This document shows positions 1 to 64,000 of a stretch of DNA of 64,000 bases, in pieces; the first letter of the stretch is position 1; each line of letters starts with the position of its first letter. Source of the DNA: Pontibacterium sinense (lineage in GTDB: Bacteria > Pseudomonadota > Gammaproteobacteria > Pseudomonadales > Balneatricaceae). The position numbers and the translations under genes were made by a program. The stretch lies in NCBI RefSeq assembly GCF_015209595.1, contig NZ_JADEYS010000003.1, positions 62,001 through 126,000 on the forward strand, written 5' to 3'. The notes beneath the pieces were generated by a model. The model was not told the origin of the DNA. It saw only the letters and a list, made by a program, of their open reading frames with translations, and did not search any database.

Positions 1-232
1 ATTGGAACCGGGTATGGCTGAGCGTTTGCAAGCATCGCTGGCGGCAACGGCAGCACAGCAAGAGATGAGCGGAAGGCCGTCCATACTGCTTGTGGCTGCG
101 CCGGTGCGTCCGCTGATGGCTAAGTTTGTACGTTATGGAGATCACCATATTCACGTGTTGTCCTACCAGGAGATCCCGGAGAGTAAGCGGGTCACTATTG
201 TCGCGACAGTAGGGGGGCAGCAGGGCGTTTAA
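1..232 (+). CDS. flhA: FlhA, flagellar type III export gate protein (3' end only)
   Basis: Only the last 77 or so codons are in the window; the gene begins upstream. The tail ends with LSYQEIPESKRVTIVATVG, the conserved end of the FlhA cytoplasmic domain. FlhA is the nonameric inner-membrane export gate of the flagellar type III system, and this C-terminal part docks chaperone-substrate complexes. It lies 39 bases before flhF, the usual flhA-flhF-fleN-fliA order of polarly flagellated gammaproteobacteria. The first base of the window belongs to the preceding codon. Confidence 0.93.
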   Translation, partial: LEPGMAERLQASLAATAAQQEMSGRPSILLVAAPVRPLMAKFVRYGDHHIHVLSYQEIPESKRVTIVATVGGQQGV

Positions 233-271
233 GAGCTGATATCTTAAAGGCCGCTGATAGATAGGTGGGTT

Positions 272-1687
272 ATGAAAGTTAAACGATTTTTTGCACCCGA
301 TATGCGTCAGGCAATGGCGCGGGTACGTGAGGAAGTGGGTCCCGATGCGGTGATCGTTTCTAATCGTCGCGTCGCTGGTGGTGTGGAAGTTGTTGCGGCC
401 CATGAACATGAATATGAAGCTGCCCAGGTTGAATTTAAGCGTGATCGGGCGCGTAAAAAACGTCGTGATGAGCAGATCCGTCTACTGACAGGTAAAGGGG
501 GGCAGCCTTCGCCGTCGCCGCTCATTGCCGAAAAGGAAAAGGCAAAAGCGCGCATTGCTGCCGCTCAGCGGGAAGATGAAGTACCACCTGCCGTAACGGG
601 TAACCGTAACCAGCAAATCGAAGCTGATGACGACCTTGAATCTATACTGGCATCGTTGAAAGAAAGGCAGCGTGCAAGGCCTGCTGAACCGGAAATGCCC
701 GTTGCTATGGTGAGGCCTGAGCCTGCCTTTGATGTTTCTCCCATCTCTCCTGTTGCACCGCCTGTAGGGGGGGATAGCGCGCTGCAGGTCATGCAGCAAG
801 AGATCCATCAATTGCGAGCGATGCTGGAGAAACAAGCTCAAATACCGTCTTCTTCTGAATCCCTGTTATCGCCTTTGGAGCGCAAGCTGAACGCGCTTGG
901 TCTGAGTACCCGATTGCAAAAACATCTGATGACGGGTGTTGAATTGGGTATGGCGGCCGATAAAGCTTGGCAGAACGCATTAGCACGACTCGCCGAATCT
1001 GTGCCTGTCATGGGCGAAGAATTTACGGAACGCGGAGGAATGATTGCCTTCGTAGGGCCGACTGGGGTGGGTAAAACGACCACGATTGGTAAGTTGGCTG
1101 CACGTTACGTGCTGAAATACGGAAGTTCCAGTGTCGCACTTGTCACGACCGATACCTACCGTATTGCGGCACACGAGCAGCTAAAGACCTTCGGTCGAAT
1201 TCTGGATGTGCCTGTGCGGGTTGTTGATGACGTCAATAGTCTGGAGCAGGTGTTGCAGTCTTTACGGAACAAGCGTCTGGTATTGATTGATACAGCGGGG
1301 TTAAGTGCCAATGATCCCCACAGTCAGCAACAGTTGGAGATGCTTGAAAGCGTGACGTTGCGTATGAAGAAGCTGTTGGTGGTTTCTTGTTCCAGTCAGC
1401 GTCAGGTTATAGAAAAGGGTTATGAAGCCTATAAAGGCTTAGGTTTGAACGGCTGTGTTTTAAGCAAAATGGATGAGTCGGGCAGCCTGGGCGAGGCGTT
1501 ATCGTTCGCAATCGAGAAAAGCTTGCCTGTGGCTTATGCGGCCGATGGCCAGCGAATACCCGATGATATTGGTGTCGGAAATAAACGTGATCTTGTCAGT
1601 CGTGCGGTGCTGACTGCTCAGGAATCACAGTCTGAAAATGCGTTAGGGGACAGAAGTAGAGTGCCCCCTCTATTTAATGCAGGCTGA
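272..1687 (+). CDS. flhF: FlhF, SRP-like GTPase that sets flagellar position
   Basis: Protein of 471 aa. The N-terminal basic region (MKVKRFFAPDMRQAMARVR) is typical of FlhF. A variable, charged and Pro-rich middle (residues about 60-190) is followed by the NG GTPase domain, with the P-loop GPTGVGKTT at residues 262-270, a TTDTYRIAAHEQL motif and LIDTAG. FlhF is related to Ffh/FtsY and recruits the first flagellar components to the pole. A RBS-like AGGTGGG precedes the ATG. FleN, its numerical antagonist, is encoded 24 bases downstream, so the pair is expected to set place and number of flagella. Confidence 0.95.
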   Translation: MKVKRFFAPDMRQAMARVREEVGPDAVIVSNRRVAGGVEVVAAHEHEYEAAQVEFKRDRARKKRRDEQIRLLTGKGGQPSPSPLIAEKEKAKARIAAAQREDEVPPAVTGNRNQQIEADDDLESILASLKERQRARPAEPEMPVAMVRPEPAFDVSPISPVAPPVGGDSALQVMQQEIHQLRAMLEKQAQIPSSSESLLSPLERKLNALGLSTRLQKHLMTGVELGMAADKAWQNALARLAESVPVMGEEFTERGGMIAFVGPTGVGKTTTIGKLAARYVLKYGSSSVALVTTDTYRIAAHEQLKTFGRILDVPVRVVDDVNSLEQVLQSLRNKRLVLIDTAGLSANDPHSQQQLEMLESVTLRMKKLLVVSCSSQRQVIEKGYEAYKGLGLNGCVLSKMDESGSLGEALSFAIEKSLPVAYAADGQRIPDDIGVGNKRDLVSRAVLTAQESQSENALGDRSRVPPLFNAG

Positions 1688-1711
1688 GTAGCGAAGGTAG
1701 GATTAGCAGAT

Positions 1712-2524
1712 ATGAGTGCAAGGCCTGTAAAAGTAGTTGCTGTCACAGGAGGAAAGGGCGGGGTTGGTAAAACCAACGTTTCCGTCAATCTTTCGCTGGC
1801 ACTCAGTCAGCTGGAACAGCGTGTAGTGCTGATGGATGCTGATTTGGGGCTCGCCAATGTCGATGTGATGATGGGGCTGAGTCCCAAGATGAATATCTCT
1901 GATGTGTTGGCTGGAGACTGTGCATTGCGTGATGTATTGATTCCCGTCAACGAATATTTTGGCATTGTACCGGCATCATCCGGTACGCAGGAGATGACGA
2001 CACTCAGCGTGCATGAGCATGCGGAGCTGATACATGCGTTCAGCGAGTTTGCCGATGAAATAGATGTTCTGGTCATTGATACTGCGGCAGGCATTTCTGA
2101 ATCTGTTGTAAGCTTTGTTCGGGCGGCTCAGGAGGTATTGGTTGTTGTTTGTGATGAGCCGACTTCCATTACCGATGCATACGCATTGATGAAGCTTTTA
2201 AATCGAGATTATCAGACAACACGCTTCCGTGTTCTGGCGAATATGGTAAGGTCGGAACAGGAAGGCCGGAACATGTTTGCCAAGCTGCAAACGGTGACTG
2301 ATAGGTTTCTGGAGGTAACGCTTCAATATGTGGGGTCAATACCTTATGATGAAAGCGTTCGTAAAGCAGTACAGCGGCAACTCGCTGTTTTAGAAGCATT
2401 TCCTAAAAGTAAGGCGGCTCTAGCGTATCGTCAGCTAGCCACAAAAGTAGATGCCTGGCCGGTGCTTAATACGCCACGGGGACATCTGGAATTTTTTGTA
2501 GAGCGTCTGGTACGCAGCAATTAG
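1712..2524 (+). CDS. fleN: FleN/FlhG, MinD-like ATPase limiting flagellar number
   Basis: Protein of 270 aa in the MinD/ParA family. The deviant Walker A KGGVGKT is at residues 15-21, followed by a MDADLGLANVDVMMGL switch region and LVIDTAAGISESV (Walker B region). FleN/FlhG restrains flagellar gene expression and, with FlhF, keeps flagella few and polar. It is much closer to FleN than to ParC (at 9.5 kb), which has a different switch region. It sits between flhF and fliA, 24 bases before the latter, and is probably cotranscribed with both. Confidence 0.93.
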   Translation: MSARPVKVVAVTGGKGGVGKTNVSVNLSLALSQLEQRVVLMDADLGLANVDVMMGLSPKMNISDVLAGDCALRDVLIPVNEYFGIVPASSGTQEMTTLSVHEHAELIHAFSEFADEIDVLVIDTAAGISESVVSFVRAAQEVLVVVCDEPTSITDAYALMKLLNRDYQTTRFRVLANMVRSEQEGRNMFAKLQTVTDRFLEVTLQYVGSIPYDESVRKAVQRQLAVLEAFPKSKAALAYRQLATKVDAWPVLNTPRGHLEFFVERLVRSN

Positions 2525-2548
2525 CCTGATAGTTATTAAAGGGGTGGC

Positions 2549-3259
2549 ATGTATAACCAGCTTCAATTCACATCTAGTGATGAGTTGATAAAGCAGTACT
2601 CGCCGCTGGTTAAACGTATAGCGCATCACCTGTTGGCTCGCCTTCCATCTACCGTGGTTCTGGATGATTTGATTCAGTCGGGCATGATCGGATTGCTGGA
2701 GGCCGCCGCAAAGTATGACCCCTCCAAAGGTGCCAGCTTCGAAACATACGCTGGTATTCGTATTCGTGGTTCAATCATTGATGAAGTTCGTCGTGGAGAT
2801 TGGACGCCTAGATCTGTGCATCGTAACGGTCGTCGGGTGTCAGAGGCAATTCAGCAGGTAGAGGCCCGTACAGGGCGAGATGCATCCGATTCCGAAGTTG
2901 CTAAAGAAATGGGCGTATCGATCGATCAATATCATGCACTATTAAAAGATTCGGTTGATAGTCGGCTATTTAGTCTGGATGAATTGCTCAACCCGCAGGA
3001 TGACTATCCCGGTGAGCAAGTCGCAGCGGCGGGCGAGGGGCCTAATACTCGGGTTGAAGAGCAAGCATTTGTATCTGCTTTGGTAAAAGAAATCGATAAT
3101 TTACCCGAAAGAGAGAAACTTGTGCTCGCTCTCTACTATGATGAAGAGCTGAATCTGAAAGAGATCGGTCAGGTTCTGGGTGTAAGTGAGTCTCGAGTCA
3201 GCCAGATTCATAGTCAGGCGGCTCTTCGGCTAAGATCCCGTTTGGGGGAGTGGCGTTAA
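2549..3259 (+). CDS. fliA: FliA, sigma-28 factor for late flagellar and chemotaxis genes
   Basis: Protein of 236 aa, the normal size. Region 2 includes LDDLIQSGMIGLLEAAAKYD and GIRIRGSIIDEVRRGDW. Region 4 has the helix-turn-helix LKEIGQVLGVSESRVSQIHS. FliA directs RNA polymerase to class IV flagellar promoters (flagellin, chemotaxis, motor) after release from the anti-sigma factor FlgM. The RBS is AAAGGGGTGG before ATG. A mismatch-containing stem-loop spans the stop codon, and the chemotaxis genes follow about 90 bases later. Confidence 0.95.
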   Translation: MYNQLQFTSSDELIKQYSPLVKRIAHHLLARLPSTVVLDDLIQSGMIGLLEAAAKYDPSKGASFETYAGIRIRGSIIDEVRRGDWTPRSVHRNGRRVSEAIQQVEARTGRDASDSEVAKEMGVSIDQYHALLKDSVDSRLFSLDELLNPQDDYPGEQVAAAGEGPNTRVEEQAFVSALVKEIDNLPEREKLVLALYYDEELNLKEIGQVLGVSESRVSQIHSQAALRLRSRLGEWR

Positions 3260-3269
3260 ACGCCTCTCC
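3247..3269 (+). other. Stem-loop across the fliA stop codon
   Basis: GGAG-T-GGCG, loop TTAAA, CGCC-T-CTCC: two 4-bp helices separated by a single T-T mismatch, with the fliA stop codon TAA in the loop. No T-run follows (TATAATATC), so it is not a standard intrinsic terminator. It could slow exonucleases or mark a processing point between fliA and cheY. The pairing is read directly; the role is inferred. Confidence 0.4.
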
Positions 3270-3352
3270 TATAATATCTTGTTGACCAAGCACGTCGAAA
3301 TTTGCAGTATTTGGCATTCAGCTCGAATGCAATACAAGTATGTCATGGGAGA

Positions 3353-3742
3353 ATGGTGTTGAAAAAAGACATCAAAATACTTGTTGTGGATGATTTTTCT
3401 ACAATGAGGCGAATTATTAAGAACCTCTTAAAAGAGCTGGGTCTGACCAACGTTGTTGAAGCAGATGACGGTGCGACAGCACTGCCCATTCTTAAGCAAG
3501 GGGGAATTGAATTCCTTATCACGGACTGGAACATGCCAAATATGACTGGCATTGAGTTGATCAGACATGTCCGTTCCGACCCCAACTTATCTAACATCCC
3601 GGTGCTGATGGTAACAGCCGAAGCGAAGCGAGAGCAGATCATTGCTGCCGCTCAGGCGGGAGTTAACGGGTATGTGGTAAAACCATTCACGGCTGTAACG
3701 CTGAAGGAAAAGATCGATAAGATTTTTGAGCGTTTGGGCTAG
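3353..3742 (+). CDS. cheY: CheY, single-domain response regulator of chemotaxis
   Basis: Receiver domain of about 129 aa. It has the acidic pair D13-D14 ([10 protein letters not shown]), phospho-acceptor D58 ([10 protein letters not shown]), the conserved VTAEAK Thr region and the KPF lysine near residue 110. Phospho-CheY binds the flagellar switch. The reading frame stays open 17 codons upstream, but homologues begin close to KILVVDDF. The GGGAG at 3347 is best spaced for a TTG at 3359 and too close for the ATG at 3353, so the true start is 3353 or 3359. cheZ follows 19 bases later. Confidence 0.95.
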
Positions 3743-3761
3743 TTGAGCGTAAGGTTGATTT

Positions 3762-4475
3762 ATGGCCGATGTAGAAGATCTCCGTGGAGTTGGGCATTTT
3801 GAGAGTCTGCTGAAAGAAAAAGCGGACAAGCTCGTCAATGTTTTGGCGCAGGGCGATATTCCTGCGGCGATGGATCAGATTAGTGAGCTCTATGAGTTCC
3901 GTCATCAAGTGTTTTATCAGGAAGTGGGTATGTTGACCCGCGGCTTGCATGAAGCCCTGAAAGCATTTGGTAACGACGTCCAGGATTCGATTCAGTCCGA
4001 CGTGTCTCGTGTAGACCTGAGCGATGCGTCGCAAAGTCTCGACCACGTCGTAGAGCTGACAGAGAAAAATGCTCATCAGACTATGGATAAGCTGGATCGT
4101 GCGTTGGCATTAGTATCAGAGCTGGAGTCTGAAGGTTTAGGCGATTCTGCAGCTGAAAAACTGAAGGCGTTGCACACGGAATTAACTGATGTTTTGGTTG
4201 CTCAAGGCTATCAGGATATTGCCGGGCAGCTGATTCGTAAGGTCATGATGTTGTTGAGCAATGTGGAGCAACACCTGGTCCAGTTGATGGATATGGCTGC
4301 AGCAGTTGAGCGTTTAAGCGGTGTTCGCCCATCAGAAACAGATACGCCTGCGGTTAAAGATACTAAAGAAAAAGCGATTGCAGCCGAAGGACCTCAGATC
4401 AGAGCTAAAGATTCCCCCGATGTAGTGACTGAACAAGATGAAGTCGACGAACTTCTATCTAGTCTCGGGTTTTAA
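3762..4475 (+). CDS. cheZ: CheZ, CheY-P phosphatase
   Basis: Protein of 237 aa, largely helical. The catalytic signature QDIAGQLIRKVM carries the glutamine that dephosphorylates CheY-P. The C-terminus DEVDELLSSLGF (residues 226-237) is the classical CheY-binding tail, connected by a charged flexible linker (about 190-225). CheZ terminates the signal made by CheA and binds at the array through CheA or its partners. It lies between cheY and cheA in a tight operon, 13 bases before cheA. Confidence 0.95.
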   Translation: MADVEDLRGVGHFESLLKEKADKLVNVLAQGDIPAAMDQISELYEFRHQVFYQEVGMLTRGLHEALKAFGNDVQDSIQSDVSRVDLSDASQSLDHVVELTEKNAHQTMDKLDRALALVSELESEGLGDSAAEKLKALHTELTDVLVAQGYQDIAGQLIRKVMMLLSNVEQHLVQLMDMAAAVERLSGVRPSETDTPAVKDTKEKAIAAEGPQIRAKDSPDVVTEQDEVDELLSSLGF

Positions 4476-4488
4476 TTAGGAGCGCTTC

Positions 4489-6627
4489 ATGAGTTTAGAT
4501 GTTGATCAGGAAATTCTGGAAGACTTTCTTGTAGAAGCCGGAGAGATTCTTGAACTGCTGTCTGAACAGTTAGTCGATCTGGAGCAGCGTCCCGGTGATC
4601 GTGATCTTTTGAATGCGATCTTTCGTGGTTTCCATACGGTAAAAGGCGGCGCAGGTTTTTTGCAGCTTGATGCCATGGTTGAATGCTGCCATAAAGCAGA
4701 GAACCTTTTCGATCTATTGCGTAACGGTGATCTGGCGATTACCTCTGAACTCATGGATGTTGTTCTGCAAGCGTTGGATGCCGTGAATGTGATGTTTGAA
4801 GCGGTGCGTGACGGACTACCACCGGAACATGCAGATCCCGCATTGCTCGCGCAGCTCGCAGCATATACTGAAGGTGGCGCGCCTGTTCCTGAGGCCCCAA
4901 CACCAGAACCCGTCGCGGTTGTTGAGCAGCCTCCCGCTCCAACCCCGGTTACGGCACCGGCACCTGCTGCTCAGGATGCCTCGGAGGCAGAGTTTGACTT
5001 GTTGCTAAATGCACTTGAAGAGTCGGATGTGGTTAGCAAAGATGTAGCGCCTCCTGCACCTACCGCGGCGAGCGGTGATACGATAACCGAAGATGAATTC
5101 GAAGCATTGCTTGACGAGTTACAGTCAAACGGTGAAGGTGCATTTTCTCAAAATGACGTTGCAAAACCCGCTGCCCCAGCGGCGGCTGCGCCTCAGGCGG
5201 ATACCGGCCTGATTACAGATGACGAATTTGAAGCGCTATTGGATGATCTTCAGTCAAAAGGTGAAGGCGCATTTTCACCAAATAGCGCTGATGCGCCAGC
5301 CGTTGTAGAGCCCGCTCCACCTGTAGCTCCTGTTTTAAAACCGGCTCCTCAGCCGAACGTAGCTGCTGTACCAAAAGCCGCCTCTCCGACACCTAAAACA
5401 CCAGCTAAGACTGCAAAAGCACCCGCGAAGGCTGCAGCGCCTGCAGCCCAGCACAAGCCCGCCGCTGAAAGTAATGTACGTGTTGATACACGCTTGCTCG
5501 ATAAGATCATGAATATGGTTGGCGAGCTGGTACTTGTGCGTAACCGTTTGGTTCGTCTGGGGGTTTCTCACGAAGATGAAGAGATGGGCAAAGCGCTGGC
5601 CACTCTGGACATGGTGACCGCCGATTTACAGATGTCGGTGATGAAAACCCGAATGCAGCCGGTGAAAAAGGTATTTGGCCGATTCCCGCGCTTGATTCGC
5701 GATTTGTCGCGTAGCCTTAAAAAAGAGATCAATCTGGAATTGCGTGGCGAAGACACCGATCTGGATAAAAACCTTGTTGAGGCGCTGGCTGATCCGTTGA
5801 TTCACCTCGTGCGCAACGCGGTGGATCATGGCATCGAGTCGCCAGATGAGCGTGAGCGGTTAGGTAAGTCGCGTGATGGGAATGTGTTGTTGTCTGCTGA
5901 GCAGGAAGGTGATCATATCTTGCTGATCATTCAGGATGACGGTGCAGGTATGGATGCGGATAAACTGCGTCAACTGGCGGTTGATCGCGGTATGCTGGAC
6001 TCCGAAGCTGCCAGTCGACTGACAGAACAAGAATGCTTTAATCTGATTTTCCAGGCGGGTTTCTCAACGAAAACAGAAATCTCCGATGTGTCAGGGCGTG
6101 GCGTGGGTATGGATGTGGTGAAAACCAAAATTACCCAATTGAACGGCACGCTAAGTATTGATTCGGTCATAGGTCAGGGAAGTCGAATTGCGATACAGGT
6201 TCCACTGACGCTGGCGATCATGCCTACCCTGATGGTCATTCTGGAAGATCAAGCGTTTGCACTGCCATTAGTGAATGTAAACGAAATCTTTAATCTGGAT
6301 CTGACTAAAACCAATATCGTTGATGGCCAGCAGGTTATCATCGTGCGCGATCAGGCGCTGCCACTGTTCCATCTGAAACGCTGGTTGATTGGAGGCAAGC
6401 ATGATTCCAGTCTGCCTGAGCAGGGGCATGTGGTTATCGTCACTGTTGGAACTCAGCGCGTAGGTTTTGTTGTAGACCAGCTTGTGGGTCAGGAAGAGGT
6501 GGTTATCAAGCCGTTAGGCACCATTTTGCATGGTACGCCAGGTTTGTCTGGTGCGACTATTACCGGTGACGGGCGTATTGCATTAATTATTGATATTCCG
6601 AATCTGCTCAAGCGCTATGCGCACTGA
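4489..6627 (+). CDS. cheA: CheA, chemotaxis sensor histidine kinase
   Basis: Protein of 712 aa. The P1 HPt domain (1-135) carries phospho-acceptor H49 in FRGFHTVKGGAGF. A Pro/Ala-rich linker (about 136-330) holds three acidic/Leu repeats at residues 165-179, 199-220 and 242-263. P3 dimerisation starts near VRVDTRLLDKIMNMVGELV. The ATPase domain shows HLVRNAVDHGIE and QDDGAGMD, and P5 (about 580-708) is the CheW-like receptor-coupling domain. No canonical P2 (CheY-binding) domain is obvious in the linker. The gene lies between cheZ and cheB. CheA autophosphorylates under receptor control and passes phosphate to CheY and CheB. Confidence 0.96.
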   Translation: MSLDVDQEILEDFLVEAGEILELLSEQLVDLEQRPGDRDLLNAIFRGFHTVKGGAGFLQLDAMVECCHKAENLFDLLRNGDLAITSELMDVVLQALDAVNVMFEAVRDGLPPEHADPALLAQLAAYTEGGAPVPEAPTPEPVAVVEQPPAPTPVTAPAPAAQDASEAEFDLLLNALEESDVVSKDVAPPAPTAASGDTITEDEFEALLDELQSNGEGAFSQNDVAKPAAPAAAAPQADTGLITDDEFEALLDDLQSKGEGAFSPNSADAPAVVEPAPPVAPVLKPAPQPNVAAVPKAASPTPKTPAKTAKAPAKAAAPAAQHKPAAESNVRVDTRLLDKIMNMVGELVLVRNRLVRLGVSHEDEEMGKALATLDMVTADLQMSVMKTRMQPVKKVFGRFPRLIRDLSRSLKKEINLELRGEDTDLDKNLVEALADPLIHLVRNAVDHGIESPDERERLGKSRDGNVLLSAEQEGDHILLIIQDDGAGMDADKLRQLAVDRGMLDSEAASRLTEQECFNLIFQAGFSTKTEISDVSGRGVGMDVVKTKITQLNGTLSIDSVIGQGSRIAIQVPLTLAIMPTLMVILEDQAFALPLVNVNEIFNLDLTKTNIVDGQQVIIVRDQALPLFHLKRWLIGGKHDSSLPEQGHVVIVTVGTQRVGFVVDQLVGQEEVVIKPLGTILHGTPGLSGATITGDGRIALIIDIPNLLKRYAH
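4981..5277 (+). repeat. Three acidic/Leu motif copies in the CheA linker
   Basis: Copies lie at 4981-5025 (SEAEFDLLLNALEES), 5083-5148 (core ITEDEFEALLDELQS then a GEGAFS tail) and 5212-5277 (core ITDDEFEALLDDLQS then GEGAFS). The last two are nearly identical over 22 residues; the first is degenerate and shorter. Pro/Ala-rich spacers separate them. They fall where CheA proteins of ParC/ParP-containing bacteria carry the LID region that binds ParP. They also resemble the CheZ C-terminal CheY-binding peptide encoded just upstream. Confidence 0.75.
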
Positions 6628-6646
6628 TCGTTAGCGGACGCAGTAG

Positions 6647-7837
6647 ATGTCTATGCCGGTTAAGGTGCTGATCGTCGATGACTCGGGCTTCTTTCGTAAC
6701 CGTATTGCAGACCTTTTAGGTAGCGATGCCCGCATTTCCGTTGTGGGCACCGCCAGCAATGGACGTGAGGCGATTGAGCAGGTGAAGTTGCTCAGGCCTG
6801 ATGTCATCACGATGGATGTGGAGATGCCAGAAATGAATGGTATCGATGCGTTACGTCAGATTATGAAGTTCTCACCGGTCCATGTGATCATGCTGTCTTC
6901 TGTGACTCATGAAGGCGCGCGTATATCGATGAAGGCGCTGGAAGCGGGTGCTGCGGATTGTATACCCAAAGATCTACGCGAATGGATGGGCAGCTCTTCC
7001 GCTATTAATAATCAGTTATGCGATCAAGTCGTTGCGCTAGGAAAGAGTCGGCGTCCACGCGTACATACTTCACCGCCCTCATCTGACAAGCCGCGTTCAT
7101 CAATTCGTCCTAGTCCTACGCGCCATGAAACTGCCGTGGCCGTCCCATCGACGGTGAGTGATCGGTCGACATTTACAGTGTCCTCCTTGCGTCAGCGCGG
7201 GGAAGCAAACGCAGCGATGCGTGTGGAGTCATCTCCTCGTCGTAGTGGAACAGTACAGCGTTTTCCCGATTGTCGAGTCGTCGTGATTGGCTCGTCGACA
7301 GGGGGGCCGGCGGCATTACAAAAAATACTGACGCGCCTGCCCGCTGCTTTCCCTTATCCCATTTTACTCGTGCAACATATGCCGAAAACCTTTACTCCAG
7401 TATTTGCTGAGCGCCTGAATCAGCAGTGTCATATTACAGTCAAGGAAGCTACCGACGGTGATCGTTTGGTGGCGGGAACGGCATTGCTGGCTCCGGGAGG
7501 CCATCAGCTGATCATTGATCCGCGCCAAAATGACAGGGTTAAGGTCATGCCGGGAGATGAGCGGCTGACGTATAAGCCCAGTGTTGATATATCCTACGGC
7601 TCTGCTGCAAAGTGCTTTGGCGATAAAGTGCTGGCGGTGATTTTGACTGGAATGGGTAGCGATGGCACTGATGGTGCGCGCTTGCTTAAACGGTCAGGTG
7701 CGAAAGTTTGGGCTCAGGATGAAAACAGCTCAACAATCTATGGCATGCCTAAATCTGTCATTGAGGCTGATCTGGCCGATGCTGTTCTGGATCTGGATGA
7801 AATAGGTACGTTGCTCAGTAAACAGGGAGAGCGTTAA
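6647..7837 (+). CDS. cheB: CheB, protein-glutamate methylesterase/deamidase
   Basis: Protein of 396 aa. The N-terminal receiver has LIVDDSGFFRNR and DVITMDVEMPEMNG with the phospho-Asp. A variable Ser/Arg-rich linker spans about residues 130-200. The methylesterase domain has VIGSSTGGPAALQ (nucleophile Ser), LLVQHMPKTFTPVFAERL (His) and AVILTGMGSDGTDGA (Asp). CheB removes methyl groups from chemoreceptors for adaptation. Its partner CheR is not in this window. The stop TAA shares its last A with the motC ATG, so translation is probably coupled. Confidence 0.95.
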   Translation: MSMPVKVLIVDDSGFFRNRIADLLGSDARISVVGTASNGREAIEQVKLLRPDVITMDVEMPEMNGIDALRQIMKFSPVHVIMLSSVTHEGARISMKALEAGAADCIPKDLREWMGSSSAINNQLCDQVVALGKSRRPRVHTSPPSSDKPRSSIRPSPTRHETAVAVPSTVSDRSTFTVSSLRQRGEANAAMRVESSPRRSGTVQRFPDCRVVVIGSSTGGPAALQKILTRLPAAFPYPILLVQHMPKTFTPVFAERLNQQCHITVKEATDGDRLVAGTALLAPGGHQLIIDPRQNDRVKVMPGDERLTYKPSVDISYGSAAKCFGDKVLAVILTGMGSDGTDGARLLKRSGAKVWAQDENSSTIYGMPKSVIEADLADAVLDLDEIGTLLSKQGER

Positions 7838-8577
7838 TGGATCCAATGACCATATTGGGAATTCTGGTTGCGTTGGGTGCCGTGGTTGGTGGCCATTATC
7901 TCGACGGCGGATTATTGACTGAGTTAGTTAATCTACCCGCTGCAGTGATCGTATTTGGGGGCACATTGGCGGCTGCGGCCGTACAATCACCGAAGGAGGA
8001 GTTTTCCCGGGCGTTGAGGTTATTGGGCTGGGCCTTTGGTGGCCGGCGTTATAACTTTGAAAACGGGATTGATCTGTTGATGTCCTGGTGTACCTTAGTC
8101 CGTCGCGACGGAATTTTGGCGCTGGAGAAAGAGATCGAAAAGCATTCCGATAGCTTTGTGCTGAACGGGTTACAGATGCTGGTTGATGGGAAAAGCTCAG
8201 AGGCGATTCGTAACAGTTTAGGTACTGAGTTAGTGACGGTCGAGCAGAATGATCTACGAGGTGCGAAGGTGATTGAGAGTATGGGAGGCTATGCTCCCAC
8301 GCTTGGCATTATTGGTGCAGTGTTAGGTTTGATTCATGTGATGGGGAACCTGAAAAGCCCAGAAGATCTCGGTTCAGGCATTGCATTGGCCTTTGTTGCG
8401 ACAGTGTATGGTGTAGGAATCGCCAACTTATTACTGATCCCTATCGCCAACAAAATAAAGGGTCTGATCATGACTCGGTATAACTATCAGGAAATGATGC
8501 TGGAAGGTATGGCTGCCATTGCTCAGGGTCAAAACCCGCGGGTGATTCAGCAGCGTTTACAAGGTTACATGAGCTGA
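7837..8577 (+). CDS. motC: MotC, MotA-type flagellar stator channel subunit
   Basis: Protein of 246 aa with the MotA/ExbB layout. Two N-terminal membrane segments (about 3-22 and 30-50) are followed by a large cytoplasmic loop. Two more C-terminal segments include GGYAPTLGIIGAVLGLIHVM and GIALAFVATVYGVGIANLLL. Such subunits form the ion channel around the MotB-type subunit and drive the rotor. With motD directly downstream (3 bases) and cheB upstream, it matches MotC/MotD of Pseudomonas, a second stator pair often used for swarming. The coupled ion (H+ or Na+) cannot be decided from sequence alone. Confidence 0.93.
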   Translation: MDPMTILGILVALGAVVGGHYLDGGLLTELVNLPAAVIVFGGTLAAAAVQSPKEEFSRALRLLGWAFGGRRYNFENGIDLLMSWCTLVRRDGILALEKEIEKHSDSFVLNGLQMLVDGKSSEAIRNSLGTELVTVEQNDLRGAKVIESMGGYAPTLGIIGAVLGLIHVMGNLKSPEDLGSGIALAFVATVYGVGIANLLLIPIANKIKGLIMTRYNYQEMMLEGMAAIAQGQNPRVIQQRLQGYMS

Positions 8578-8580
8578 GCT

Positions 8581-9522
8581 ATGCCCAGACGTAATCCACC
8601 TGAAGATTATGTAAATACAGATCGTTGGATACTCTCTTACGCGGACTTTATCACCCTTCTGTTTGCCTTTTTTGTGGTGATGTATTCGCTATCCAGTGTG
8701 AACGAAGAAAAATACAAAGAGTTGTCGAACGCGCTAAGTGGTGCGTTTGAAGGAACAGGGCTTGATGCATCACTCCTTGGTACCGGACAGGGAGCGATTA
8801 TTGGCTTGAGGGAAGAGCCCGCGATGCCAGAAGAGCAATCAACCCCCAAACCTGAGCTGGAGTTGCCCGATACCGACGAGACAGATCAGCTGAAGACCAT
8901 TATGGAGCGACTGGAAACCCGTATTCTTCCCAGTGTGTCTGAGCGCGATCTCAAGCTAGTTGGTGATGAGCTTTGGCTGTCAATCGAGTTACGTTCAGGC
9001 ATGCTGTTCAGTTCTGGGCAGGCAAAACCAACGCGTGAAGCGGATGAGCTATTGCAGCGCTTAGCTGTGATATTACGGCCTTACGATAATCCGATTCATG
9101 TTGAAGGCTTTACCGATGATCAAGTGATTGAAACGGACCACTTTCCATCTAATTGGGAGCTATCAGCAGCGCGCGCAGCTGCGGTGGTGCGTTTGTTAAA
9201 CAATCATGGTGTTGATCCTGCGCGGATGGCTGCGGTTGGATACGGCGAGTTTCAACCGGCTTATAGCAACCGCACTGATGAGGGACGCCAACTGAACCGG
9301 CGTGTTGTTATCGTCGTGTCGCGGGATGAGAAAGTCAGACGTACATTGTCTGCGTTCGGTAGTCAGCAAGTCAGCAAAGATGCAGTATCCACTGTGATAG
9401 CAACGGATGAAACAGAGGTGACTGACACCCCTGTTATTGAACAGGTAGAAACGGCTTCCGGTGGTAAATTGTTTCGACAGGTTACCCCGTTAAGTTCATC
9501 CGATCAGCAGGAAAACGAGTAA
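8581..9522 (+). CDS. motD: MotD, MotB-type peptidoglycan-anchored stator subunit
   Basis: Protein of 313 aa. One N-terminal membrane helix (about 20-40, WILSYADFITLLFAFFVVMY) contains the conserved ion-carrying Asp. A plug/linker follows, then an OmpA-like peptidoglycan-binding domain (about 140-260) with VEGFTDDQ and NWELSAARAAAVVRLL. The C-terminal tail after residue 260 is variable. MotD pairs with MotC to form the stator and anchors it to the cell wall. It is 6 bases before parC in the same operon. Confidence 0.93.
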   Translation: MPRRNPPEDYVNTDRWILSYADFITLLFAFFVVMYSLSSVNEEKYKELSNALSGAFEGTGLDASLLGTGQGAIIGLREEPAMPEEQSTPKPELELPDTDETDQLKTIMERLETRILPSVSERDLKLVGDELWLSIELRSGMLFSSGQAKPTREADELLQRLAVILRPYDNPIHVEGFTDDQVIETDHFPSNWELSAARAAAVVRLLNNHGVDPARMAAVGYGEFQPAYSNRTDEGRQLNRRVVIVVSRDEKVRRTLSAFGSQQVSKDAVSTVIATDETEVTDTPVIEQVETASGGKLFRQVTPLSSSDQQENE

Positions 9523-9528
9523 TAAGAT

Positions 9529-10317
9529 ATGCAAGTATGGACCGTCGCAAACCAAAAAGGTGGCGTGGGGAAAACAACCACGGTAGTCAGTCTGGCTGGA
9601 CTGTTGGCCGAAGTCGGTTATCGGGTGCTTTTAATTGATCTTGATCCCCACGGGTCGTTGACGAGTTACTTTGGTTACGATCCGGACGAACTTGAATTTA
9701 GTGTATTTGACCTATTTGAAGGCAGTAATCCGATCAATGCGGCAACTGTTCATCGTATGCTGCTTGAAACATCACATGAACGCCTTGAGCTGATGCCCGC
9801 GTCGACAGCATTGGCGACACTGGAACGTCGTGCAGTCGGTCAGGAAGGGATGGGATTGCAGATTGCGCGTGCGCTTGTTCAGGTAAAAGAAGAGTACGAT
9901 TACGTCATTATCGACACGCCCCCGATCCTTGGTGTGTTGATGGTCAATGCGTTGGCTGCTTGTCAGCATCTGTTGGTACCGGTTCAAACCGAGTTTCTGG
10001 CATTAAAAGGTCTGGAACGCATGGTACGTACTATCAGCATGATTAATCAGGCACGTAAGAACAAACTAAAATATACCATCATTCCAACCTTTTATGACCG
10101 TCGTGCACATGCATCGGTGACGAGCTTGCGCGAGTTGCACAATCGATACTCTGATCGTATTTCCAGCGCAATTGTGCCGGTTGATACTGAGTTGAGAAAT
10201 GCCAGTATTAAAGGCTTAGTTCCTTCCGCCGTTGATTCCAGTAGTCGCGGTGTTCACGCGTATGCGCGAATATTGCGGACGTTGGTTGAAGCGCAAAAAC
10301 AAGAGGCGTCGGTATGA
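9529..10317 (+). CDS. parC: ParC, ParA-like ATPase positioning chemotaxis arrays
   Basis: Protein of 262 aa with Walker A NQKGGVGKTTT (residues about 8-18), LLIDLDPHGSLTSYFG switch and YVIIDTPPILG. It belongs to the ParA/Soj family, but its place in the chemotaxis operon directly before parP identifies it as the ParC type described in Vibrio. There it forms a polar focus and recruits chemotaxis arrays to the cell pole for inheritance. It overlaps parP by ATGA. It is distinct from FleN at 1.7 kb. A chromosomal parAB partner would be expected near the origin, and no parB follows here. Confidence 0.88.
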   Translation: MQVWTVANQKGGVGKTTTVVSLAGLLAEVGYRVLLIDLDPHGSLTSYFGYDPDELEFSVFDLFEGSNPINAATVHRMLLETSHERLELMPASTALATLERRAVGQEGMGLQIARALVQVKEEYDYVIIDTPPILGVLMVNALAACQHLLVPVQTEFLALKGLERMVRTISMINQARKNKLKYTIIPTFYDRRAHASVTSLRELHNRYSDRISSAIVPVDTELRNASIKGLVPSAVDSSSRGVHAYARILRTLVEAQKQEASV

Positions 10318-11222
10318 CGAAGTTACCAGAAGACGCAGATTACTATGCACCGCAAACAGGAAATCAGCAGGTTGTATTCGACTACCTGGAATCGCTGTTG
10401 GAAGATCCTGATACGCTTGCGCGTGATACTGAAGCTGAATTGCAGGCAATTGAAGCGCTGGAGCGTGATGAGCAGCACGAGAGTGAACCTTCGCTACTCA
10501 CGGTGGAAAGCGAGTTGCTTAACGCTGCCCCGGCTGAGCCAAATGAATCGGAAGTTGAGACTTCGGCAGACATATTAGCTGCATCCGCTGAGATTGAACT
10601 CGATCTATTACCGGTGGAGGATGATGCCGAACGGGTATTGGCATCGGATGAAGCGGTATCGCTAGATACCCCGGCTGAATTGATGGGTGACGATTCACTT
10701 GAGGATTATTCTCAACCTGAACTAGACAGCCCGCCAGTTCAGACTGTGGAAACCCATGTTGATGATGCTGCGCCAAAACCGGCGTTAGATATCCCGGAAG
10801 ATGTGCTCAACTGTATTTTGTTCCAGCTTCAGGGGCTGAACCTGGCTATTCCGGTCGATGACGTGGATGGCGCTGTTGCGATGGAACGGTTGACTCTGCA
10901 TTTGGACCTGGATCATGAGTGGGTGTTAGGGGCGTTTACTGCTCTGGATAAAGAAACACGGGTGGTTGATACAGGAAGCTGGTTGCTTTCCGGTCGTTTT
11001 GATCCCGCACGTGCCAAATACGAAGAGGTATTGATTCTTAAGGGACGCCGTTGGGCATTGGCTTGCGATACGTTGGTTAAGTCAATTCGCATGTCACACA
11101 ACGATATTGTGTGGGCTGGTGATAGTAATACCCGGCCGTGGATGTTGGGTACGAATATGAGTGAACGATGCGCGATTATGGATGTGGATAAGTTGCAGGC
11201 GTTGCTGGACGAAAACCTGTAA
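10314..11222 (+). CDS. parP: ParP-like protein with C-terminal CheW-type domain
   Basis: Protein of 302 aa. The first 155 residues are acidic and low in complexity (many E, D, S, A). A CheW-like fold follows (about 160-302), with LNCILFQLQGLNLAIPVDDV, VVDTGSWLLSG and ILKGRRWALACDTL. In Vibrio, ParP binds ParC through one part and CheA/receptors through the C-terminal domain, keeping arrays polar and stable. The start ATG overlaps the parC stop. The long acidic extension distinguishes it from ordinary CheW, although it could partly replace CheW, whose gene is missing next door. Confidence 0.82.
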   Translation: MTKLPEDADYYAPQTGNQQVVFDYLESLLEDPDTLARDTEAELQAIEALERDEQHESEPSLLTVESELLNAAPAEPNESEVETSADILAASAEIELDLLPVEDDAERVLASDEAVSLDTPAELMGDDSLEDYSQPELDSPPVQTVETHVDDAAPKPALDIPEDVLNCILFQLQGLNLAIPVDDVDGAVAMERLTLHLDLDHEWVLGAFTALDKETRVVDTGSWLLSGRFDPARAKYEEVLILKGRRWALACDTLVKSIRMSHNDIVWAGDSNTRPWMLGTNMSERCAIMDVDKLQALLDENL

Positions 11223-11293
11223 TCGTTGCCAAACTGTATAAAGTGGGCATGCTTTAGTATTCTTAAACCTATCTTTTAGTGTCGGAGCGCTCT

Positions 11294-11698
11294 GTGGAAT
11301 TTTCCATTTGGACATCGATCTTTGCATTACTAAGCTTGCTGGCTTTGGTGAGCTGTATCGTGCTGTTCAAGCGGATGCGCCAATATGAGCGCCGCCAGCA
11401 GGCTCTTGTCGGATTACTTCGAAATGAAATTCAGGCAATCACCAACTCATCTATTGGAATGGGGCGGCGGGTTGTAGAAATAGAGCAGAAACTAAACAGT
11501 ACCGCCGAAAAGCAATTGGAATTGGAAAACCGTGATCCAGGTGCGATGGCCTTTAATCAGGCCGCGCGATTGATGGAGATGGGTGCCAATGTTGATGATT
11601 TAGTCGAAAGCTGTGGTATTGGTCGTCCAGAAGCCGAATTGATGGCGCTGTTGCATCAGGAATTAAAAGCAACTGATAGTCTTGGCCATCAAAAATAA
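11294..11698 (+). CDS. DUF2802 membrane protein of the chemotaxis operon
   Basis: About 134 aa. One N-terminal membrane helix (WTSIFALLSLLALVSCIVLF) is followed by a basic patch, a coiled-coil-like region (about 30-80) and a C-terminal helix-turn-helix-like part (LVESCGIGRPEAELMALLHQ). Proteins of this family follow cheW at the end of chemotaxis operons in Pseudomonas and Vibrio; their job is unknown to me. The GTG at 11294 is preferred because GGAG lies 6 bases before it; a GTG at 11279 would add five residues. It ends about 55 bases before the convergent flhX gene. Confidence 0.75.
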   Translation: MEFSIWTSIFALLSLLALVSCIVLFKRMRQYERRQQALVGLLRNEIQAITNSSIGMGRRVVEIEQKLNSTAEKQLELENRDPGAMAFNQAARLMEMGANVDDLVESCGIGRPEAELMALLHQELKATDSLGHQK

Positions 11699-11744
11699 TC
11701 TATTCCACTTCCTGGTCTCTCTCCCTTTCTCATTTTTCAAACCC

Positions 11745-11763
11745 CGATACTCGTTAGGTATCG
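11745..11763. terminator. Weak stem-loop between convergent genes
   Basis: CGATAC, 7-nt loop, GTATCG, followed on the + strand by TGTTTT. It would end the chemotaxis operon on the + strand and overlaps the last codons of flhX on the - strand. A 6-bp stem with a poor U-tract makes it a weak terminator candidate. Confidence 0.35.
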
Positions 11764-12023
11764 TGTTTTAGACTGTAAGCAAAAGCGATGACTTCTGCGA
11801 TTGCGCGATAGAGAGCCTCCGGGATTTCATCTCCCACATGCAGTCGTACCAGAAGTTCTACCAACTCAGGGCTTTCATGGATGTGAACGCCACTTTCCTC
11901 CGCCAATGCAATGATCTGTTCTGCGATTATGCCCTGCCCTTTGGCGGCAACGGTAGGAGCGCTCTGTTCACCGAGTTTATAGTTTAGGGCGACCGCTTGT
12001 TGAGGTTTCTGTGGGCGCTTCAT
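11754..12023 (-). CDS. flhX: FlhX, stand-alone FlhB C-terminal-domain protein
   Basis: Protein of 89 aa that aligns with the cytoplasmic part of FlhB/YscU export-switch proteins (AVALNYKLGEQSAPTVAAKG, then ALAEESGVHIHESPELVELL and IPEALYRAIAEVIAFAY). It has no membrane domain and no NPTH autocleavage site, so it corresponds only to the post-cleavage half. Such FlhX proteins can partly substitute for the FlhB C-terminal fragment in substrate switching. Its ATG overlaps the stop of the upstream fliK-type gene (ATGA), which fits a joint role in hook-length control. This is outside the main flagellar operon. Confidence 0.82.
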   Translation of the reverse strand: MKRPQKPQQAVALNYKLGEQSAPTVAAKGQGIIAEQIIALAEESGVHIHESPELVELLVRLHVGDEIPEALYRAIAEVIAFAYSLKHDT

Positions 12024-14023
12024 GTGTGGATATCTACGAGGTTTTTCTGGATAAGTTCACCTTGGCGATCCGGTGAATGCCCGTGGTAGCACTGGAGTTC
12101 TGGGGGTTCGAATCCTTTGTTTTGCAATAACTGACCAAACTCCTGCAACTGTTTCTGGATGTGGCGCTGTGCATGACGTTCATTGCACCAAAATTGAATC
12201 TGAACCTGCTCGTCGCCGGTGAGCTTAATTTCTGCATCTATAGCGCCAAGCTCCTCAAGGTCAAAATGCAGGCGCGCGCGCCAAAGTGTAGTCAGTTCAT
12301 GTGTGCCTTGTGCGCTGCGTTCCTGGCTGATACGCATTTCCAGATTGTCCATTTGATTATTGTTCAGGACAGGGATATCTAGCTGTATTACACGCTCAAA
12401 ACTGCCATCAGGCGCTTCCTTCCATTGTTGTAAAGAGGAAAGCTGGTTATGAGTGATACGGGACTGCATCGTCTGAATTAATTGATCCATCCGCTGGCGC
12501 TGTTCAACGGGGAGGTCTGCACTCTGTTGTTGTAGCTGACGCAATAAGCCCTTCATATCGGTCTTGCCCAGCTGTTTTCCTGCGGCGAGCTGAGCTTCGG
12601 TTTGTGTACCTCCCGCTTGTACATTTTGTTGCAGTGTTTGCGGGGCCTCGGGGGTGCCGGGACGAAGTCCAAACAATTGCAACATTGATCGTACCAGTCC
12701 TGATATCTCCGTCTGTGGGAGTTGGGTCGCGGCTCCTTGCAACTGATTCAATGAATTAGCCAAAGGCTGTTGGTTTGGCAGTGCGGTGCGTAGTGCATCT
12801 TGTATGGTAGCTTGTTCACGCTGGAGTTCCGTAGCCTGGCTGGTGGTTGGTAAGGGGGTCGCAAGAATATCACCGCCGAAGGTACGTTGGATGCTCAACA
12901 CAGTATTTGGACTAAGTGCAGTGTTCGACTGAAGTGTGGTGGTCTGCCCGGAATTCAGTCGAATATCAAGGTTAAATGTAGTGTTTGAAGTAGTTGTTGC
13001 GGTGCCCGATGAAGATACAGAGGCGGCCGTGTTGGCTGAAGACAGGTTTGTTTGTACGTTGGATGAGGTGCCGGTGATGCTCGGATTGAGCGATGCTCCG
13101 GTCTGCCTCTGTATAGGTGCTTGCGGAGAGGGTTGAGCGTTTGTTGTTGAAATCGGGCCTCCAGAGGCGGACGAAGTATGTCCCGCCTGTGGTGGTACTG
13201 GGCTGCTGCTCGATGGCGACTGTGTAGTCGCGGGAGATGCTGATGCAACGGCATTGCCCGATTGACCGTGTGCGGTTGGTACGGCTCTGTTCATCGACAA
13301 TGTTTCACCGCGTTGTTGAGCAGCGGGCTCACTACCCGAAGCAGGTATAGACGTTCGTTGAACCGGAGCGTGCGTAGTTGCCTGAGTACTCGAACCAGGT
13401 GCCGTGGCCGGTGGTGTGTTCTGTGTTGCTGCCGTGAGCTGTTGCTGTTGCTGCGTTGGTGCAGGTGCAGGTGCAGGTGCTGATTGAAGATTAGTCGCGG
13501 GGACCGGTCTGCTATAGGTGCTGCTTCCAGAAGATGTGTCCGATGATGGCGCAGATGATACGGGTGCACCTGTGGGAGTGCTGCGAATGACAGTGCCTTC
13601 AATCGTCGTGCCTTTGCTGATCGGAACGTCAGAAATTCCCGCTTTGAGACTGATCGCTGGCGGTGGTGTCGGTGATGAGGGTACCGCACTGTTGGCAGGT
13701 GCTGCTTTGGTATTAGAAGGCGCAGTACTTGTGGCGGGTGTGCTGGAGGCGGCAGTTTGCTGTAATAGAAGTTTTCCATCAGGGGTTAGGCTAACTTGTA
13801 ACTGTGTCCCGGCCTGGAGTGGCTGTTTTGTAATGAGTTGTATCGTTTTTCCGCTAATTTCCAGCACAATCCGTGACGCCCCTGTGTTATTGGCGTCAGC
13901 TGAAACTCTTGCCACCCGGGCATTTTGGGGGGAGTCGCTGGTTAGAACCTGATTCAAAGCCTTTTGTGTCTCTGGTGGTGTATCACGAAGAGACAAGGAA
14001 AGGGCAGAATTTTGCGGAAACAA
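12020..14023 (-). CDS. fliK: FliK-type flagellar hook-length control protein
   Basis: About 667 aa. The first 420 or so residues are low-complexity Ser/Thr/Pro/Gln/Ala, including a run of glutamines. The C-terminal about 200 residues hold the conserved FliK_C fold (LDIPVLNNNQMDNLEMRIS, then WRARLHFDLEELGAIDAEIK). FliK measures hook length and triggers the export switch at FlhB. The open frame extends to a GTG at 14053 with no ribosome site. GGAG at 14034-14031 lies 7 bases before a TTG at 14023, so I prefer the TTG start. A short first ATG is absent. It could be a second FliK paralogue, since the main fliK is not visible. Confidence 0.8.
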   Translation of the reverse strand: MFPQNSALSLSLRDTPPETQKALNQVLTSDSPQNARVARVSADANNTGASRIVLEISGKTIQLITKQPLQAGTQLQVSLTPDGKLLLQQTAASSTPATSTAPSNTKAAPANSAVPSSPTPPPAISLKAGISDVPISKGTTIEGTVIRSTPTGAPVSSAPSSDTSSGSSTYSRPVPATNLQSAPAPAPAPTQQQQQLTAATQNTPPATAPGSSTQATTHAPVQRTSIPASGSEPAAQQRGETLSMNRAVPTAHGQSGNAVASASPATTQSPSSSSPVPPQAGHTSSASGGPISTTNAQPSPQAPIQRQTGASLNPSITGTSSNVQTNLSSANTAASVSSSGTATTTSNTTFNLDIRLNSGQTTTLQSNTALSPNTVLSIQRTFGGDILATPLPTTSQATELQREQATIQDALRTALPNQQPLANSLNQLQGAATQLPQTEISGLVRSMLQLFGLRPGTPEAPQTLQQNVQAGGTQTEAQLAAGKQLGKTDMKGLLRQLQQQSADLPVEQRQRMDQLIQTMQSRITHNQLSSLQQWKEAPDGSFERVIQLDIPVLNNNQMDNLEMRISQERSAQGTHELTTLWRARLHFDLEELGAIDAEIKLTGDEQVQIQFWCNERHAQRHIQKQLQEFGQLLQNKGFEPPELQCYHGHSPDRQGELIQKNLVDIHT

Positions 14024-14069
14024 TACTTTTCTCCGTAGTGACGGCTGCTGCACTGGTCGTGAATTCGTA

Positions 14070-14075
14070 TATAAT
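14070..14075 (+). promoter_or_regulatory. Possible -10 element for the ccm operon
   Basis: A perfect TATAAT sits in the fliK/ccmA divergent gap, about 70 bases before ccmA. No good -35 is found at 16-18 bases (best is GCTGCA), so this is only a candidate. Confidence 0.3.
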
Positions 14076-14144
14076 AAGCCGCTAAATTAAATTGTCGGCC
14101 GTACCGCTTAAAAGTATAGAGTTAAGTCGGGTTTTCGGCTTGGG

Positions 14145-14792
14145 GTGGGTGTTTTGTCCGAGCCGCTGTTAAATGTAAAACAGCTTTTTTGTGAGCGTGA
14201 TGACCGTATCCTCTTTGAAGATCTTAACTTTGTTGTAACGCAAGGTGAAGTTGTTCAGATCGAAGGACAGAACGGCAGTGGTAAAACCACTTTGTTACGC
14301 ATACTTGGAGGCTTATCCCGAAATTTCGAAGGTGATATCTATTGGAAGGGAGAGCCAATAGATGATGTTGCTGACGACTTTCGTCGTTCGCTACTCTACT
14401 TCGGTCATCAACCCGGCGTGAAAGCCATTCTCACACCGGAAGAAAATTTGAACTGGTATGCGGCGATGCATCCGGCGATCGTACATGAACAGATTTTTGA
14501 TGCGCTCGAACAGGTTGGGCTTAAAGGTTACGAAGATGTGCCTTGTCATATGTTATCAGCCGGCCAGAATCGACGTGTCAGTCTCGCGCGTCTTTATCTA
14601 AGTCACGCGCCATTATGGATTCTGGACGAACCTTTTACGGCCATAGACAAGCGTGGCGTTGCTGCGAAAGAAGCCCTGATTGCACGCCATGCCGAACGTG
14701 GTGGCAGTGTGATTTTGACCACTCATCATGAACTAAAGATGGGTGATCGGGTACGACGTATAAATCTAGATGAACTGGCCGGAACTTCATGA
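14145..14792 (+). CDS. ccmA: CcmA, ATPase of the CcmABCD heme-release complex
   Basis: ABC ATPase of 215 aa: Walker A GQNGSGKTTLLRILGG, signature LSAGQNRRVSLARL, Walker B LWILDEPF and the switch His in LTTHHE. In System I cytochrome c maturation, CcmA with CcmB releases holo-CcmE from the CcmC complex at the inner membrane. There is no ATG at the front. The GTG at 14145 or a TTG at 14154 (after GGGGTGGG) are both possible. It overlaps ccmB by ATGA. Confidence 0.93.
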   Translation: MGVLSEPLLNVKQLFCERDDRILFEDLNFVVTQGEVVQIEGQNGSGKTTLLRILGGLSRNFEGDIYWKGEPIDDVADDFRRSLLYFGHQPGVKAILTPEENLNWYAAMHPAIVHEQIFDALEQVGLKGYEDVPCHMLSAGQNRRVSLARLYLSHAPLWILDEPFTAIDKRGVAAKEALIARHAERGGSVILTTHHELKMGDRVRRINLDELAGTS

Positions 14793-15508
14793 GCGAAATG
14801 CTGACTAATGAGCCGGTGCAGTCTAGTGAGCAGACCATGCGGGGTCTCTTCCTGGCTGTGCTCAAGCGCGATCTGTTGCTGTCTTATCGACGCCGAAGTG
14901 ATCTGGTCAATCCCCTGATCTTTTTTCTGATGGTGGCAACATTGTTCCCACTTGGTGTGAGCCCTGAGCCGGATTTTCTGGCACAACTGGCACCAGGAGT
15001 GGTCTGGGTTGCTGCATTGCTGTCGACGTTGCTATCAATGGACAGTGTGTTTCGTTCGGATTTTGAGGACGGCACGCTGGAGCAAACATTGTTAAGTCCA
15101 CAACCATTGTTTGTGGTTGTTTTGGGGAAAGTGATTGCTCACTGGATGTTGACGGGGTTGCCGTTAGCACTGCTCGCACCAGTACTTGGAATTATGTTGT
15201 TTCTTCCAGACGGAGGGATGGGTGGGCTGATGATCAGCTTATTGCTGGGAACGCCCACGCTCAGTTTGGTAGGCGCAATTGGCGCGGCGCTGACTGTTGG
15301 ATTACGCAAAGGCGGTGTACTGATTTCATTATTAGTATTGCCGTTGTATATCCCGGTGCTGATTTTCGGCACTAGTGCAGTGCAGGCAGCAGTAACGGGG
15401 CTGCCGTTGGGTGGTTATCTTGCATTGCTGGGAGCAATGCTTGCACTGGGGATCGTAATGGCACCGCTGGCAATTGGTGCAGCGTTAAGAATTTCCGTGA
15501 GCGGATAA
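14789..15508 (+). CDS. ccmB: CcmB, membrane subunit of the heme-release ABC complex
   Basis: Protein of 239 aa with about six membrane segments, among them VVWVAALLSTLLSMDSVF. The FEDGTLEQTLLSP motif in the loop after it is typical of CcmB. The N-terminus is about 20 residues longer than many homologues; a start further in is possible. CcmB partners CcmA in the inner membrane for cytochrome c heme delivery. It overlaps ccmA by 4 bases and is 8 bases before ccmC. Confidence 0.92.
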   Translation: MSEMLTNEPVQSSEQTMRGLFLAVLKRDLLLSYRRRSDLVNPLIFFLMVATLFPLGVSPEPDFLAQLAPGVVWVAALLSTLLSMDSVFRSDFEDGTLEQTLLSPQPLFVVVLGKVIAHWMLTGLPLALLAPVLGIMLFLPDGGMGGLMISLLLGTPTLSLVGAIGAALTVGLRKGGVLISLLVLPLYIPVLIFGTSAVQAAVTGLPLGGYLALLGAMLALGIVMAPLAIGAALRISVSG

Positions 15509-15516
15509 GGTTAAGT

Positions 15517-16275
15517 ATGGCTGAGAAGAAAAAATGGATGCCGCGATGGTTCTATCAGTTGGCATCACCACGCTGGAGCTATGAAATCATGGGCAAGTTG
15601 TTGCCCTGGTTTGCAATAGTGACTGCGGCACTGCTGGTATCCGGTATTGTCTGGGCATTGGCTTTTGCTCCATCAGATTACCAGCAGGGTAATAGCTTCC
15701 GCATCATCTATATCCATGTCCCTTCCGCCATACTCGCCCAGTCGTGCTACATGCTGATGGCTATTGCAGGAGCAATCGGTCTTATCTGGAAGATGAAGGT
15801 GGCCGATATGGTCGCCAAATCGAGTGCGCCGATTGGTGCAACGATGGCTCTGTTGGCTCTGGTCACTGGTGCGATCTGGGGTAAGCCGACCTGGGGTTCC
15901 TGGTGGGTGTGGGATGCACGCCTGACCTCTATGTTGATCCTTCTGTTTCTGTATCTTGGTGTGATCGCCCTCAATTCTGCTATCGAAAGCGAAGCCACGG
16001 CAGCGCAGGCGACAGCGGTGTTGGCACTGGTGGGGTTAGTCAACATTCCAATCATTAAGTATTCGGTAGAGTGGTGGAATACGTTACACCAGCCCGCCAC
16101 GTTTACCCTGACAGAACGTCCGGCCATGCCTGCAGAGATGTGGGTGCCGCTATTGGTAATGGTAATAGGATTCTATTGTTTCTTTGCCGTTTCCCTGATG
16201 TTGCGTACCCGTAATGAAATTTTGCATCGTGAGCGCCGTGCAAGATGGGTCCGTGAACTGATCGAAAAGCAGTGA
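15517..16275 (+). CDS. ccmC: CcmC, heme-handling protein loading CcmE
   Basis: Protein of 252 aa with six membrane helices. The periplasmic tryptophan-rich WWD motif is clear (WGKPTWGSWWVWDARLTS). Axial heme His residues lie in YIHVPSAILAQ and in the NTLHQP loop. CcmC binds heme and presents it for covalent attachment to CcmE. It is separated from ccmD by one base and cotranscribed. Confidence 0.95.
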   Translation: MAEKKKWMPRWFYQLASPRWSYEIMGKLLPWFAIVTAALLVSGIVWALAFAPSDYQQGNSFRIIYIHVPSAILAQSCYMLMAIAGAIGLIWKMKVADMVAKSSAPIGATMALLALVTGAIWGKPTWGSWWVWDARLTSMLILLFLYLGVIALNSAIESEATAAQATAVLALVGLVNIPIIKYSVEWWNTLHQPATFTLTERPAMPAEMWVPLLVMVIGFYCFFAVSLMLRTRNEILHRERRARWVRELIEKQ

Positions 16276-16276
16276 G

Positions 16277-16462
16277 GTGAATGTGAGTTTCGACAGTTTT
16301 TCCGATTTTTTGGCTATGGGTGGTCATGGCCTGTATGTGTGGCTGAGTTATGCCATCGCATTGTTTGTCATTGTTATCAATTTGGTCAGCCCGGTACTGC
16401 GCAAAAAGCAGTTAGTCTCCGAGCTTGTCCGTCGTCTGCGTAGGGAGAAAAATGCCTCATGA
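16277..16462 (+). CDS. ccmD: CcmD, small membrane adaptor of heme delivery
   Basis: A 61-aa protein: short N-terminal part with [18 protein letters not shown] leading into a single membrane helix, then a basic cytoplasmic tail ([17 protein letters not shown]). This is the CcmD pattern. It helps release holo-CcmE from CcmABC. The start is a GTG one base after ccmC, and the stop overlaps the ccmE ATG (ATGA). Confidence 0.9.
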
Positions 16463-16920
16463 ATCCAAAACGTAAGCAGCGTCTTATCATCGTGCTGTTC
16501 ATCGTCTTCGGTGTGGGCATCGCCGTTGGTTTAACTATGTTTGCTTTGAGTCAGAACATTAATCTTTTCTACTCACCAACCCAAATTGTAAAAGGTGAAG
16601 CGCCTGAGAATACGCGTATTCGTGCCGGCGGAATGGTGGTTGAAAACAGTGTTCAACGTGATCCAAACAGCCTCAAAGTGACGTTCGGAATGACCGATTA
16701 TGCAGAAAACGTCACCGTAGAATTTACTGGGATATTGCCTGATCTGTTTCGTGAGGGACAGGGTATCGTTGCTCAGGGAATGATGGATGAATCCGGTGTG
16801 TTTCAGGCCAGTGAAGTGCTTGCTAAACATGATGAAAATTACATGCCTCCAGAAGTAGCGGATGCGTTGGAAAAAGCTGGAAAAATGCCGAAACCAGAGG
16901 CCGAGGTCTTTAACAAATGA
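16459..16920 (+). CDS. ccmE: CcmE, periplasmic heme chaperone
   Basis: Protein of 153 aa with a basic N-terminus, one membrane anchor ([20 protein letters not shown]), a beta-barrel OB fold and the heme-attachment motif KHDENY, whose His forms the covalent bond to heme. CcmE carries heme from CcmC to the CcmF ligase. Its stop codon overlaps the ccmF start (ATGA). Confidence 0.96.
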
Positions 16921-18896
16921 TTCCTGAGCTTGGTCAATATGCGCTGATTCTGGCGCTGGGTATGGCTGCATTGCTGGCAGTGGTACCTTTAGTCGGTGCA
17001 TCCACCGGAAATCAGTTGTGGATGGGCTATGCTCGTCCGCTGTCGAAAGGCCTGTTTTTATTTCTGGTCATCAGTATTTTTTGCCTGGGTTATGCATTTA
17101 TTACTGATGATTTCTCTGTTGTATATGTGGCATCAAACTCCAATACGGCACTGCCTTCCTATTACAAGGTGAGTGCGATTTGGGGTGGTCATGAAGGCTC
17201 ATTACTGCTTTGGGTCGTGATTCTGGGTGGCTGGATTTACGCCGTTGCAGTGAAAAGTGATAACTTGCCACAGGATATTGTAGCTCGCGTGCTGTCGGTG
17301 ATGGGAATCATCGCTGTCGGCTTTATCCTTTTTACCCTTCTGACTTCAAGTCCATTTGAGCGTCACCTGCCGCTATTTCCTCAGGAAGGGGGGGACCTGA
17401 ACCCTCTGTTGCAGGATATTGGCCTGATTATCCATCCCCCTATGTTGTATATGGGGTATGTGGGCTTCTCTGTTGCATTTGCGTTTGCGATAGCCGCATT
17501 GTTGAGTGGCCAGCTTGACGCTGCCTGGGCGCGCTGGTCTCGTCCATGGACAAATGTTGCTTGGGCATTTTTGACATTGGGTATCGCGCTGGGAAGCTGG
17601 TGGGCGTATTACGAGCTTGGCTGGGGTGGCTGGTGGTTCTGGGATCCGGTAGAGAACGCGTCCTTCATGCCTTGGTTGGTGGGCACGGCCCTGATTCATA
17701 GTTTAGCGGTCACTGAAAAACGCGGTGTATTTAAAAGCTGGACGGTGTTGCTGGCGATCTTTGCTTTCTCTCTTAGTTTGTTAGGCACTTTTTTGGTACG
17801 TTCCGGTGTCCTGACATCCGTACATGCGTTTGCGTCTGATCCTGATCGTGGTTATTTCATCTTGGCGTTATTGGCGATTACGATCGGTGGCTCATTGCTA
17901 CTGTACGCCATTAAAGCCGCGCATGTGAAAGCGGAATCCAGTTTTGAGTTGGTGTCCCGTGAAAGTTTCTTACTGATGAACAACATCCTCCTGGTGGTTG
18001 TTGCTCTAATGGTATTGCTCGGAACGTTGTATCCGTTACTTATGGATGCATTGCAGCAAGGTAAAATGTCAGTAGGTGCGCCGTATTTCAACGCGATGTT
18101 TATACCATTAATGTCCGTGTTGGTGGTATTGATGGGTGTTGGCGCAATTTCGCGCTGGAAAGCTACTAAGGTTGAATTTCTGGCGAAACAGCTTTGGATA
18201 CCCGCAATTCTGGCGATTGTTGTGGGTACTTTAGTGAGCCTGTTCGGCGGTATCGATTTTGATTGGTCCGCATTGCTGGGGCTGATCCTGAGCTTTTGGG
18301 TTGTGTTCTCTGGTTTTAGGGATGTGTACAACCGCGTTGCTTCCAAGAAACAGCCACTCAAAGCATTGACTAAGTTCTCTCTGAGTTATTACGGCATGAT
18401 TCTGGCTCACGTGGGTGTTGCGGTCTCAATCGTGGGTATCTTAATGGTGTCCATTTACAGCGAAGAACGCGACATGCGTATGACACCGGGTGATCGTCAG
18501 GCCTTTAAGCATTATGAGTTTGTGTTTGATGGTGCACGACAGGTTGAAGGACCAAACTATCGTTCAGATATGGGACGGATTGTCGTATTGCAGGATGGTG
18601 AGGTGTATACAACCCTGTATCCCGAAAAGCGTTTATATAACGCGAGGGGTAATGTGATGACCGAAGCGGCCATTGACCCTGGGCTTTTCCGGGATCTGTA
18701 TGTTGCTTTGGGTGAACCACTGGAAAACGGTGCTTGGGCTGTCCGCATGCAATATAAACCGTTTGTTCGCTGGATCTGGTTAGGTGGATTGTTGATGACC
18801 TTTGGCGGTCTGCTTGCGGCAAGTGATCGCCGTTATCGTCAAAAGGTAAAGCGCCAGCAGCCTAAAGCTGTATCCGGTGAAGCTGAGTTTGCGTGA
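16917..18896 (+). CDS. ccmF: CcmF, cytochrome c heme lyase membrane subunit
   Basis: Protein of 659 aa with about 14-15 membrane segments. The WWD motif [19 protein letters not shown] and conserved His residues ([10 protein letters not shown] and [18 protein letters not shown]) bind heme. CcmF, with CcmH and CcmI, joins heme to the CxxCH motif of apocytochrome c at the periplasmic face. It is 12 bases before ccmG. Confidence 0.96.
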
Positions 18897-18908
18897 GGAA
18901 TTGATTTG

Positions 18909-19448
18909 ATGCGCCGTTTTTTTCTATTCATACCCTTAGTGATTTTCTTTGTCATGGGGATATTTCTCTATCAGGGATTGCAACTGGATCCGACAAATTT
19001 GCCGTCGGCTCTGATCGATAAGCCGTTACCTGAGTTTCGTGTGAGCTCTTTGTACGATGAGGATCGAGTGATCACCGAAGAGGATTTGAAAGGCAAGCCT
19101 GCGTTATTGAATGTATGGGCGACCTGGTGTCCATCCTGTAAGCAGGAACACGCGCAGCTGAACCGGATTAAGGAAGAGGGTTACGTCATCTATGGCGTGA
19201 ATTACAAGGATGATCGTGGCAAAGCCAAGGAATGGTTACGTCGTTACCTTGATCCTTATAGCGAAAATATCTTTGATAAGACCGGCTCATTTGGCATTAA
19301 TCTGGGCGTCTATGGCGCACCGGAGACATACGTTATCGATGCAGAAGGTGTGATCCGCTACAAACACGTAGGCGTTGTGGATGAAAAGGTTTGGGCTCAA
19401 CTGAAACCAATTCTTCAGAAGCTGGAAAATGGTCAGGAGGCGAAGTAA
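18909..19448 (+). CDS. ccmG: CcmG/DsbE, thioredoxin-like reductant for cytochrome c assembly
   Basis: About 179 aa with an N-terminal membrane anchor (FFLFIPLVIFFVMGIFLYQG) and a periplasmic thioredoxin fold with active site WCPSC within NVWATWCPSCKQEH. The GVYGAPETYVID cis-Pro loop is present. It reduces the heme-binding cysteines of apocytochrome c or CcmH. The ATG at 18909 is chosen over the adjacent TTG at 18906. The stop TAA runs into the ccmH start (TAATG). Confidence 0.95.
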   Translation: MRRFFLFIPLVIFFVMGIFLYQGLQLDPTNLPSALIDKPLPEFRVSSLYDEDRVITEEDLKGKPALLNVWATWCPSCKQEHAQLNRIKEEGYVIYGVNYKDDRGKAKEWLRRYLDPYSENIFDKTGSFGINLGVYGAPETYVIDAEGVIRYKHVGVVDEKVWAQLKPILQKLENGQEAK

Positions 19449-19918
19449 TGAAACGTTGGATAATCTCATTACTGATGCTGATCTCTGTACAGGCCGTTGC
19501 TGCTATAGATACTTACGAATTTCAGGACGAAGATACACGTAAGCGCTTCCAGCAGCTCACCGAGGAGCTTCGGTGTCCAAAATGTCAGAATCAAAATCTG
19601 GCGGACTCTAACTCACCGATAGCAAAAGATCTGAGACATGAGGTTTATCGCATGTTGGATAAGGGTGAGAGTGACTCTGAAATTGCAGACTTTATGGTCG
19701 CGCGTTATGGCGAGTTTGTATTGTATAAACCACGCAAAGACGCTTCGACTTACGTACTCTGGTATGGCCCGTTTGGGTTGCTATTGTTGGGACTTATTGT
19801 GGTTTTTGCTATTACTCGTCGAAAAAATACTGCTGCACAAGAAACACCTGAGTCCAACCTGGACAATGAGCAGCGTAAGAAACTAAATTCTCTTCTTGAT
19901 CAGGATACCGACAAATGA
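19448..19918 (+). CDS. ccmH: CcmH, cytochrome c maturation thiol-redox subunit
   Basis: About 156 aa: signal peptide (MKRWIISLLMLISVQAVAA), the LRCPKCQNQNLADSNSPIA motif with its redox CxxC, then one membrane helix (FGLLLLGLIVVFAITRR). It keeps apocytochrome c thiols reduced and scaffolds the CcmF lyase. The frame stays open 19 codons upstream into ccmG, but the signal peptide fixes the ATG at 19448. It overlaps ccmI by ATGA. Confidence 0.94.
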   Translation: MKRWIISLLMLISVQAVAAIDTYEFQDEDTRKRFQQLTEELRCPKCQNQNLADSNSPIAKDLRHEVYRMLDKGESDSEIADFMVARYGEFVLYKPRKDASTYVLWYGPFGLLLLGLIVVFAITRRKNTAAQETPESNLDNEQRKKLNSLLDQDTDK

Positions 19919-21198
19919 CCGCGTTATGGATCGGTATTTCTTTGTTGACGCTGGCGGCAATTGGTTTTGTCTTCTGGCCGTTATTTAGAGCGAAAAAACT
20001 ACATCAGGCTGAGCTGTCCGCGGACCGAAAACTTCAGAATATCGATATCTTCCGTGAGCGAGTGGCTGAACTTGAAGCAGAGCGGGAAAGCGGAAGTTTA
20101 GAGCAGGCAGAGTTTGAACTGCTAAAACTAGAGTTGGAAAAAAACCTGCTGAATGACGCGGTAGAGGCAGAATATCAGGAATCGCAGCTCAAAATTGGCC
20201 GTGGTTCTGTTGTTACTGTGACACTGCTTGCTTTAATTTTAGCGTCAGTATCCTTCGGTTTGTACGGAAAACTGGGGCGCTCGGTCGACCTTGAATTAGC
20301 GCAAAATGGCAGCAAACCCGTTAATGTTCAGTCTGAAAAACAGCCAAGCATTAACGAAGCTGTGGCAATGTTGGAAGAAGAATTAGAGCAGCGTCCCGAC
20401 AATGCCGAAGGCTGGTATATGTTGGGTACAACGTATATCGGAATGCAGCGTTATGAAGAAGGTCTGGCTGCGTTACGTAAAACGTTAACACTGCTACCCG
20501 AAGAGGCACCTCAATATGCGGGTGTCATGGGGCAATATGCTCAGGCACTGTTTTTTGCTAACGGCAGTAAAATAACAGATGACGTGCGGAATCAGATTGA
20601 TCGTACGTTGGCGATTGAGCCGTTTGAAATTACCGTTTTGGGTCTATTGGGTATTGATGCATTTGAGCAACAGAAGTATCAGGCAGCTATTGATTACTGG
20701 ACTAAAGGCCTGGTGAATGCCGACGGTGAAGCCGCAACGTCTCTGAAATCCGGTATTGCCACCGCTCGCAAACGCCTGAAAGCTCAGGGTATCGATGTTG
20801 TTGGCGCAAATACGGCTGAAGCAAACGCAGCTGAACCGGAAATGGGTGATACCCCAGCGATTCGTGTGCAGTTGAGTATTAATGATCAGTTAAAGTCTGG
20901 CTTGAAACCGGAGCAGACAGTATTTATCTTTGCCCGACCTGTTGGCGGACGTATGCCGTTGGCTGCAATGCGTTTGCAGGTATCACAGCTTCCGCTGGAG
21001 GTTGTTTTGGATGATAGTATGGCAATGTCGCCACAAGCTAAGCTGTCTCAGCAGAGCGAAGTGGAAGTGACGGCGCGAGTATCTATGACTGGCCAGCCTC
21101 AGGCATCTGCGGGCGATCTCTATGGTACGCTTAGCCCTGTTGCCGTGCGCGGTAATGAAGCAGCGTTATCGCTGGTTATTGATCGAGTTGTCGACTAA
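19915..21198 (+). CDS. ccmI: CcmI, TPR apocytochrome c chaperone
   Basis: Protein of 427 aa: two membrane helices (1-20 and about 98-118), an intervening cytoplasmic coiled coil, then TPR repeats (EGWYMLGTTYIGMQRYEEGLAALRK, given in part: WYMLGTTYIGMQRYEEG) and a C-terminal beta domain. It binds the C-terminus of apocytochrome c and hands it to CcmF/H. It is the last gene of the ccm operon; zipA starts 53 bases later. Confidence 0.9.
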   Translation: MTALWIGISLLTLAAIGFVFWPLFRAKKLHQAELSADRKLQNIDIFRERVAELEAERESGSLEQAEFELLKLELEKNLLNDAVEAEYQESQLKIGRGSVVTVTLLALILASVSFGLYGKLGRSVDLELAQNGSKPVNVQSEKQPSINEAVAMLEEELEQRPDNAEGWYMLGTTYIGMQRYEEGLAALRKTLTLLPEEAPQYAGVMGQYAQALFFANGSKITDDVRNQIDRTLAIEPFEITVLGLLGIDAFEQQKYQAAIDYWTKGLVNADGEAATSLKSGIATARKRLKAQGIDVVGANTAEANAAEPEMGDTPAIRVQLSINDQLKSGLKPEQTVFIFARPVGGRMPLAAMRLQVSQLPLEVVLDDSMAMSPQAKLSQQSEVEVTARVSMTGQPQASAGDLYGTLSPVAVRGNEAALSLVIDRVVD

Positions 21199-21251
21199 TT
21201 TTATAGTCTGAACATCACACTGTTAAAAGAAGGCGAGGGCGCGGCTAACTT

Positions 21252-22952
21252 ATGGAAATCGGTTTACGTGAATGGCTGGTAATCGGGGGAATTATCCTGA
21301 TTGGCCTTATCATCCTGGATGGTTGGCGTCGGATGAATGGAAACCGAAACCGTCTGCGTATGGATATCGATCCAGCAGCCGCTGATTTGCCAGAGGAACC
21401 TGTGCGGTCGAGCAATCCTGAGTTACCTAATGGAGGGGCTCGACTTGTAGGTGAAGATCCACTGTTCTCTGACATGGAGCCCAACCAGGGGCTGGATGCT
21501 ATAGATCCGATATCGAGTCAGTCTGTGTCTTCTGACGCTGCCGATATTTTATTTGACCATCATAAGCCTGGTGTTCAGGAACGTATTGAACCTGGATTTG
21601 GGGATGAGCCTAATCTGGATTCTGCGCGCCATTCTCAGCCAGTCGATGCGGGTTTGACTGAAGAGAATCTGGTCAATGCGCCGATGTCAGATAATCGTCC
21701 GTCACATGTAGATCCTCAGAAAAATCGTTTCTACGACAATGATGATTGCGATGAATTGCTGGGGCCCGCACGGGTCGTAACGCTTAATTCAGATATTGCG
21801 GACGATGCGCAGTCGGCTGTGTCTGAAGATGAAGAACGCACTGCGGTACATAGTAAGCCAGTAGCTCTGCCAGATGAGGTTTCTCCTGTTGTTGAGATGG
21901 AGATTCCGGTTGTTGCGTCCACTCACTCTGCCCCTTCTGTTCAGCCTGCAGAACCGCTATTTCCTACGCTAGATGGTTTTGACGATGAGTCTGTCTCTGA
22001 GCCGCGGAAACGTGTTCCTGATGCAGTACCTGAATTTGTGGCTGAAATACAGGCGGAGCCCGAGCCGCAAATGAATGTTCCACAGGAATCGGAACCGACA
22101 CGATCAGCGTATGATCCGGAAAATGAGGTTCGCGAATCTGAGTTTGAGGCGTTCTCAACACCTATCGCAGGCATTAAAGGGGCATCTGATATTGAGAAGA
22201 GCCCTGTTTCAGAATCCCACAAGGAAGAGCCTTGTTTTTCTGAAGTATCCAAAGATGATGATCTGGATTTAGATAAGCCGATTACGCTTTTACTGGATGA
22301 TGATAAGTACGATGAGCAGGAGGTGCTGCCGTCATTATTTGCGGATGAAGCGATAGCGCCCGAGCCTGATCTTCAACGTAAACCATCAAACAGCGTTGTT
22401 GCTCCGGCAGCGGACAAGCCTAAAAAGGCGGAACCACAGGTTGAAATTGAACCAGATCCGGTCCCTGAAACCGAAGACCTCTTTGCTGAGCGCCCTGCAT
22501 TAGATAAAACACCTGATCCTGAAAGTGTTCTTGCGATCACCGTACTGGCAGGTGAGTCGTTACCTATTTCCGGCGCGACGCTGTTGCCTCTGGTTAATGC
22601 ATGCGGTATGCGCTTCGGTGAGATGAAAATTTTCCACCGTTTTGAGGACGGTATTGATACCGGCGCTGTTCAATTTAGTATGGCCAGCGCAATCAATCCG
22701 GGAACATTTGATTTGGATGAAATGGATCAAATGACCACTCGTGGCCTGACATTCTTTATGTCGATGGAAGAACCACGTGATGTTATGAATGCCTTTGAAT
22801 GTATGTTGGCGACGGCAGAGACCGTTGCAAAACATATGGGTGCTGAGCTGTTGGATGAGAACCGCTCCGTATTGCGGCCTCAGACAAAAGAGCATTATCG
22901 TCAGCGTATCCGTGACTTCGGTATGCGCAATCTGTCCAGACGTGTGCATTAA
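21252..22952 (+). CDS. zipA: ZipA, FtsZ-anchoring cell-division protein with long linker
   Basis: Protein of 566 aa, well above the usual about 300-350. A membrane anchor (REWLVIGGIILIGLIILDGW) is at the N-terminus. A very acidic, Pro/Ser-rich linker runs from about residue 35 to 420. The C-terminal ZipA fold has VLAGESLPISGATLLPLV and MDQMTTRGLTFFMSM. ZipA tethers FtsZ to the membrane and stabilises the Z-ring. It directly precedes ligA as in most gammaproteobacteria. The usual upstream smc is replaced here by the ccm operon. Confidence 0.9.
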   Translation: MEIGLREWLVIGGIILIGLIILDGWRRMNGNRNRLRMDIDPAAADLPEEPVRSSNPELPNGGARLVGEDPLFSDMEPNQGLDAIDPISSQSVSSDAADILFDHHKPGVQERIEPGFGDEPNLDSARHSQPVDAGLTEENLVNAPMSDNRPSHVDPQKNRFYDNDDCDELLGPARVVTLNSDIADDAQSAVSEDEERTAVHSKPVALPDEVSPVVEMEIPVVASTHSAPSVQPAEPLFPTLDGFDDESVSEPRKRVPDAVPEFVAEIQAEPEPQMNVPQESEPTRSAYDPENEVRESEFEAFSTPIAGIKGASDIEKSPVSESHKEEPCFSEVSKDDDLDLDKPITLLLDDDKYDEQEVLPSLFADEAIAPEPDLQRKPSNSVVAPAADKPKKAEPQVEIEPDPVPETEDLFAERPALDKTPDPESVLAITVLAGESLPISGATLLPLVNACGMRFGEMKIFHRFEDGIDTGAVQFSMASAINPGTFDLDEMDQMTTRGLTFFMSMEEPRDVMNAFECMLATAETVAKHMGAELLDENRSVLRPQTKEHYRQRIRDFGMRNLSRRVH

Positions 22953-22961
22953 GCACACGTC
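22939..22961 (+). other. Perfect 9-bp stem-loop holding the zipA stop codon
   Basis: GACGTGTGC, loop ATTAA, GCACACGTC. The loop contains the zipA stop TAA. The following bases (ACCTCTTCG) are not a U-tract, so Rho-independent termination is unlikely. It may stabilise the zipA transcript or separate zipA from ligA expression. Confidence 0.55.
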
Positions 22962-23001
22962 ACCTCTTCGCTTCCAATTCGTTATTTTCTGATAAATATA
23001 G

Positions 23002-25569
<2,568 letters not shown>

Positions 25570-25583
<14 letters not shown>

Positions 25584-25602
25584 TGCTTTAACCAGCAACG
25601 GC
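25570..25602 (+). other. Stem-loop around the yheU-type gene stop codon
   Basis: GCC-TGCTGG pairs with CCAGCA-(AC)-GGC across a 13-nt loop that contains the stop TAG. No U-tract follows. It may mark the end of the zipA-ligA transcript. Confidence 0.35.
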
Positions 25603-25640
25603 TGACATATACTGAAACTTATCAGTCAGTGGAGTTGCCT

Positions 25641-26321
25641 ATGGACCAGTTAGAACAGATTGTAAGCCTGATCGCCTTAACGATGGGTGTTGGCTGGGCC
25701 AGTGGTATTAACCTTTACGCAACCGTATTGATGCTGGGTGTGTTGTCCAATATGGGGCATGTCTCCTTGCCCGAAGAGCTCATGGTGGTGACAGATCCAT
25801 TGGTCCTGATGGCCGCCGGGTTTATGTATTGCGTTGAGTTTTTCGCGGACAAAATTCCTGGAGTTGATACCGGATGGGATGGGTTGCACACCTTTATTCG
25901 TATCCCCGCCGGGGCGGCATTGGCTGCTGCAGCGGTGGGTGATGTGACGCCCGCTGTTGAAGTGGCAGCGGCGTTGGTTGGTGGCAGTTTGGCTGCTGCA
26001 ACTCATGCGACCAAAGCAGGCAGCCGGGTATTGATCAATACTTCCCCCGAACCTGTTTCAAATTGGACAGCGTCTTTTACTGAGGACCTGATTGTTCTTG
26101 GTGGTCTCTGGACTGCGTTGAATTCTCCGATGTACTTCCTGATCGCGCTGGCCGTCTTTATTGTCTTGATGATTTGGCTGTTACCTAAATTATGGCGTGG
26201 CGTTAAGAGCGTATTCGGCTGGATAGCGCGCTTGTTCGGTGCTGGGCCGGCCAATCCGTCGGCCGGAAAAATAACACACAAAGGTGATGTCAGGCCCAGC
26301 GTTCCAGATTCGGACCACTGA
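25641..26321 (+). CDS. DUF4126 integral membrane protein
   Basis: About 226 aa. Glycine/alanine-rich membrane segments: LIALTMGVGWASGINLYATV, LVLMAAGFMYCVEFFADKIP, then Ala-rich helices (AGAALAAAAVGDV and AAALVGGSLAAATHATKAG) and a C-terminal helix (FLIALAVFIVLMIWLLP). The family function is unknown. The ATG at 25641 has GGAG 6 bases upstream; a GTG at 25629 is less likely. Its last 32 bases overlap the 3' end of the convergent CBS-domain gene. Confidence 0.72.
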   Translation: MDQLEQIVSLIALTMGVGWASGINLYATVLMLGVLSNMGHVSLPEELMVVTDPLVLMAAGFMYCVEFFADKIPGVDTGWDGLHTFIRIPAGAALAAAAVGDVTPAVEVAAALVGGSLAAATHATKAGSRVLINTSPEPVSNWTASFTEDLIVLGGLWTALNSPMYFLIALAVFIVLMIWLLPKLWRGVKSVFGWIARLFGAGPANPSAGKITHKGDVRPSVPDSDH

Positions 26322-26943
26322 CTAAGAGATGTAGCATATCAGTGCGGGTTACAACCCCAATCGCGGAGCCGTCAGCTGCCACCACAGGGATGGAGTTGAT
26401 GTTATATTCCACCATGATCTGGGCCGCTTGGCGTACCTGTGTATCGGGAGAGGCGGCAACAACTTTCTTACTGTAGATAGTATCTATAGAGCTGGGTGAT
26501 TGTTTACCTACGCGTAGCAGGTCGCGTTCAGACAACATGCCTAATAGCTGATTTTCTTCGTTTACTACCACGAGGTGTCGGATGTTAAGGTCATCCATTT
26601 TTCGAGATGCCGCAAATATGGTGGCCCCCGGAGTAATGACATGAATAGGCGAGCTCATAATGTGTGAGATCGACAGGGCGCGCCGGTCGGGAAGACCAAT
26701 CGCTTTTTCTTCAGTTTCAACGTACGCCTGAGTTGCTGGGGTTGCCGGAGGCAGTCCTTTTTTCTTGGTCTCAGGTTGCAGATAGCGAATGAATTTATCA
26801 CCGTCAGTGTGAAATTTGTCTTCGTTATCTGCGCCTCGATGAGAAGCTCTTGGTTCTGTCAATCTATTAACGCCTGTCGGTGGGAATTCCGACTTTTTGG
26901 GCGTCTGTATTCGATAACCGTGATCGTAAATAACCAGTGCCAT
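26290..26943 (-). CDS. CBS-domain protein with an unusual N-terminal region
   Basis: Protein of 217 aa. Residues about 1-90 are polar, charged and unlike a known domain to me. A tandem CBS pair follows (about 93-217): ISHIMSSPIHVITPGATIFA, IRHLVVVNEENQLLGMLSER, then AAQIMVEYNINSIPVVAADG and AIGVVTRTDMLHLL. CBS pairs bind adenine nucleotides and sense energy state or gate partners. The target here is unknown. It ends inside the 3' end of the DUF4126 gene on the opposite strand and lies 27 bases downstream of mnmC, on the same strand. Confidence 0.78.
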   Translation of the reverse strand: MALVIYDHGYRIQTPKKSEFPPTGVNRLTEPRASHRGADNEDKFHTDGDKFIRYLQPETKKKGLPPATPATQAYVETEEKAIGLPDRRALSISHIMSSPIHVITPGATIFAASRKMDDLNIRHLVVVNEENQLLGMLSERDLLRVGKQSPSSIDTIYSKKVVAASPDTQVRQAAQIMVEYNINSIPVVAADGSAIGVVTRTDMLHLLVSGPNLERWA

Positions 26944-26970
26944 ACGCAGTGCTCCAGCCGCTACTAAGCT

Positions 26971-28938
26971 TTATATCGACTTTCTGATCAAATTCTTAAC
27001 AATAAAACGCGCAGGGTTAACTGCATCCAGTAGCGACTTTTCAATCGGAAAAGGCTCTCCGAGGATGCTTGCTGCAACGACTTCTCCACAGATTGGACCC
27101 GTTATAAGCCCTTTTGATCCGTGACCTATATTGAGATACAAGCCCTTCAGATGTTGTGGGGGAGTATCTGTGAATTTCCATTTTCTATCTGTTCGAAGCT
27201 TAGCGTAATCGTTTTTATATGCCTCATAGTCGGGTGCGGGTCCGGCGATAGGTAGATAATCTCCCGTGCTACAACGGTAAGCTGCACGACCTTCTAACGA
27301 ATCCTCTGTAATCGATGCGGCCAATTCAGGTAAAACTGCGCGCAACTTGTACAGATTATCACGATGGTCATCCTGGCGTATATCAAGACTAAGGTTGTGG
27401 AGGTCAAAAGTGGCACCAAAACAGTATTGTCCGTTTAGTGCGGGTGAAATATAACCGTCTCCACAAACGACTGTCCGTAATGCCGGTCCTGTTTGGTTTG
27501 TCAGTGACGTTTGTCCCCGGATAGGCTTAATCGGGAGATGGTTGAGCTGCGGTAGTTTTTTGGCCTCAGCCGCCGTACAAATAACAAGTTGAGAACATGA
27601 TAGTTGTTCGTCTCCCGATAATTGGACACGCCAGTTTCCCTCTGCTGACTGTTCGAGTGAAGACACTTCCTTATTGAGATGCAGGTTTATCCGAGGATGC
27701 TGGATCAGTGTGTTGCAGAACAAACGGGGATTTACCCAGCCTCCGTAAGGCATGAATATGCCCGGAGCGGTGACCTGACTTCCGGCCAGCGCTGTGGCTT
27801 CTTGTGAATCAACCGCCCGCACAATGTTTTCACCGAAGGAGGTGTGCTGCATCATACTTTGTTGGCGCTTTAACTCTTTGTCATTGGTCGCCAGCTGCAG
27901 TAGCCCGCAGTCAGACCAGATCTGTTGTTCCGGATCAAGTTGCTGAAGTTTTGTCCGGCTGTATAGCAATCCGCTGAGATGAAGTTGCCCCTGAGTATTG
28001 TGACTCACCGGTAATTTTGCGTAGAGCGCGCCTTGTTGGTTTCCAGAGCCTTCCTGCGCTATTTCTGCGTTGCGTTCAACCAGTTCAACCGTCACACCGC
28101 GTTGCGCCAGTGCGTAGGCAGTCGCGCATCCAGCGACACCGGCGCCGATTACAACAACATGTGACGGCCTTGATGCAGGGTAGGGCTGGTCAAACCAGGG
28201 CGCGGTGCTTGATGATACGTGTCTTGGTGTTGTACAGCGCGCGCGTACCATTTCGCGCTTAAGCCCAAAACCTACAACCTTTTTTATACTAAATCCTTCA
28301 CTTTCAAGTCCGCGTCTGACCGCCCCGGCTGAAGTGAATGTGGAGAGTGTCGTATCCGCCTTACTCAGTCGGCCAACTTGCTGAAGCAGCTCTTCACTCC
28401 ACATGTCAGGATTTTTAGAGGGGGAAAAGCCGTCGAGAAACCAAGCGTCTACAGGGGCTGTTAGTTGACGATATGCTTCGGTTGCGTCCATTAGCATCAG
28501 AGTGAGTTGTATTCGTCCGTCGTCAAAACTGATGCGATGGAATCCTTCTATGGGTTCCGGGTAGGCCTCAACCAATAGATCAGTTCCTTGTTGAAGCTCC
28601 GGCCAGTGCGTTAATGCCTGAGCCAAATCTGTCTGGCTGATCGGGTATTTTTCGACGCTAATATAATGAAGTGTTGCCGTGTCGGGTGCTGTTTTAAGCC
28701 AGAGATCGCGTGTTGCCAGGAAATTCAGGCCAGCGCCAAAGCCTGTTTCTGCGATCGTGAATAGATCCGAATCCAGTTGTGAGAATCGTTCAGCCAGAGC
28801 GTTCCCCTCAAGAAAAACATATCGGCTTTCATCAAGACCGTCCTGATCGTTGAAGTAAAAGTCGTCAAACTCAGTGGAGACTGGGGTGTCTTCTTTCCAG
28901 ATAACGTTTGCATGTTGAATTGAGGAACTTTGGGGCAT
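26971..28938 (-). CDS. mnmC: MnmC, bifunctional tRNA 5-methylaminomethyl-2-thiouridine enzyme
   Basis: Protein of 655 aa. The N-terminal half is the SAM-dependent methyltransferase (ETGFGAGLNFLATRD; WFLDGFSPSKNPDMWS). The C-terminal half is a FAD-dependent oxidoreductase (VVIGAGVAGCATAYALAQRG; GSKGLITGPICGEVVA). Together they complete mnm5s2U at tRNA wobble position 34: the FAD domain removes the carboxymethyl part and the other methylates. The length matches E. coli MnmC. It is divergent from the tviB-type gene across a gap holding an 8-bp perfect inverted repeat. Confidence 0.94.
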   Translation of the reverse strand: MPQSSSIQHANVIWKEDTPVSTEFDDFYFNDQDGLDESRYVFLEGNALAERFSQLDSDLFTIAETGFGAGLNFLATRDLWLKTAPDTATLHYISVEKYPISQTDLAQALTHWPELQQGTDLLVEAYPEPIEGFHRISFDDGRIQLTLMLMDATEAYRQLTAPVDAWFLDGFSPSKNPDMWSEELLQQVGRLSKADTTLSTFTSAGAVRRGLESEGFSIKKVVGFGLKREMVRARCTTPRHVSSSTAPWFDQPYPASRPSHVVVIGAGVAGCATAYALAQRGVTVELVERNAEIAQEGSGNQQGALYAKLPVSHNTQGQLHLSGLLYSRTKLQQLDPEQQIWSDCGLLQLATNDKELKRQQSMMQHTSFGENIVRAVDSQEATALAGSQVTAPGIFMPYGGWVNPRLFCNTLIQHPRINLHLNKEVSSLEQSAEGNWRVQLSGDEQLSCSQLVICTAAEAKKLPQLNHLPIKPIRGQTSLTNQTGPALRTVVCGDGYISPALNGQYCFGATFDLHNLSLDIRQDDHRDNLYKLRAVLPELAASITEDSLEGRAAYRCSTGDYLPIAGPAPDYEAYKNDYAKLRTDRKWKFTDTPPQHLKGLYLNIGHGSKGLITGPICGEVVAASILGEPFPIEKSLLDAVNPARFIVKNLIRKSI

Positions 28939-28965
28939 CTTGTCGCTCTGTGTAATCAGGAATCC

Positions 28966-28990
28966 GTGATGACAAGCATAAGGTCATCAC
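28966..28990. promoter_or_regulatory. Perfect inverted repeat in the mnmC/tviB divergent gap
   Basis: GTGATGAC, 9-nt spacer, GTCATCAC: two perfect 8-bp arms over 25 bp. It sits 27 bases upstream of the mnmC start and 55 bases before tviB, near an AT-rich TATTATAC at 29003-29010. Position and symmetry suit an operator for a dimeric regulator of either gene; it could equally be a transcript hairpin. No family can be named. Confidence 0.45.
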
Positions 28991-29044
28991 TGTTGTACGT
29001 GCTATTATACGGCGCTTAGAGGTCAAAAACGAAAAGGGTTATGC

Positions 29045-30319
29045 ATGATCAGCCAAAATGAAGTTAAGTTATGTGTGCTGGGTTTGGGCTACGTTGGCTT
29101 GCCTCTCGCTGTAGAGTTTGGCGGGCACATGAATACGGTTGGTTATGATATTAATGCTGACCGTGTGGCTGAGTTGCAGGCGGGTTGTGATTCAACTTTG
29201 GAAGTTGAAGCAGAAGAGCTAAAGCGCGCGCATAAGCTGACGTTTTCAGATCAGCTGGCGGCTGTCGCCGATTGTAATGTTTATATTGTCACTGTCCCCA
29301 CGCCTGTCGATGCACATAAACAACCGGATCTCTCTCCATTGCAGAAATCCAGTTTTGCGATTGGCAGTGTATTGAGCAAAGGGGACATTGTTATTTACGA
29401 ATCAACGGTCTACCCAGGGGCAACTGAGGAAGTGTGCATTCCTCAACTGGAAGAGGCCTCCGGTCTGCGTTTTAACATCGATTTCTTCGTTGGATACAGC
29501 CCTGAACGGATTAACCCTGGCGATAAGACACATCGATTGCCGAGTATCGTCAAAGTGACATCAGGCTCGACCCCGGATGTTGCGGACTTTGTAGATGATC
29601 TGTATCAAACGATTATTACCGCAGGTACGCATAAGGCCAGCAGTATTATGGTCGCTGAAGCGTCTAAGGTTATCGAGAATACACAGCGGGACCTGAATAT
29701 CGCGCTGGTGAATGAGTTGGCGATTATCTTCGATAAGGTCGGGATTGATACATTGGAAGTATTAGAGGCCGCGGGGACCAAGTGGAACTTCTTACCCTTC
29801 CGTCCGGGGTTAGTCGGAGGGCATTGTATTGGTGTAGATCCGTACTATCTGACGCATAAGGCTCAGTCATTGGGTTATTTCCCCGATGTTATTCTGGCCG
29901 GTCGTCGTATTAACGATGGCATGGGGCAATATGTTGTATCTTCCATTGTTAAGAAGATGATTGATCGATCTTTACCTATTGCGGGCGCCAGAGCGCTGGT
30001 CTTGGGCCTAAGTTTCAAAGAGAACTGCCCGGACATTCGCAATACCCGCGTTGTGGATATTGTTGAGGAACTTCGCGGATACCACATTGATGTGGATGTA
30101 CATGACCCTTGGGTATCATCAGAGGAAGCAGAGCAGGAGTTTGGTTTGCAGCTGGTTGCTGAGCCACAAGAGGGCCATTATGACGTGATTATACTGGCGG
30201 TTGCTCACAATCAATTTCAAGAGAAAGCGGTTGGGCTGCGTGCTTACGGAAAAGCGCAGCATGTTTTGTATGATGTGAAGGCGGTTCTGCCAAGAGATCA
30301 GGTAGACGGACGTTTGTAG
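29045..30319 (+). CDS. tviB: TviB/WbpO-type UDP-N-acetylhexosamine 6-dehydrogenase
   Basis: Protein of 424 aa: Rossmann [15 protein letters not shown], substrate region [15 protein letters not shown], and the catalytic cysteine in [20 protein letters not shown]. The long [11 protein letters not shown] form is typical of the UDP-GlcNAc/GalNAc (not UDP-glucose) branch, such as Vi antigen TviB and WbpO, which make UDP-acetamido-hexuronic acids for O-antigen or capsule. It is the only + strand gene before the terminator at 30331. Substrate choice is inferred from family resemblance. Confidence 0.88.
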
Positions 30320-30330
30320 TTTTTACCCAT

Positions 30331-30361
30331 AAAAAAGGCCGTGTTGATCACGGCCTTTTTT
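30331..30361. terminator. Strong bidirectional intrinsic terminator
   Basis: A-run plus GGCCGTG, loop TTGAT, CACGGCC plus T-run: a 13-bp perfect stem including A/T tails on both sides. It serves both the tviB-type gene (+) and the pseudo-dehydrogenase gene (-), which converge here. Confidence 0.9.
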
Positions 30362-30377
30362 ATGTCTGTGGCATTGC

Positions 30378-31646
30378 CTAAAATGCTTTGCGTCCTATAC
30401 CGTGGTAATGGAATCCGTAATCTTTCATTTCGCCAGGATCATAAACGTTACGTCCATCCAGCAGCAAAGGGCGGCGCATACTGCTAACGATTCTATCGAA
30501 GTCGCGCATACCGTATTCAGGCCACTCGGTAATTAATAGCAAGGCATCAGCGCCATCTGCGGCTTGTTCAGGTGTACTACACAACACCAGGTTGTCCGCG
30601 TTTTTATAGTGTTCCGCCAAGTTTTGCAGCGCAAGTGGGTCATGTACCCGGACTTCTACACCCTGTGCCATGCAGGCATCAATAGTGGCAAGGCTGGGTG
30701 CATTATGAATATCAGCAGTGCCTGACTTGTATGATGCGCCCCAAATAGCAACCTTGCAGCCCTTCAAATTACCTTGGAAGTGTCGCCACAGTTTTCTGAA
30801 CAAGGTTTCTTTCTGTCGCTCGTTGATATCGATAACGGTGCGTAACAGAGAAGAACGGCGTTTTTCTTTCAGGAAGTCGGAAAACAAGAGCAGGTGATCC
30901 GAGAATTTCTCGCCACCAAAGCCACAGCCTGGATTCAGGAAGTGTTTACCAATACGAGTGTCCCCCGCGATAGTGTCGCGCACGGTTTCAATATCGATGC
31001 CCATACTGTCGGCTAGGTTTGCCAGCTCATTGATATAGCTGAGGCGCATCGCCAACATCCCGTTCAGAGCCAATGTCGCAAACTCTGCTTCTTGGGGCGT
31101 CATGATACGAATGCGTTGGTTTGGCCCCATAAGTACGCGCGACATGGCAGTGATTTTGCTGATAGCCCACTGGGAGTCACTACCTATCACCAACTGGTCA
31201 GGATGAATAAAGGATTCCAGTGCGCGCCCCCCGCGCAGAGAGTCAGGGACATAAACCACAGTCCTGTGCTCATCATTACCCAATACGGCATTCAAGCGTG
31301 ATGTTGAGCCTATGCCAAAGATACTTTGGTTGATAAACAGCAGGGGGCCTTCATGACGGGAGGCTACATCGGCTACGATCTTTGCGGCTTCCTCGTATTC
31401 CTGGGACTCTAAGGTCAGCCAGTGAATATCCGCATCTGCGGGAGGATGGAGAGGATCATAACTACGTAATCGGCCAGAATCGAATTGGCTTTGTAACAGA
31501 CCACGCAATCCCGGTTCTGTAACGGAAATTCGGCGACTATCCAGATCATGGGAAGAGATTGGCAAGTATACTGCGTTGCCGGTGCGAGCAAGCACACCCG
31601 CCGCACCCATTGCAGACATGTTGTTGCCATAAATAATAACTTTCAT
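30378..31646 (-). CDS. UDP-glucose dehydrogenase paralogue with degraded active site
   Basis: Protein of 422 aa that clearly shares the UGD/GMD fold over its whole length (RLSYINELANLADSMGIDIE, VAIWGASYKSGTADIHNAPS, LLDGRNVYDPGEMKDYGFHY). The active site is not intact. The Rossmann GxGxxG reads GNNMSA. PEFLKEG of the ugd product reads PDSLRGG. The KYAAN lysine is Thr in [13 protein letters not shown] reads GGEKFSDH, so the catalytic Cys becomes Lys and the Asp becomes His. It is full length without frameshifts, so it appears maintained. It lies 3 bases downstream of pgi and may be a binding or regulatory pseudoenzyme. No function is asserted. Confidence 0.85.
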   Translation of the reverse strand: MKVIIYGNNMSAMGAAGVLARTGNAVYLPISSHDLDSRRISVTEPGLRGLLQSQFDSGRLRSYDPLHPPADADIHWLTLESQEYEEAAKIVADVASRHEGPLLFINQSIFGIGSTSRLNAVLGNDEHRTVVYVPDSLRGGRALESFIHPDQLVIGSDSQWAISKITAMSRVLMGPNQRIRIMTPQEAEFATLALNGMLAMRLSYINELANLADSMGIDIETVRDTIAGDTRIGKHFLNPGCGFGGEKFSDHLLLFSDFLKEKRRSSLLRTVIDINERQKETLFRKLWRHFQGNLKGCKVAIWGASYKSGTADIHNAPSLATIDACMAQGVEVRVHDPLALQNLAEHYKNADNLVLCSTPEQAADGADALLLITEWPEYGMRDFDRIVSSMRRPLLLDGRNVYDPGEMKDYGFHYHGIGRKAF

Positions 31647-31649
31647 AGC

Positions 31650-33302
31650 TTACTTGTCCTGCAGATTAAGAATTTCATTTATCAATGTCAGTGTTGACGG
31701 GTCCATTTTTTGCTCTGTGAGAGAGTTGTTTCCGTGCAAGACCGATAATGTTTCACTTGCCATGACTTTACCCAGCTCTACACCCCATTGATCAAACGGA
31801 TTGATATTCCAGATAACGGATTGTGCAAAAACTTTGTGTTCATACAATGCAATCAGCTGCCCCAGCGCGAATGGCGTCAGCTCATCCAGTAAGATTGTAG
31901 TACTCGGCTGATTACCGTGATATCGCTTGTAGAACGGTACATCATCGGTTGCACTGAGGGCATGATCGCCAAAGGCTAAGACGCGAGACTGAGCGAAGCA
32001 ATTGGATAGCGCCAAGATATGTTGTCTGCGCAGGATTTCACTGCCTTTTTGCTCTTCTATGTCATTGTAACGACGTGCAGGAGCAATAAAATCACACATC
32101 ACCTTTTCGGTGCCTTGATGAAGCAACTGATAAAAAGCGTGTTGTGCATTAGGCCCAATTTCACCCCAGATAATAGGGCAGGTAGCATAGTCCACACTTT
32201 TAAGATCAAGGGTGGTGTTTTTGCCGTTACTTTCCATCTCCAGCTGTTCCAGATAGGCTGGAAATCTGGCAAGGCGACCATCATAAGGCAAAACTGCATG
32301 GGCATGGATATCGAGAAAGTTGATATTCCATATGCCAATCAAAGCCATCAGAACCGGAATGTTTTGCTCCAGCGGGGTTGAACGAAAATGTTCATCCATG
32401 CAGTGTGCGCCGGAAAGCAATTCCCTGAATCGGGTAGAGCCAATCTGTAATGCGATCGGAAAACCGATACAGGACCACATGGAGTAGCGTCCACCGACCC
32501 AGTCCCAAAACAGAAGTTGGTTATCCTCGCTGATACCAAACGAGGTCATTTTTTCAGGATTTGCTGAGATGCCAATGAAATGGTTTTGCAGCACGAGATT
32601 TTCATCCACGTTGCTGCGATCCATAATCCAATCTTTGGCGGTCTCAGCGTTGGCCAATGTATCTAGGGTGGTAAATGATTTCGATGCAATGACAAACAGT
32701 GTTTCGGAAGCATCCAGCTTCTTCAGTAGAAGTGAAAGCTGGCTACCGTCCATAGATGAGACGAAAAACACCTCTAAAGGATGACTGGCGGGGCAAGGGT
32801 AGTCGCACAGTGCACGATTCGTCATCAAGGGGCCTAAATCTGAACCCCCTACGCCGATATGTACAACGTTACGAATCGGTCTTCCGCTGTAACCTCTTGC
32901 CTGTGCGCTGTGAAGACGCTCGACCAGGATTTCCATTTTCTTAAGCTGAGCATGCACATCGACCACGATGTCATGATCATCCAGCTCCAGTGTACGATAG
33001 TCTGGTAAACGTAATGCAGAGTGCAGAGCTGGTCTGTTCTCAAATGTATTGACACGCTGTCCGCTAAAAAGATCTTTAATCTTTTCTTCGAGGTTATTTG
33101 CGTGGGCCAGCTCGGTCAGTAGCCGCAAAGTTTCCGGAACAATCCTTTGTTTGGAAAAGTCGATAAAGAGGTCTTGATTGCGAAATGAGAAGCGCTTATC
33201 GCGAGTCTCGTCATTTTCGAACAAATCGTACAGATGACTTTCTTCTATCGACGTTGAGTGGGTTTTCAACTGCTGCCACTCAGCACTCTGTGTGAGATCC
33301 AT
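31650..33302 (-). CDS. pgi: Pgi, glucose-6-phosphate isomerase
   Basis: Protein of 550 aa, the usual size. The family signatures are NVVHIGVGGSDLGPLM, FVIASKSFTTLDTLANAETAK, FWDWVGGRYSMWSCIGFP and, near the end, FDQWGVELGK. Pgi interconverts glucose-6-P and fructose-6-P in glycolysis, gluconeogenesis and precursor supply for sugar nucleotides. It is 3 bases downstream of galU and probably coupled, so hexose-P and UDP-glucose supply share control. Confidence 0.95.
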   Translation of the reverse strand: MDLTQSAEWQQLKTHSTSIEESHLYDLFENDETRDKRFSFRNQDLFIDFSKQRIVPETLRLLTELAHANNLEEKIKDLFSGQRVNTFENRPALHSALRLPDYRTLELDDHDIVVDVHAQLKKMEILVERLHSAQARGYSGRPIRNVVHIGVGGSDLGPLMTNRALCDYPCPASHPLEVFFVSSMDGSQLSLLLKKLDASETLFVIASKSFTTLDTLANAETAKDWIMDRSNVDENLVLQNHFIGISANPEKMTSFGISEDNQLLFWDWVGGRYSMWSCIGFPIALQIGSTRFRELLSGAHCMDEHFRSTPLEQNIPVLMALIGIWNINFLDIHAHAVLPYDGRLARFPAYLEQLEMESNGKNTTLDLKSVDYATCPIIWGEIGPNAQHAFYQLLHQGTEKVMCDFIAPARRYNDIEEQKGSEILRRQHILALSNCFAQSRVLAFGDHALSATDDVPFYKRYHGNQPSTTILLDELTPFALGQLIALYEHKVFAQSVIWNINPFDQWGVELGKVMASETLSVLHGNNSLTEQKMDPSTLTLINEILNLQDK

Positions 33303-33305
33303 AGG

Positions 33306-34184
33306 TTATACGCTTAACTGCTTAATCAGAGCATGGGTCTGCTCTTTGGTTTCAGGATGTTTCAGGGCGTAATTCAGAACGGCTTCTACGTAACCGGCTT
33401 TATTGCCACAGTCGAAGGTTTTGCCTGACATGCGATACACACTCATGGCTTGCTCTTTCAGCAATGTATCCATGGCATCGGTTAGCTGAATTTCGTCTCC
33501 TGCGCCGGGTTTGGTGTCTTTCAACAGGTCCATAATACGGGCTGGGAAAACGTAACGGCCAACAACCGCAAGGTTAGAGGGAGCGTCTTCGGTGTTAGGT
33601 TTTTCTACGAAACCAACCACTGCTGCACTGGTACCCGCTGCCGGAGCGGTGCTGCAGTCTGCAATACCGTACTTACTGATATCTTCATCAGCAACACGTT
33701 CAACCATCACCTGGGTGGCACTTTCGGTAGAGAAATTTTCGATCATCTGACTAAGATCGTGTGTTTCACCTTCTTCACAATCCACCAAAACATCAGGTAG
33801 AAGAACGGCAAAAGGCTCAGTACCTACTGCTGCTGCTGCACATAAAACCGCATGTCCTAAACCTTTGGCATCAGGTTGACGAATAGCCATGAGAGTTACA
33901 TCAGAAGGCAGAATATCTTTGACCGATTCCAGAATGGCGGTTTTTCCCTTGCGCGCCAGCTCTGCTTCAATTTCGTAATGCTTGTCGAAATGATTTTCAA
34001 TGGCTTCTTTGCCGCTACGGGTAATCAGAATAATTTCTTTGATACCTGCGCGGACCGCTTCTTCTACCACCAATTGAATTGCCGGTTTATCAACAACAGG
34101 CAGCATCTCTTTTGGAATTGCTTTGCTGGCTGGTAGTACACGAGTGCCTAGTCCTGCGACTGGAATCACAGCTTTCCTGACCAT
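33306..34184 (-). CDS. galU: GalU, UTP-glucose-1-phosphate uridylyltransferase
   Basis: About 292 aa: VRKAVIPVAGLGTRVLPASK (nucleotide-binding), KEMLPVVDKPAIQLVVEEAV, and FVEKPNTEDAPSNLAVVGRY. It makes UDP-glucose from UTP and glucose-1-P, feeding Ugd and GalE in this locus. The ATG at 34184 is preferred: GGAG at 34197-34194 lies 9 bases upstream. An ATG at 34199 would add five residues and has no ribosome site. It heads the galU-pgi-pseudo-UGD unit. Confidence 0.95.
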   Translation of the reverse strand: MVRKAVIPVAGLGTRVLPASKAIPKEMLPVVDKPAIQLVVEEAVRAGIKEIILITRSGKEAIENHFDKHYEIEAELARKGKTAILESVKDILPSDVTLMAIRQPDAKGLGHAVLCAAAAVGTEPFAVLLPDVLVDCEEGETHDLSQMIENFSTESATQVMVERVADEDISKYGIADCSTAPAAGTSAAVVGFVEKPNTEDAPSNLAVVGRYVFPARIMDLLKDTKPGAGDEIQLTDAMDTLLKEQAMSVYRMSGKTFDCGNKAGYVEAVLNYALKHPETKEQTHALIKQLSV

Positions 34185-34217
34185 TAAAAAATACTCCATT
34201 TGTAAGCGGTTCTAGCC

Positions 34218-34246
34218 ATAGTATGCATTGTTTCAACCGCGTTAAA
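34218..34246 (-). promoter_or_regulatory. Candidate galU promoter
   Basis: On the - strand TTTAAC (34246-34241), 17-nt spacer, TACTAT (34223-34218). Moderate match to sigma-70 boxes with ideal spacing, 34 bases before the galU ATG. Confidence 0.4.
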
Positions 34247-34384
34247 GAGGGTTTACGTAAAAAAAAAACAATCTTGATCTAGGTTACAGAAAACGCCATG
34301 TTTAAACGGTTGTTTAAGCCGCATAAACGTACCATGTTTCTAATAGCGGATTCTAGTGTGAGAATAATCAAAGGATATTACAGC

Positions 34385-34462
34385 ATGGTTGATTCGGGCA
34401 TAAGGCTACTATTGGTCGTGTTTTTCAACGCTGTGATGATGAGCGAATACTATGAGAAATAA
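34385..34462 (+). CDS. Candidate 25-aa membrane peptide
   Basis: ATG-started ORF of 25 codons: MVDSGIRLLLVVFFNAVMM followed by SEYYEK. Residues about 6-19 are strongly hydrophobic, enough for a short membrane helix, with a charged C-terminus. AAGGA lies 9 bases upstream. It is isolated in the galU/galE gap and not an overlap of a known gene. Small membrane peptides are common but easily missed; chance ORFs of this length are also common. Confidence 0.35.
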   Translation: MVDSGIRLLLVVFFNAVMMSEYYEK

Positions 34463-34515
34463 TAAGATTCATTGAAGAATTTTGATATTGACTGAATGCT
34501 GAAAGCTTAAGGGTT

Positions 34516-34544
34516 TTCTAAGCGAGATCATTAACCGCTATAAT
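34516..34544 (+). promoter_or_regulatory. Candidate galE promoter
   Basis: TTCTAA at 34516-34521, 17-nt spacer, perfect TATAAT at 34539-34544, 41 bases before the galE ATG. Good -10, weak -35. Confidence 0.5.
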
Positions 34545-34585
34545 CACATACAAGATTAATCTGTATTAAGGCAGGTAAACGTTAC

Positions 34586-35617
34586 ATGAACATACTCGTT
34601 ACTGGTGGTGCCGGTTACATTGGAAGTCACACTGTGGTGCAGCTGCTGGATGCAGGTCATCGGGTTACGGTGCTGGATAATCTATGTAACAGTAACCTAG
34701 AAGTATTTAACAGGGTTGAACGAATTTGTGGTCAACGCCCGGCATTTATTGAGGGTGATATCCGTGATTCTGAGTTGGTGGCTAAAACGCTTAAAGATGC
34801 TCAAGTTGATTCAGTGATTCATTTTGCTGGATTAAAGGCCGTCGGCGAATCGGTAGAGATGCCGATTGAGTATTATCAGAATAACGTACAAGGGTCGTTA
34901 ACGTTATTTGATGAGATGCGAAAGGCGGGTTGTAAACGTTTGGTATTTAGTTCGTCTGCAACGGTCTACGGCAATCCTGAACAGGTGCCGATTACTGAGA
35001 GTATGCCGCTTTCGGCGACCAACCCTTACGGTCAGTCCAAGTTAATGATTGAAGAAATACTGCGAGATATAGCTGTATCAGATGATGAGTGGGAGATAGC
35101 GCTGCTGCGTTACTTTAACCCTGTAGGTGCTCATCCAAGCGGTCTTATAGGTGAAGATCCCTCCGGTATCCCTAATAACCTGATGCCTTATGTTGCCCAG
35201 GTTGCGGCAGGGCAACTGCGTCAGTTAAAAGTTTTTGGTTCTGATTACGATACCGCTGATGGTACGGGTGTGCGTGACTATATTCATGTGCAGGATCTGG
35301 CGGCCGGTCACCTAAAGGCGCTGGATGCACTGAACCCCGGGCATGGGTGTGCGGCCTACAACTTGGGAACGGGTAAGGGATATTCTGTTCTGGATGTGGT
35401 GAAGACCTTCGCAAAGATATCTGGAAGAGATATTCCTTATGAGATTGCACCACGCAGAACTGGGGATATTGCTACCTGTTTTGCGGATCCTGCATTCAGT
35501 GAAGAAAAACTTCAATGGCGCGCAGAATTTGGTATTGAAGAGATGATTCGTGATCACTGGAACTGGCAGAAAGAAAACCCGCGTGGGTTTAAGGATGTGG
35601 CCTGTTCGTTCAAATAA
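34586..35617 (+). CDS. galE: GalE, UDP-glucose 4-epimerase
   Basis: Protein of 343 aa in the extended SDR family: NAD motif GGAGYIGSH at residues 7-15, SSSATVYGNPEQVP, catalytic YxxxK in NPYGQSKLMIEE, and GTGVRDYIHVQDLAAGH. It interconverts UDP-glucose and UDP-galactose (some members also the N-acetyl forms) for envelope polysaccharides. It is a single + strand gene between its promoter and a strong terminator. Confidence 0.94.
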   Translation: MNILVTGGAGYIGSHTVVQLLDAGHRVTVLDNLCNSNLEVFNRVERICGQRPAFIEGDIRDSELVAKTLKDAQVDSVIHFAGLKAVGESVEMPIEYYQNNVQGSLTLFDEMRKAGCKRLVFSSSATVYGNPEQVPITESMPLSATNPYGQSKLMIEEILRDIAVSDDEWEIALLRYFNPVGAHPSGLIGEDPSGIPNNLMPYVAQVAAGQLRQLKVFGSDYDTADGTGVRDYIHVQDLAAGHLKALDALNPGHGCAAYNLGTGKGYSVLDVVKTFAKISGRDIPYEIAPRRTGDIATCFADPAFSEEKLQWRAEFGIEEMIRDHWNWQKENPRGFKDVACSFK

Positions 35618-35640
35618 ATAGTAAAAGTAATCTGGAATGT

Positions 35641-35667
35641 AAAAAGCCCCGGTTAAGGGGCTTTTTT
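35641..35667. terminator. Strong bidirectional intrinsic terminator
   Basis: AAAAAGCCCC, loop GGTTAA, GGGGC then a T-run: a 10-bp stem. It ends galE (+) and the converging ugd (-). Confidence 0.9.
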
Positions 35668-35689
35668 ATGTTGAAATGTATGTAACGAA

Positions 35690-37036
35690 TTATTGATCGT
35701 CTGAGTTAACGCTCTCGCCACGACCAATGCCGTAGTATGCGATACCCTGCTCTTTCATTCGGATCGGATCATATAAGTTACGACCATCAAAGATCGCAGC
35801 AGAGGTGAGCGATTCCTTGATAACCTCAAAATCAGGTGCGTAGAACTCTTTCCATTCGGTGCAAATCGCCAGTGCGTCAGCACCTTGTAGCGCAGCTTCC
35901 TTGGTGCCTGCCAGTAGCAAGTCGTTTCGATTACCGTAAAGACGCTGTGCTTCGTTCATAGCTTCAGGATCAAATGCTTGCACTTTTGCTCCAGCTTCCC
36001 AGAGGGCTTCCATCAATACCCGGCTTGTTGCTTCACGCATATCATCTGTATTGGGTTTGAATGAGAGGCCCCATACAGCAATGGTTTTGCCTGTTAGATC
36101 GGCACCAAAGTGTTTCTGCAAATTGCTGAAGATTTTGGTTTTCTGGCTGTAGTTGATTGCTTCAACTGCTTCCAGAAGGCGAGGCTGATAGTCAACGCCG
36201 TGTGCGGTGCGTACCAGCGCCTGCACATCTTTCGGGAAGCATGAGCCACCGTAACCCGCACCTGGATAAATAAAGCTGTAGCCGATGCGAGAGTCCGAGC
36301 CAATACCTACGCGTACTTTTTCAATATCAGCGCCTAATTTCTCGGATAAGTTCGCCAGCTCATTCATAAAAGAGATTTTGGTTGCTAGCATGCAGTTTGC
36401 TGCATACTTGGTCAGCTCTGCTGAGCGAACATCCATAACGATCATGCGATTGCGACTACGGCTGAAAGGGTCGTAAAGCTCATGCATGACTTCTTCAACA
36501 TCTGGGTTGTCTGTACCAATCACGATTCGATCAGGCTTCATGCAGTCTTCAATTGCAGAGCCTTCTTTCAGGAATTCTGGGTTGGAAACGACATCAAATG
36601 TTAAATCGGAACCGCGTTCATCAAGTGTTGTTTGTAGCTGGTGGCTCACTCGATCCGCTGTGCCGACAGGGACTGTTGATTTATCAACAACAATACGAGG
36701 TTCTTTCATATATGTAGCGATGGTCTTCGCTACGGCCAGAACATATTTAAGGTCGGCTGAACCGTCTTCATCGGGTGGTGTGCCTACAGCGATGAATTGC
36801 ACTTTCCCGTGTTCTACTCCTTCTTGCGCATCCGTGGTGAAGAGTAGTCGACCTGCCGCATAGTTTTTCTCAACTAGAGGCGTTAGGCCAGGTTCGTAAA
36901 TTGGAATTATTCCCTGTTTCAGATTGCTAATCTTGGCTTCATCAACGTCAACGCAGACTACTTCATGACCCAACTCCGCAAAGATGGTGGCCTGCACTAA
37001 GCCAACGTATCCAATACCAAAAACTGTAACTTTCAT
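35690..37036 (-). CDS. ugd: Ugd, UDP-glucose 6-dehydrogenase
   Basis: Protein of 448 aa with an intact active site: Rossmann [26 protein letters not shown] and the catalytic cysteine in [16 protein letters not shown]. It oxidises UDP-glucose to UDP-glucuronate with NAD for acidic exopolysaccharide or lipid A sugars. It is the functional counterpart of the degraded paralogue 4 kb away. It stands alone, with a 514-base AT-rich gap upstream. Confidence 0.95.
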
Positions 37037-37550
37037 TCTATTTCCTTAACAACGACAAAGGTGTGAAGGCCATGCCTCTACAGACGCGAAACCATATTTA
37101 AATTCGACAGAGGATCAAAACTATATCGGTGCTCGCCCCAACGCAATGCATATATTCTACGGTTGTAGTCCAGCCTGCAAGTGAGAAAAGCCAAGATATT
37201 GATCTAGCGTATCACTTCAAATTACCAGCTGCATGTGTAAATTCTATGTCATGTTATACAGAGGAGAATTTAATAATCGAATGAAAACTCATTAAATTAA
37301 CTTTCTGCATTAACTTGTAGTGGAGTTTTATCTTTATATTCGCACTGGTGTGGCTTGAATGAATGATGAATGGCAGATGGTATGGTTCGAAGAACGAAAA
37401 ATATAAATAATATGGAGTGGATAGGATAAGAGTATAAAAAATACATTATATTGATGAATGCATGCTTTAAATGCATGAGAACAAGAAGCTTGCGTTCAGG
37501 GGCATGAGCTTAGATAAGCACTGATGGGGAAATAAATGACGTAACAGGAG
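37037..37550. other. AT-rich intergenic region between ugd and tRNA-Ile2
   Basis: 514 bases, clearly richer in A+T than the flanks. It must contain the ugd promoter (- strand); TATAGT-like sequence lies near 37125, without a well-spaced -35. Two ATGCAT palindromes flank CTTTAA near 37461. Only ORFs of about 15 codons occur. No integrase, transposase remnant or tRNA duplicate was seen. Confidence 0.55.
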
Positions 37551-37627
<77 letters not shown>

Positions 37628-37637
37628 GAAAAGCGAG

Positions 37638-37667
37638 GCCAATGATACCCTGATAGATATCATTGGC
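37638..37667 (-). terminator. Perfect 10-bp stem-loop after rpoD
   Basis: GCCAATGATA, 10-nt loop, TATCATTGGC, lying between the rpoD stop and tRNA-Ile2. Reading the - strand, CTCGCTTTT follows, a weak U-tract. Likely an inefficient rpoD terminator. The same bases form part of a candidate tRNA promoter. Confidence 0.5.
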
Positions 37668-37671
37668 GCAA
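37642..37671 (-). promoter_or_regulatory. Candidate tRNA-Ile2 promoter
   Basis: On the - strand TTGCGC (37671-37666), 18-nt spacer, TATCAT (37647-37642); transcription would begin about 10 bases before the tRNA 5' end. Matches 4/6 and 5/6 to sigma-70 boxes. Confidence 0.4.
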
Positions 37672-37692
37672 TACGCTGAATTAAAAGGAAAA

Positions 37693-39507
37693 TTATTCGT
37701 CGAGGAAGCTGCGAAGATGCTCGGAACGGCTTGGATGGCGTAGCTTACGAAGCGCTTTGGCTTCGATCTGACGAATACGCTCACGGGTAACATCAAACTG
37801 CTTACCAACTTCTTCCAGGGTATGGTCAGTGTTCATGTCTATGCCAAAGCGCATACGCAGTACTTTAGATTCACGAGCGGTCAAGCCAGAGAGTACTTCC
37901 TTGGTTGCTTCACGTAAGCCTTCTCCAGTCGCAGAATCAACTGGGGAATCAATGGTGACATCTTCAATGAAGTCACCCAGGCTGGAATCTTCATCGTCAC
38001 CAATAGGGGTTTCCATGGAGATCGGCTCTTTAGCGATCTTAAGTACCTTGCGGATTTTATCCTCAGGCATATCCATACGCTCTGCCAGCTCTTCGGGTGT
38101 CGCTTCGCGTCCCATCTCCTGCAGCATTTGACGAGAGATACGGTTCAGTTTGTTGATCGTTTCGATCATGTGAACCGGAATACGAATTGTACGAGCCTGA
38201 TCGGCGATCGAGCGGGTAATAGCCTGACGAATCCACCATGTTGCATAGGTGGAGAACTTGTAACCACGGCGATATTCGAACTTATCAACAGCCTTCATCA
38301 GGCCAATGTTGCCTTCCTGTATCAGATCCAGGAACTGCAGTCCGCGGTTGGTGTATTTTTTGGCAATAGAGATAACCAGACGTAAGTTCGCCTCAACCAT
38401 CTCTTTCTTGGCCCGGCGAGCACGCGCTTCACCGATCGACATGCGACGGTTTACTTCTTTGATTTCGGATAAAGTCAGGCCGGTAGCATGTTCCATCTGA
38501 ATCAGTTTCTTCTGAGCGCGTTTCAACTCGATCAGGTTGCGCTTAATCGCTTTGGAATAGTCGGCACCTTCAGCGATCAAAGAATCAAACCATTCGGTAT
38601 TGATTTCATTGCCCGGGAAAGACGTGATGAAATCACGACGTGCCATACGGCAACGCTGTGTGCAGATACGCATTATGGTGCGTTCCTGTACACGGATACT
38701 GGTGATTGAGGAGCGAACACGTTCAACCAGGGTATCGTAGAAGCGAGGTGATAATTTGATTGGGGCGAAGGCAATGCCTACTTCGACCATCGCATCAGAG
38801 GCTTCTTTGGAATCGTGTCCTGAGGCTTCAACGGCATCAAAATATTTATTCAGATTGTCACGAATAAGCCCAAAGCGCTTAGCAGCTTCTTCAGGATCTG
38901 GACCTCGATCCTTCTCTTCTTCGTCATCATCATCGCTATCAGCTGCTGCGGCTTGAGCGGCACCTGGTACTGGAATAGCAACGCCATCATCTGCATCGAT
39001 GTATCCGCTGAAGATATCACTCAGACGGCCGCCATCTTCCTGCAATGTGGAATCGTAGGCATCCAGTACGATATTGATTGAACCTGGGAAGGAGGCAAGG
39101 GAGGTCATGACCTCGCGGATGCCTTCTTCAATGCGTTTGGCGATATCGATTTCGCCTTCACGGGTAAGCAGTTCCACGGTACCCATTTCACGCATGTACA
39201 TGCGCACAGGATCCGTAGTACGGCCCGCATCAGACTCTACTGCCGCGAGAGCCGCTACGGCTTCTTCGTCGGCTTCTTCCGCAGAATCACCTTCCGTCAT
39301 CAGGAGCGTTTCTGCGTCCGGAGCTTCTTCTGACACGGATATGCCCATGTCATTGATCATGCGGATGATATCTTCAACCTGATCCGGATCGGCTATATCT
39401 TCCGGAAGATGGTCGTTGACTTCAGCGTAGGTAAGGTAACCTTGTTCTTTACCACGGGCGATCAATTCCTTGAGGCGCGACTGCTGCTGCTGAGAAGTAT
39501 CGGACAT
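37693..39507 (-). CDS. rpoD: RpoD, primary sigma-70 factor
   Basis: Protein of 604 aa. Region 1.1 is at the N-terminus, then region 1.2 ([21 protein letters not shown]) and the acidic non-conserved region (about 190-240). Regions 2 ([40 protein letters not shown]), 3 and 4 follow, ending with the [23 protein letters not shown]. It is the housekeeping sigma factor. It forms the macromolecular-synthesis operon with dnaG and rpsU upstream. Confidence 0.97.
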
Positions 39508-39648
39508 GTGACCCTGACTAGATGACAGTGAATGATGAAAAAATTAGCAGGCAATTATAGCCATGAATGGGCGTTTTTTCTACAAAAAGAAGGTGCTAAT
39601 AATTGATGCTGATGATTAAAAAATAGACCAGATTTGAAACGCTTGCGA

Positions 39649-41553
39649 TTATTTTGCTGGATTTGGTGCTTGATTAAGGTGTTGTTTAAGCAGGAGCTGG
39701 TTCAGTTCGTTCTTTTCTTCTTCACTACGACTGATTTTTTTTGACAGTTCGTTCAGGCGTAAATCATCGATGCGGCTTTCCAGCTTTGGCAGGGCATCGC
39801 GTAAAATTTGTTCAGCTTTTTGGATGTCGTTCACGGGATCAGCGTAAGTAATGCCGTTCAGTGTCATTAGGTAGCCGCTGAGTACAGGGTCTTCCTGCCA
39901 GTCGACATACAGCGTGCCCAATGTAGCGCGAGGATGGCTTTTTAAATAGTCGATCAGCGCACACAGGAGCGGGATATTGTTTTCTGGAAGTTGATCCAGT
40001 TTGACGGGAAGCTCACATAAGCGTGCCAGCGTTGGAAAGTGGAGGAGTAAAGAGATAATGCGTTCACTGAGTTGAACGGTGCCTCTTCCAGAACGCGGCG
40101 TGTCAGAGCGACGAGGTTTACTGCTTTGTTGGCTGGGTTGTGGATATGTTGGCAGTAGTTCGGGATCGCCGTAGTCGCCTTCATCGTAATAGTCAGGTAC
40201 AAAGGAGTCTGGTGCTTGCTGGGGCGGCGGTGCTGCTTGGGTTGCGCTATGCAGGTTTACAACGCTTTCGAGTTGATCCTGAGACAAGCCCGTCAGTTCG
40301 CTCACGCGATCCAGCATCATCTGTTTCAGGATGCCGGGTTTCATGGTATGAATCATGGGTAAGGCAGCGCTACTAAATCGAGCACGGCCATCCATGCTGT
40401 TCAGATCCATCTCTTCTGAATGGCTTTTAAAGAAGAATTCAGCCAGAGGCAGGCCTTCATCTAGGCGTTTGCTGAACTGCTCTGTGCCTTCTTTTCTCAC
40501 TAAACTGTCAGGGTCTTCACCGTCCGGCAAAAATAGGAATCGAGCTTCCTGGCCATCTTTAATAACGGGTAGGGTAGTACTGAGGGCGCGTTTAGCGGCT
40601 GTGCGGCCGGCTTGATCTCCGTCGAAGCAAAAAATAACTTCGGGTACCATCTTAAACACACGTTCCAGATGTTGTGCTGAAGTAGCAGTGCCTAGTGTGG
40701 CAATCGCGTAGTGGATGCCGTATTGAGCGAGTCCAACGACATCCATATACCCTTCTACTATTAGAAGGCGTTCCAGCTTCTGGTTGTGTTTGCGTGCTTC
40801 GTAAAGTCCGTAAAGCTCGCGGCCTTTGTGAAACGTCTCCGTTTCGGGTGAATTCAGGTATTTAGGTTTATCGTCGCCCAGAACGCGTCCGCCAAAGGCG
40901 ATAACCCGCCCGCGCTGATCGCGAATGGGGAACATAATGCGGTTGCGGAAACGATCGTAATCGCTGTTGCGCTCTTCGTTGTGGATAAGTAGTCCGGCCT
41001 GCTCAAGCAATTGCCGGTTTTTTTCGTCGTTACCTACTTTTTCTAGGAAGTTATCCCAGCCCGGAGGGGCGAAGCCTATATCAAATGCTTTGGCAGCCTG
41101 GCCTGATAAGCCGCGAGACTTTAGGTACTTTACTGCTTGCTCGCGAGCAGGGTGGGAGCGCAATTGCTGAGTATAAAACTGTGAGGCTTGTTCCAGAAGG
41201 TCGTATAAAGACTTGAGCTGCTGCTGTTGCTGACGGTTCTGTTGGGATTCCTCGCGCGGAACCTCCATACCTGCCATCTTGGCTAACTCTTCGACCGCTT
41301 GGGGGAAATCCAGATGGTCGTATTCCATCATAAAGCCAAGGGCATTGCCGCCCGCGCCACAACCGAAGCAGTAATAGAACTGTTTCTCTTGGTTGGCTGT
41401 AAATGATGGTGTCTTCTCTTTATGGAATGGGCAGAGTCCCGAGAAGTTTTTACCGGTGCGCTTTAGCTTTTGGACACGTCCATCCAACACATCGATAATA
41501 TTTACGCGTGCAAGAAGGTCGTCAATAAAGTGCTGTGGGATGCGTCCGGCCAT
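39649..41553 (-). CDS. dnaG: DnaG, DNA primase
   Basis: Protein of 634 aa. The zinc-binding domain has GLCPFHKEKTPSFTANQEKQ and FYYCFGCGAGG. The TOPRIM core includes LLIVEGYMDVVGLAQYG and VIFCFDGDQAGRTAAKRAL. The C-terminal helicase-binding region is after about residue 500, preceded by a Pro/Ser-rich linker. It makes RNA primers and binds DnaB. It lies between rpoD and yqeY on the - strand. Confidence 0.96.
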   Translation of the reverse strand: MAGRIPQHFIDDLLARVNIIDVLDGRVQKLKRTGKNFSGLCPFHKEKTPSFTANQEKQFYYCFGCGAGGNALGFMMEYDHLDFPQAVEELAKMAGMEVPREESQQNRQQQQQLKSLYDLLEQASQFYTQQLRSHPAREQAVKYLKSRGLSGQAAKAFDIGFAPPGWDNFLEKVGNDEKNRQLLEQAGLLIHNEERNSDYDRFRNRIMFPIRDQRGRVIAFGGRVLGDDKPKYLNSPETETFHKGRELYGLYEARKHNQKLERLLIVEGYMDVVGLAQYGIHYAIATLGTATSAQHLERVFKMVPEVIFCFDGDQAGRTAAKRALSTTLPVIKDGQEARFLFLPDGEDPDSLVRKEGTEQFSKRLDEGLPLAEFFFKSHSEEMDLNSMDGRARFSSAALPMIHTMKPGILKQMMLDRVSELTGLSQDQLESVVNLHSATQAAPPPQQAPDSFVPDYYDEGDYGDPELLPTYPQPSQQSSKPRRSDTPRSGRGTVQLSERIISLLLHFPTLARLCELPVKLDQLPENNIPLLCALIDYLKSHPRATLGTLYVDWQEDPVLSGYLMTLNGITYADPVNDIQKAEQILRDALPKLESRIDDLRLNELSKKISRSEEEKNELNQLLLKQHLNQAPNPAK

Positions 41554-41585
41554 GTGAGAGCTGCAGCTATGAGTACTGCGGCAGC

Positions 41586-42035
41586 TTAGCTGGTCAAACG
41601 TTGTTTTACGAGTTTAGACGTTTCACCAACGTCAGCGCGGCCTTGAATCTGGGGCTTAACAATCCCCATAACCTTGCCCATATCCTGCATGGACTGGGCA
41701 CCGCTGGCTGTAATAGCCTGGTCGATCAGATTGCTGATCTCTTCTACTGTTAGCGGTTGCGGCAGGAAAGTTTTAATCACCTCCATCTCCCGTCGCTCCA
41801 CGTCCGCCAGATCCGGGCGGTCCGCTGCTTCATATTGCGAGATCGAGTCGCGACGCTGTTTAGACATTTTGTCTAGCGTCGCCAAAACTCGAGCATCATC
41901 CAGCTCAATGCGTTCATCAACTTCGATGCGCTTTAGTTCGGCGAGCATCATACGAATCGTACCCAGGCGTTCCTTATCTTTGGCACGCATGGCAGCTTTC
42001 ATCTCAGTGGTGATCTGCTGCTTGAGTTCGGACAT
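41586..42035 (-). CDS. yqeY: YqeY/GatB-domain protein
   Basis: Protein of 149 aa: KQQITTEMKAAMRAKDKERL, TIRMMLAELKRIEVDERIEL and, toward the end, QSMQDMGKVMGIVKPQIQGR. The fold resembles the tail domain of GatB (tRNA-dependent amidotransferase), but the role of stand-alone YqeY is unknown. It occupies the conserved place between rpsU and dnaG seen in many pseudomonads. Confidence 0.88.
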   Translation of the reverse strand: MSELKQQITTEMKAAMRAKDKERLGTIRMMLAELKRIEVDERIELDDARVLATLDKMSKQRRDSISQYEAADRPDLADVERREMEVIKTFLPQPLTVEEISNLIDQAITASGAQSMQDMGKVMGIVKPQIQGRADVGETSKLVKQRLTS

Positions 42036-42080
42036 CGTAGGCTCTACCTGTTTTAAGCTGGTGAGGATCTTTCTCGTGGA

Positions 42081-42296
42081 TTAGTACAGACGTACGCGAC
42101 GAGCGTTTTCGCGAGAAACTTTCTTCGCGTGACGTTTAACCGCTGCAGCTGCTTTACGCTTACGAACAGAAGTTGGCTTCTCGTAGAATTCGCGACGGCG
42201 AACCTCAGCCAGAACACCTGCTTTTTCGCAAGAACGTTTGAAGCGACGCAGAGCTACGTCAAATGGCTCGTTATCTTTAACTTTTACCGCTGGCAT
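42081..42296 (-). CDS. rpsU: Ribosomal protein bS21
   Basis: A 71-aa, strongly basic protein: [40 protein letters not shown] and a lysine/arginine-rich tail. bS21 sits on the 30S platform near the anti-Shine-Dalgarno region and helps mRNA binding. It is the first gene of the rpsU-yqeY-dnaG-rpoD unit and diverges from tsaD. Confidence 0.97.
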
Positions 42297-42480
42297 GTGT
42301 ATACAAACCTTAATTTATTGAGTTAATCCACAGTCTCATCACAGATAGCAAAAAGTCGCACCTGTGGCGAGGGGCAAAATTCTAATGCTGCTTACCATCG
42401 ATGTAAAGAGCAATACCGTGAAATTTACAGCAGATTGCTGGATAATATCGCTTCCAATCATCAATTACAGTTTAGACAAG

Positions 42481-43509
42481 ATGCGTGTATTAGGAATCGA
42501 GACCTCCTGCGACGAAACTGGTGTCGCTATCTATGACAGTGAACAGGGTTTGCTGGGCGATACGTTATACAGTCAGGTGAAGATGCACGCTGAGTATGGC
42601 GGTGTTGTGCCAGAGCTGGCCTCCCGTGATCATGTGCGTAAATTAATTCCCCTGATTCGGGAAACGTTCCAGCAAGCCGGATTGGAGCACGGAGACGTTG
42701 ATGCCATCGCCTATACCGCGGGTCCGGGGTTGATCGGCGCGCTGATGGTCGGTGCTTCAACAGGACGCGCATTAGCACTGGCATGGGACAAACCTGCGAT
42801 TGCTGTGCATCATATGGAAGGCCATCTTTTGGCGCCTATGCTGGAAGATACTCCACCGGCATTTCCTTTTGTTGCGTTACTGGTGTCGGGTGGTCACACC
42901 CAATTAGTGCGTGTGGATGGAATCGGGCGCTATGAGTTGTTGGGTGAATCGCTCGATGATGCAGCAGGGGAAGCGTTTGATAAAGCGGCCAAAATGCTTG
43001 GATTGGATTATCCCGGAGGTCCTGAGATAGCACGCTTGGCTGAACTGGGGGATGTCACACGCTTTAAGTTCCCACGGCCAATGACGGACCGTCCCGGTCT
43101 GGATATGAGCTTTTCCGGTTTGAAGACGTTTACGCTGAACACCGCCAATGATCATCGTGACGAACAAGGCCAGATCGATGACAAAACAATCGCAGACATT
43201 GCGTGTGCATTTGAGCAGGCCGTTGTGGATACCTTAGCCATTAAATGTCGCCGTGCTCTGCAGCAGACAGGCATGAAGCAGCTGGTGATTGCAGGCGGGG
43301 TCAGTGCGAACCAGCGGCTGCGTGATCGCCTCGAAGAGATGGTGAAGAAAGAGCGTGCAGGCCTTTATTATGCGCGACCTCGTTTCTGTACGGATAACGG
43401 TGCAATGATTGCGTTTGCTGGGTGTCAGCGATTGCAGGCAGGGCAAACAAGTGATCTGACTATTCTGGCACAACCGCGTTGGCCGATGGATACGCTGGAA
43501 TCAATCTGA
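42481..43509 (+). CDS. tsaD: TsaD, tRNA t6A37 synthesis ATPase-like subunit
   Basis: About 342 aa: [19 protein letters not shown], metal-binding [22 protein letters not shown] and [16 protein letters not shown]. With TsaB and TsaE it transfers the threonylcarbamoyl group to A37 of ANN-decoding tRNAs. The frame is open 39 codons upstream, but family members start at MRVLGIETS, so the ATG at 42481 is used. It is divergent from rpsU, as in Pseudomonas. Confidence 0.96.
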
Positions 43510-43511
43510 GA

Positions 43512-44099
43512 TTAGAAACGACTCTCTGCACCGTGAATGAGTTTGCTGATGTTTTCACGGTGCGTCGTTAAGAGCAGCAGGCTGATCAATAGCACGGGCA
43601 TCAATAAATTAGGCTGCACAAGCCAGGCAATAATTGGCGAGATCAGTGCGCAGCCTATTGATGCCAGTGACGCTATGCGTCCAATGCTGATCAGTGTTCC
43701 CCACAGTATTATCTGAATAATGCCCAAGGGCGGTGAAAGCGCCAGGCAGATACCGACTGCGGTAGCGACTCCCTTCCCGCCATGAAAACGCGCAAACAGT
43801 GGATAAAGGTGACCAATTAAGACCGCCAAGGCAGCCCAGCTGGCGGTACTGGGTTCCAGATTCAGCCACTGGGGTAGCGACACGGCACACCAGCCTTTTC
43901 CCATATCTCCGAGCAGTGTGAAGAACGCCGCTTTTCTGTTTCCGATGCGCAGTACATTGCTAGCGCCGGGATTACGGGAACCCTGTTGACGAGGATCGGA
44001 GATGCCCATACAGTGACACACCAATATGGCGCTCGGCACTGAACCTAGAAGGTAAGCGGTTGCTACCATGAGTGCATTCAGTAACTCCAGCTCGGGCAT
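43512..44099 (-). CDS. plsY: PlsY, acyl-phosphate glycerol-3-phosphate acyltransferase
   Basis: Protein of 195 aa with five membrane helices and the three PlsY motifs: LLGSVPSAILVC, GSRNPGASNVLRIGNRKAA and HLYPLFARFHGGKGVATAVG. It adds the first acyl chain to glycerol-3-P in phospholipid synthesis. It is convergent with tsaD (2 bases between stops) and divergent from folB. Confidence 0.95.
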   Translation of the reverse strand: MPELELLNALMVATAYLLGSVPSAILVCHCMGISDPRQQGSRNPGASNVLRIGNRKAAFFTLLGDMGKGWCAVSLPQWLNLEPSTASWAALAVLIGHLYPLFARFHGGKGVATAVGICLALSPPLGIIQIILWGTLISIGRIASLASIGCALISPIIAWLVQPNLLMPVLLISLLLLTTHRENISKLIHGAESRF

Positions 44100-44123
44100 C
44101 GCATAGTCCTACAGGTTGTAAGC

Positions 44124-44480
44124 ATGGATATAGTCTACATTCGTGAACTAGAAGTGGAAACGATCATCGGTATTTATGACTGGGAACGTGAAATACGTCA
44201 GACGGTCAGCCTTGATCTGGAAATGGGAACGGATATCCGGCAGGCCGCCGCCACTGAGGTTGTGGATAACACGCTTAACTATAAATCAGTCTCTGAAAAA
44301 CTGATTGAGTTTGTTAGTAATAGCGACTTCCAGCTGGTGGAAACGATGGCGGAAGAGATCGCTGCACTGGTGATGAATACATTTGGTGTGCGCTGGATTC
44401 GTGTCCGGGTTGGTAAGCCTGGAGCGGTACCTGCGGCCAAGGATGTAGGTGTAATCATTGAGCGCGGAGAGCGTTTCTGA
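44124..44480 (+). CDS. folB: FolB, dihydroneopterin aldolase
   Basis: Protein of 118 aa: MDIVYIRELEVETIIGIYDW, the LNYKSVSEKLIEFV segment and VGKPGAVPAAKDVGVIIER near the end. It converts dihydroneopterin to 6-hydroxymethyl-dihydropterin (and may epimerise it) in folate synthesis. Its stop TGA shares a base with the folK ATG. Confidence 0.95.
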   Translation: MDIVYIRELEVETIIGIYDWEREIRQTVSLDLEMGTDIRQAAATEVVDNTLNYKSVSEKLIEFVSNSDFQLVETMAEEIAALVMNTFGVRWIRVRVGKPGAVPAAKDVGVIIERGERF

Positions 44481-44992
44481 TGGCTCAAGTGTACGTCAGT
44501 ATCGGCAGTAATCAGGATCGGTCCCGATATATTCGGGCATCTTTGGATGCGTTGCGTACAGCGTTTGGTGAACTTTTGTTGTCATCCGTTTATGAAAGCG
44601 AGGCGGTAGGCTTTGATGGTGACAACTTTTACAATTTAGTGGCGGGGTTTGAGACTGAATTGTCAGTGGGCGAGTTATCGCGTTGTCTTAAAGCCATTGA
44701 GGATGACAATGGACGTTGCCGTAAAGGGCCTAAGTTCAGTGGTCGGACGCTGGATATCGATATTTTGACGTACGATGCGTTAACCGGTGATCGCGAAGGT
44801 GTGCAGTTACCGCGCAATGAGATTGTTAAAAATGCTTTTGTATTGTTACCACTGGCTGAAATAGCACCCAATGTGCTTCATCCGGTCTTAAAGACGTCAT
44901 ATGCTGAGATGTGGCGGGATTATGATCGTGATCAGCAGTTGTGGAGTGTCGACTTTGAGTGGGCAGGGAAACAAGTTTCGAAAGCGATCTGA
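44480..44992 (+). CDS. folK: FolK, HPPK of folate synthesis
   Basis: Protein of 170 aa: VYVSIGSNQDRSRYIRASLD, FYNLVAGFETELSVGEL, then R-x-GPKFSGRTLDIDILTYD with the Mg-binding aspartates, and NEIVKNAFVLLPLAEIAP. It pyrophosphorylates 6-hydroxymethyl-dihydropterin using ATP. It overlaps folB by one base, so the two are translationally coupled. Confidence 0.95.
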   Translation: MAQVYVSIGSNQDRSRYIRASLDALRTAFGELLLSSVYESEAVGFDGDNFYNLVAGFETELSVGELSRCLKAIEDDNGRCRKGPKFSGRTLDIDILTYDALTGDREGVQLPRNEIVKNAFVLLPLAEIAPNVLHPVLKTSYAEMWRDYDRDQQLWSVDFEWAGKQVSKAI

Positions 44993-45028
44993 CACTACGA
45001 ACAAGCCCCTGGTCTGCACTGCGCGTGC

Positions 45029-45772
45029 TTAACTGTAGAGTGAGCGCCCACCATCTACCGCTAATACCTGTCCTGTAATAAACGGTGCCGACGCAAGAAA
45101 GTAAACCGCGTCGGCGATATCTTTTGGCGTACCGCTGCGTGCCAGTGGCGTCTTGTTCAGGATCTCTTGCTTTGCCGTATCTGTTAATGCGGCTTCCGCT
45201 TCTGGCCAGAGAATGGGACCAGGAGATACTCCGTTGATTCGCACTTCGGGCGCTAGGTCTTTTGCCAGTGTCCGCACCATCATCTCAACACCTGCTTTAG
45301 CAATTGAGTAGATAGGGTATGCGGGTAAGCCACGTTGAGCATGAATATCGACAAGATTGATCACGGCTCCGTGATTGTTCTTAAGTCCTGGGCTAAGCAG
45401 GGAGGTCAGAAAGTAGGCCGCGCGTACGTTGCTGTTGATCAAGTCATCCCACTGATGTTGAGTGCTTTCAGGCAGTGATGTTGGATAGAAGCTGGAGGCG
45501 TTATTGATTAGCAGGTCAATGTCGCCAAATTCTTCGCTGACTTGGCTTGCGAGGCGGGTGACTGCGTCCATGTCCGTTAAGTCGGCTTGTAGTGCGTAGG
45601 CCGAATCGCTACGTTGTTGATTCAACTCGTCGAGTAATCGGCTTGCATCATCTTGTGAATGGCGATAATGGATAATCACCTGAAAACCACGGCGGTGAAG
45701 CGTACGGGTAATCTCCGCGCCGATGCGTCGGGCGCCACCGGTCACTAAGGCTATAGGTGATGAGGTTGGCAT
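45029..45772 (-). CDS. folM: Pteridine reductase-like SDR (FolM type)
   Basis: Protein of 247 aa, short-chain dehydrogenase. The cofactor site TGGARRIGAEITRTLHRRG has the basic pattern of NADPH users. LLINNASSFYPTSLPE, the catalytic YPIYSIAKAGVEMMV (Tyr, Lys) and AVDGGRS at the end are clear. FolM-type enzymes reduce dihydromonapterin or dihydrofolate. The folate neighbours folB and folK support this role, though the gene is on the opposite strand. Confidence 0.78.
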   Translation of the reverse strand: MPTSSPIALVTGGARRIGAEITRTLHRRGFQVIIHYRHSQDDASRLLDELNQQRSDSAYALQADLTDMDAVTRLASQVSEEFGDIDLLINNASSFYPTSLPESTQHQWDDLINSNVRAAYFLTSLLSPGLKNNHGAVINLVDIHAQRGLPAYPIYSIAKAGVEMMVRTLAKDLAPEVRINGVSPGPILWPEAEAALTDTAKQEILNKTPLARSGTPKDIADAVYFLASAPFITGQVLAVDGGRSLYS

Positions 45773-45784
45773 GGATATGTCCTG

Positions 45785-46915
45785 TTAAAAGGTGTCACAA
45801 ATATGCTGTCGACGCTGGTTCAGCTCTTCGCCCAGCGCTTTTCCTTTAAAGCCTTCGGCCATCAGTTCTTTCGGTTGCAGGGTGTTGAGCTGTGCCAGTA
45901 GTGCGTTTATTCGCGCTGACAGCTGTGTATCTATCTCATGCAACGCTTTGCAGCTGACCAGTATCGCTTCCAATCGTTGTGGTCGACGCAGGAGGTCCAA
46001 AGCCTGAATTAATCGTAATCGCGTCGCGCCATCAAGATCATCAAATGAAGCAATGTCCTGATGCCACGCTCTGACCTGTTGTGCCTGTTCCAGCCAGACC
46101 TTTGGGGTTTTAAGTCGGGCGCAAAACCGATCTATAACATCCTTTGCTTGAGGCAATTCCAGGTGTTGGGTGGACAGTGTCATCAAGCAACTAAAAATGT
46201 TTTGTCCGGTACACGCACCAAGCTCACTACAGCGACTTATCACTGCTTCGGTGGTCTGTGTATCGTTGTTGCCGAATAATACGCTCCACTCTGGAAATAA
46301 AACGTGCAGCGCATGGCATTGTTGAAGCAGTTTGATATACGCGTAGGGAGTACGCTCGGCCAAAGCACGTTCCGTCTCTTTCCATACGCGTTCTGGCGTG
46401 AGGTGGATCAGTTCATCACTTGTGGATAACTGAATCATTAATTCCAGCGTTTCTTCTGCGATTTCGAATCCAAGATGGGCGTATCGCGCATAAAAACGTG
46501 CGACCCGAAGTACCCTCAAAGGGTCTTCTGCAAATGCGGGGGAGACATGGCGCAGGATTCGGTTTTGAATGTCTTTTTGGCCGTTATACGGGTCGATCAG
46601 TTCACCGTCTTTACTCTGGGCGATCGCATTGATCGTCAGATCGCGGCGGATTAGATCTTCTTCCAGTGTGACATCGGGAGCCGCAAAGTATTCAAACCCG
46701 GTATAACCTTTACCGGATTTTCGCTCAGTCCGGGCCAAGGCATACTCTTCGCCCGTTTTGGGATGGATAAAAACCGGGAAGTCTTTACCCACAGGCTGGT
46801 AACCCTTGGACAGCATCTCGTCCACAGAGGCCCCCACCACGAGCCAGTCTTTGTCGTAGACAGGGTAGTTGAGTAACTGATCGCGCACTGCGCCACCAAC
46901 AAGGTAGATCTGCAT
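45785..46915 (-). CDS. cca: Cca, tRNA CCA-adding nucleotidyltransferase
   Basis: About 376 aa: YLVGGAVRDQLLNYPVYDKDW with the DxD metal site, RRDLTINAIAQSKDGELIDP, and RILRHVSPAFAEDPLRVLRV. It repairs or adds the 3' CCA of tRNAs. The protein stops near the length of the short bacterial class and I do not see the C-terminal HD phosphohydrolase part that E. coli Cca carries. The ATG at 46915 is used because family members start at MQIYLVGGAVRD. It is 1 base downstream of glpE. Confidence 0.94.
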   Translation of the reverse strand: MQIYLVGGAVRDQLLNYPVYDKDWLVVGASVDEMLSKGYQPVGKDFPVFIHPKTGEEYALARTERKSGKGYTGFEYFAAPDVTLEEDLIRRDLTINAIAQSKDGELIDPYNGQKDIQNRILRHVSPAFAEDPLRVLRVARFYARYAHLGFEIAEETLELMIQLSTSDELIHLTPERVWKETERALAERTPYAYIKLLQQCHALHVLFPEWSVLFGNNDTQTTEAVISRCSELGACTGQNIFSCLMTLSTQHLELPQAKDVIDRFCARLKTPKVWLEQAQQVRAWHQDIASFDDLDGATRLRLIQALDLLRRPQRLEAILVSCKALHEIDTQLSARINALLAQLNTLQPKELMAEGFKGKALGEELNQRRQHICDTF

Positions 46916-46916
46916 T

Positions 46917-47234
46917 TTACTTTTCACACTGGTCAGGGAAGTCGACGCGCCAGGCTTCAAAGCCACCGTTGACGCTGTATACCTCGTCAAAACCTTGTTG
47001 AACCAGAAACTGTGCTGCGGACTGACTGCTAATACCGTGATAACAGCAAACGAGGAGTGGTTTATCCATATCTGCGTCCTGCATAAACTGATGCAGGTTA
47101 TCGTTGTTCACGTTAACCGCATGTGGCATGTGCCCTGCGACGAAGCTTTGTTGATCGCGAATGTCAGCTACTGTGGCGTCTTTCTTAAGCAGTTCAAGTG
47201 CCTGGGCGGTTGAGATGCAGCTGTATTGATCCAT
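46917..47234 (-). CDS. glpE: GlpE-type rhodanese (thiosulfate sulfurtransferase)
   Basis: Protein of 105 aa: single rhodanese domain with VADIRDQQSFVAGHMPHAVN and the active-site loop CCYHGISSQSAAQFL, ending with VYSVNGGFEAWR. It transfers sulfur from thiosulfate to a thiol acceptor in the cytoplasm. It sits between apaH and cca in the same order as in Pseudomonas. Confidence 0.92.
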   Translation of the reverse strand: MDQYSCISTAQALELLKKDATVADIRDQQSFVAGHMPHAVNVNNDNLHQFMQDADMDKPLLVCCYHGISSQSAAQFLVQQGFDEVYSVNGGFEAWRVDFPDQCEK

Positions 47235-47270
47235 AGTGATATACCTTCATAAACGTATTACTTCAGTGTC

Positions 47271-48095
47271 TTAAAGCTCAATCTTACGCAATGCTGAGCA
47301 GTCGCAACTGAAGCGGGCACGATCTTCTAAGCGCAATGCGGTAAGCTGGTTTCCCCAGACGCAACCTGTATCCAGCGCAAAGACGTTTTCATCATCTGCA
47401 CTTCCCTCCAGTGCGGCCCAGTGACCAAACAGAATGGGTAGGTTATCCGCTTTGCGTGGATGCATAAACCAAGGCTTGTAACCTTTGGGTTGAGTGTCCA
47501 GGCTACCCTTGGTTTTTAGTTCCAGTGTGCCTTGTTTGTCGCAAAAACGCATCCGAGTCAGATAGTTTGTAATCACACGAAGTCGGTCCCAACCGTCCAG
47601 GCTGGAATCCCAGCGGTCAGGTTTGTTGCCGTACATGTGTTCAAAATAATCCGCAGCCGCATCGCTTTTCAAAACAGCTTCAACTTCTGCGGAACGTTTA
47701 CGTGCGTTTTTCAGAGACCAGTCGGGCGGAATGCCAGCGTGGGCCATCGCATAACCAAGTGTCTCGTCAACAATCAGAAGCGGCTGTTGTCGCAACCAGT
47801 CCATCAGTTCTTTGCGATCAGGCGCGTCAAGAATCGGTTGCAGCGTATCACTGCGACGTTGATGGGTTTTTCCATAATGGACGGCGAGCAGGTGCAGGTC
47901 ATGATTGCCCAGTACGATCCGAACCTGACTGCCCAGCGATTTTAGAAAGCGCAGTGTTTCTAACGACTTGGGTCCGCGATTGACCAGATCGCCCGCAATC
48001 CAGAGACAATCGTTTTTGTTGAATTCAATACGTTCCAAGAGCTGCAGTAGTTGATCGAAACAGCCTTGAATATCACCCAATGCGTAGGTCGACAT
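47271..48095 (-). CDS. apaH: ApaH, symmetric diadenosine tetraphosphatase
   Basis: Protein of 274 aa in the calcineurin-like phosphatase family: YALGDIQGCFDQLLQLL, IAGDLVNRGPKSLETLRFL, VLGNHDLHLLAV and FALDTGCVWGNQLTALRL. It hydrolyses Ap4A to two ADP and can decap Np4-capped RNA. It follows apaG in the rsmA-apaG-apaH order, separated from apaG by a gap of 91 bases with a long perfect hairpin. Confidence 0.95.
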   Translation of the reverse strand: MSTYALGDIQGCFDQLLQLLERIEFNKNDCLWIAGDLVNRGPKSLETLRFLKSLGSQVRIVLGNHDLHLLAVHYGKTHQRRSDTLQPILDAPDRKELMDWLRQQPLLIVDETLGYAMAHAGIPPDWSLKNARKRSAEVEAVLKSDAAADYFEHMYGNKPDRWDSSLDGWDRLRVITNYLTRMRFCDKQGTLELKTKGSLDTQPKGYKPWFMHPRKADNLPILFGHWAALEGSADDENVFALDTGCVWGNQLTALRLEDRARFSCDCSALRKIEL

Positions 48096-48147
48096 TACTG
48101 GTGAAATCTCCTGTATCTAGGTCTGGGGCGGGGGCTTAGCGGATGGT

Positions 48148-48176
48148 TGATGAGACCGGGATAATCGGTCTCATCA
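48148..48176. other. Perfect 11-bp hairpin between apaG and apaH
   Basis: TGATGAGACCG, 7-nt loop GGATAAT, CGGTCTCATCA. No U-tract follows in either direction. It resembles a REP-like or processing hairpin rather than a standard terminator and may set different levels for apaG and apaH. Confidence 0.55.
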
Positions 48177-48186
48177 TGTAGCGGAG

Positions 48187-48573
48187 TTAGTGCAGGGCGT
48201 TCGGGGTCGCAAGAGTAAACGGGGTGATTGGGGCGTTAAACGTGATGCCATCATCACCGCGCATCTCATAATGTCCCTGCATACTGCCAACACTGGTGGC
48301 CAGCACGGTACCGCTGGTATAGCTGTAGCTATCCTCCGGAGCGATCAGCGGTTGTTCACCGACGACACCTTCACCTTCGACTTCCTGAGAATGCTCGTTA
48401 CCATCAATGATCAGCCAGCGCCGGCTTAACAGCTGCACGGGCTGGTCGAGGTGATTGGTAATTGTAATGTGGTAAGAGAAAACATACCGCTTGCTGTCTG
48501 GATCAGATTGATCAGACAGGTAGTTGGTTTCTACCTTGATGTTTATGTTCTCTTCCGGGTTCTCGATCTGCAT
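48187..48573 (-). CDS. apaG: ApaG protein
   Basis: Protein of 128 aa: YVFSYHITITNHLDQPVQLL, SRRWLIIDGNEHSQEVEGEG, VVGEQPLIAPEDSYSYTSG and GSMQGHYEM. This is the ApaG/F-box-like beta-sandwich (Pfam DUF525). The function is unclear, with links to cation sensitivity and Ap4A metabolism. It is 9 bases downstream of rsmA. Confidence 0.94.
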   Translation of the reverse strand: MQIENPEENINIKVETNYLSDQSDPDSKRYVFSYHITITNHLDQPVQLLSRRWLIIDGNEHSQEVEGEGVVGEQPLIAPEDSYSYTSGTVLATSVGSMQGHYEMRGDDGITFNAPITPFTLATPNALH

Positions 48574-48582
48574 AGACTGTGC

Positions 48583-49398
48583 TTAACCGTTTTGATTCTT
48601 TTGTTGGTAGATATAATCACTGATACGAACAAACTGTTCCAGTGTAATACGTTCTGGACGCAGACCAGGATCGATCTCTAGTGTTTCCAGCGTGTCAGCG
48701 CTGACTAAGCCTTTCATGTTGTTACGCAGCGTCTTGCGGCGCATGGTAAAGGCTGTGCGAACCACATTCTGCAGCGTGGGTACGTCCTGCGCTTCAAATG
48801 GCAGTGTCTCATAAGGTGTCAGGCGAATGATAGCCGAATCCACCTTTGGTGCAGGATTAAACGCGCCTGGCGGAACTACGAAAAGCGGTTCAACCTGACA
48901 GTAGTATTGGGTCATTATACCCAGACGACCGTAGTTGTTCTCACCGGCACCCGCTGCCATACGATCCACAACCTCTTTCTGCAGCATAAAATGCATATCC
49001 TGAACACGACCTGCGTGAGTCAGCAGGTGGAAGATCAGTTGTGTCGAGATGTTGTAGGGCAGGTTACCAACGATGCGCAGCGGACGCTCATCTTCGCACA
49101 GTGTAGCGAAGTCGAATTTCATCGCGTCTGTTTCAAAAATGCGAAACTTGTCACCGTAGTTAAAGAACTTTGTACGCAGAATTGGCGGCAGGTCACGATC
49201 CAGCTCAATCGCATCCAGCGCACCCGCTTCCGCAAGCAGCTCTTCGGTGAGCGCGCCTAGACCGGGACCAATTTCGACAAGGTGGTCTGACTCGTGCGGA
49301 GCAATAGAACGAATGATCCGGCGGATAACGCCGTGATCATGCAGGAAGTTTTGCCCGAAGCGTTTACGGGCTTTATGCATTGCAGGTTTTTTGCTCAT
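48583..49398 (-). CDS. rsmA: RsmA/KsgA, 16S rRNA A1518/A1519 dimethyltransferase
   Basis: Protein of 271 aa: RFGQNFLHDHGVIRRII, the SAM motif VEIGPGLGALTEELL, catalytic NLPYNISTQLIFHLL and the FNPAPKVDSAIIRL loop. It dimethylates two adenines in helix 45, a late step in 30S assembly. It lies 5 bases downstream of pdxA in the surA-pdxA-rsmA-apaG-apaH series. Confidence 0.96.
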   Translation of the reverse strand: MSKKPAMHKARKRFGQNFLHDHGVIRRIIRSIAPHESDHLVEIGPGLGALTEELLAEAGALDAIELDRDLPPILRTKFFNYGDKFRIFETDAMKFDFATLCEDERPLRIVGNLPYNISTQLIFHLLTHAGRVQDMHFMLQKEVVDRMAAGAGENNYGRLGIMTQYYCQVEPLFVVPPGAFNPAPKVDSAIIRLTPYETLPFEAQDVPTLQNVVRTAFTMRRKTLRNNMKGLVSADTLETLEIDPGLRPERITLEQFVRISDYIYQQKNQNG

Positions 49399-49403
49399 TA
49401 GAA

Positions 49404-50399
49404 TCAGTACTTAGATTGACGGTGTGCTGCCATCTCGGCAGCATAGTCGATTGCTGTTAGCAGGCTGCCACTATCTGCTTGGCCGGAGCCAGCCAGATCC
49501 AGCGCCGTGCCGTGATCAACCGATGTGCGGATAATCGGCATGCCAAGTGTAACATTAACCGCGCGGCCAAAGCCTTTGTATTTCAAAACCGGCAGGCCCT
49601 GATCGTGATACATGGCCAGAGCAGCATCGGCTGTCGCCAGATACTTTTCTGTAAATAGGGTATCTGCAGGCAGTGGTCCGGACAGGTTCATGCCTCTTGC
49701 GCGCAGCTTCTCCAGCACAGGTTCGATCACGTTGATCTCCTCCATACCCAGATGGCCGCCTTCGCCAGCATGTGGATTGAGCCCGGCAACCAGGATGTGG
49801 GGATTTGGTAATCCGAATGAGGTTTGGAGATCCTGGTGTAATACCTCTATCACTTCGGTCAACAGCTCCGGCGTGATGCTGTCAGCGATCTCTCGCAAAG
49901 GGAGGTGTGTGGTTGCCAATGCGACACGTAGCCCTTCGGTGGCCAGCATCATCACAACTTTTGACGTGTGCGTCAGCTCTTCGAGAAACTCGGTGTGGCC
50001 GCTAAAAGGGATGCCTGCGTCGTTAATAATGCCTTTGTGAACCGGCGCTGTAACCAAACCGTGGAACGTCTCGTTCAGGCAGCCTTCGGTCGCCAGTCTC
50101 AGTGTCTCAAGTACATAGGTGCTGTTCTGAGCATCAAGCTGACCGGCCTGTGCGGCTACTGGCAACTTGACCGGAAGTACGGTCAGAGTGCCTTTTGGCG
50201 TTGATTGCGCGGGTTTCAGAGGATCAAAAGTTCTGATATTCAGCGGCAGGTTGAGTGCCTGAGCACGGTCAGTGAGCAGTTCAGGGTCAGCGATGATGAC
50301 CAGTTCGTGCGGATGTCCGTGTTGGGCGATTTGGATACATAGATCAGGGCCGATACCCGCAGGTTCACCTGCGGTTACGGCCAGTCGGAGGCTATTCAA
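49404..50399 (-). CDS. pdxA: PdxA, 4-hydroxythreonine-4-phosphate dehydrogenase
   Basis: Protein of 331 aa: [20 protein letters not shown], the metal-binding [28 protein letters not shown] with the NPHAGE signature and [16 protein letters not shown]. It oxidises 4-phosphohydroxy-threonine with NAD in pyridoxal phosphate synthesis. It is 14 bases downstream of surA. Confidence 0.96.
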
Positions 50400-50413
50400 G
50401 TGGCTGAGGCCCT

Positions 50414-51712
50414 TTACTCTTTGATTTCAATATACGCCTGAGAATGAATCTCGCGCAGCCAGTTTTCCAACTCTTCGTTGAAACGACGCTTACGAATGCT
50501 GTTACGTGCCCGATTCTCAATCATCTCGGTGCCTACATCCTGAGTACGTCGATCCTGTACCCATAGAATGTGCCAGCCAAACTTAGTCTGAAAAGGCTCA
50601 GATAGTTGGCCAATAGGCGTTGAATTCATCATCTGTTCGAATTCTGGAACCATCTGCCCATTTTGAGTCCAGCCCATGCTGCCGCCTTCCGAACCGCTAC
50701 CCGGGTCATCGCTATATTCTTTCGCTAACTGCGCAAAGGGCTCTCCCTGTTGCAGACGTTGCGCTAACTCCCGGATCTTCAGACGGGTCTGAGCATTGCT
50801 GCGAATTTCAGAGGGTTTTAAGAGGATGTGGCTAACCTGAGTTTGATTAATCAGAACCTTTTCGCCACCCCGTGTATCGTTAACCTTGATGATATGAAAA
50901 CCACCCGGTGTACGAATCGGTGGGGTGATGGTGCCAGCCTCTGTGTTTTTCAGCGCAGCACTGAGCTGCAGCGGCAGTTCATTGAGTTTACGCCAGCCTA
51001 ATTCGCCACCTTTAAGGGCGTTAGGCGCATTGGAGTAGCTGATAGCAGACTGAGCAAAGTCTTTACCTGACTTGAGCTCCAGGTAGAGCGCTTTGGCTTT
51101 CTTCTCTGCTTCCTGAATCATTGCAGGACTGGCTTGCGTTGGAACGGCAAAGAGAATGTTGCTCAGGTTAAATTCAGGGTTTGAGGTGGCTTTGCCTTCA
51201 TCGGACTCGAGGTAATTCAGCAAATCTTGTTCCGTAACACGGATGCGGCTGTTGACCACACTGCGCTGTACCTGAGTGATCAACAACTCGCGACGGATTT
51301 GTTCACGTACGGTGTCGAAGCTTTTTCCTTCAGCGACGATCGCTTCACGGAATTGATCCAGCGACATGTTGTTTTGTCGCGCAATATTCTCCAGAGACAG
51401 AGCAAGCTGACGATCAGAGATGCGGATGCCACGTTGCTGCGCTAGCTGCAACTGAAGGCTGTCGAGAACTAAGCGATCCAACACTTGTTTACGCAGTACG
51501 CTGTACTGTGGTTGAGCGGTATCTCGCTCGCGCAGTTGATCGCGAATGGTATCGATACGGGCGTTCAGCTCGCTTTGTAACACGATGCCATCATTTACAA
51601 TCGCGACAACGCGATCAAGCGGGATTTCCTGTGCGTGGGCCGACAGGGAAATCAGAGTACTTGCAATGGTTGCTGCAACCAGCTTGCCGAGCTTAAAAGT
51701 CATCTTGCTCAT
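50414..51712 (-). CDS. surA: SurA, periplasmic chaperone and peptidyl-prolyl isomerase
   Basis: About 432 aa. A signal peptide ([18 protein letters not shown]) is followed by the N-domain ([20 protein letters not shown]), two parvulin domains (first near [14 protein letters not shown] after GFHIIKVND; second ending [14 protein letters not shown]), and a short C-terminal helix. It escorts outer-membrane proteins, LptD among them, to the BAM complex. The ATG at 51712 lies inside the last codons of lptD, so the two are coupled; a TTG at 51724 is less likely. Confidence 0.95.
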
Positions 51713-54074
51713 CTCGTTCTTCAAAACCAGTTATATCTTCAAGGAAGCCTACACTGCCGCTATTGACTGAACCCAGTCCTTTCAGGATAAAGCGAAGGTA
51801 AACACCATCATCAAATTCGTCGTTCGTGGTGGTTAGCCAGCGACGACCATAAAACTGCAGCTTCCAGCAGCAGCTTTCATATTCAACACCAAGGACTGTT
51901 TCCAGATCCTGTTCTGCTTCAAGATCACGCTGCCAGCGTCCCAACGCTGTTACACGTTCGGTGAGTGGCCAGATAAACTGCAAATCAGTCTGATCGCGGA
52001 CATTTTCTTCAAAGCGATAGCTAAAGTTAAAACGCTGATCGTTACTCGCTTTATATGCAAGGCGGACGTTGGTCTCTTTTGCTTCGAAGTCAGAGTAGGC
52101 TAACACATTGTCCAGTGTGATACGCAAACGCGAGTTATAGTTCCATACGGCCTGAGTGGCGAAATCCGACTGATTGGATGTTTCGACTGTGCCGCCATTA
52201 AGAATGACATCCCGGTCATCAAAATAAAACGCCTGGCCGATACTGAAATTAAAAGACTCGTAGCCGTCTTCTTGCAGAAAACGCGTCGTCAGACCTAAAG
52301 ACACCTGCTGTGCATCACCGATACGGTCACGACCACTGAAACGGTTGTAGCGGAACAGGGACTGGTAGTCAAAATCGAGTAAGGATGTATCGAAATCGGG
52401 CGCCTCGCTCTGATCTTTATCTGGGACGTATAGCCCAAAGAAGCGTGGTTCTAATGTTTGAATCCCACCCGTAGGCAGGTTGCGTTCGAATATCAGGCTG
52501 CTATCCAAACTGGCGATAGGAACACTGTAGGTCGGTGAGTTATCAGCGCCGCTGACCTGGTCTTTCAGTTCATACTGAGTATTCCAGAGTCTCAAACTGG
52601 GGGTGACGTAACCATAGCTACGGCCAAAGCGTTGGCTGATTGCAGGAGCCAGATGAATACGACTGCCCGTAATGCGGTCGTTGCCTGTTAGATTGGTGAT
52701 ATCGCGGTCAAAGTAAACATATTCGCTCAGATATGTCAGTTGGGTGCGATCCCATTCGTAGTTACCCTGTAACTGGAATTGAGGGAGGCGTCGATAGGGC
52801 GCGGTTCCGTCAACGAGTGTCTGATAGCTATGCAAGCGTGCTAGCGCGTTCCAATTCTGAGCGTGGTAGGCAAGTTCGCCACGGCGGTCCAGATTTGATT
52901 CCCTCTGCACATCAAGATCTGTTGTCAGATCATCGAAATAGTTGTCATCGCTGACGGCGGTATAATCCACATAGGCGCTCCAACCCTGTGCAGGCTGCCC
53001 TTGGTGATGGACGCTAAGCAACCAGCGATCGTCGTTTGCCAACTCATCGTCAGGAAGATACGCGACGCCTAACTCAGATTTATTCTGATGGTTCAGATAG
53101 CGGAATTCATTTTCCAGCATGACACCGCGATTACTAATCCAGCGAGGTGTCAATGTATCGTCGTAGTTGGGAGCAAGATTAAAGTAGTACGGTGCTGTCA
53201 GATCTAAGCCATCAGATTGCGTATACCCGATGCTTGGATACAGGAAACCACTCTTTCTTTGATCATCAATCGGGAATGTCAGGATCGGGGAGTAGAAAAT
53301 AGGTACCGGCCCAACCTTGAGCGTGGCATGTTTTGCTGTACCAAAGCCGGATTCTCGATCCAGCTCAATATTGCTTGCGCTTAGCTTCCAGTCTTCATTG
53401 CCAGGCGGACAAAACGTGTAATTGCCTTCTGCTAATGTGACGTGGGTATTGGAGTTGCGCTGAATTTCTTCCGCTGAGCCGCGTAGATGGCTTTCATGAA
53501 AAACAAACTGGGCATTGCGGAAATTACCTTGGTTAGTTTCCATATTGATTGTGGCGTCAGAGGCGATCATCAAAACACCGGGTTCACGGAAAACAACATC
53601 ATCTGTGAAGTGCGCTTCGCTCCTGCTCTGATCAACGTTTGCGGATTCCGCTGATAATCGGCGAGCGCCCTGTCTGAGGTTGACCCCCTCGCGCAATTTG
53701 GTTAAGCCACCCAACTCGGCTTGTGATTTGCCCGCATCAAGATAGACCGGTGGGTCTGTTTCATCTTCGTCGCCGTGAACCTTAAACTCAGGTTCGACGT
53801 AACGACCGCTGCAAACCATATCCCGTTGACGAACCTGAACCCAGTCCAGCGACTTGTAATTTGGAAGGGATTTGGCATTGGCGGCCAGAGGTGCTTTGAT
53901 CGATCCGGTTGGACGTAATTCGGGAGCCGGTTTATTGGCACAGTCCCAGTTGCTACTTTTATTGGCAGAACAGTCCCAGATCTGATCAGATGTGTTTGCT
54001 AACCCTAGTTGTGGATACGCTATAGCCGCGACGGCCATGGCCACACAGTAAGATAAGGGTTTGATTGAGGGCAT
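51693..54074 (-). CDS. lptD: LptD, outer-membrane LPS insertion barrel
   Basis: About 793 aa. The signal peptide is SIKPLSYCVAMAVAAIAYPQ, followed by a Cys-containing N-terminal segment, a jellyroll OstA domain (about 130-260: EGVNLRQGARRLSAESANV, VTLAEGNYTFCPPGNEDWKL) and a long beta-barrel ending in a paired-Cys segment (YESCCWKLQFYGRRW). With LptE it inserts LPS into the outer leaflet. The frame is open 31 codons upstream, but AAGGAAC and the signal peptide fix the ATG at 54074. Its 3' end overlaps surA. Confidence 0.95.
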   Translation of the reverse strand: MPSIKPLSYCVAMAVAAIAYPQLGLANTSDQIWDCSANKSSNWDCANKPAPELRPTGSIKAPLAANAKSLPNYKSLDWVQVRQRDMVCSGRYVEPEFKVHGDEDETDPPVYLDAGKSQAELGGLTKLREGVNLRQGARRLSAESANVDQSRSEAHFTDDVVFREPGVLMIASDATINMETNQGNFRNAQFVFHESHLRGSAEEIQRNSNTHVTLAEGNYTFCPPGNEDWKLSASNIELDRESGFGTAKHATLKVGPVPIFYSPILTFPIDDQRKSGFLYPSIGYTQSDGLDLTAPYYFNLAPNYDDTLTPRWISNRGVMLENEFRYLNHQNKSELGVAYLPDDELANDDRWLLSVHHQGQPAQGWSAYVDYTAVSDDNYFDDLTTDLDVQRESNLDRRGELAYHAQNWNALARLHSYQTLVDGTAPYRRLPQFQLQGNYEWDRTQLTYLSEYVYFDRDITNLTGNDRITGSRIHLAPAISQRFGRSYGYVTPSLRLWNTQYELKDQVSGADNSPTYSVPIASLDSSLIFERNLPTGGIQTLEPRFFGLYVPDKDQSEAPDFDTSLLDFDYQSLFRYNRFSGRDRIGDAQQVSLGLTTRFLQEDGYESFNFSIGQAFYFDDRDVILNGGTVETSNQSDFATQAVWNYNSRLRITLDNVLAYSDFEAKETNVRLAYKASNDQRFNFSYRFEENVRDQTDLQFIWPLTERVTALGRWQRDLEAEQDLETVLGVEYESCCWKLQFYGRRWLTTTNDEFDDGVYLRFILKGLGSVNSGSVGFLEDITGFEERDEQDDF

Positions 54075-54199
54075 ATCAACATGTTCCTTCTGGCTGAATA
54101 CCGGGTCGCCCGGTTTCTCGCCGACCCCCTGTCGCGTAAGATACGGCAGGTCGTGAATAATAAACATTCAAGAGAATATGTGCTAGAGGATCAGGCGGA

Positions 54200-56782
<2,583 letters not shown>

Positions 56783-56805
56783 ACGTGGGTATAGTTTGGC
56801 GTGGG

Positions 56806-57921
56806 CTACCGACCCGGAGCAGTTTCTGATTTAGCGTTGTCTGCTTCTTCTATCTCTTTTGCAATCTCTACTGATTGCATAGGCGCCAGAATATGGCGCC
56901 TGATCAATCCATCGACTTGCTGACCTAGCCAGCGCTCCTGTTTTTCCCAATCCTGATAACGATTACTTAGACGACGTTGCATGTAGTGCGTCAACTGGTT
57001 GCGGCGTGCCCAGCGCAAACGTTGTTTGGGCGGCGCTTCAAACAGGGTCGTGGACGATGGCTCACCCTGGTAGATATCAACCACCGGGACCATTAAAGCG
57101 GGAATCAGTTCTGCCAACACTGGAGCACCATCAACCGACGGTGTCGCAGGGTTAATGATCACCAGTCCAAGTGAGTTAACGGCTTCTTGATTGTCTTTTA
57201 CAAACTGACTCGCCCATACTGCGCCGCTGCCTACACCGATTGCTACAATACGCTCAGCCCCGCGTTGTATGAGTGTATTGAGCGCGGTGTTTGCCAACCC
57301 CTGGATCCGTTCCGGATAGGGCCGTATCAGAGCCGTATCGGTTGTGGTATCAGGAAGGGATGAGGCGGGTATGGCTGCGTCTGGTACAGCAGCTTTCGTG
57401 ACCTCTTCGGTGCTGCCTTCTTCTCCGTTGCTCCCGCTCTGTTTTACCAGCTGCAATACGGGTAACGTCCGTTTGGGGGGGAGCAGGGTAGGTGGTGTTG
57501 GTAGCTGCAGTGATAAGGTATTCCAACCCTGATCACTCAGCTGTAAACGCAGTGGACGTGCATAGTCGGGCCAATCTGCGTGCGTGCCTTCGCTGGGAAA
57601 TAAAATAATTCCGCCCAATGCTTCGGGTTGGCTCTGTGGGTAAAACAAGCCGATAGTTCGGTCATCACTGCTTTCAAGCCAGATTACTTCTGTTTCCGGA
57701 CTGTTGTTCTTTACCAGTTCTTGTAAGCGGCTCAGATCAGGTGAAGGTTCCGTACGCGGGCCTACAACGGTTGGTATTGGTGGTGGTGTGGCTGCCGATG
57801 TATCCGGAGCTTCTTCAGCGGGCGTTTCTGTTGTTGAAGGCGTGGATTCCTCAGCCGCGACGAGGGGGGCTGAAAATATAAGGCTCAGGAAAAAGCATAG
57901 GCGGATAATAGGTCGGTTCAT
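56806..57921 (-). CDS. DUF3530 secreted alpha/beta-hydrolase-like protein
   Basis: About 371 aa. A signal peptide (MNRPIIRLCFFLSLIFSAPL) leads into a Pro/Thr-rich stretch, then an alpha/beta-hydrolase-like core with VAIGVGSGAVWASQFVKD (possible nucleophile elbow) and LGLVIINPATPSVDGAPVL. DUF3530 is of unknown function and probably periplasmic. The frame is open 23 codons upstream, but the signal peptide sets the ATG at 57921. It is convergent with djlA and divergent from rpe. Confidence 0.75.
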   Translation of the reverse strand: MNRPIIRLCFFLSLIFSAPLVAAEESTPSTTETPAEEAPDTSAATPPPIPTVVGPRTEPSPDLSRLQELVKNNSPETEVIWLESSDDRTIGLFYPQSQPEALGGIILFPSEGTHADWPDYARPLRLQLSDQGWNTLSLQLPTPPTLLPPKRTLPVLQLVKQSGSNGEEGSTEEVTKAAVPDAAIPASSLPDTTTDTALIRPYPERIQGLANTALNTLIQRGAERIVAIGVGSGAVWASQFVKDNQEAVNSLGLVIINPATPSVDGAPVLAELIPALMVPVVDIYQGEPSSTTLFEAPPKQRLRWARRNQLTHYMQRRLSNRYQDWEKQERWLGQQVDGLIRRHILAPMQSVEIAKEIEEADNAKSETAPGR

Positions 57922-57963
57922 GGTTCTGATTATTAACAAGCTGCTGACTATAGGCAAGAAGGG

Positions 57964-57991
57964 TTTATCCCTTGGAGCGCTCAGGTACAAT
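57964..57991 (+). promoter_or_regulatory. Candidate rpe promoter
   Basis: TTTATC at 57964-57969, 16-nt spacer, TACAAT at 57986-57991; good -10 (5/6), modest -35; 38 bases before the rpe ATG. Confidence 0.45.
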
Positions 57992-58029
57992 AGCGGCTAA
58001 TTATTACTCAGCTTCATTAAGAGACCCGT

Positions 58030-58704
58030 ATGTCTGATTTTAAAATTGCTCCTTCTATCTTGTCTGCTGATTTTGCCCGTTTGGGTGAAGAGGTTGAAAA
58101 CGTGCTCGCAGCCGGTGCTGATTACGTGCACTTTGATGTGATGGACAATCACTACGTGCCAAATCTGACGATTGGTCCGATGGTTTGTAAAGCTTTGCGT
58201 AACCATGGTATTGAAGCCCCCATTGATGTTCACCTGATGGTGAAGCCGGTGGATCGTATTATCGGCGATTTTATCGAAGCGGGTGCATCCATCATCACGT
58301 TCCATCCGGAAGGTTCCGAACATATTGATCGTTCATTGCAGATGATCCGTGACGGTGGCTGTAAATCAGGTCTGGTATTTAACCCGGCAACACCATTAAG
58401 CCATCTGGACTATGTGATGGATAAAGTCGACATGGTCTTGCTGATGTCGGTAAACCCTGGCTTTGGTGGTCAGAAGTTTATTCCAGGCACATTGGATAAG
58501 TTGCGTCAGGCCCGTGAGATGATCCAGAACAGCGGTTTTGACATTCGTCTGGAGATTGACGGTGGTGTTGGTATCGGGAATATCCGTGAAATCGCTGAAG
58601 CGGGTGCTGATACCTTTGTGGCAGGTTCTGCGATTTTTAACACCGACGACTACAAAGCCACCATCGATGCGATGCGCGCCGAACTGGCGAACGTGTCTAA
58701 CTGA
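58030..58704 (+). CDS. rpe: Rpe, ribulose-phosphate 3-epimerase
   Basis: Protein of 224 aa TIM barrel: [69 protein letters not shown] and LEIDGGVG. It interconverts ribulose-5-P and xylulose-5-P in the pentose phosphate pathway. Its stop codon overlaps the gph start (TGATG), a widespread pairing. Confidence 0.96.
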
Positions 58705-59384
58705 TGCGACAGCTGTTTGAGGGACAAAATCCTGAGCTGATCCTGTTTGATCTGGACGGCACGCTGGTTGACAGTGTGCCTGACCTTGCGGCCGCTGTGG
58801 ATGAAATGCTTCGCGCACTTGAGCGTCCTCTGGCCGGTTTGGATAAGGTTCGTCAGTGGGTTGGCAATGGTGCCCCGATGCTTGTTCAGCGGGCATTGAC
58901 CGGTGAGCAAAATCCCAATGCAGATGCGATTGATCCTGTGTTGTTTGATAAAGCTTTTGGCTTGTTTATGTCCGCCTATGGGAGCAGTGCTTCCCATAGC
59001 AGTACGCTTTATCCGGGTGTGATGGAGTGTCTGCAAGGGTTGCATGCGCAAGGTATAAAACTGGGGGTTGTCACCAATAAACCCATTCAGTTTACCCACC
59101 CTATACTTGATGAGTTTGGGCTATCTCCATTCTTTTCTGTGGTGCTGGGCGGCGATAGTTTACCGCAAAAGAAACCGTCGCCAGAGCCGCTGTGGCATGC
59201 GATGGAGTTGGCGGATGTCGCTGCAGAGCACACGCTGATGGTGGGAGATTCCAAGAGTGATATCGGAGCCGCCCGTGCCGCAGGGTGTGCTGTGGTTGCC
59301 GTACCCTACGGCTACAACCACGGTGAACCGATTCAGAACTACAAGCCAGATCTGTTAGTAGAGCGTTTGGATCAGTTGCTCTGA
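58704..59384 (+). CDS. gph: Gph, phosphoglycolate phosphatase (HAD family)
   Basis: Protein of 226 aa: LFDLDGTLVDSVPDLAAAVD (nucleophile Asp), LGVVTNKPIQFTHPIL (Thr/Asn) and LMVGDSKSDIGAARAAGC (acidic motif). It removes phosphate from 2-phosphoglycolate formed in DNA repair. Related MupP enzymes dephosphorylate MurNAc-6-P, and amgK-murU lie nearby. The rpe-gph-(trpE) order supports Gph, but the cell would also need a MupP for its recycling path. Confidence 0.88.
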   Translation: MRQLFEGQNPELILFDLDGTLVDSVPDLAAAVDEMLRALERPLAGLDKVRQWVGNGAPMLVQRALTGEQNPNADAIDPVLFDKAFGLFMSAYGSSASHSSTLYPGVMECLQGLHAQGIKLGVVTNKPIQFTHPILDEFGLSPFFSVVLGGDSLPQKKPSPEPLWHAMELADVAAEHTLMVGDSKSDIGAARAAGCAVVAVPYGYNHGEPIQNYKPDLLVERLDQLL

Positions 59385-60317
59385 CTAGCGACTTGCATCG
59401 GAGGCTGGCTGTTCTCGGTCTTCAAACAAGATTCGACGAGCGCTGTTGGTGACGGCCAATACCCCGGGGTGACGAATACGTCGCTCCAGCGAGATCGCAT
59501 AGAAGCGTTCGCGGATCGAATCGATACGACCAATGCTTTCTACCGAGAACTGACGTTCGATATGTGGCTCCAGTACGCTGGGGCCACAGAACACTCCTTT
59601 CCCTGCCTGACCAAACGTCCCCAGCAATGCGTGATCCACACACTCGACAACGATGTTGGGGTGAATATCATGGCGATCACACCACTTTTGCAGGCTGGAA
59701 CCAATCATCGTGTCGCCAGTTGGCATCAGCAGCGGCGCATTCTGCAGTGATTGGGGGAAATTCTCCCGATAGTTTGCAGCCAGTGCCGGAGCTGCAAACA
59801 TCGACATGCTGCAATCTCCCAATAAGTGGTTGTAGGCTCTGATATTGAAGCCTGCATCTACGGGGCGATCCGTCAGTACCATATCCACACGGTGAGTGGC
59901 GAGATCTGCCAGCAAAGTCTCCATGTTACCTTCACGGCACTCAAGCCGGACCGGTTCATCCAATTCCAGGGCTGGTTCTAGCAGTCGATATGCAACCAGT
60001 TTGGGCAAAACATCTGCAATACCAACACTGAAAAGACGTACGGACTGTCCCGGATTGCGTAGCTGGTCCTGCAGTGACTCGCCCATCGAGAAAATCTGCT
60101 CTGCATAATCCAGCGCTTGCTTGCCCGCATCGGTCAGAATCAGTTTGCGGCCTTCCTTTTGTAGCAAGGCAACCCCAAGAGTGTGCTCCAACTGTTTGAG
60201 CTGACCTGAAATAGTTTGTGGTGTCAGATTGAGCTTCTCGCAGGCACGGACGATGGAGCCTTCCTGTGCAACTACCATAAAATAACGCAAGTGTTTGAAA
60301 TTCAGATGATGAATCAT
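59385..60317 (-). CDS. nhaR: NhaR-like LysR-family activator
   Basis: About 310 aa. The N-terminal winged HTH is FKHLRYFMVVAQEGSIVRAC, LNLTPQTISGQLKQLEHTLG, and the C-terminal effector-binding domain follows. NhaR activates nhaA in response to sodium in other gammaproteobacteria. The gene is divergent from nhaA. The ATG at 60317 is used because the LysR fold begins there; the open frame to 60392 would add 25 unlikely residues. Its stop abuts the gph stop. Confidence 0.85.
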   Translation of the reverse strand: MIHHLNFKHLRYFMVVAQEGSIVRACEKLNLTPQTISGQLKQLEHTLGVALLQKEGRKLILTDAGKQALDYAEQIFSMGESLQDQLRNPGQSVRLFSVGIADVLPKLVAYRLLEPALELDEPVRLECREGNMETLLADLATHRVDMVLTDRPVDAGFNIRAYNHLLGDCSMSMFAAPALAANYRENFPQSLQNAPLLMPTGDTMIGSSLQKWCDRHDIHPNIVVECVDHALLGTFGQAGKGVFCGPSVLEPHIERQFSVESIGRIDSIRERFYAISLERRIRHPGVLAVTNSARRILFEDREQPASDASR

Positions 60318-60347
60318 AGTTCGAAAAAACCGAAATGTTTTTAGATT

Positions 60348-60359
60348 AAATTCGAATTT
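60348..60359. promoter_or_regulatory. Palindrome in the nhaR-nhaA gap
   Basis: AAATTCGAATTT, a perfect 12-bp palindrome about 20 bases upstream of the nhaA -10 element and just before the nhaR start. It fits the position of a LysR-type regulator site, perhaps for NhaR. Confidence 0.4.
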
Positions 60360-60378
60360 TCTTGTCTTATGGGGTGAG

Positions 60379-60384
60379 TATACT
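60379..60384 (+). promoter_or_regulatory. Candidate nhaA promoter -10
   Basis: TATACT, 5/6 match, with no good -35 at 16-18 bases, as expected for an activator-dependent promoter. Transcription would begin near 60391, at the foot of the structured leader. Confidence 0.45.
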
Positions 60385-60390
60385 GAATTC

Positions 60391-60507
60391 ATTAGATGAG
60401 TTCTCCCCCCGATAGTCTGGCTGCTGGGACTAAAAATTACAGCAGGGCTCTTATCACAATGCTAATTACACACCCCGGCCTGTCCGGGGTTTTTTTTTGA
60501 GGTGTTT
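60391..60507 (+). ncRNA. Structured nhaA leader, riboswitch candidate
   Basis: About 117 nt. An outer helix pairs GAGTT (60398-60402) with GGCTC (60446-60450). A perfect inner helix pairs CTGCTG (60421-60426) with CAGCAG (60440-60445) around GGACTAAAAATTA. A C6 run (60405-60410) lies between the 5' arms. A 21-nt AT-rich stretch links this to a perfect intrinsic terminator directly before the nhaA ribosome site. This is the layout of a transcriptional riboswitch. The nhaA-I motif, reported as a Li+/Na+-responsive class, is known upstream of nhaA. I cannot match its consensus from memory. Confidence 0.6.
60472..60498 (+). terminator. Intrinsic terminator just before nhaA
   Basis: ACCCCGG, loop CCTGT, CCGGGGT, followed by nine T. 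GAGG (60499-60502) and the nhaA ATG (60508) follow at once, so the terminator must be regulated for nhaA to be expressed from the upstream promoter. Confidence 0.85.
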
Positions 60508-61671
60508 ATGCAAATCGTGCAGCGATTCATTCAGCTTGAGTCCGCGAGTGGCATTTTATTGATTGGGGCTATGTTATTAGCCATGTTGATGGCGAATACC
60601 CCACTTGACCCTTATTACGAAGCGATTCTAGATCTTCCGGTCGAAGTGCGTGTGGGGGCGCTTCACTTGGATAAACCGTTGTTGTTGTGGATAAATGACG
60701 GCTTGATGGCAATCTTTTTCCTGCTGGTTGGACTTGAAGTTAAGCGAGAACTGATGGTCGGCGAGCTTTCTGAGCCGAGTCGTATCGTGTTGCCAGCTAT
60801 CGCTGCAGTGGGTGGTATGGCGATTCCCGCACTCTGTTTTGCTGTTTTTAACTGGAGTGATGATACCGCCCTGCGTGGCTGGGCGATTCCGACCGCAACG
60901 GATATCGCTTTTGCTCTTGGTATCTTGTCGTTGCTAGGTAACAGGGTGCCTGTGGCGCTGAAACTGTTCCTGATGACGCTGGCGATTATCGATGACTTAG
61001 GGGCCATTATTGTTATCGCCCTGTTCTATACCACTGAGCTATCGACCTTATCATTGACGGTTGCAGCGACAACCATTGCGATGTTGTTCCTGATGAATCG
61101 TCTGGGCGTGATGCGTATTGCTGCGTATGTGCTGGTGGGCGTCGTACTCTGGATCAGTGTGTTGAAATCCGGTGTGCATGCGACACTGGCGGGCGTGGTG
61201 CTGGCGTTTGCGATTCCGCTTACCAATAAGAAAAATCCAGATTTTTCGCCACTGAAGAGCCTGGAACATCTACTTCATCCGTGGGTGGCCTTTGCAATTT
61301 TGCCGTTCTTTGCCTTCGCCAATGCGGGTGTGCCACTGGCGGGAATATCGCTGGATATGCTCTTTGCGTCGGTTCCGGTGGGGATCATGGCAGGTTTGTT
61401 TATCGGTAAGCAGGTTGGAGTGTTTGGCTTCAGCTGGATTGCGATCAAACTAGGTATTGCTGAAAAACCCGGAGGGGCTGGTTGGGGGGCTCTCTATGGT
61501 GTATCGCTGCTGACCGGCATCGGTTTTACCATGAGTTTGTTTGTCGATTCACTGGCCTACGAAGGCATGGCCGATCTTTATGGGGGGGCAGACCGCCTGG
61601 CTATCCTAATAGGATCGGTAGTATCGGCTCTAGCGGGGTATCTGGTGCTGAAATTTGCACTGAAAGACTGA
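60508..61671 (+). CDS. nhaA: NhaA, Na+/H+ (Li+/H+) antiporter
   Basis: About 387 aa with about 12 membrane segments. The conserved [19 protein letters not shown], the [16 protein letters not shown] aspartate pair (transport site) and [18 protein letters not shown] are present. It exports Na+ or Li+ against H+ and controls pH. The ATG at 60508 has GAGG 5 bases upstream; a GTG at 60502 is less likely. It is controlled by the divergent NhaR and probably by its terminator-bearing leader. Confidence 0.95.
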
Positions 61672-61989
61672 GTATTCGGCTGTGACGGTTGATTCGCTTA
61701 CGGTGCTGCTATATGGTCTCGTTATCGATTCCATTTGCTGAACATAAGCGATCAACCGTGAATTCATACGAGTCTCTGCAGAACTTTGGTGCTTTGCCCC
61801 GCTTGCCGTACGTCGGTGAACGATGGCGATGGTGTGCCTGAAACGAGTTTTGTTCTACTCGTTGCAGTGATTTCTGAATTCAGCATCCTCAGACTTACGA
61901 TTTTTTGTTTGCCCATCTGACACGTGCTTTCTTCGCTTCCTGCGACGATCTCAAATCTGTACACCGAATTTACGCCTGAGATATAAAGC
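61672..61989 (+). other. nhaA-trpE gap, possible trp leader
   Basis: 318 bases. TTGATT near 61689 and TATATG about 15 bases later could be promoter elements. It holds a GTG-started ORF of 27 codons ending with RWRWCA (61758-61841), a perfect AACGAGT/ACTCGTT hairpin (61842-61863) at its stop, a CTGAATTCAG palindrome and a T6 run near 61900. These resemble pieces of a trp attenuator but the terminator hairpin is weak. Confidence 0.45.
61758..61841 (+). CDS. Candidate trp leader peptide
   Basis: GTG-started ORF of 27 codons with two Trp codons (TGG at 61824 and 61830) separated by one Arg codon, near the 3' end. Stop TGA at 61839. A 7-bp hairpin follows immediately. This is the form of a ribosome-stalling leader that would sense tryptophan. 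No convincing ribosome-binding site is present, so it may be chance. Confidence 0.3.
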   Translation: MNSYESLQNFGALPRLPYVGERWRWCA

Positions 61990-63468
61990 ATGACACCTGA
62001 ACAGTTTGCCGAACTGGCTGCCCAGAATTTCAATCGTATTCCTGTTGTTCGCGAAGTACTTGCCGACCTGGATACACCTCTTTCCACCTATATGAAGCTG
62101 GCTAACGCGCCCTACAGCTACCTGCTGGAGTCGGTTGAAGGGGGCGAAAAGTGGGGGCGTTACTCGATCATTGGTTTGCCATCACGCACGGTCCTCAAAG
62201 TTTCTGGCTTTGATATCACTGTAGAGACTGACGGCGCTGTGGTTGAACGTCATCATTCCGAAGATCCTCTCGTCTTTGTGGAAGAGTTCCAAAAACGCTA
62301 CCGCGTGCCGGATCTGCCGGGGTTGCCGCGTTTTAACGGCGGTCTGGTAGGTTATTTTGGCTACGATTGTGTGCGTTATGTGGAAAAACGCCTGCAGAAG
62401 AATGTGCCTGAAGATGTAATCGGCACGCCGGATATTCTGCTGATGGTTTCTGATGAGGTTGTTGTATTTGATAACCTCAGCGGCAAATTGGTTTTGATCT
62501 CTCATGCTGACCCGCAAGAGCCCGATGCTCTGGAGATTGCTCAGCAGCGCCTGGATGCACTGGTTAACCGCTTGCGCTTTAGTGTGCCTCATGAGCGTCA
62601 GTGTAAGGGGCGTGAAGTTGATGAAAACGAATTCAAGTCCAGCTTTGGCGAACAAGAGTTTATGGACTCGGTTGATCAGATCAAGGAGTACATCCTCTCG
62701 GGCGATGTGATGCAAACCGTCATCTCCCAGCGTATGTCGATCCCGTTCGACAACCGTCCGTTGGATCTGTATCGCGCACTGCGGAGCCTGAATCCCTCTC
62801 CATACATGTATACGCTGCATCTGGATGACTTTCACGTGGTCGGTTCCTCGCCGGAAATTCTGGCGCGGGTGGAAGACGGTGTGGTCAGTGTGCGTCCGAT
62901 TGCGGGTACCCGTCGTCGAGGTAAAACTGAAGAAGAAGATCTGGCGCTGGAAAAAGAGCTGCTGGCGGATCCAAAAGAGATCGCTGAACATCTGATGCTG
63001 ATCGACCTGGGGCGTAATGATGTGGGCCGGGTGGCTCAGATCGGTGGTGTTGAGTTAACCGGTAAAATGGTGATCGAACGGTACTCCCACGTGATGCATA
63101 TCGTTTCCAATGTTGACGGTAAGTTGAAACCGGACGTGACCGCAATGGATGTACTGCGTGCAACCCTGCCTGCCGGCACATTAAGCGGTGCACCTAAAGT
63201 ACGAGCGATGGAGATCATCGACGAGATGGAACCCGTCAAACGGGGTGTCTACGGTGGTGCGGTTGGTTACCTCTCCTGGAATGGTAATATGGATACTGCA
63301 ATCGCGATCCGTACGGCGGTCATCAAAGATAATACTCTGCATATTCAGGCAGGGGCGGGGGTGGTAGCAGACTCTGTACCACGCCTTGAATGGAAAGAGA
63401 CCATGAACAAAGGCCGTGCAATTTTCCGCGCGGTGGCGATGGTCGAAAAAGGTTTGGATAACCTCTGA
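61990..63468 (+). CDS. trpE: TrpE, anthranilate synthase component I
   Basis: Protein of 492 aa: N-terminal regulatory region ([20 protein letters not shown], the site where Trp feedback acts) and chorismate-binding core with [39 protein letters not shown] and [20 protein letters not shown]. It makes anthranilate from chorismate using ammonia supplied by TrpG. It begins 319 bases after nhaA, has a candidate attenuation leader, and is followed by trpG. Confidence 0.96.
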
Positions 63469-63491
63469 ATCTCTGCACAGGACATAGATAA

Positions 63492-64000
63492 ATGTTGTTA
63501 ATGATCGATAACTACGATTCCTTTACCTACAACGTAGTGCAGTATCTGGGAGAGCTGGGTGCTGAGGTTGAGGTGCATCGTAATGATGAGATTTCTGTTG
63601 CCGAGGTTGAGGCAAAACAGCCAGATCATCTGGTAATCTCCCCCGGACCTTGTACTCCAAATGAAGCGGGTATCTCTGTTGAGGCGATCACGCACTTTGG
63701 CGGCAAGCTGCCGTTGTTTGGTATCTGTTTAGGACACCAGAGTATTGGTCAGGCGTTTGGTGGCAAAATCGTGCGCGCCAAAGAGGTCATGCACGGTAAA
63801 ACCTCTCCGGTATACCACAACAATACCGGTGTATTTGAAGGTCTTGCGAATCCGGTAGAGGTGACCCGTTACCACTCGTTGGTCATCGATCAGGCGACCC
63901 TGCCTGAGTGTCTGGAGATCACTGCGTGGACTCAGAACGAAGACGGCAGCATCGATGAAATTATGGGCGTGCGTCACAAGGAACTGGACATTGAAGGTGT
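63492..64000 (+). CDS. trpG: TrpG, anthranilate synthase glutaminase (5' part)
   Basis: The first 169 codons; it runs off the window. Class-I glutamine amidotransferase: [40 protein letters not shown], catalytic Cys in [17 protein letters not shown] and [16 protein letters not shown]. It supplies ammonia to TrpE (or PabB). The position 23 bases after trpE favours TrpG. The catalytic His/Glu pair lies beyond the window edge. Confidence 0.93.

Follow-up and report, generated by a model that had tools for sequence, protein, structure and literature searches.

The locus lies in the window, the whole 64,000-nt stretch of DNA that was analysed, which is part of the genome labelled G000 in our comparisons. 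The gene order is rpe, gph, nhaR (reverse), the RNA described here, nhaA and trpE, where rpe, gph and trpE are presumptive names. Alignment with relatives puts the start of nhaA at ATG 60508. Ahead of trpE, at 61812-61840, a frame ending in GERWRWCA and a stop (with the codons TGG CGA TGG) resembles a trp-attenuator leader peptide, and similar Trp-rich frames also stand ahead of trpE in the relatives inspected. The features of the region are as follows.

59385..60317, (-) strand: nhaR, a Na+-responsive activator of the LysR type, transcribed away from the RNA (NCBIfam NF008284 NhaR, 238.4 bits, cut-off 219)
60321..60333, (+) strand: upstream box TCGAAAAAACCGA, putative NhaR site, with 2/13 mismatches to the E. 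coli NhaR consensus TCgaAAAAatCtA given in the available part of PMC6307784
60345..60360, (+) strand: palindromic box ATTAAATTCGAATTTT, putative NhaR site, with at most 3 mismatches in 36/37 loci
60379..60384, (+) strand: -10 box TATACT, without a good -35; TATACT in 28/29 divergent regions, TATAAT in G023
60391..60498, (+) strand: predicted small RNA, transcript of about 108 nt with its 5' end predicted from the -10 box; 37 homologous loci, terminator in 37/37
60400..60410, (+) strand: C-rich 5' segment GUUCUCCCCCC, proposed pairing segment; C-rich motif ahead of the terminator in 33/37 RNAs
60421..60445, (+) strand: hairpin CUGCUG / CAGCAG; 85.3% of pair cells kept in g1/g8, a similar helix (80%) in g16
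60446..60462, (+) strand: conserved stretch GGCUCUUAUCACAAUGC (DNA GGCTCTTATCACAATGC); UAUCAC, or CUCAUCCA in g15, in 35/37 RNAs
60472..60498, (+) strand: intrinsic terminator, taken as the RNA 3' end, from terminator detection
60508..61671, (+) strand: nhaA, Na+/H+ antiporter (TIGR00773, 496 bits, cut-off 254)

The initial annotation had described nested helices, a 7-bp terminator, nine T and a run of six C, and had read them as a riboswitch candidate ahead of nhaA. All of these elements were present where it had placed them. The outer helix joins GAGTT 60398-60402 with GGCTC 60446-60450, and inside it CTGCTG 60421-60426 pairs with CAGCAG 60440-60445. The C6 run occupies 60405-60410. The terminator stem, ACCCCGG 60472-60478 with CCGGGGT 60484-60490, has 7 pairs and a 5-nt loop and is followed by nine T (60490-60498) and an RBS-like GAGG (60499-60502). 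It was the single terminator in 60250-60560, where shuffles gave a mean of 0.5 (sd 0.6). Leader folds of 110 nt (z -0.58; 62/200 shuffles folded equally well or better) and 70 nt (z +0.12; 103/200 shuffles) showed no stability beyond chance, and the accessibility of the C-run in G000 was no higher than average (0.54 vs 0.54).

Both reported helices had been expected to covary across orthologous leaders. When eight g1/g8 sequences (7 distinct) were aligned, the helices kept 80.6% and 85.3% of pair cells, but their covariation score was reached by 38/500 shuffles, and the terminator and GGCTCTTATCACAATGC (60446-60462) were conserved far above them. A consensus structure for g1/g8, the group of the window, was obtained for the terminator only. 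The two helices are thus real as sequence, while their conservation as helices is weakly supported.

Two further candidates in this stretch were discarded. An H-type pseudoknot, AGUC 60414-60417 with GACU 60428-60431 around CUGCUG, looked attractive from five sequences; its 5' strand is taken by a better supported hairpin in g16, and covariation of its stem in g1/g8 was not above shuffles (396/500 reached the score). A 34-codon frame from ATG 60396-60398 to TGA 60498-60500, running through the RNA and its terminator, was rejected as a small ORF because it is frameshifted in G003, meets an early stop in G002 and lacks such an ATG in G037.

Occurrence of the RNA with and without nhaA

Of 77 genomes searched for NhaA, 40 had a match, and 30 loci were retrieved. 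Where the upstream DNA of these loci was read, five (L001-L005) showed a recognisable leader, and the covariance model R1 was built from them. Run on 116 family genomes, R1 gave matches at E<=1 in 24, and the matches were accepted as homologues in 11. Those in the other 13 genomes were dropped, six of them (G082, G091, G018, G043, G015, G111) on weak score alone, unread; G018, G025, G099, G111 and G043 re-entered the set via other loci. In the order (390 genomes), R1 matched four at E<=0.1, of which G000 and G019 were true and G298 and G371 apparently unrelated. A pattern scan of contigs yielded 11 stretches, 4 of which were taken as true.

The RNA does not depend on nhaA for its presence. In G001 and G011 it follows nhaR with no nhaA behind, the gene next to it in G001 being convergent, and in G109 and G112 both nhaR and nhaA are missing and the RNA is flanked by gph and trpE. 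Reading of 26 gph loci added further nhaA-less members (G111, G031 and G043). NhaR orthologues at E<=1e-100 were found in 29 of the 116 family genomes, and all 29 have on their divergent side an operator of similar sequence, a -10 box at constant distance and a short RNA with an intrinsic terminator, the terminator being called in 28/29 by the first detector and in 29/29 by a laxer one. At seven of these loci nhaA lies behind the RNA (G000, G002, G003, G037, G077, G079 and G085). It is absent from the other 22, where the downstream search covered at least 1,488 nt in 21 and 604 nt in G087. The RNA is also present at eight g16 loci that have no nhaR beside it, and nhaA follows in three of these (G019, G110 and G116). 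In total there were 37 loci, 10 with adjacent nhaA and 27 without, and a terminator was present in every one. Of the 27 nhaA-less RNAs, 26 keep UAUCAC/CUCAUCCA or a one-base variant.

For contrast outside the family we took 29 NhaR homologues, the best-scoring loci of the 61 matching genomes among 293, with about 44-53% identity. The same detector found a terminator in the first 420 nt of none of the 29. The palindromic box occurred with at most 4 mismatches within 150 nt in 15/29, a raw count made without shuffles, and in two cases (L131, L151) nhaA directly adjoined. Within the sampled genomes, the RNA thus seems confined to this family.

Two other arrangements were seen next to NhaR-like genes. 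In L124, L132, L134, L142, L144, L149 and L150, which belong to other families, the NhaR-like gene faces away from a gene whose product resembles a ribosome hibernation factor. In L125-L128, from one genus with genomes of about 6 Mb, its divergent neighbour is a small lipoprotein-like gene, and boxes of the same type are present.

Promoter region and architecture of the RNA

The best match of the upstream box to the E. coli NhaR consensus, as given in the available part of PMC6307784, had 1-5 mismatches across the 37 loci, with 7 in G087, whose upstream sequence is shorter. The palindromic box, the consensus of which was taken from the window after the sequences had been seen, was matched with at most 3 mismatches in all loci except G114 (5 mismatches), the shuffles averaging about 6. 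Its distance from the -10 box was constant across the 29 divergent regions. A scan upstream of the RNA found no sigma-70 site, as would be expected for an activated promoter. NhaR likely activates the promoter of the RNA, and would do so through the two TCGA-type boxes. This proposal covers the loci with adjacent nhaR.

Four parts recur in the RNA: a 5' C-rich segment, a middle that varies by genus, UAUCAC (or CUCAUCCA in g15) and the terminator. The C-rich motif and the UAUCAC pattern, both picked after seeing the sequences, occurred in 33/37 RNAs (shuffles: mean 13.2, maximum 21) and 35/37 RNAs (shuffles: mean 1.1, maximum 5), respectively. The C-rich motif was missing in 3/8 g16 RNAs and in G114; in the three g16 RNAs the C-run was lost and the stem retained.

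The setting of the C-rich segment was examined by genus. The 8 g5 sequences place it in a hairpin loop closed by 7 bp that never vary and so carry no covariation signal. The g16 hairpin that holds it in its loop does covary: 98.2% of the cells are paired, and at one pair four sequences have C-G and four have U-A. The g15 RNAs have a covarying 5' hairpin in which one pair appears as CG, UA, GC and AU, two sequences being unpaired there. For the 5' hairpin and terminator together, 9 cells were changed on both sides in g16 (3.4 in shuffles) and 12 in g15 (4.3 in shuffles), and 0/500 shuffles reached either value. By number of pairs changed on both sides, the result was only moderately unusual (58/500 shuffles in g16, 19/500 in g15), and the sequences are related and not independent. 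Since 5/8 of the g16 loci and 9/12 of the g15 loci are without nhaA, this covariation indicates that selection on the structure continues without nhaA. The g15 RNAs (L173-L185) are also longer, with extra pyrimidine-rich loops; UGGA-CUCUCA-UCCA is invariant in 12/12 and GACU-CUCCUCC-AGUC is found in some.

Complementarity to ribosome-binding sites

The complement of the C-rich segment UUCUCCCC is a strong ribosome-binding site, which suggests antisense repression at GGGGAGA-type sites. When perfect 11-nt complements were sought, the UAUCAC stretch had none in G000 outside the RNA itself. For CUCUUAUCACA, the RNA itself matched in G000, G002 and G003; there was one extra match in G003 and two in G037, and none in G001. 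The pattern GGGGAGA-N3-9-ATG gave 36, 24 and 40 matches in G000, G002 and G003, respectively, vs 24, 26 and 22 for the reversed pattern, and was thus commoner in two of the three genomes.

From the 100 GGGGAGA matches, 11 stretches representing 5 recurring sites were taken. Four lie ahead of genes that we take to be petA-like (Rieske), ETF-ubiquinone-oxidoreductase-like, PaaC-like and cobalamin-type methyltransferase-like, and one lies inside a long opposite-strand frame. The petA-like gene has GGGGAGAAC ahead of its start in G000, G002 and G003, with nine bases complementary to GUUCUCCCC at 60400-60408. GGGGAGA stood ahead of petA in 26/26 RNA-bearing genomes examined vs 2/7 in which no RNA was found (L228-L257, L217-L219), and it was kept also where the RNA had lost its C-run. 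The longest complement between the RNA body and the petA start region of the same genome averaged 7.35 nt vs 6.93 nt for swapped partners, a value reached by 9/2000 swaps with relatedness ignored. It measured 9 nt in G000, G002 and G003 and 10 nt in G019, and in many genomes the longest match lay away from the C-run. A strong, inherited Shine-Dalgarno sequence accounts for part of the complementarity to petA. The petA-like gene is the best target candidate, as a lead only.

Under the mechanism that we propose, the C-rich 5' segment would pair in trans with such ribosome-binding sites, and pairing would lower translation of the targets when NhaR senses sodium or high pH. The sequences themselves show the conservation of the RNA, its architecture and its independence from nhaA, and from them we infer its transcription, its activation by NhaR, the base pairing, the targets and any need for Hfq.

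Competing readings and related systems

We interpret 60391-60498 as a stand-alone small-RNA gene divergent from nhaR, probably activated by NhaR, acting in trans and ending at its own terminator, and we give this interpretation a probability of roughly 0.7. A stand-alone small RNA should have its own promoter and its own intrinsic terminator and be conserved apart from a downstream gene, and this is what the sequences contain; a cis-riboswitch should occur together with the gene it controls, and nhaA is adjacent in 10/37 loci. Most related loci have kept the RNA but have no nhaA behind it, and the element therefore reads as a small-RNA gene rather than a Li+/Na+ riboswitch, and action in trans is most likely. 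The terminator would be the 3' end of the RNA itself and not a gate built for nhaA, which, in the 10 loci that have it behind the RNA, would be expressed from read-through transcripts.

The switch proposed in the initial annotation was of the nhaA-I or nhaA-II type. These motifs, now the Li+-I and Li+-II riboswitches, are RNAs ahead of nhaA according to the available part of PMC9646797, and the window RNA resembles them in that position; it differs in having no covariance-model match and in being kept without nhaA. Neither nhaA-I (RF03057) nor nhaA-II (RF03038) matched at gathering score in the 64-kb window, at E<=10 on 60300-60540 or in its own genome. The nhaA-I model rang in a control genome; the nhaA-II model rang in none, so that its silence in the own genome carries little weight. 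No Rfam family matched 10 homologous loci at gathering score. The weak matches, 15 on the leader at E<=10 and 4 on the G077 homologue at E<=1, were all far below gathering scores, fell mostly on the terminator or were unrelated, and were taken as chance. With the gene association as its sole point in favour, a Li+-I or Li+-II riboswitch is exceedingly improbable here. A cation or metabolite riboswitch of a new class serving nhaA, with the nhaA-less loci as remnants, would account for the conserved terminator and for the 10 loci with nhaA. It fits poorly with the 27 others, which keep the promoter-like region as well as the terminator and nearly always the UAUCAC-type stretch, and with covarying structure in sets of loci that mostly lack nhaA. 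Different genera also have different hairpins in the middle of the RNA, unlike what is expected of a ligand-binding core. We regard such a switch as very unlikely. A cis switch dedicated to nhaA is not supported, and we would return to a riboswitch only if termination proved to respond to cations.

The argument that a terminator at this place demands controlled read-through into nhaA survives in part. At the seven nhaR loci where nhaA follows, the conserved terminator ends 9-20 nt ahead of the nhaA match, so nhaA needs either read-through or a promoter within the RNA. The RNA could accordingly have a dual function, as a trans-acting small RNA and, where nhaA follows, as a leader whose read-through is regulated through folding of the C-run onto the GGGG of the terminator, through how strongly NhaR drives the promoter, or through the binding of some factor. 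Of the four closest leaders that carry nhaA, two allow the first of these, the antiterminator of the initial annotation, on thermodynamic grounds: an unconstrained terminator-breaking fold is about 1 kcal/mol better (-28.1 vs -26.9 in G000; -27.8 vs -27.0 in G003). It is not favoured in the other two, G002 and G037, whose best fold keeps the terminator. When the terminator was forced and compared with a blocked 5' arm, the terminator form was favoured in 37/37 RNAs. The nhaA-bearing RNAs were nearer to balance between the folds (mean 7.6 vs 10.1 kcal/mol for the others; Mann-Whitney p 0.011, uncorrected and with relatives not independent), which leaves room for a cis role, whereas terminator hairpins were equally strong with and without nhaA (p 0.33). 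On this evidence we consider dual function unlikely, though it ranks second among the readings. The fuller version, in which an NhaR-driven small RNA masks ribosome-binding sites (perhaps of respiratory genes, e.g. petA) and doubles as the nhaA leader where nhaA is present, is a rather improbable one. If this fuller version were true, one promoter would set both sodium export and the repressed genes via the fraction of transcripts that terminate.

Returning to the stand-alone small RNA, it would represent a small-RNA family without a match in Rfam that adjoins the sodium regulator NhaR and is probably under its control. Among the matches listed in the open-licence literature for NhaR or the family genera with small RNAs, leaders, attenuation or riboswitches, none was a published description of it. 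If true, an NhaR-controlled small RNA would add a post-transcriptional arm to the sodium and alkaline stress response of marine bacteria. The case also carries a warning: an RNA ahead of a plausible gene passes for a leader until loci without that gene are inspected.

In E. coli, NhaR acts on the Na+-induced promoter of a single nhaA-nhaR operon (PMC6307784, available part); the NhaR binding consensus is similar, whereas in the window the two genes are divergent with the RNA gene between them. RsaE of Staphylococcus aureus, proposed in the available text of PMC9266662 to act via a UCCC motif at target mRNAs, shares the type of action suggested here and is unrelated in sequence, host and regulator. 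The closest in action are NfeR1 and alpha-r14 (cuckoo) RNAs of Sinorhizobium, described in the accessible part of PMC10746234 as LysR-type-activated trans RNAs whose C-rich anti-Shine-Dalgarno loops pair with ribosome-binding sites. The alpha-r14 RNAs belong to alphaproteobacteria and carry unpaired CCUCCUCCC in three hairpins, whereas the window RNA has one C-run, adjoins nhaR and has no Rfam match; the likeness lies in the LysR-type activator and the anti-Shine-Dalgarno pairing, both proposed here from sequence.
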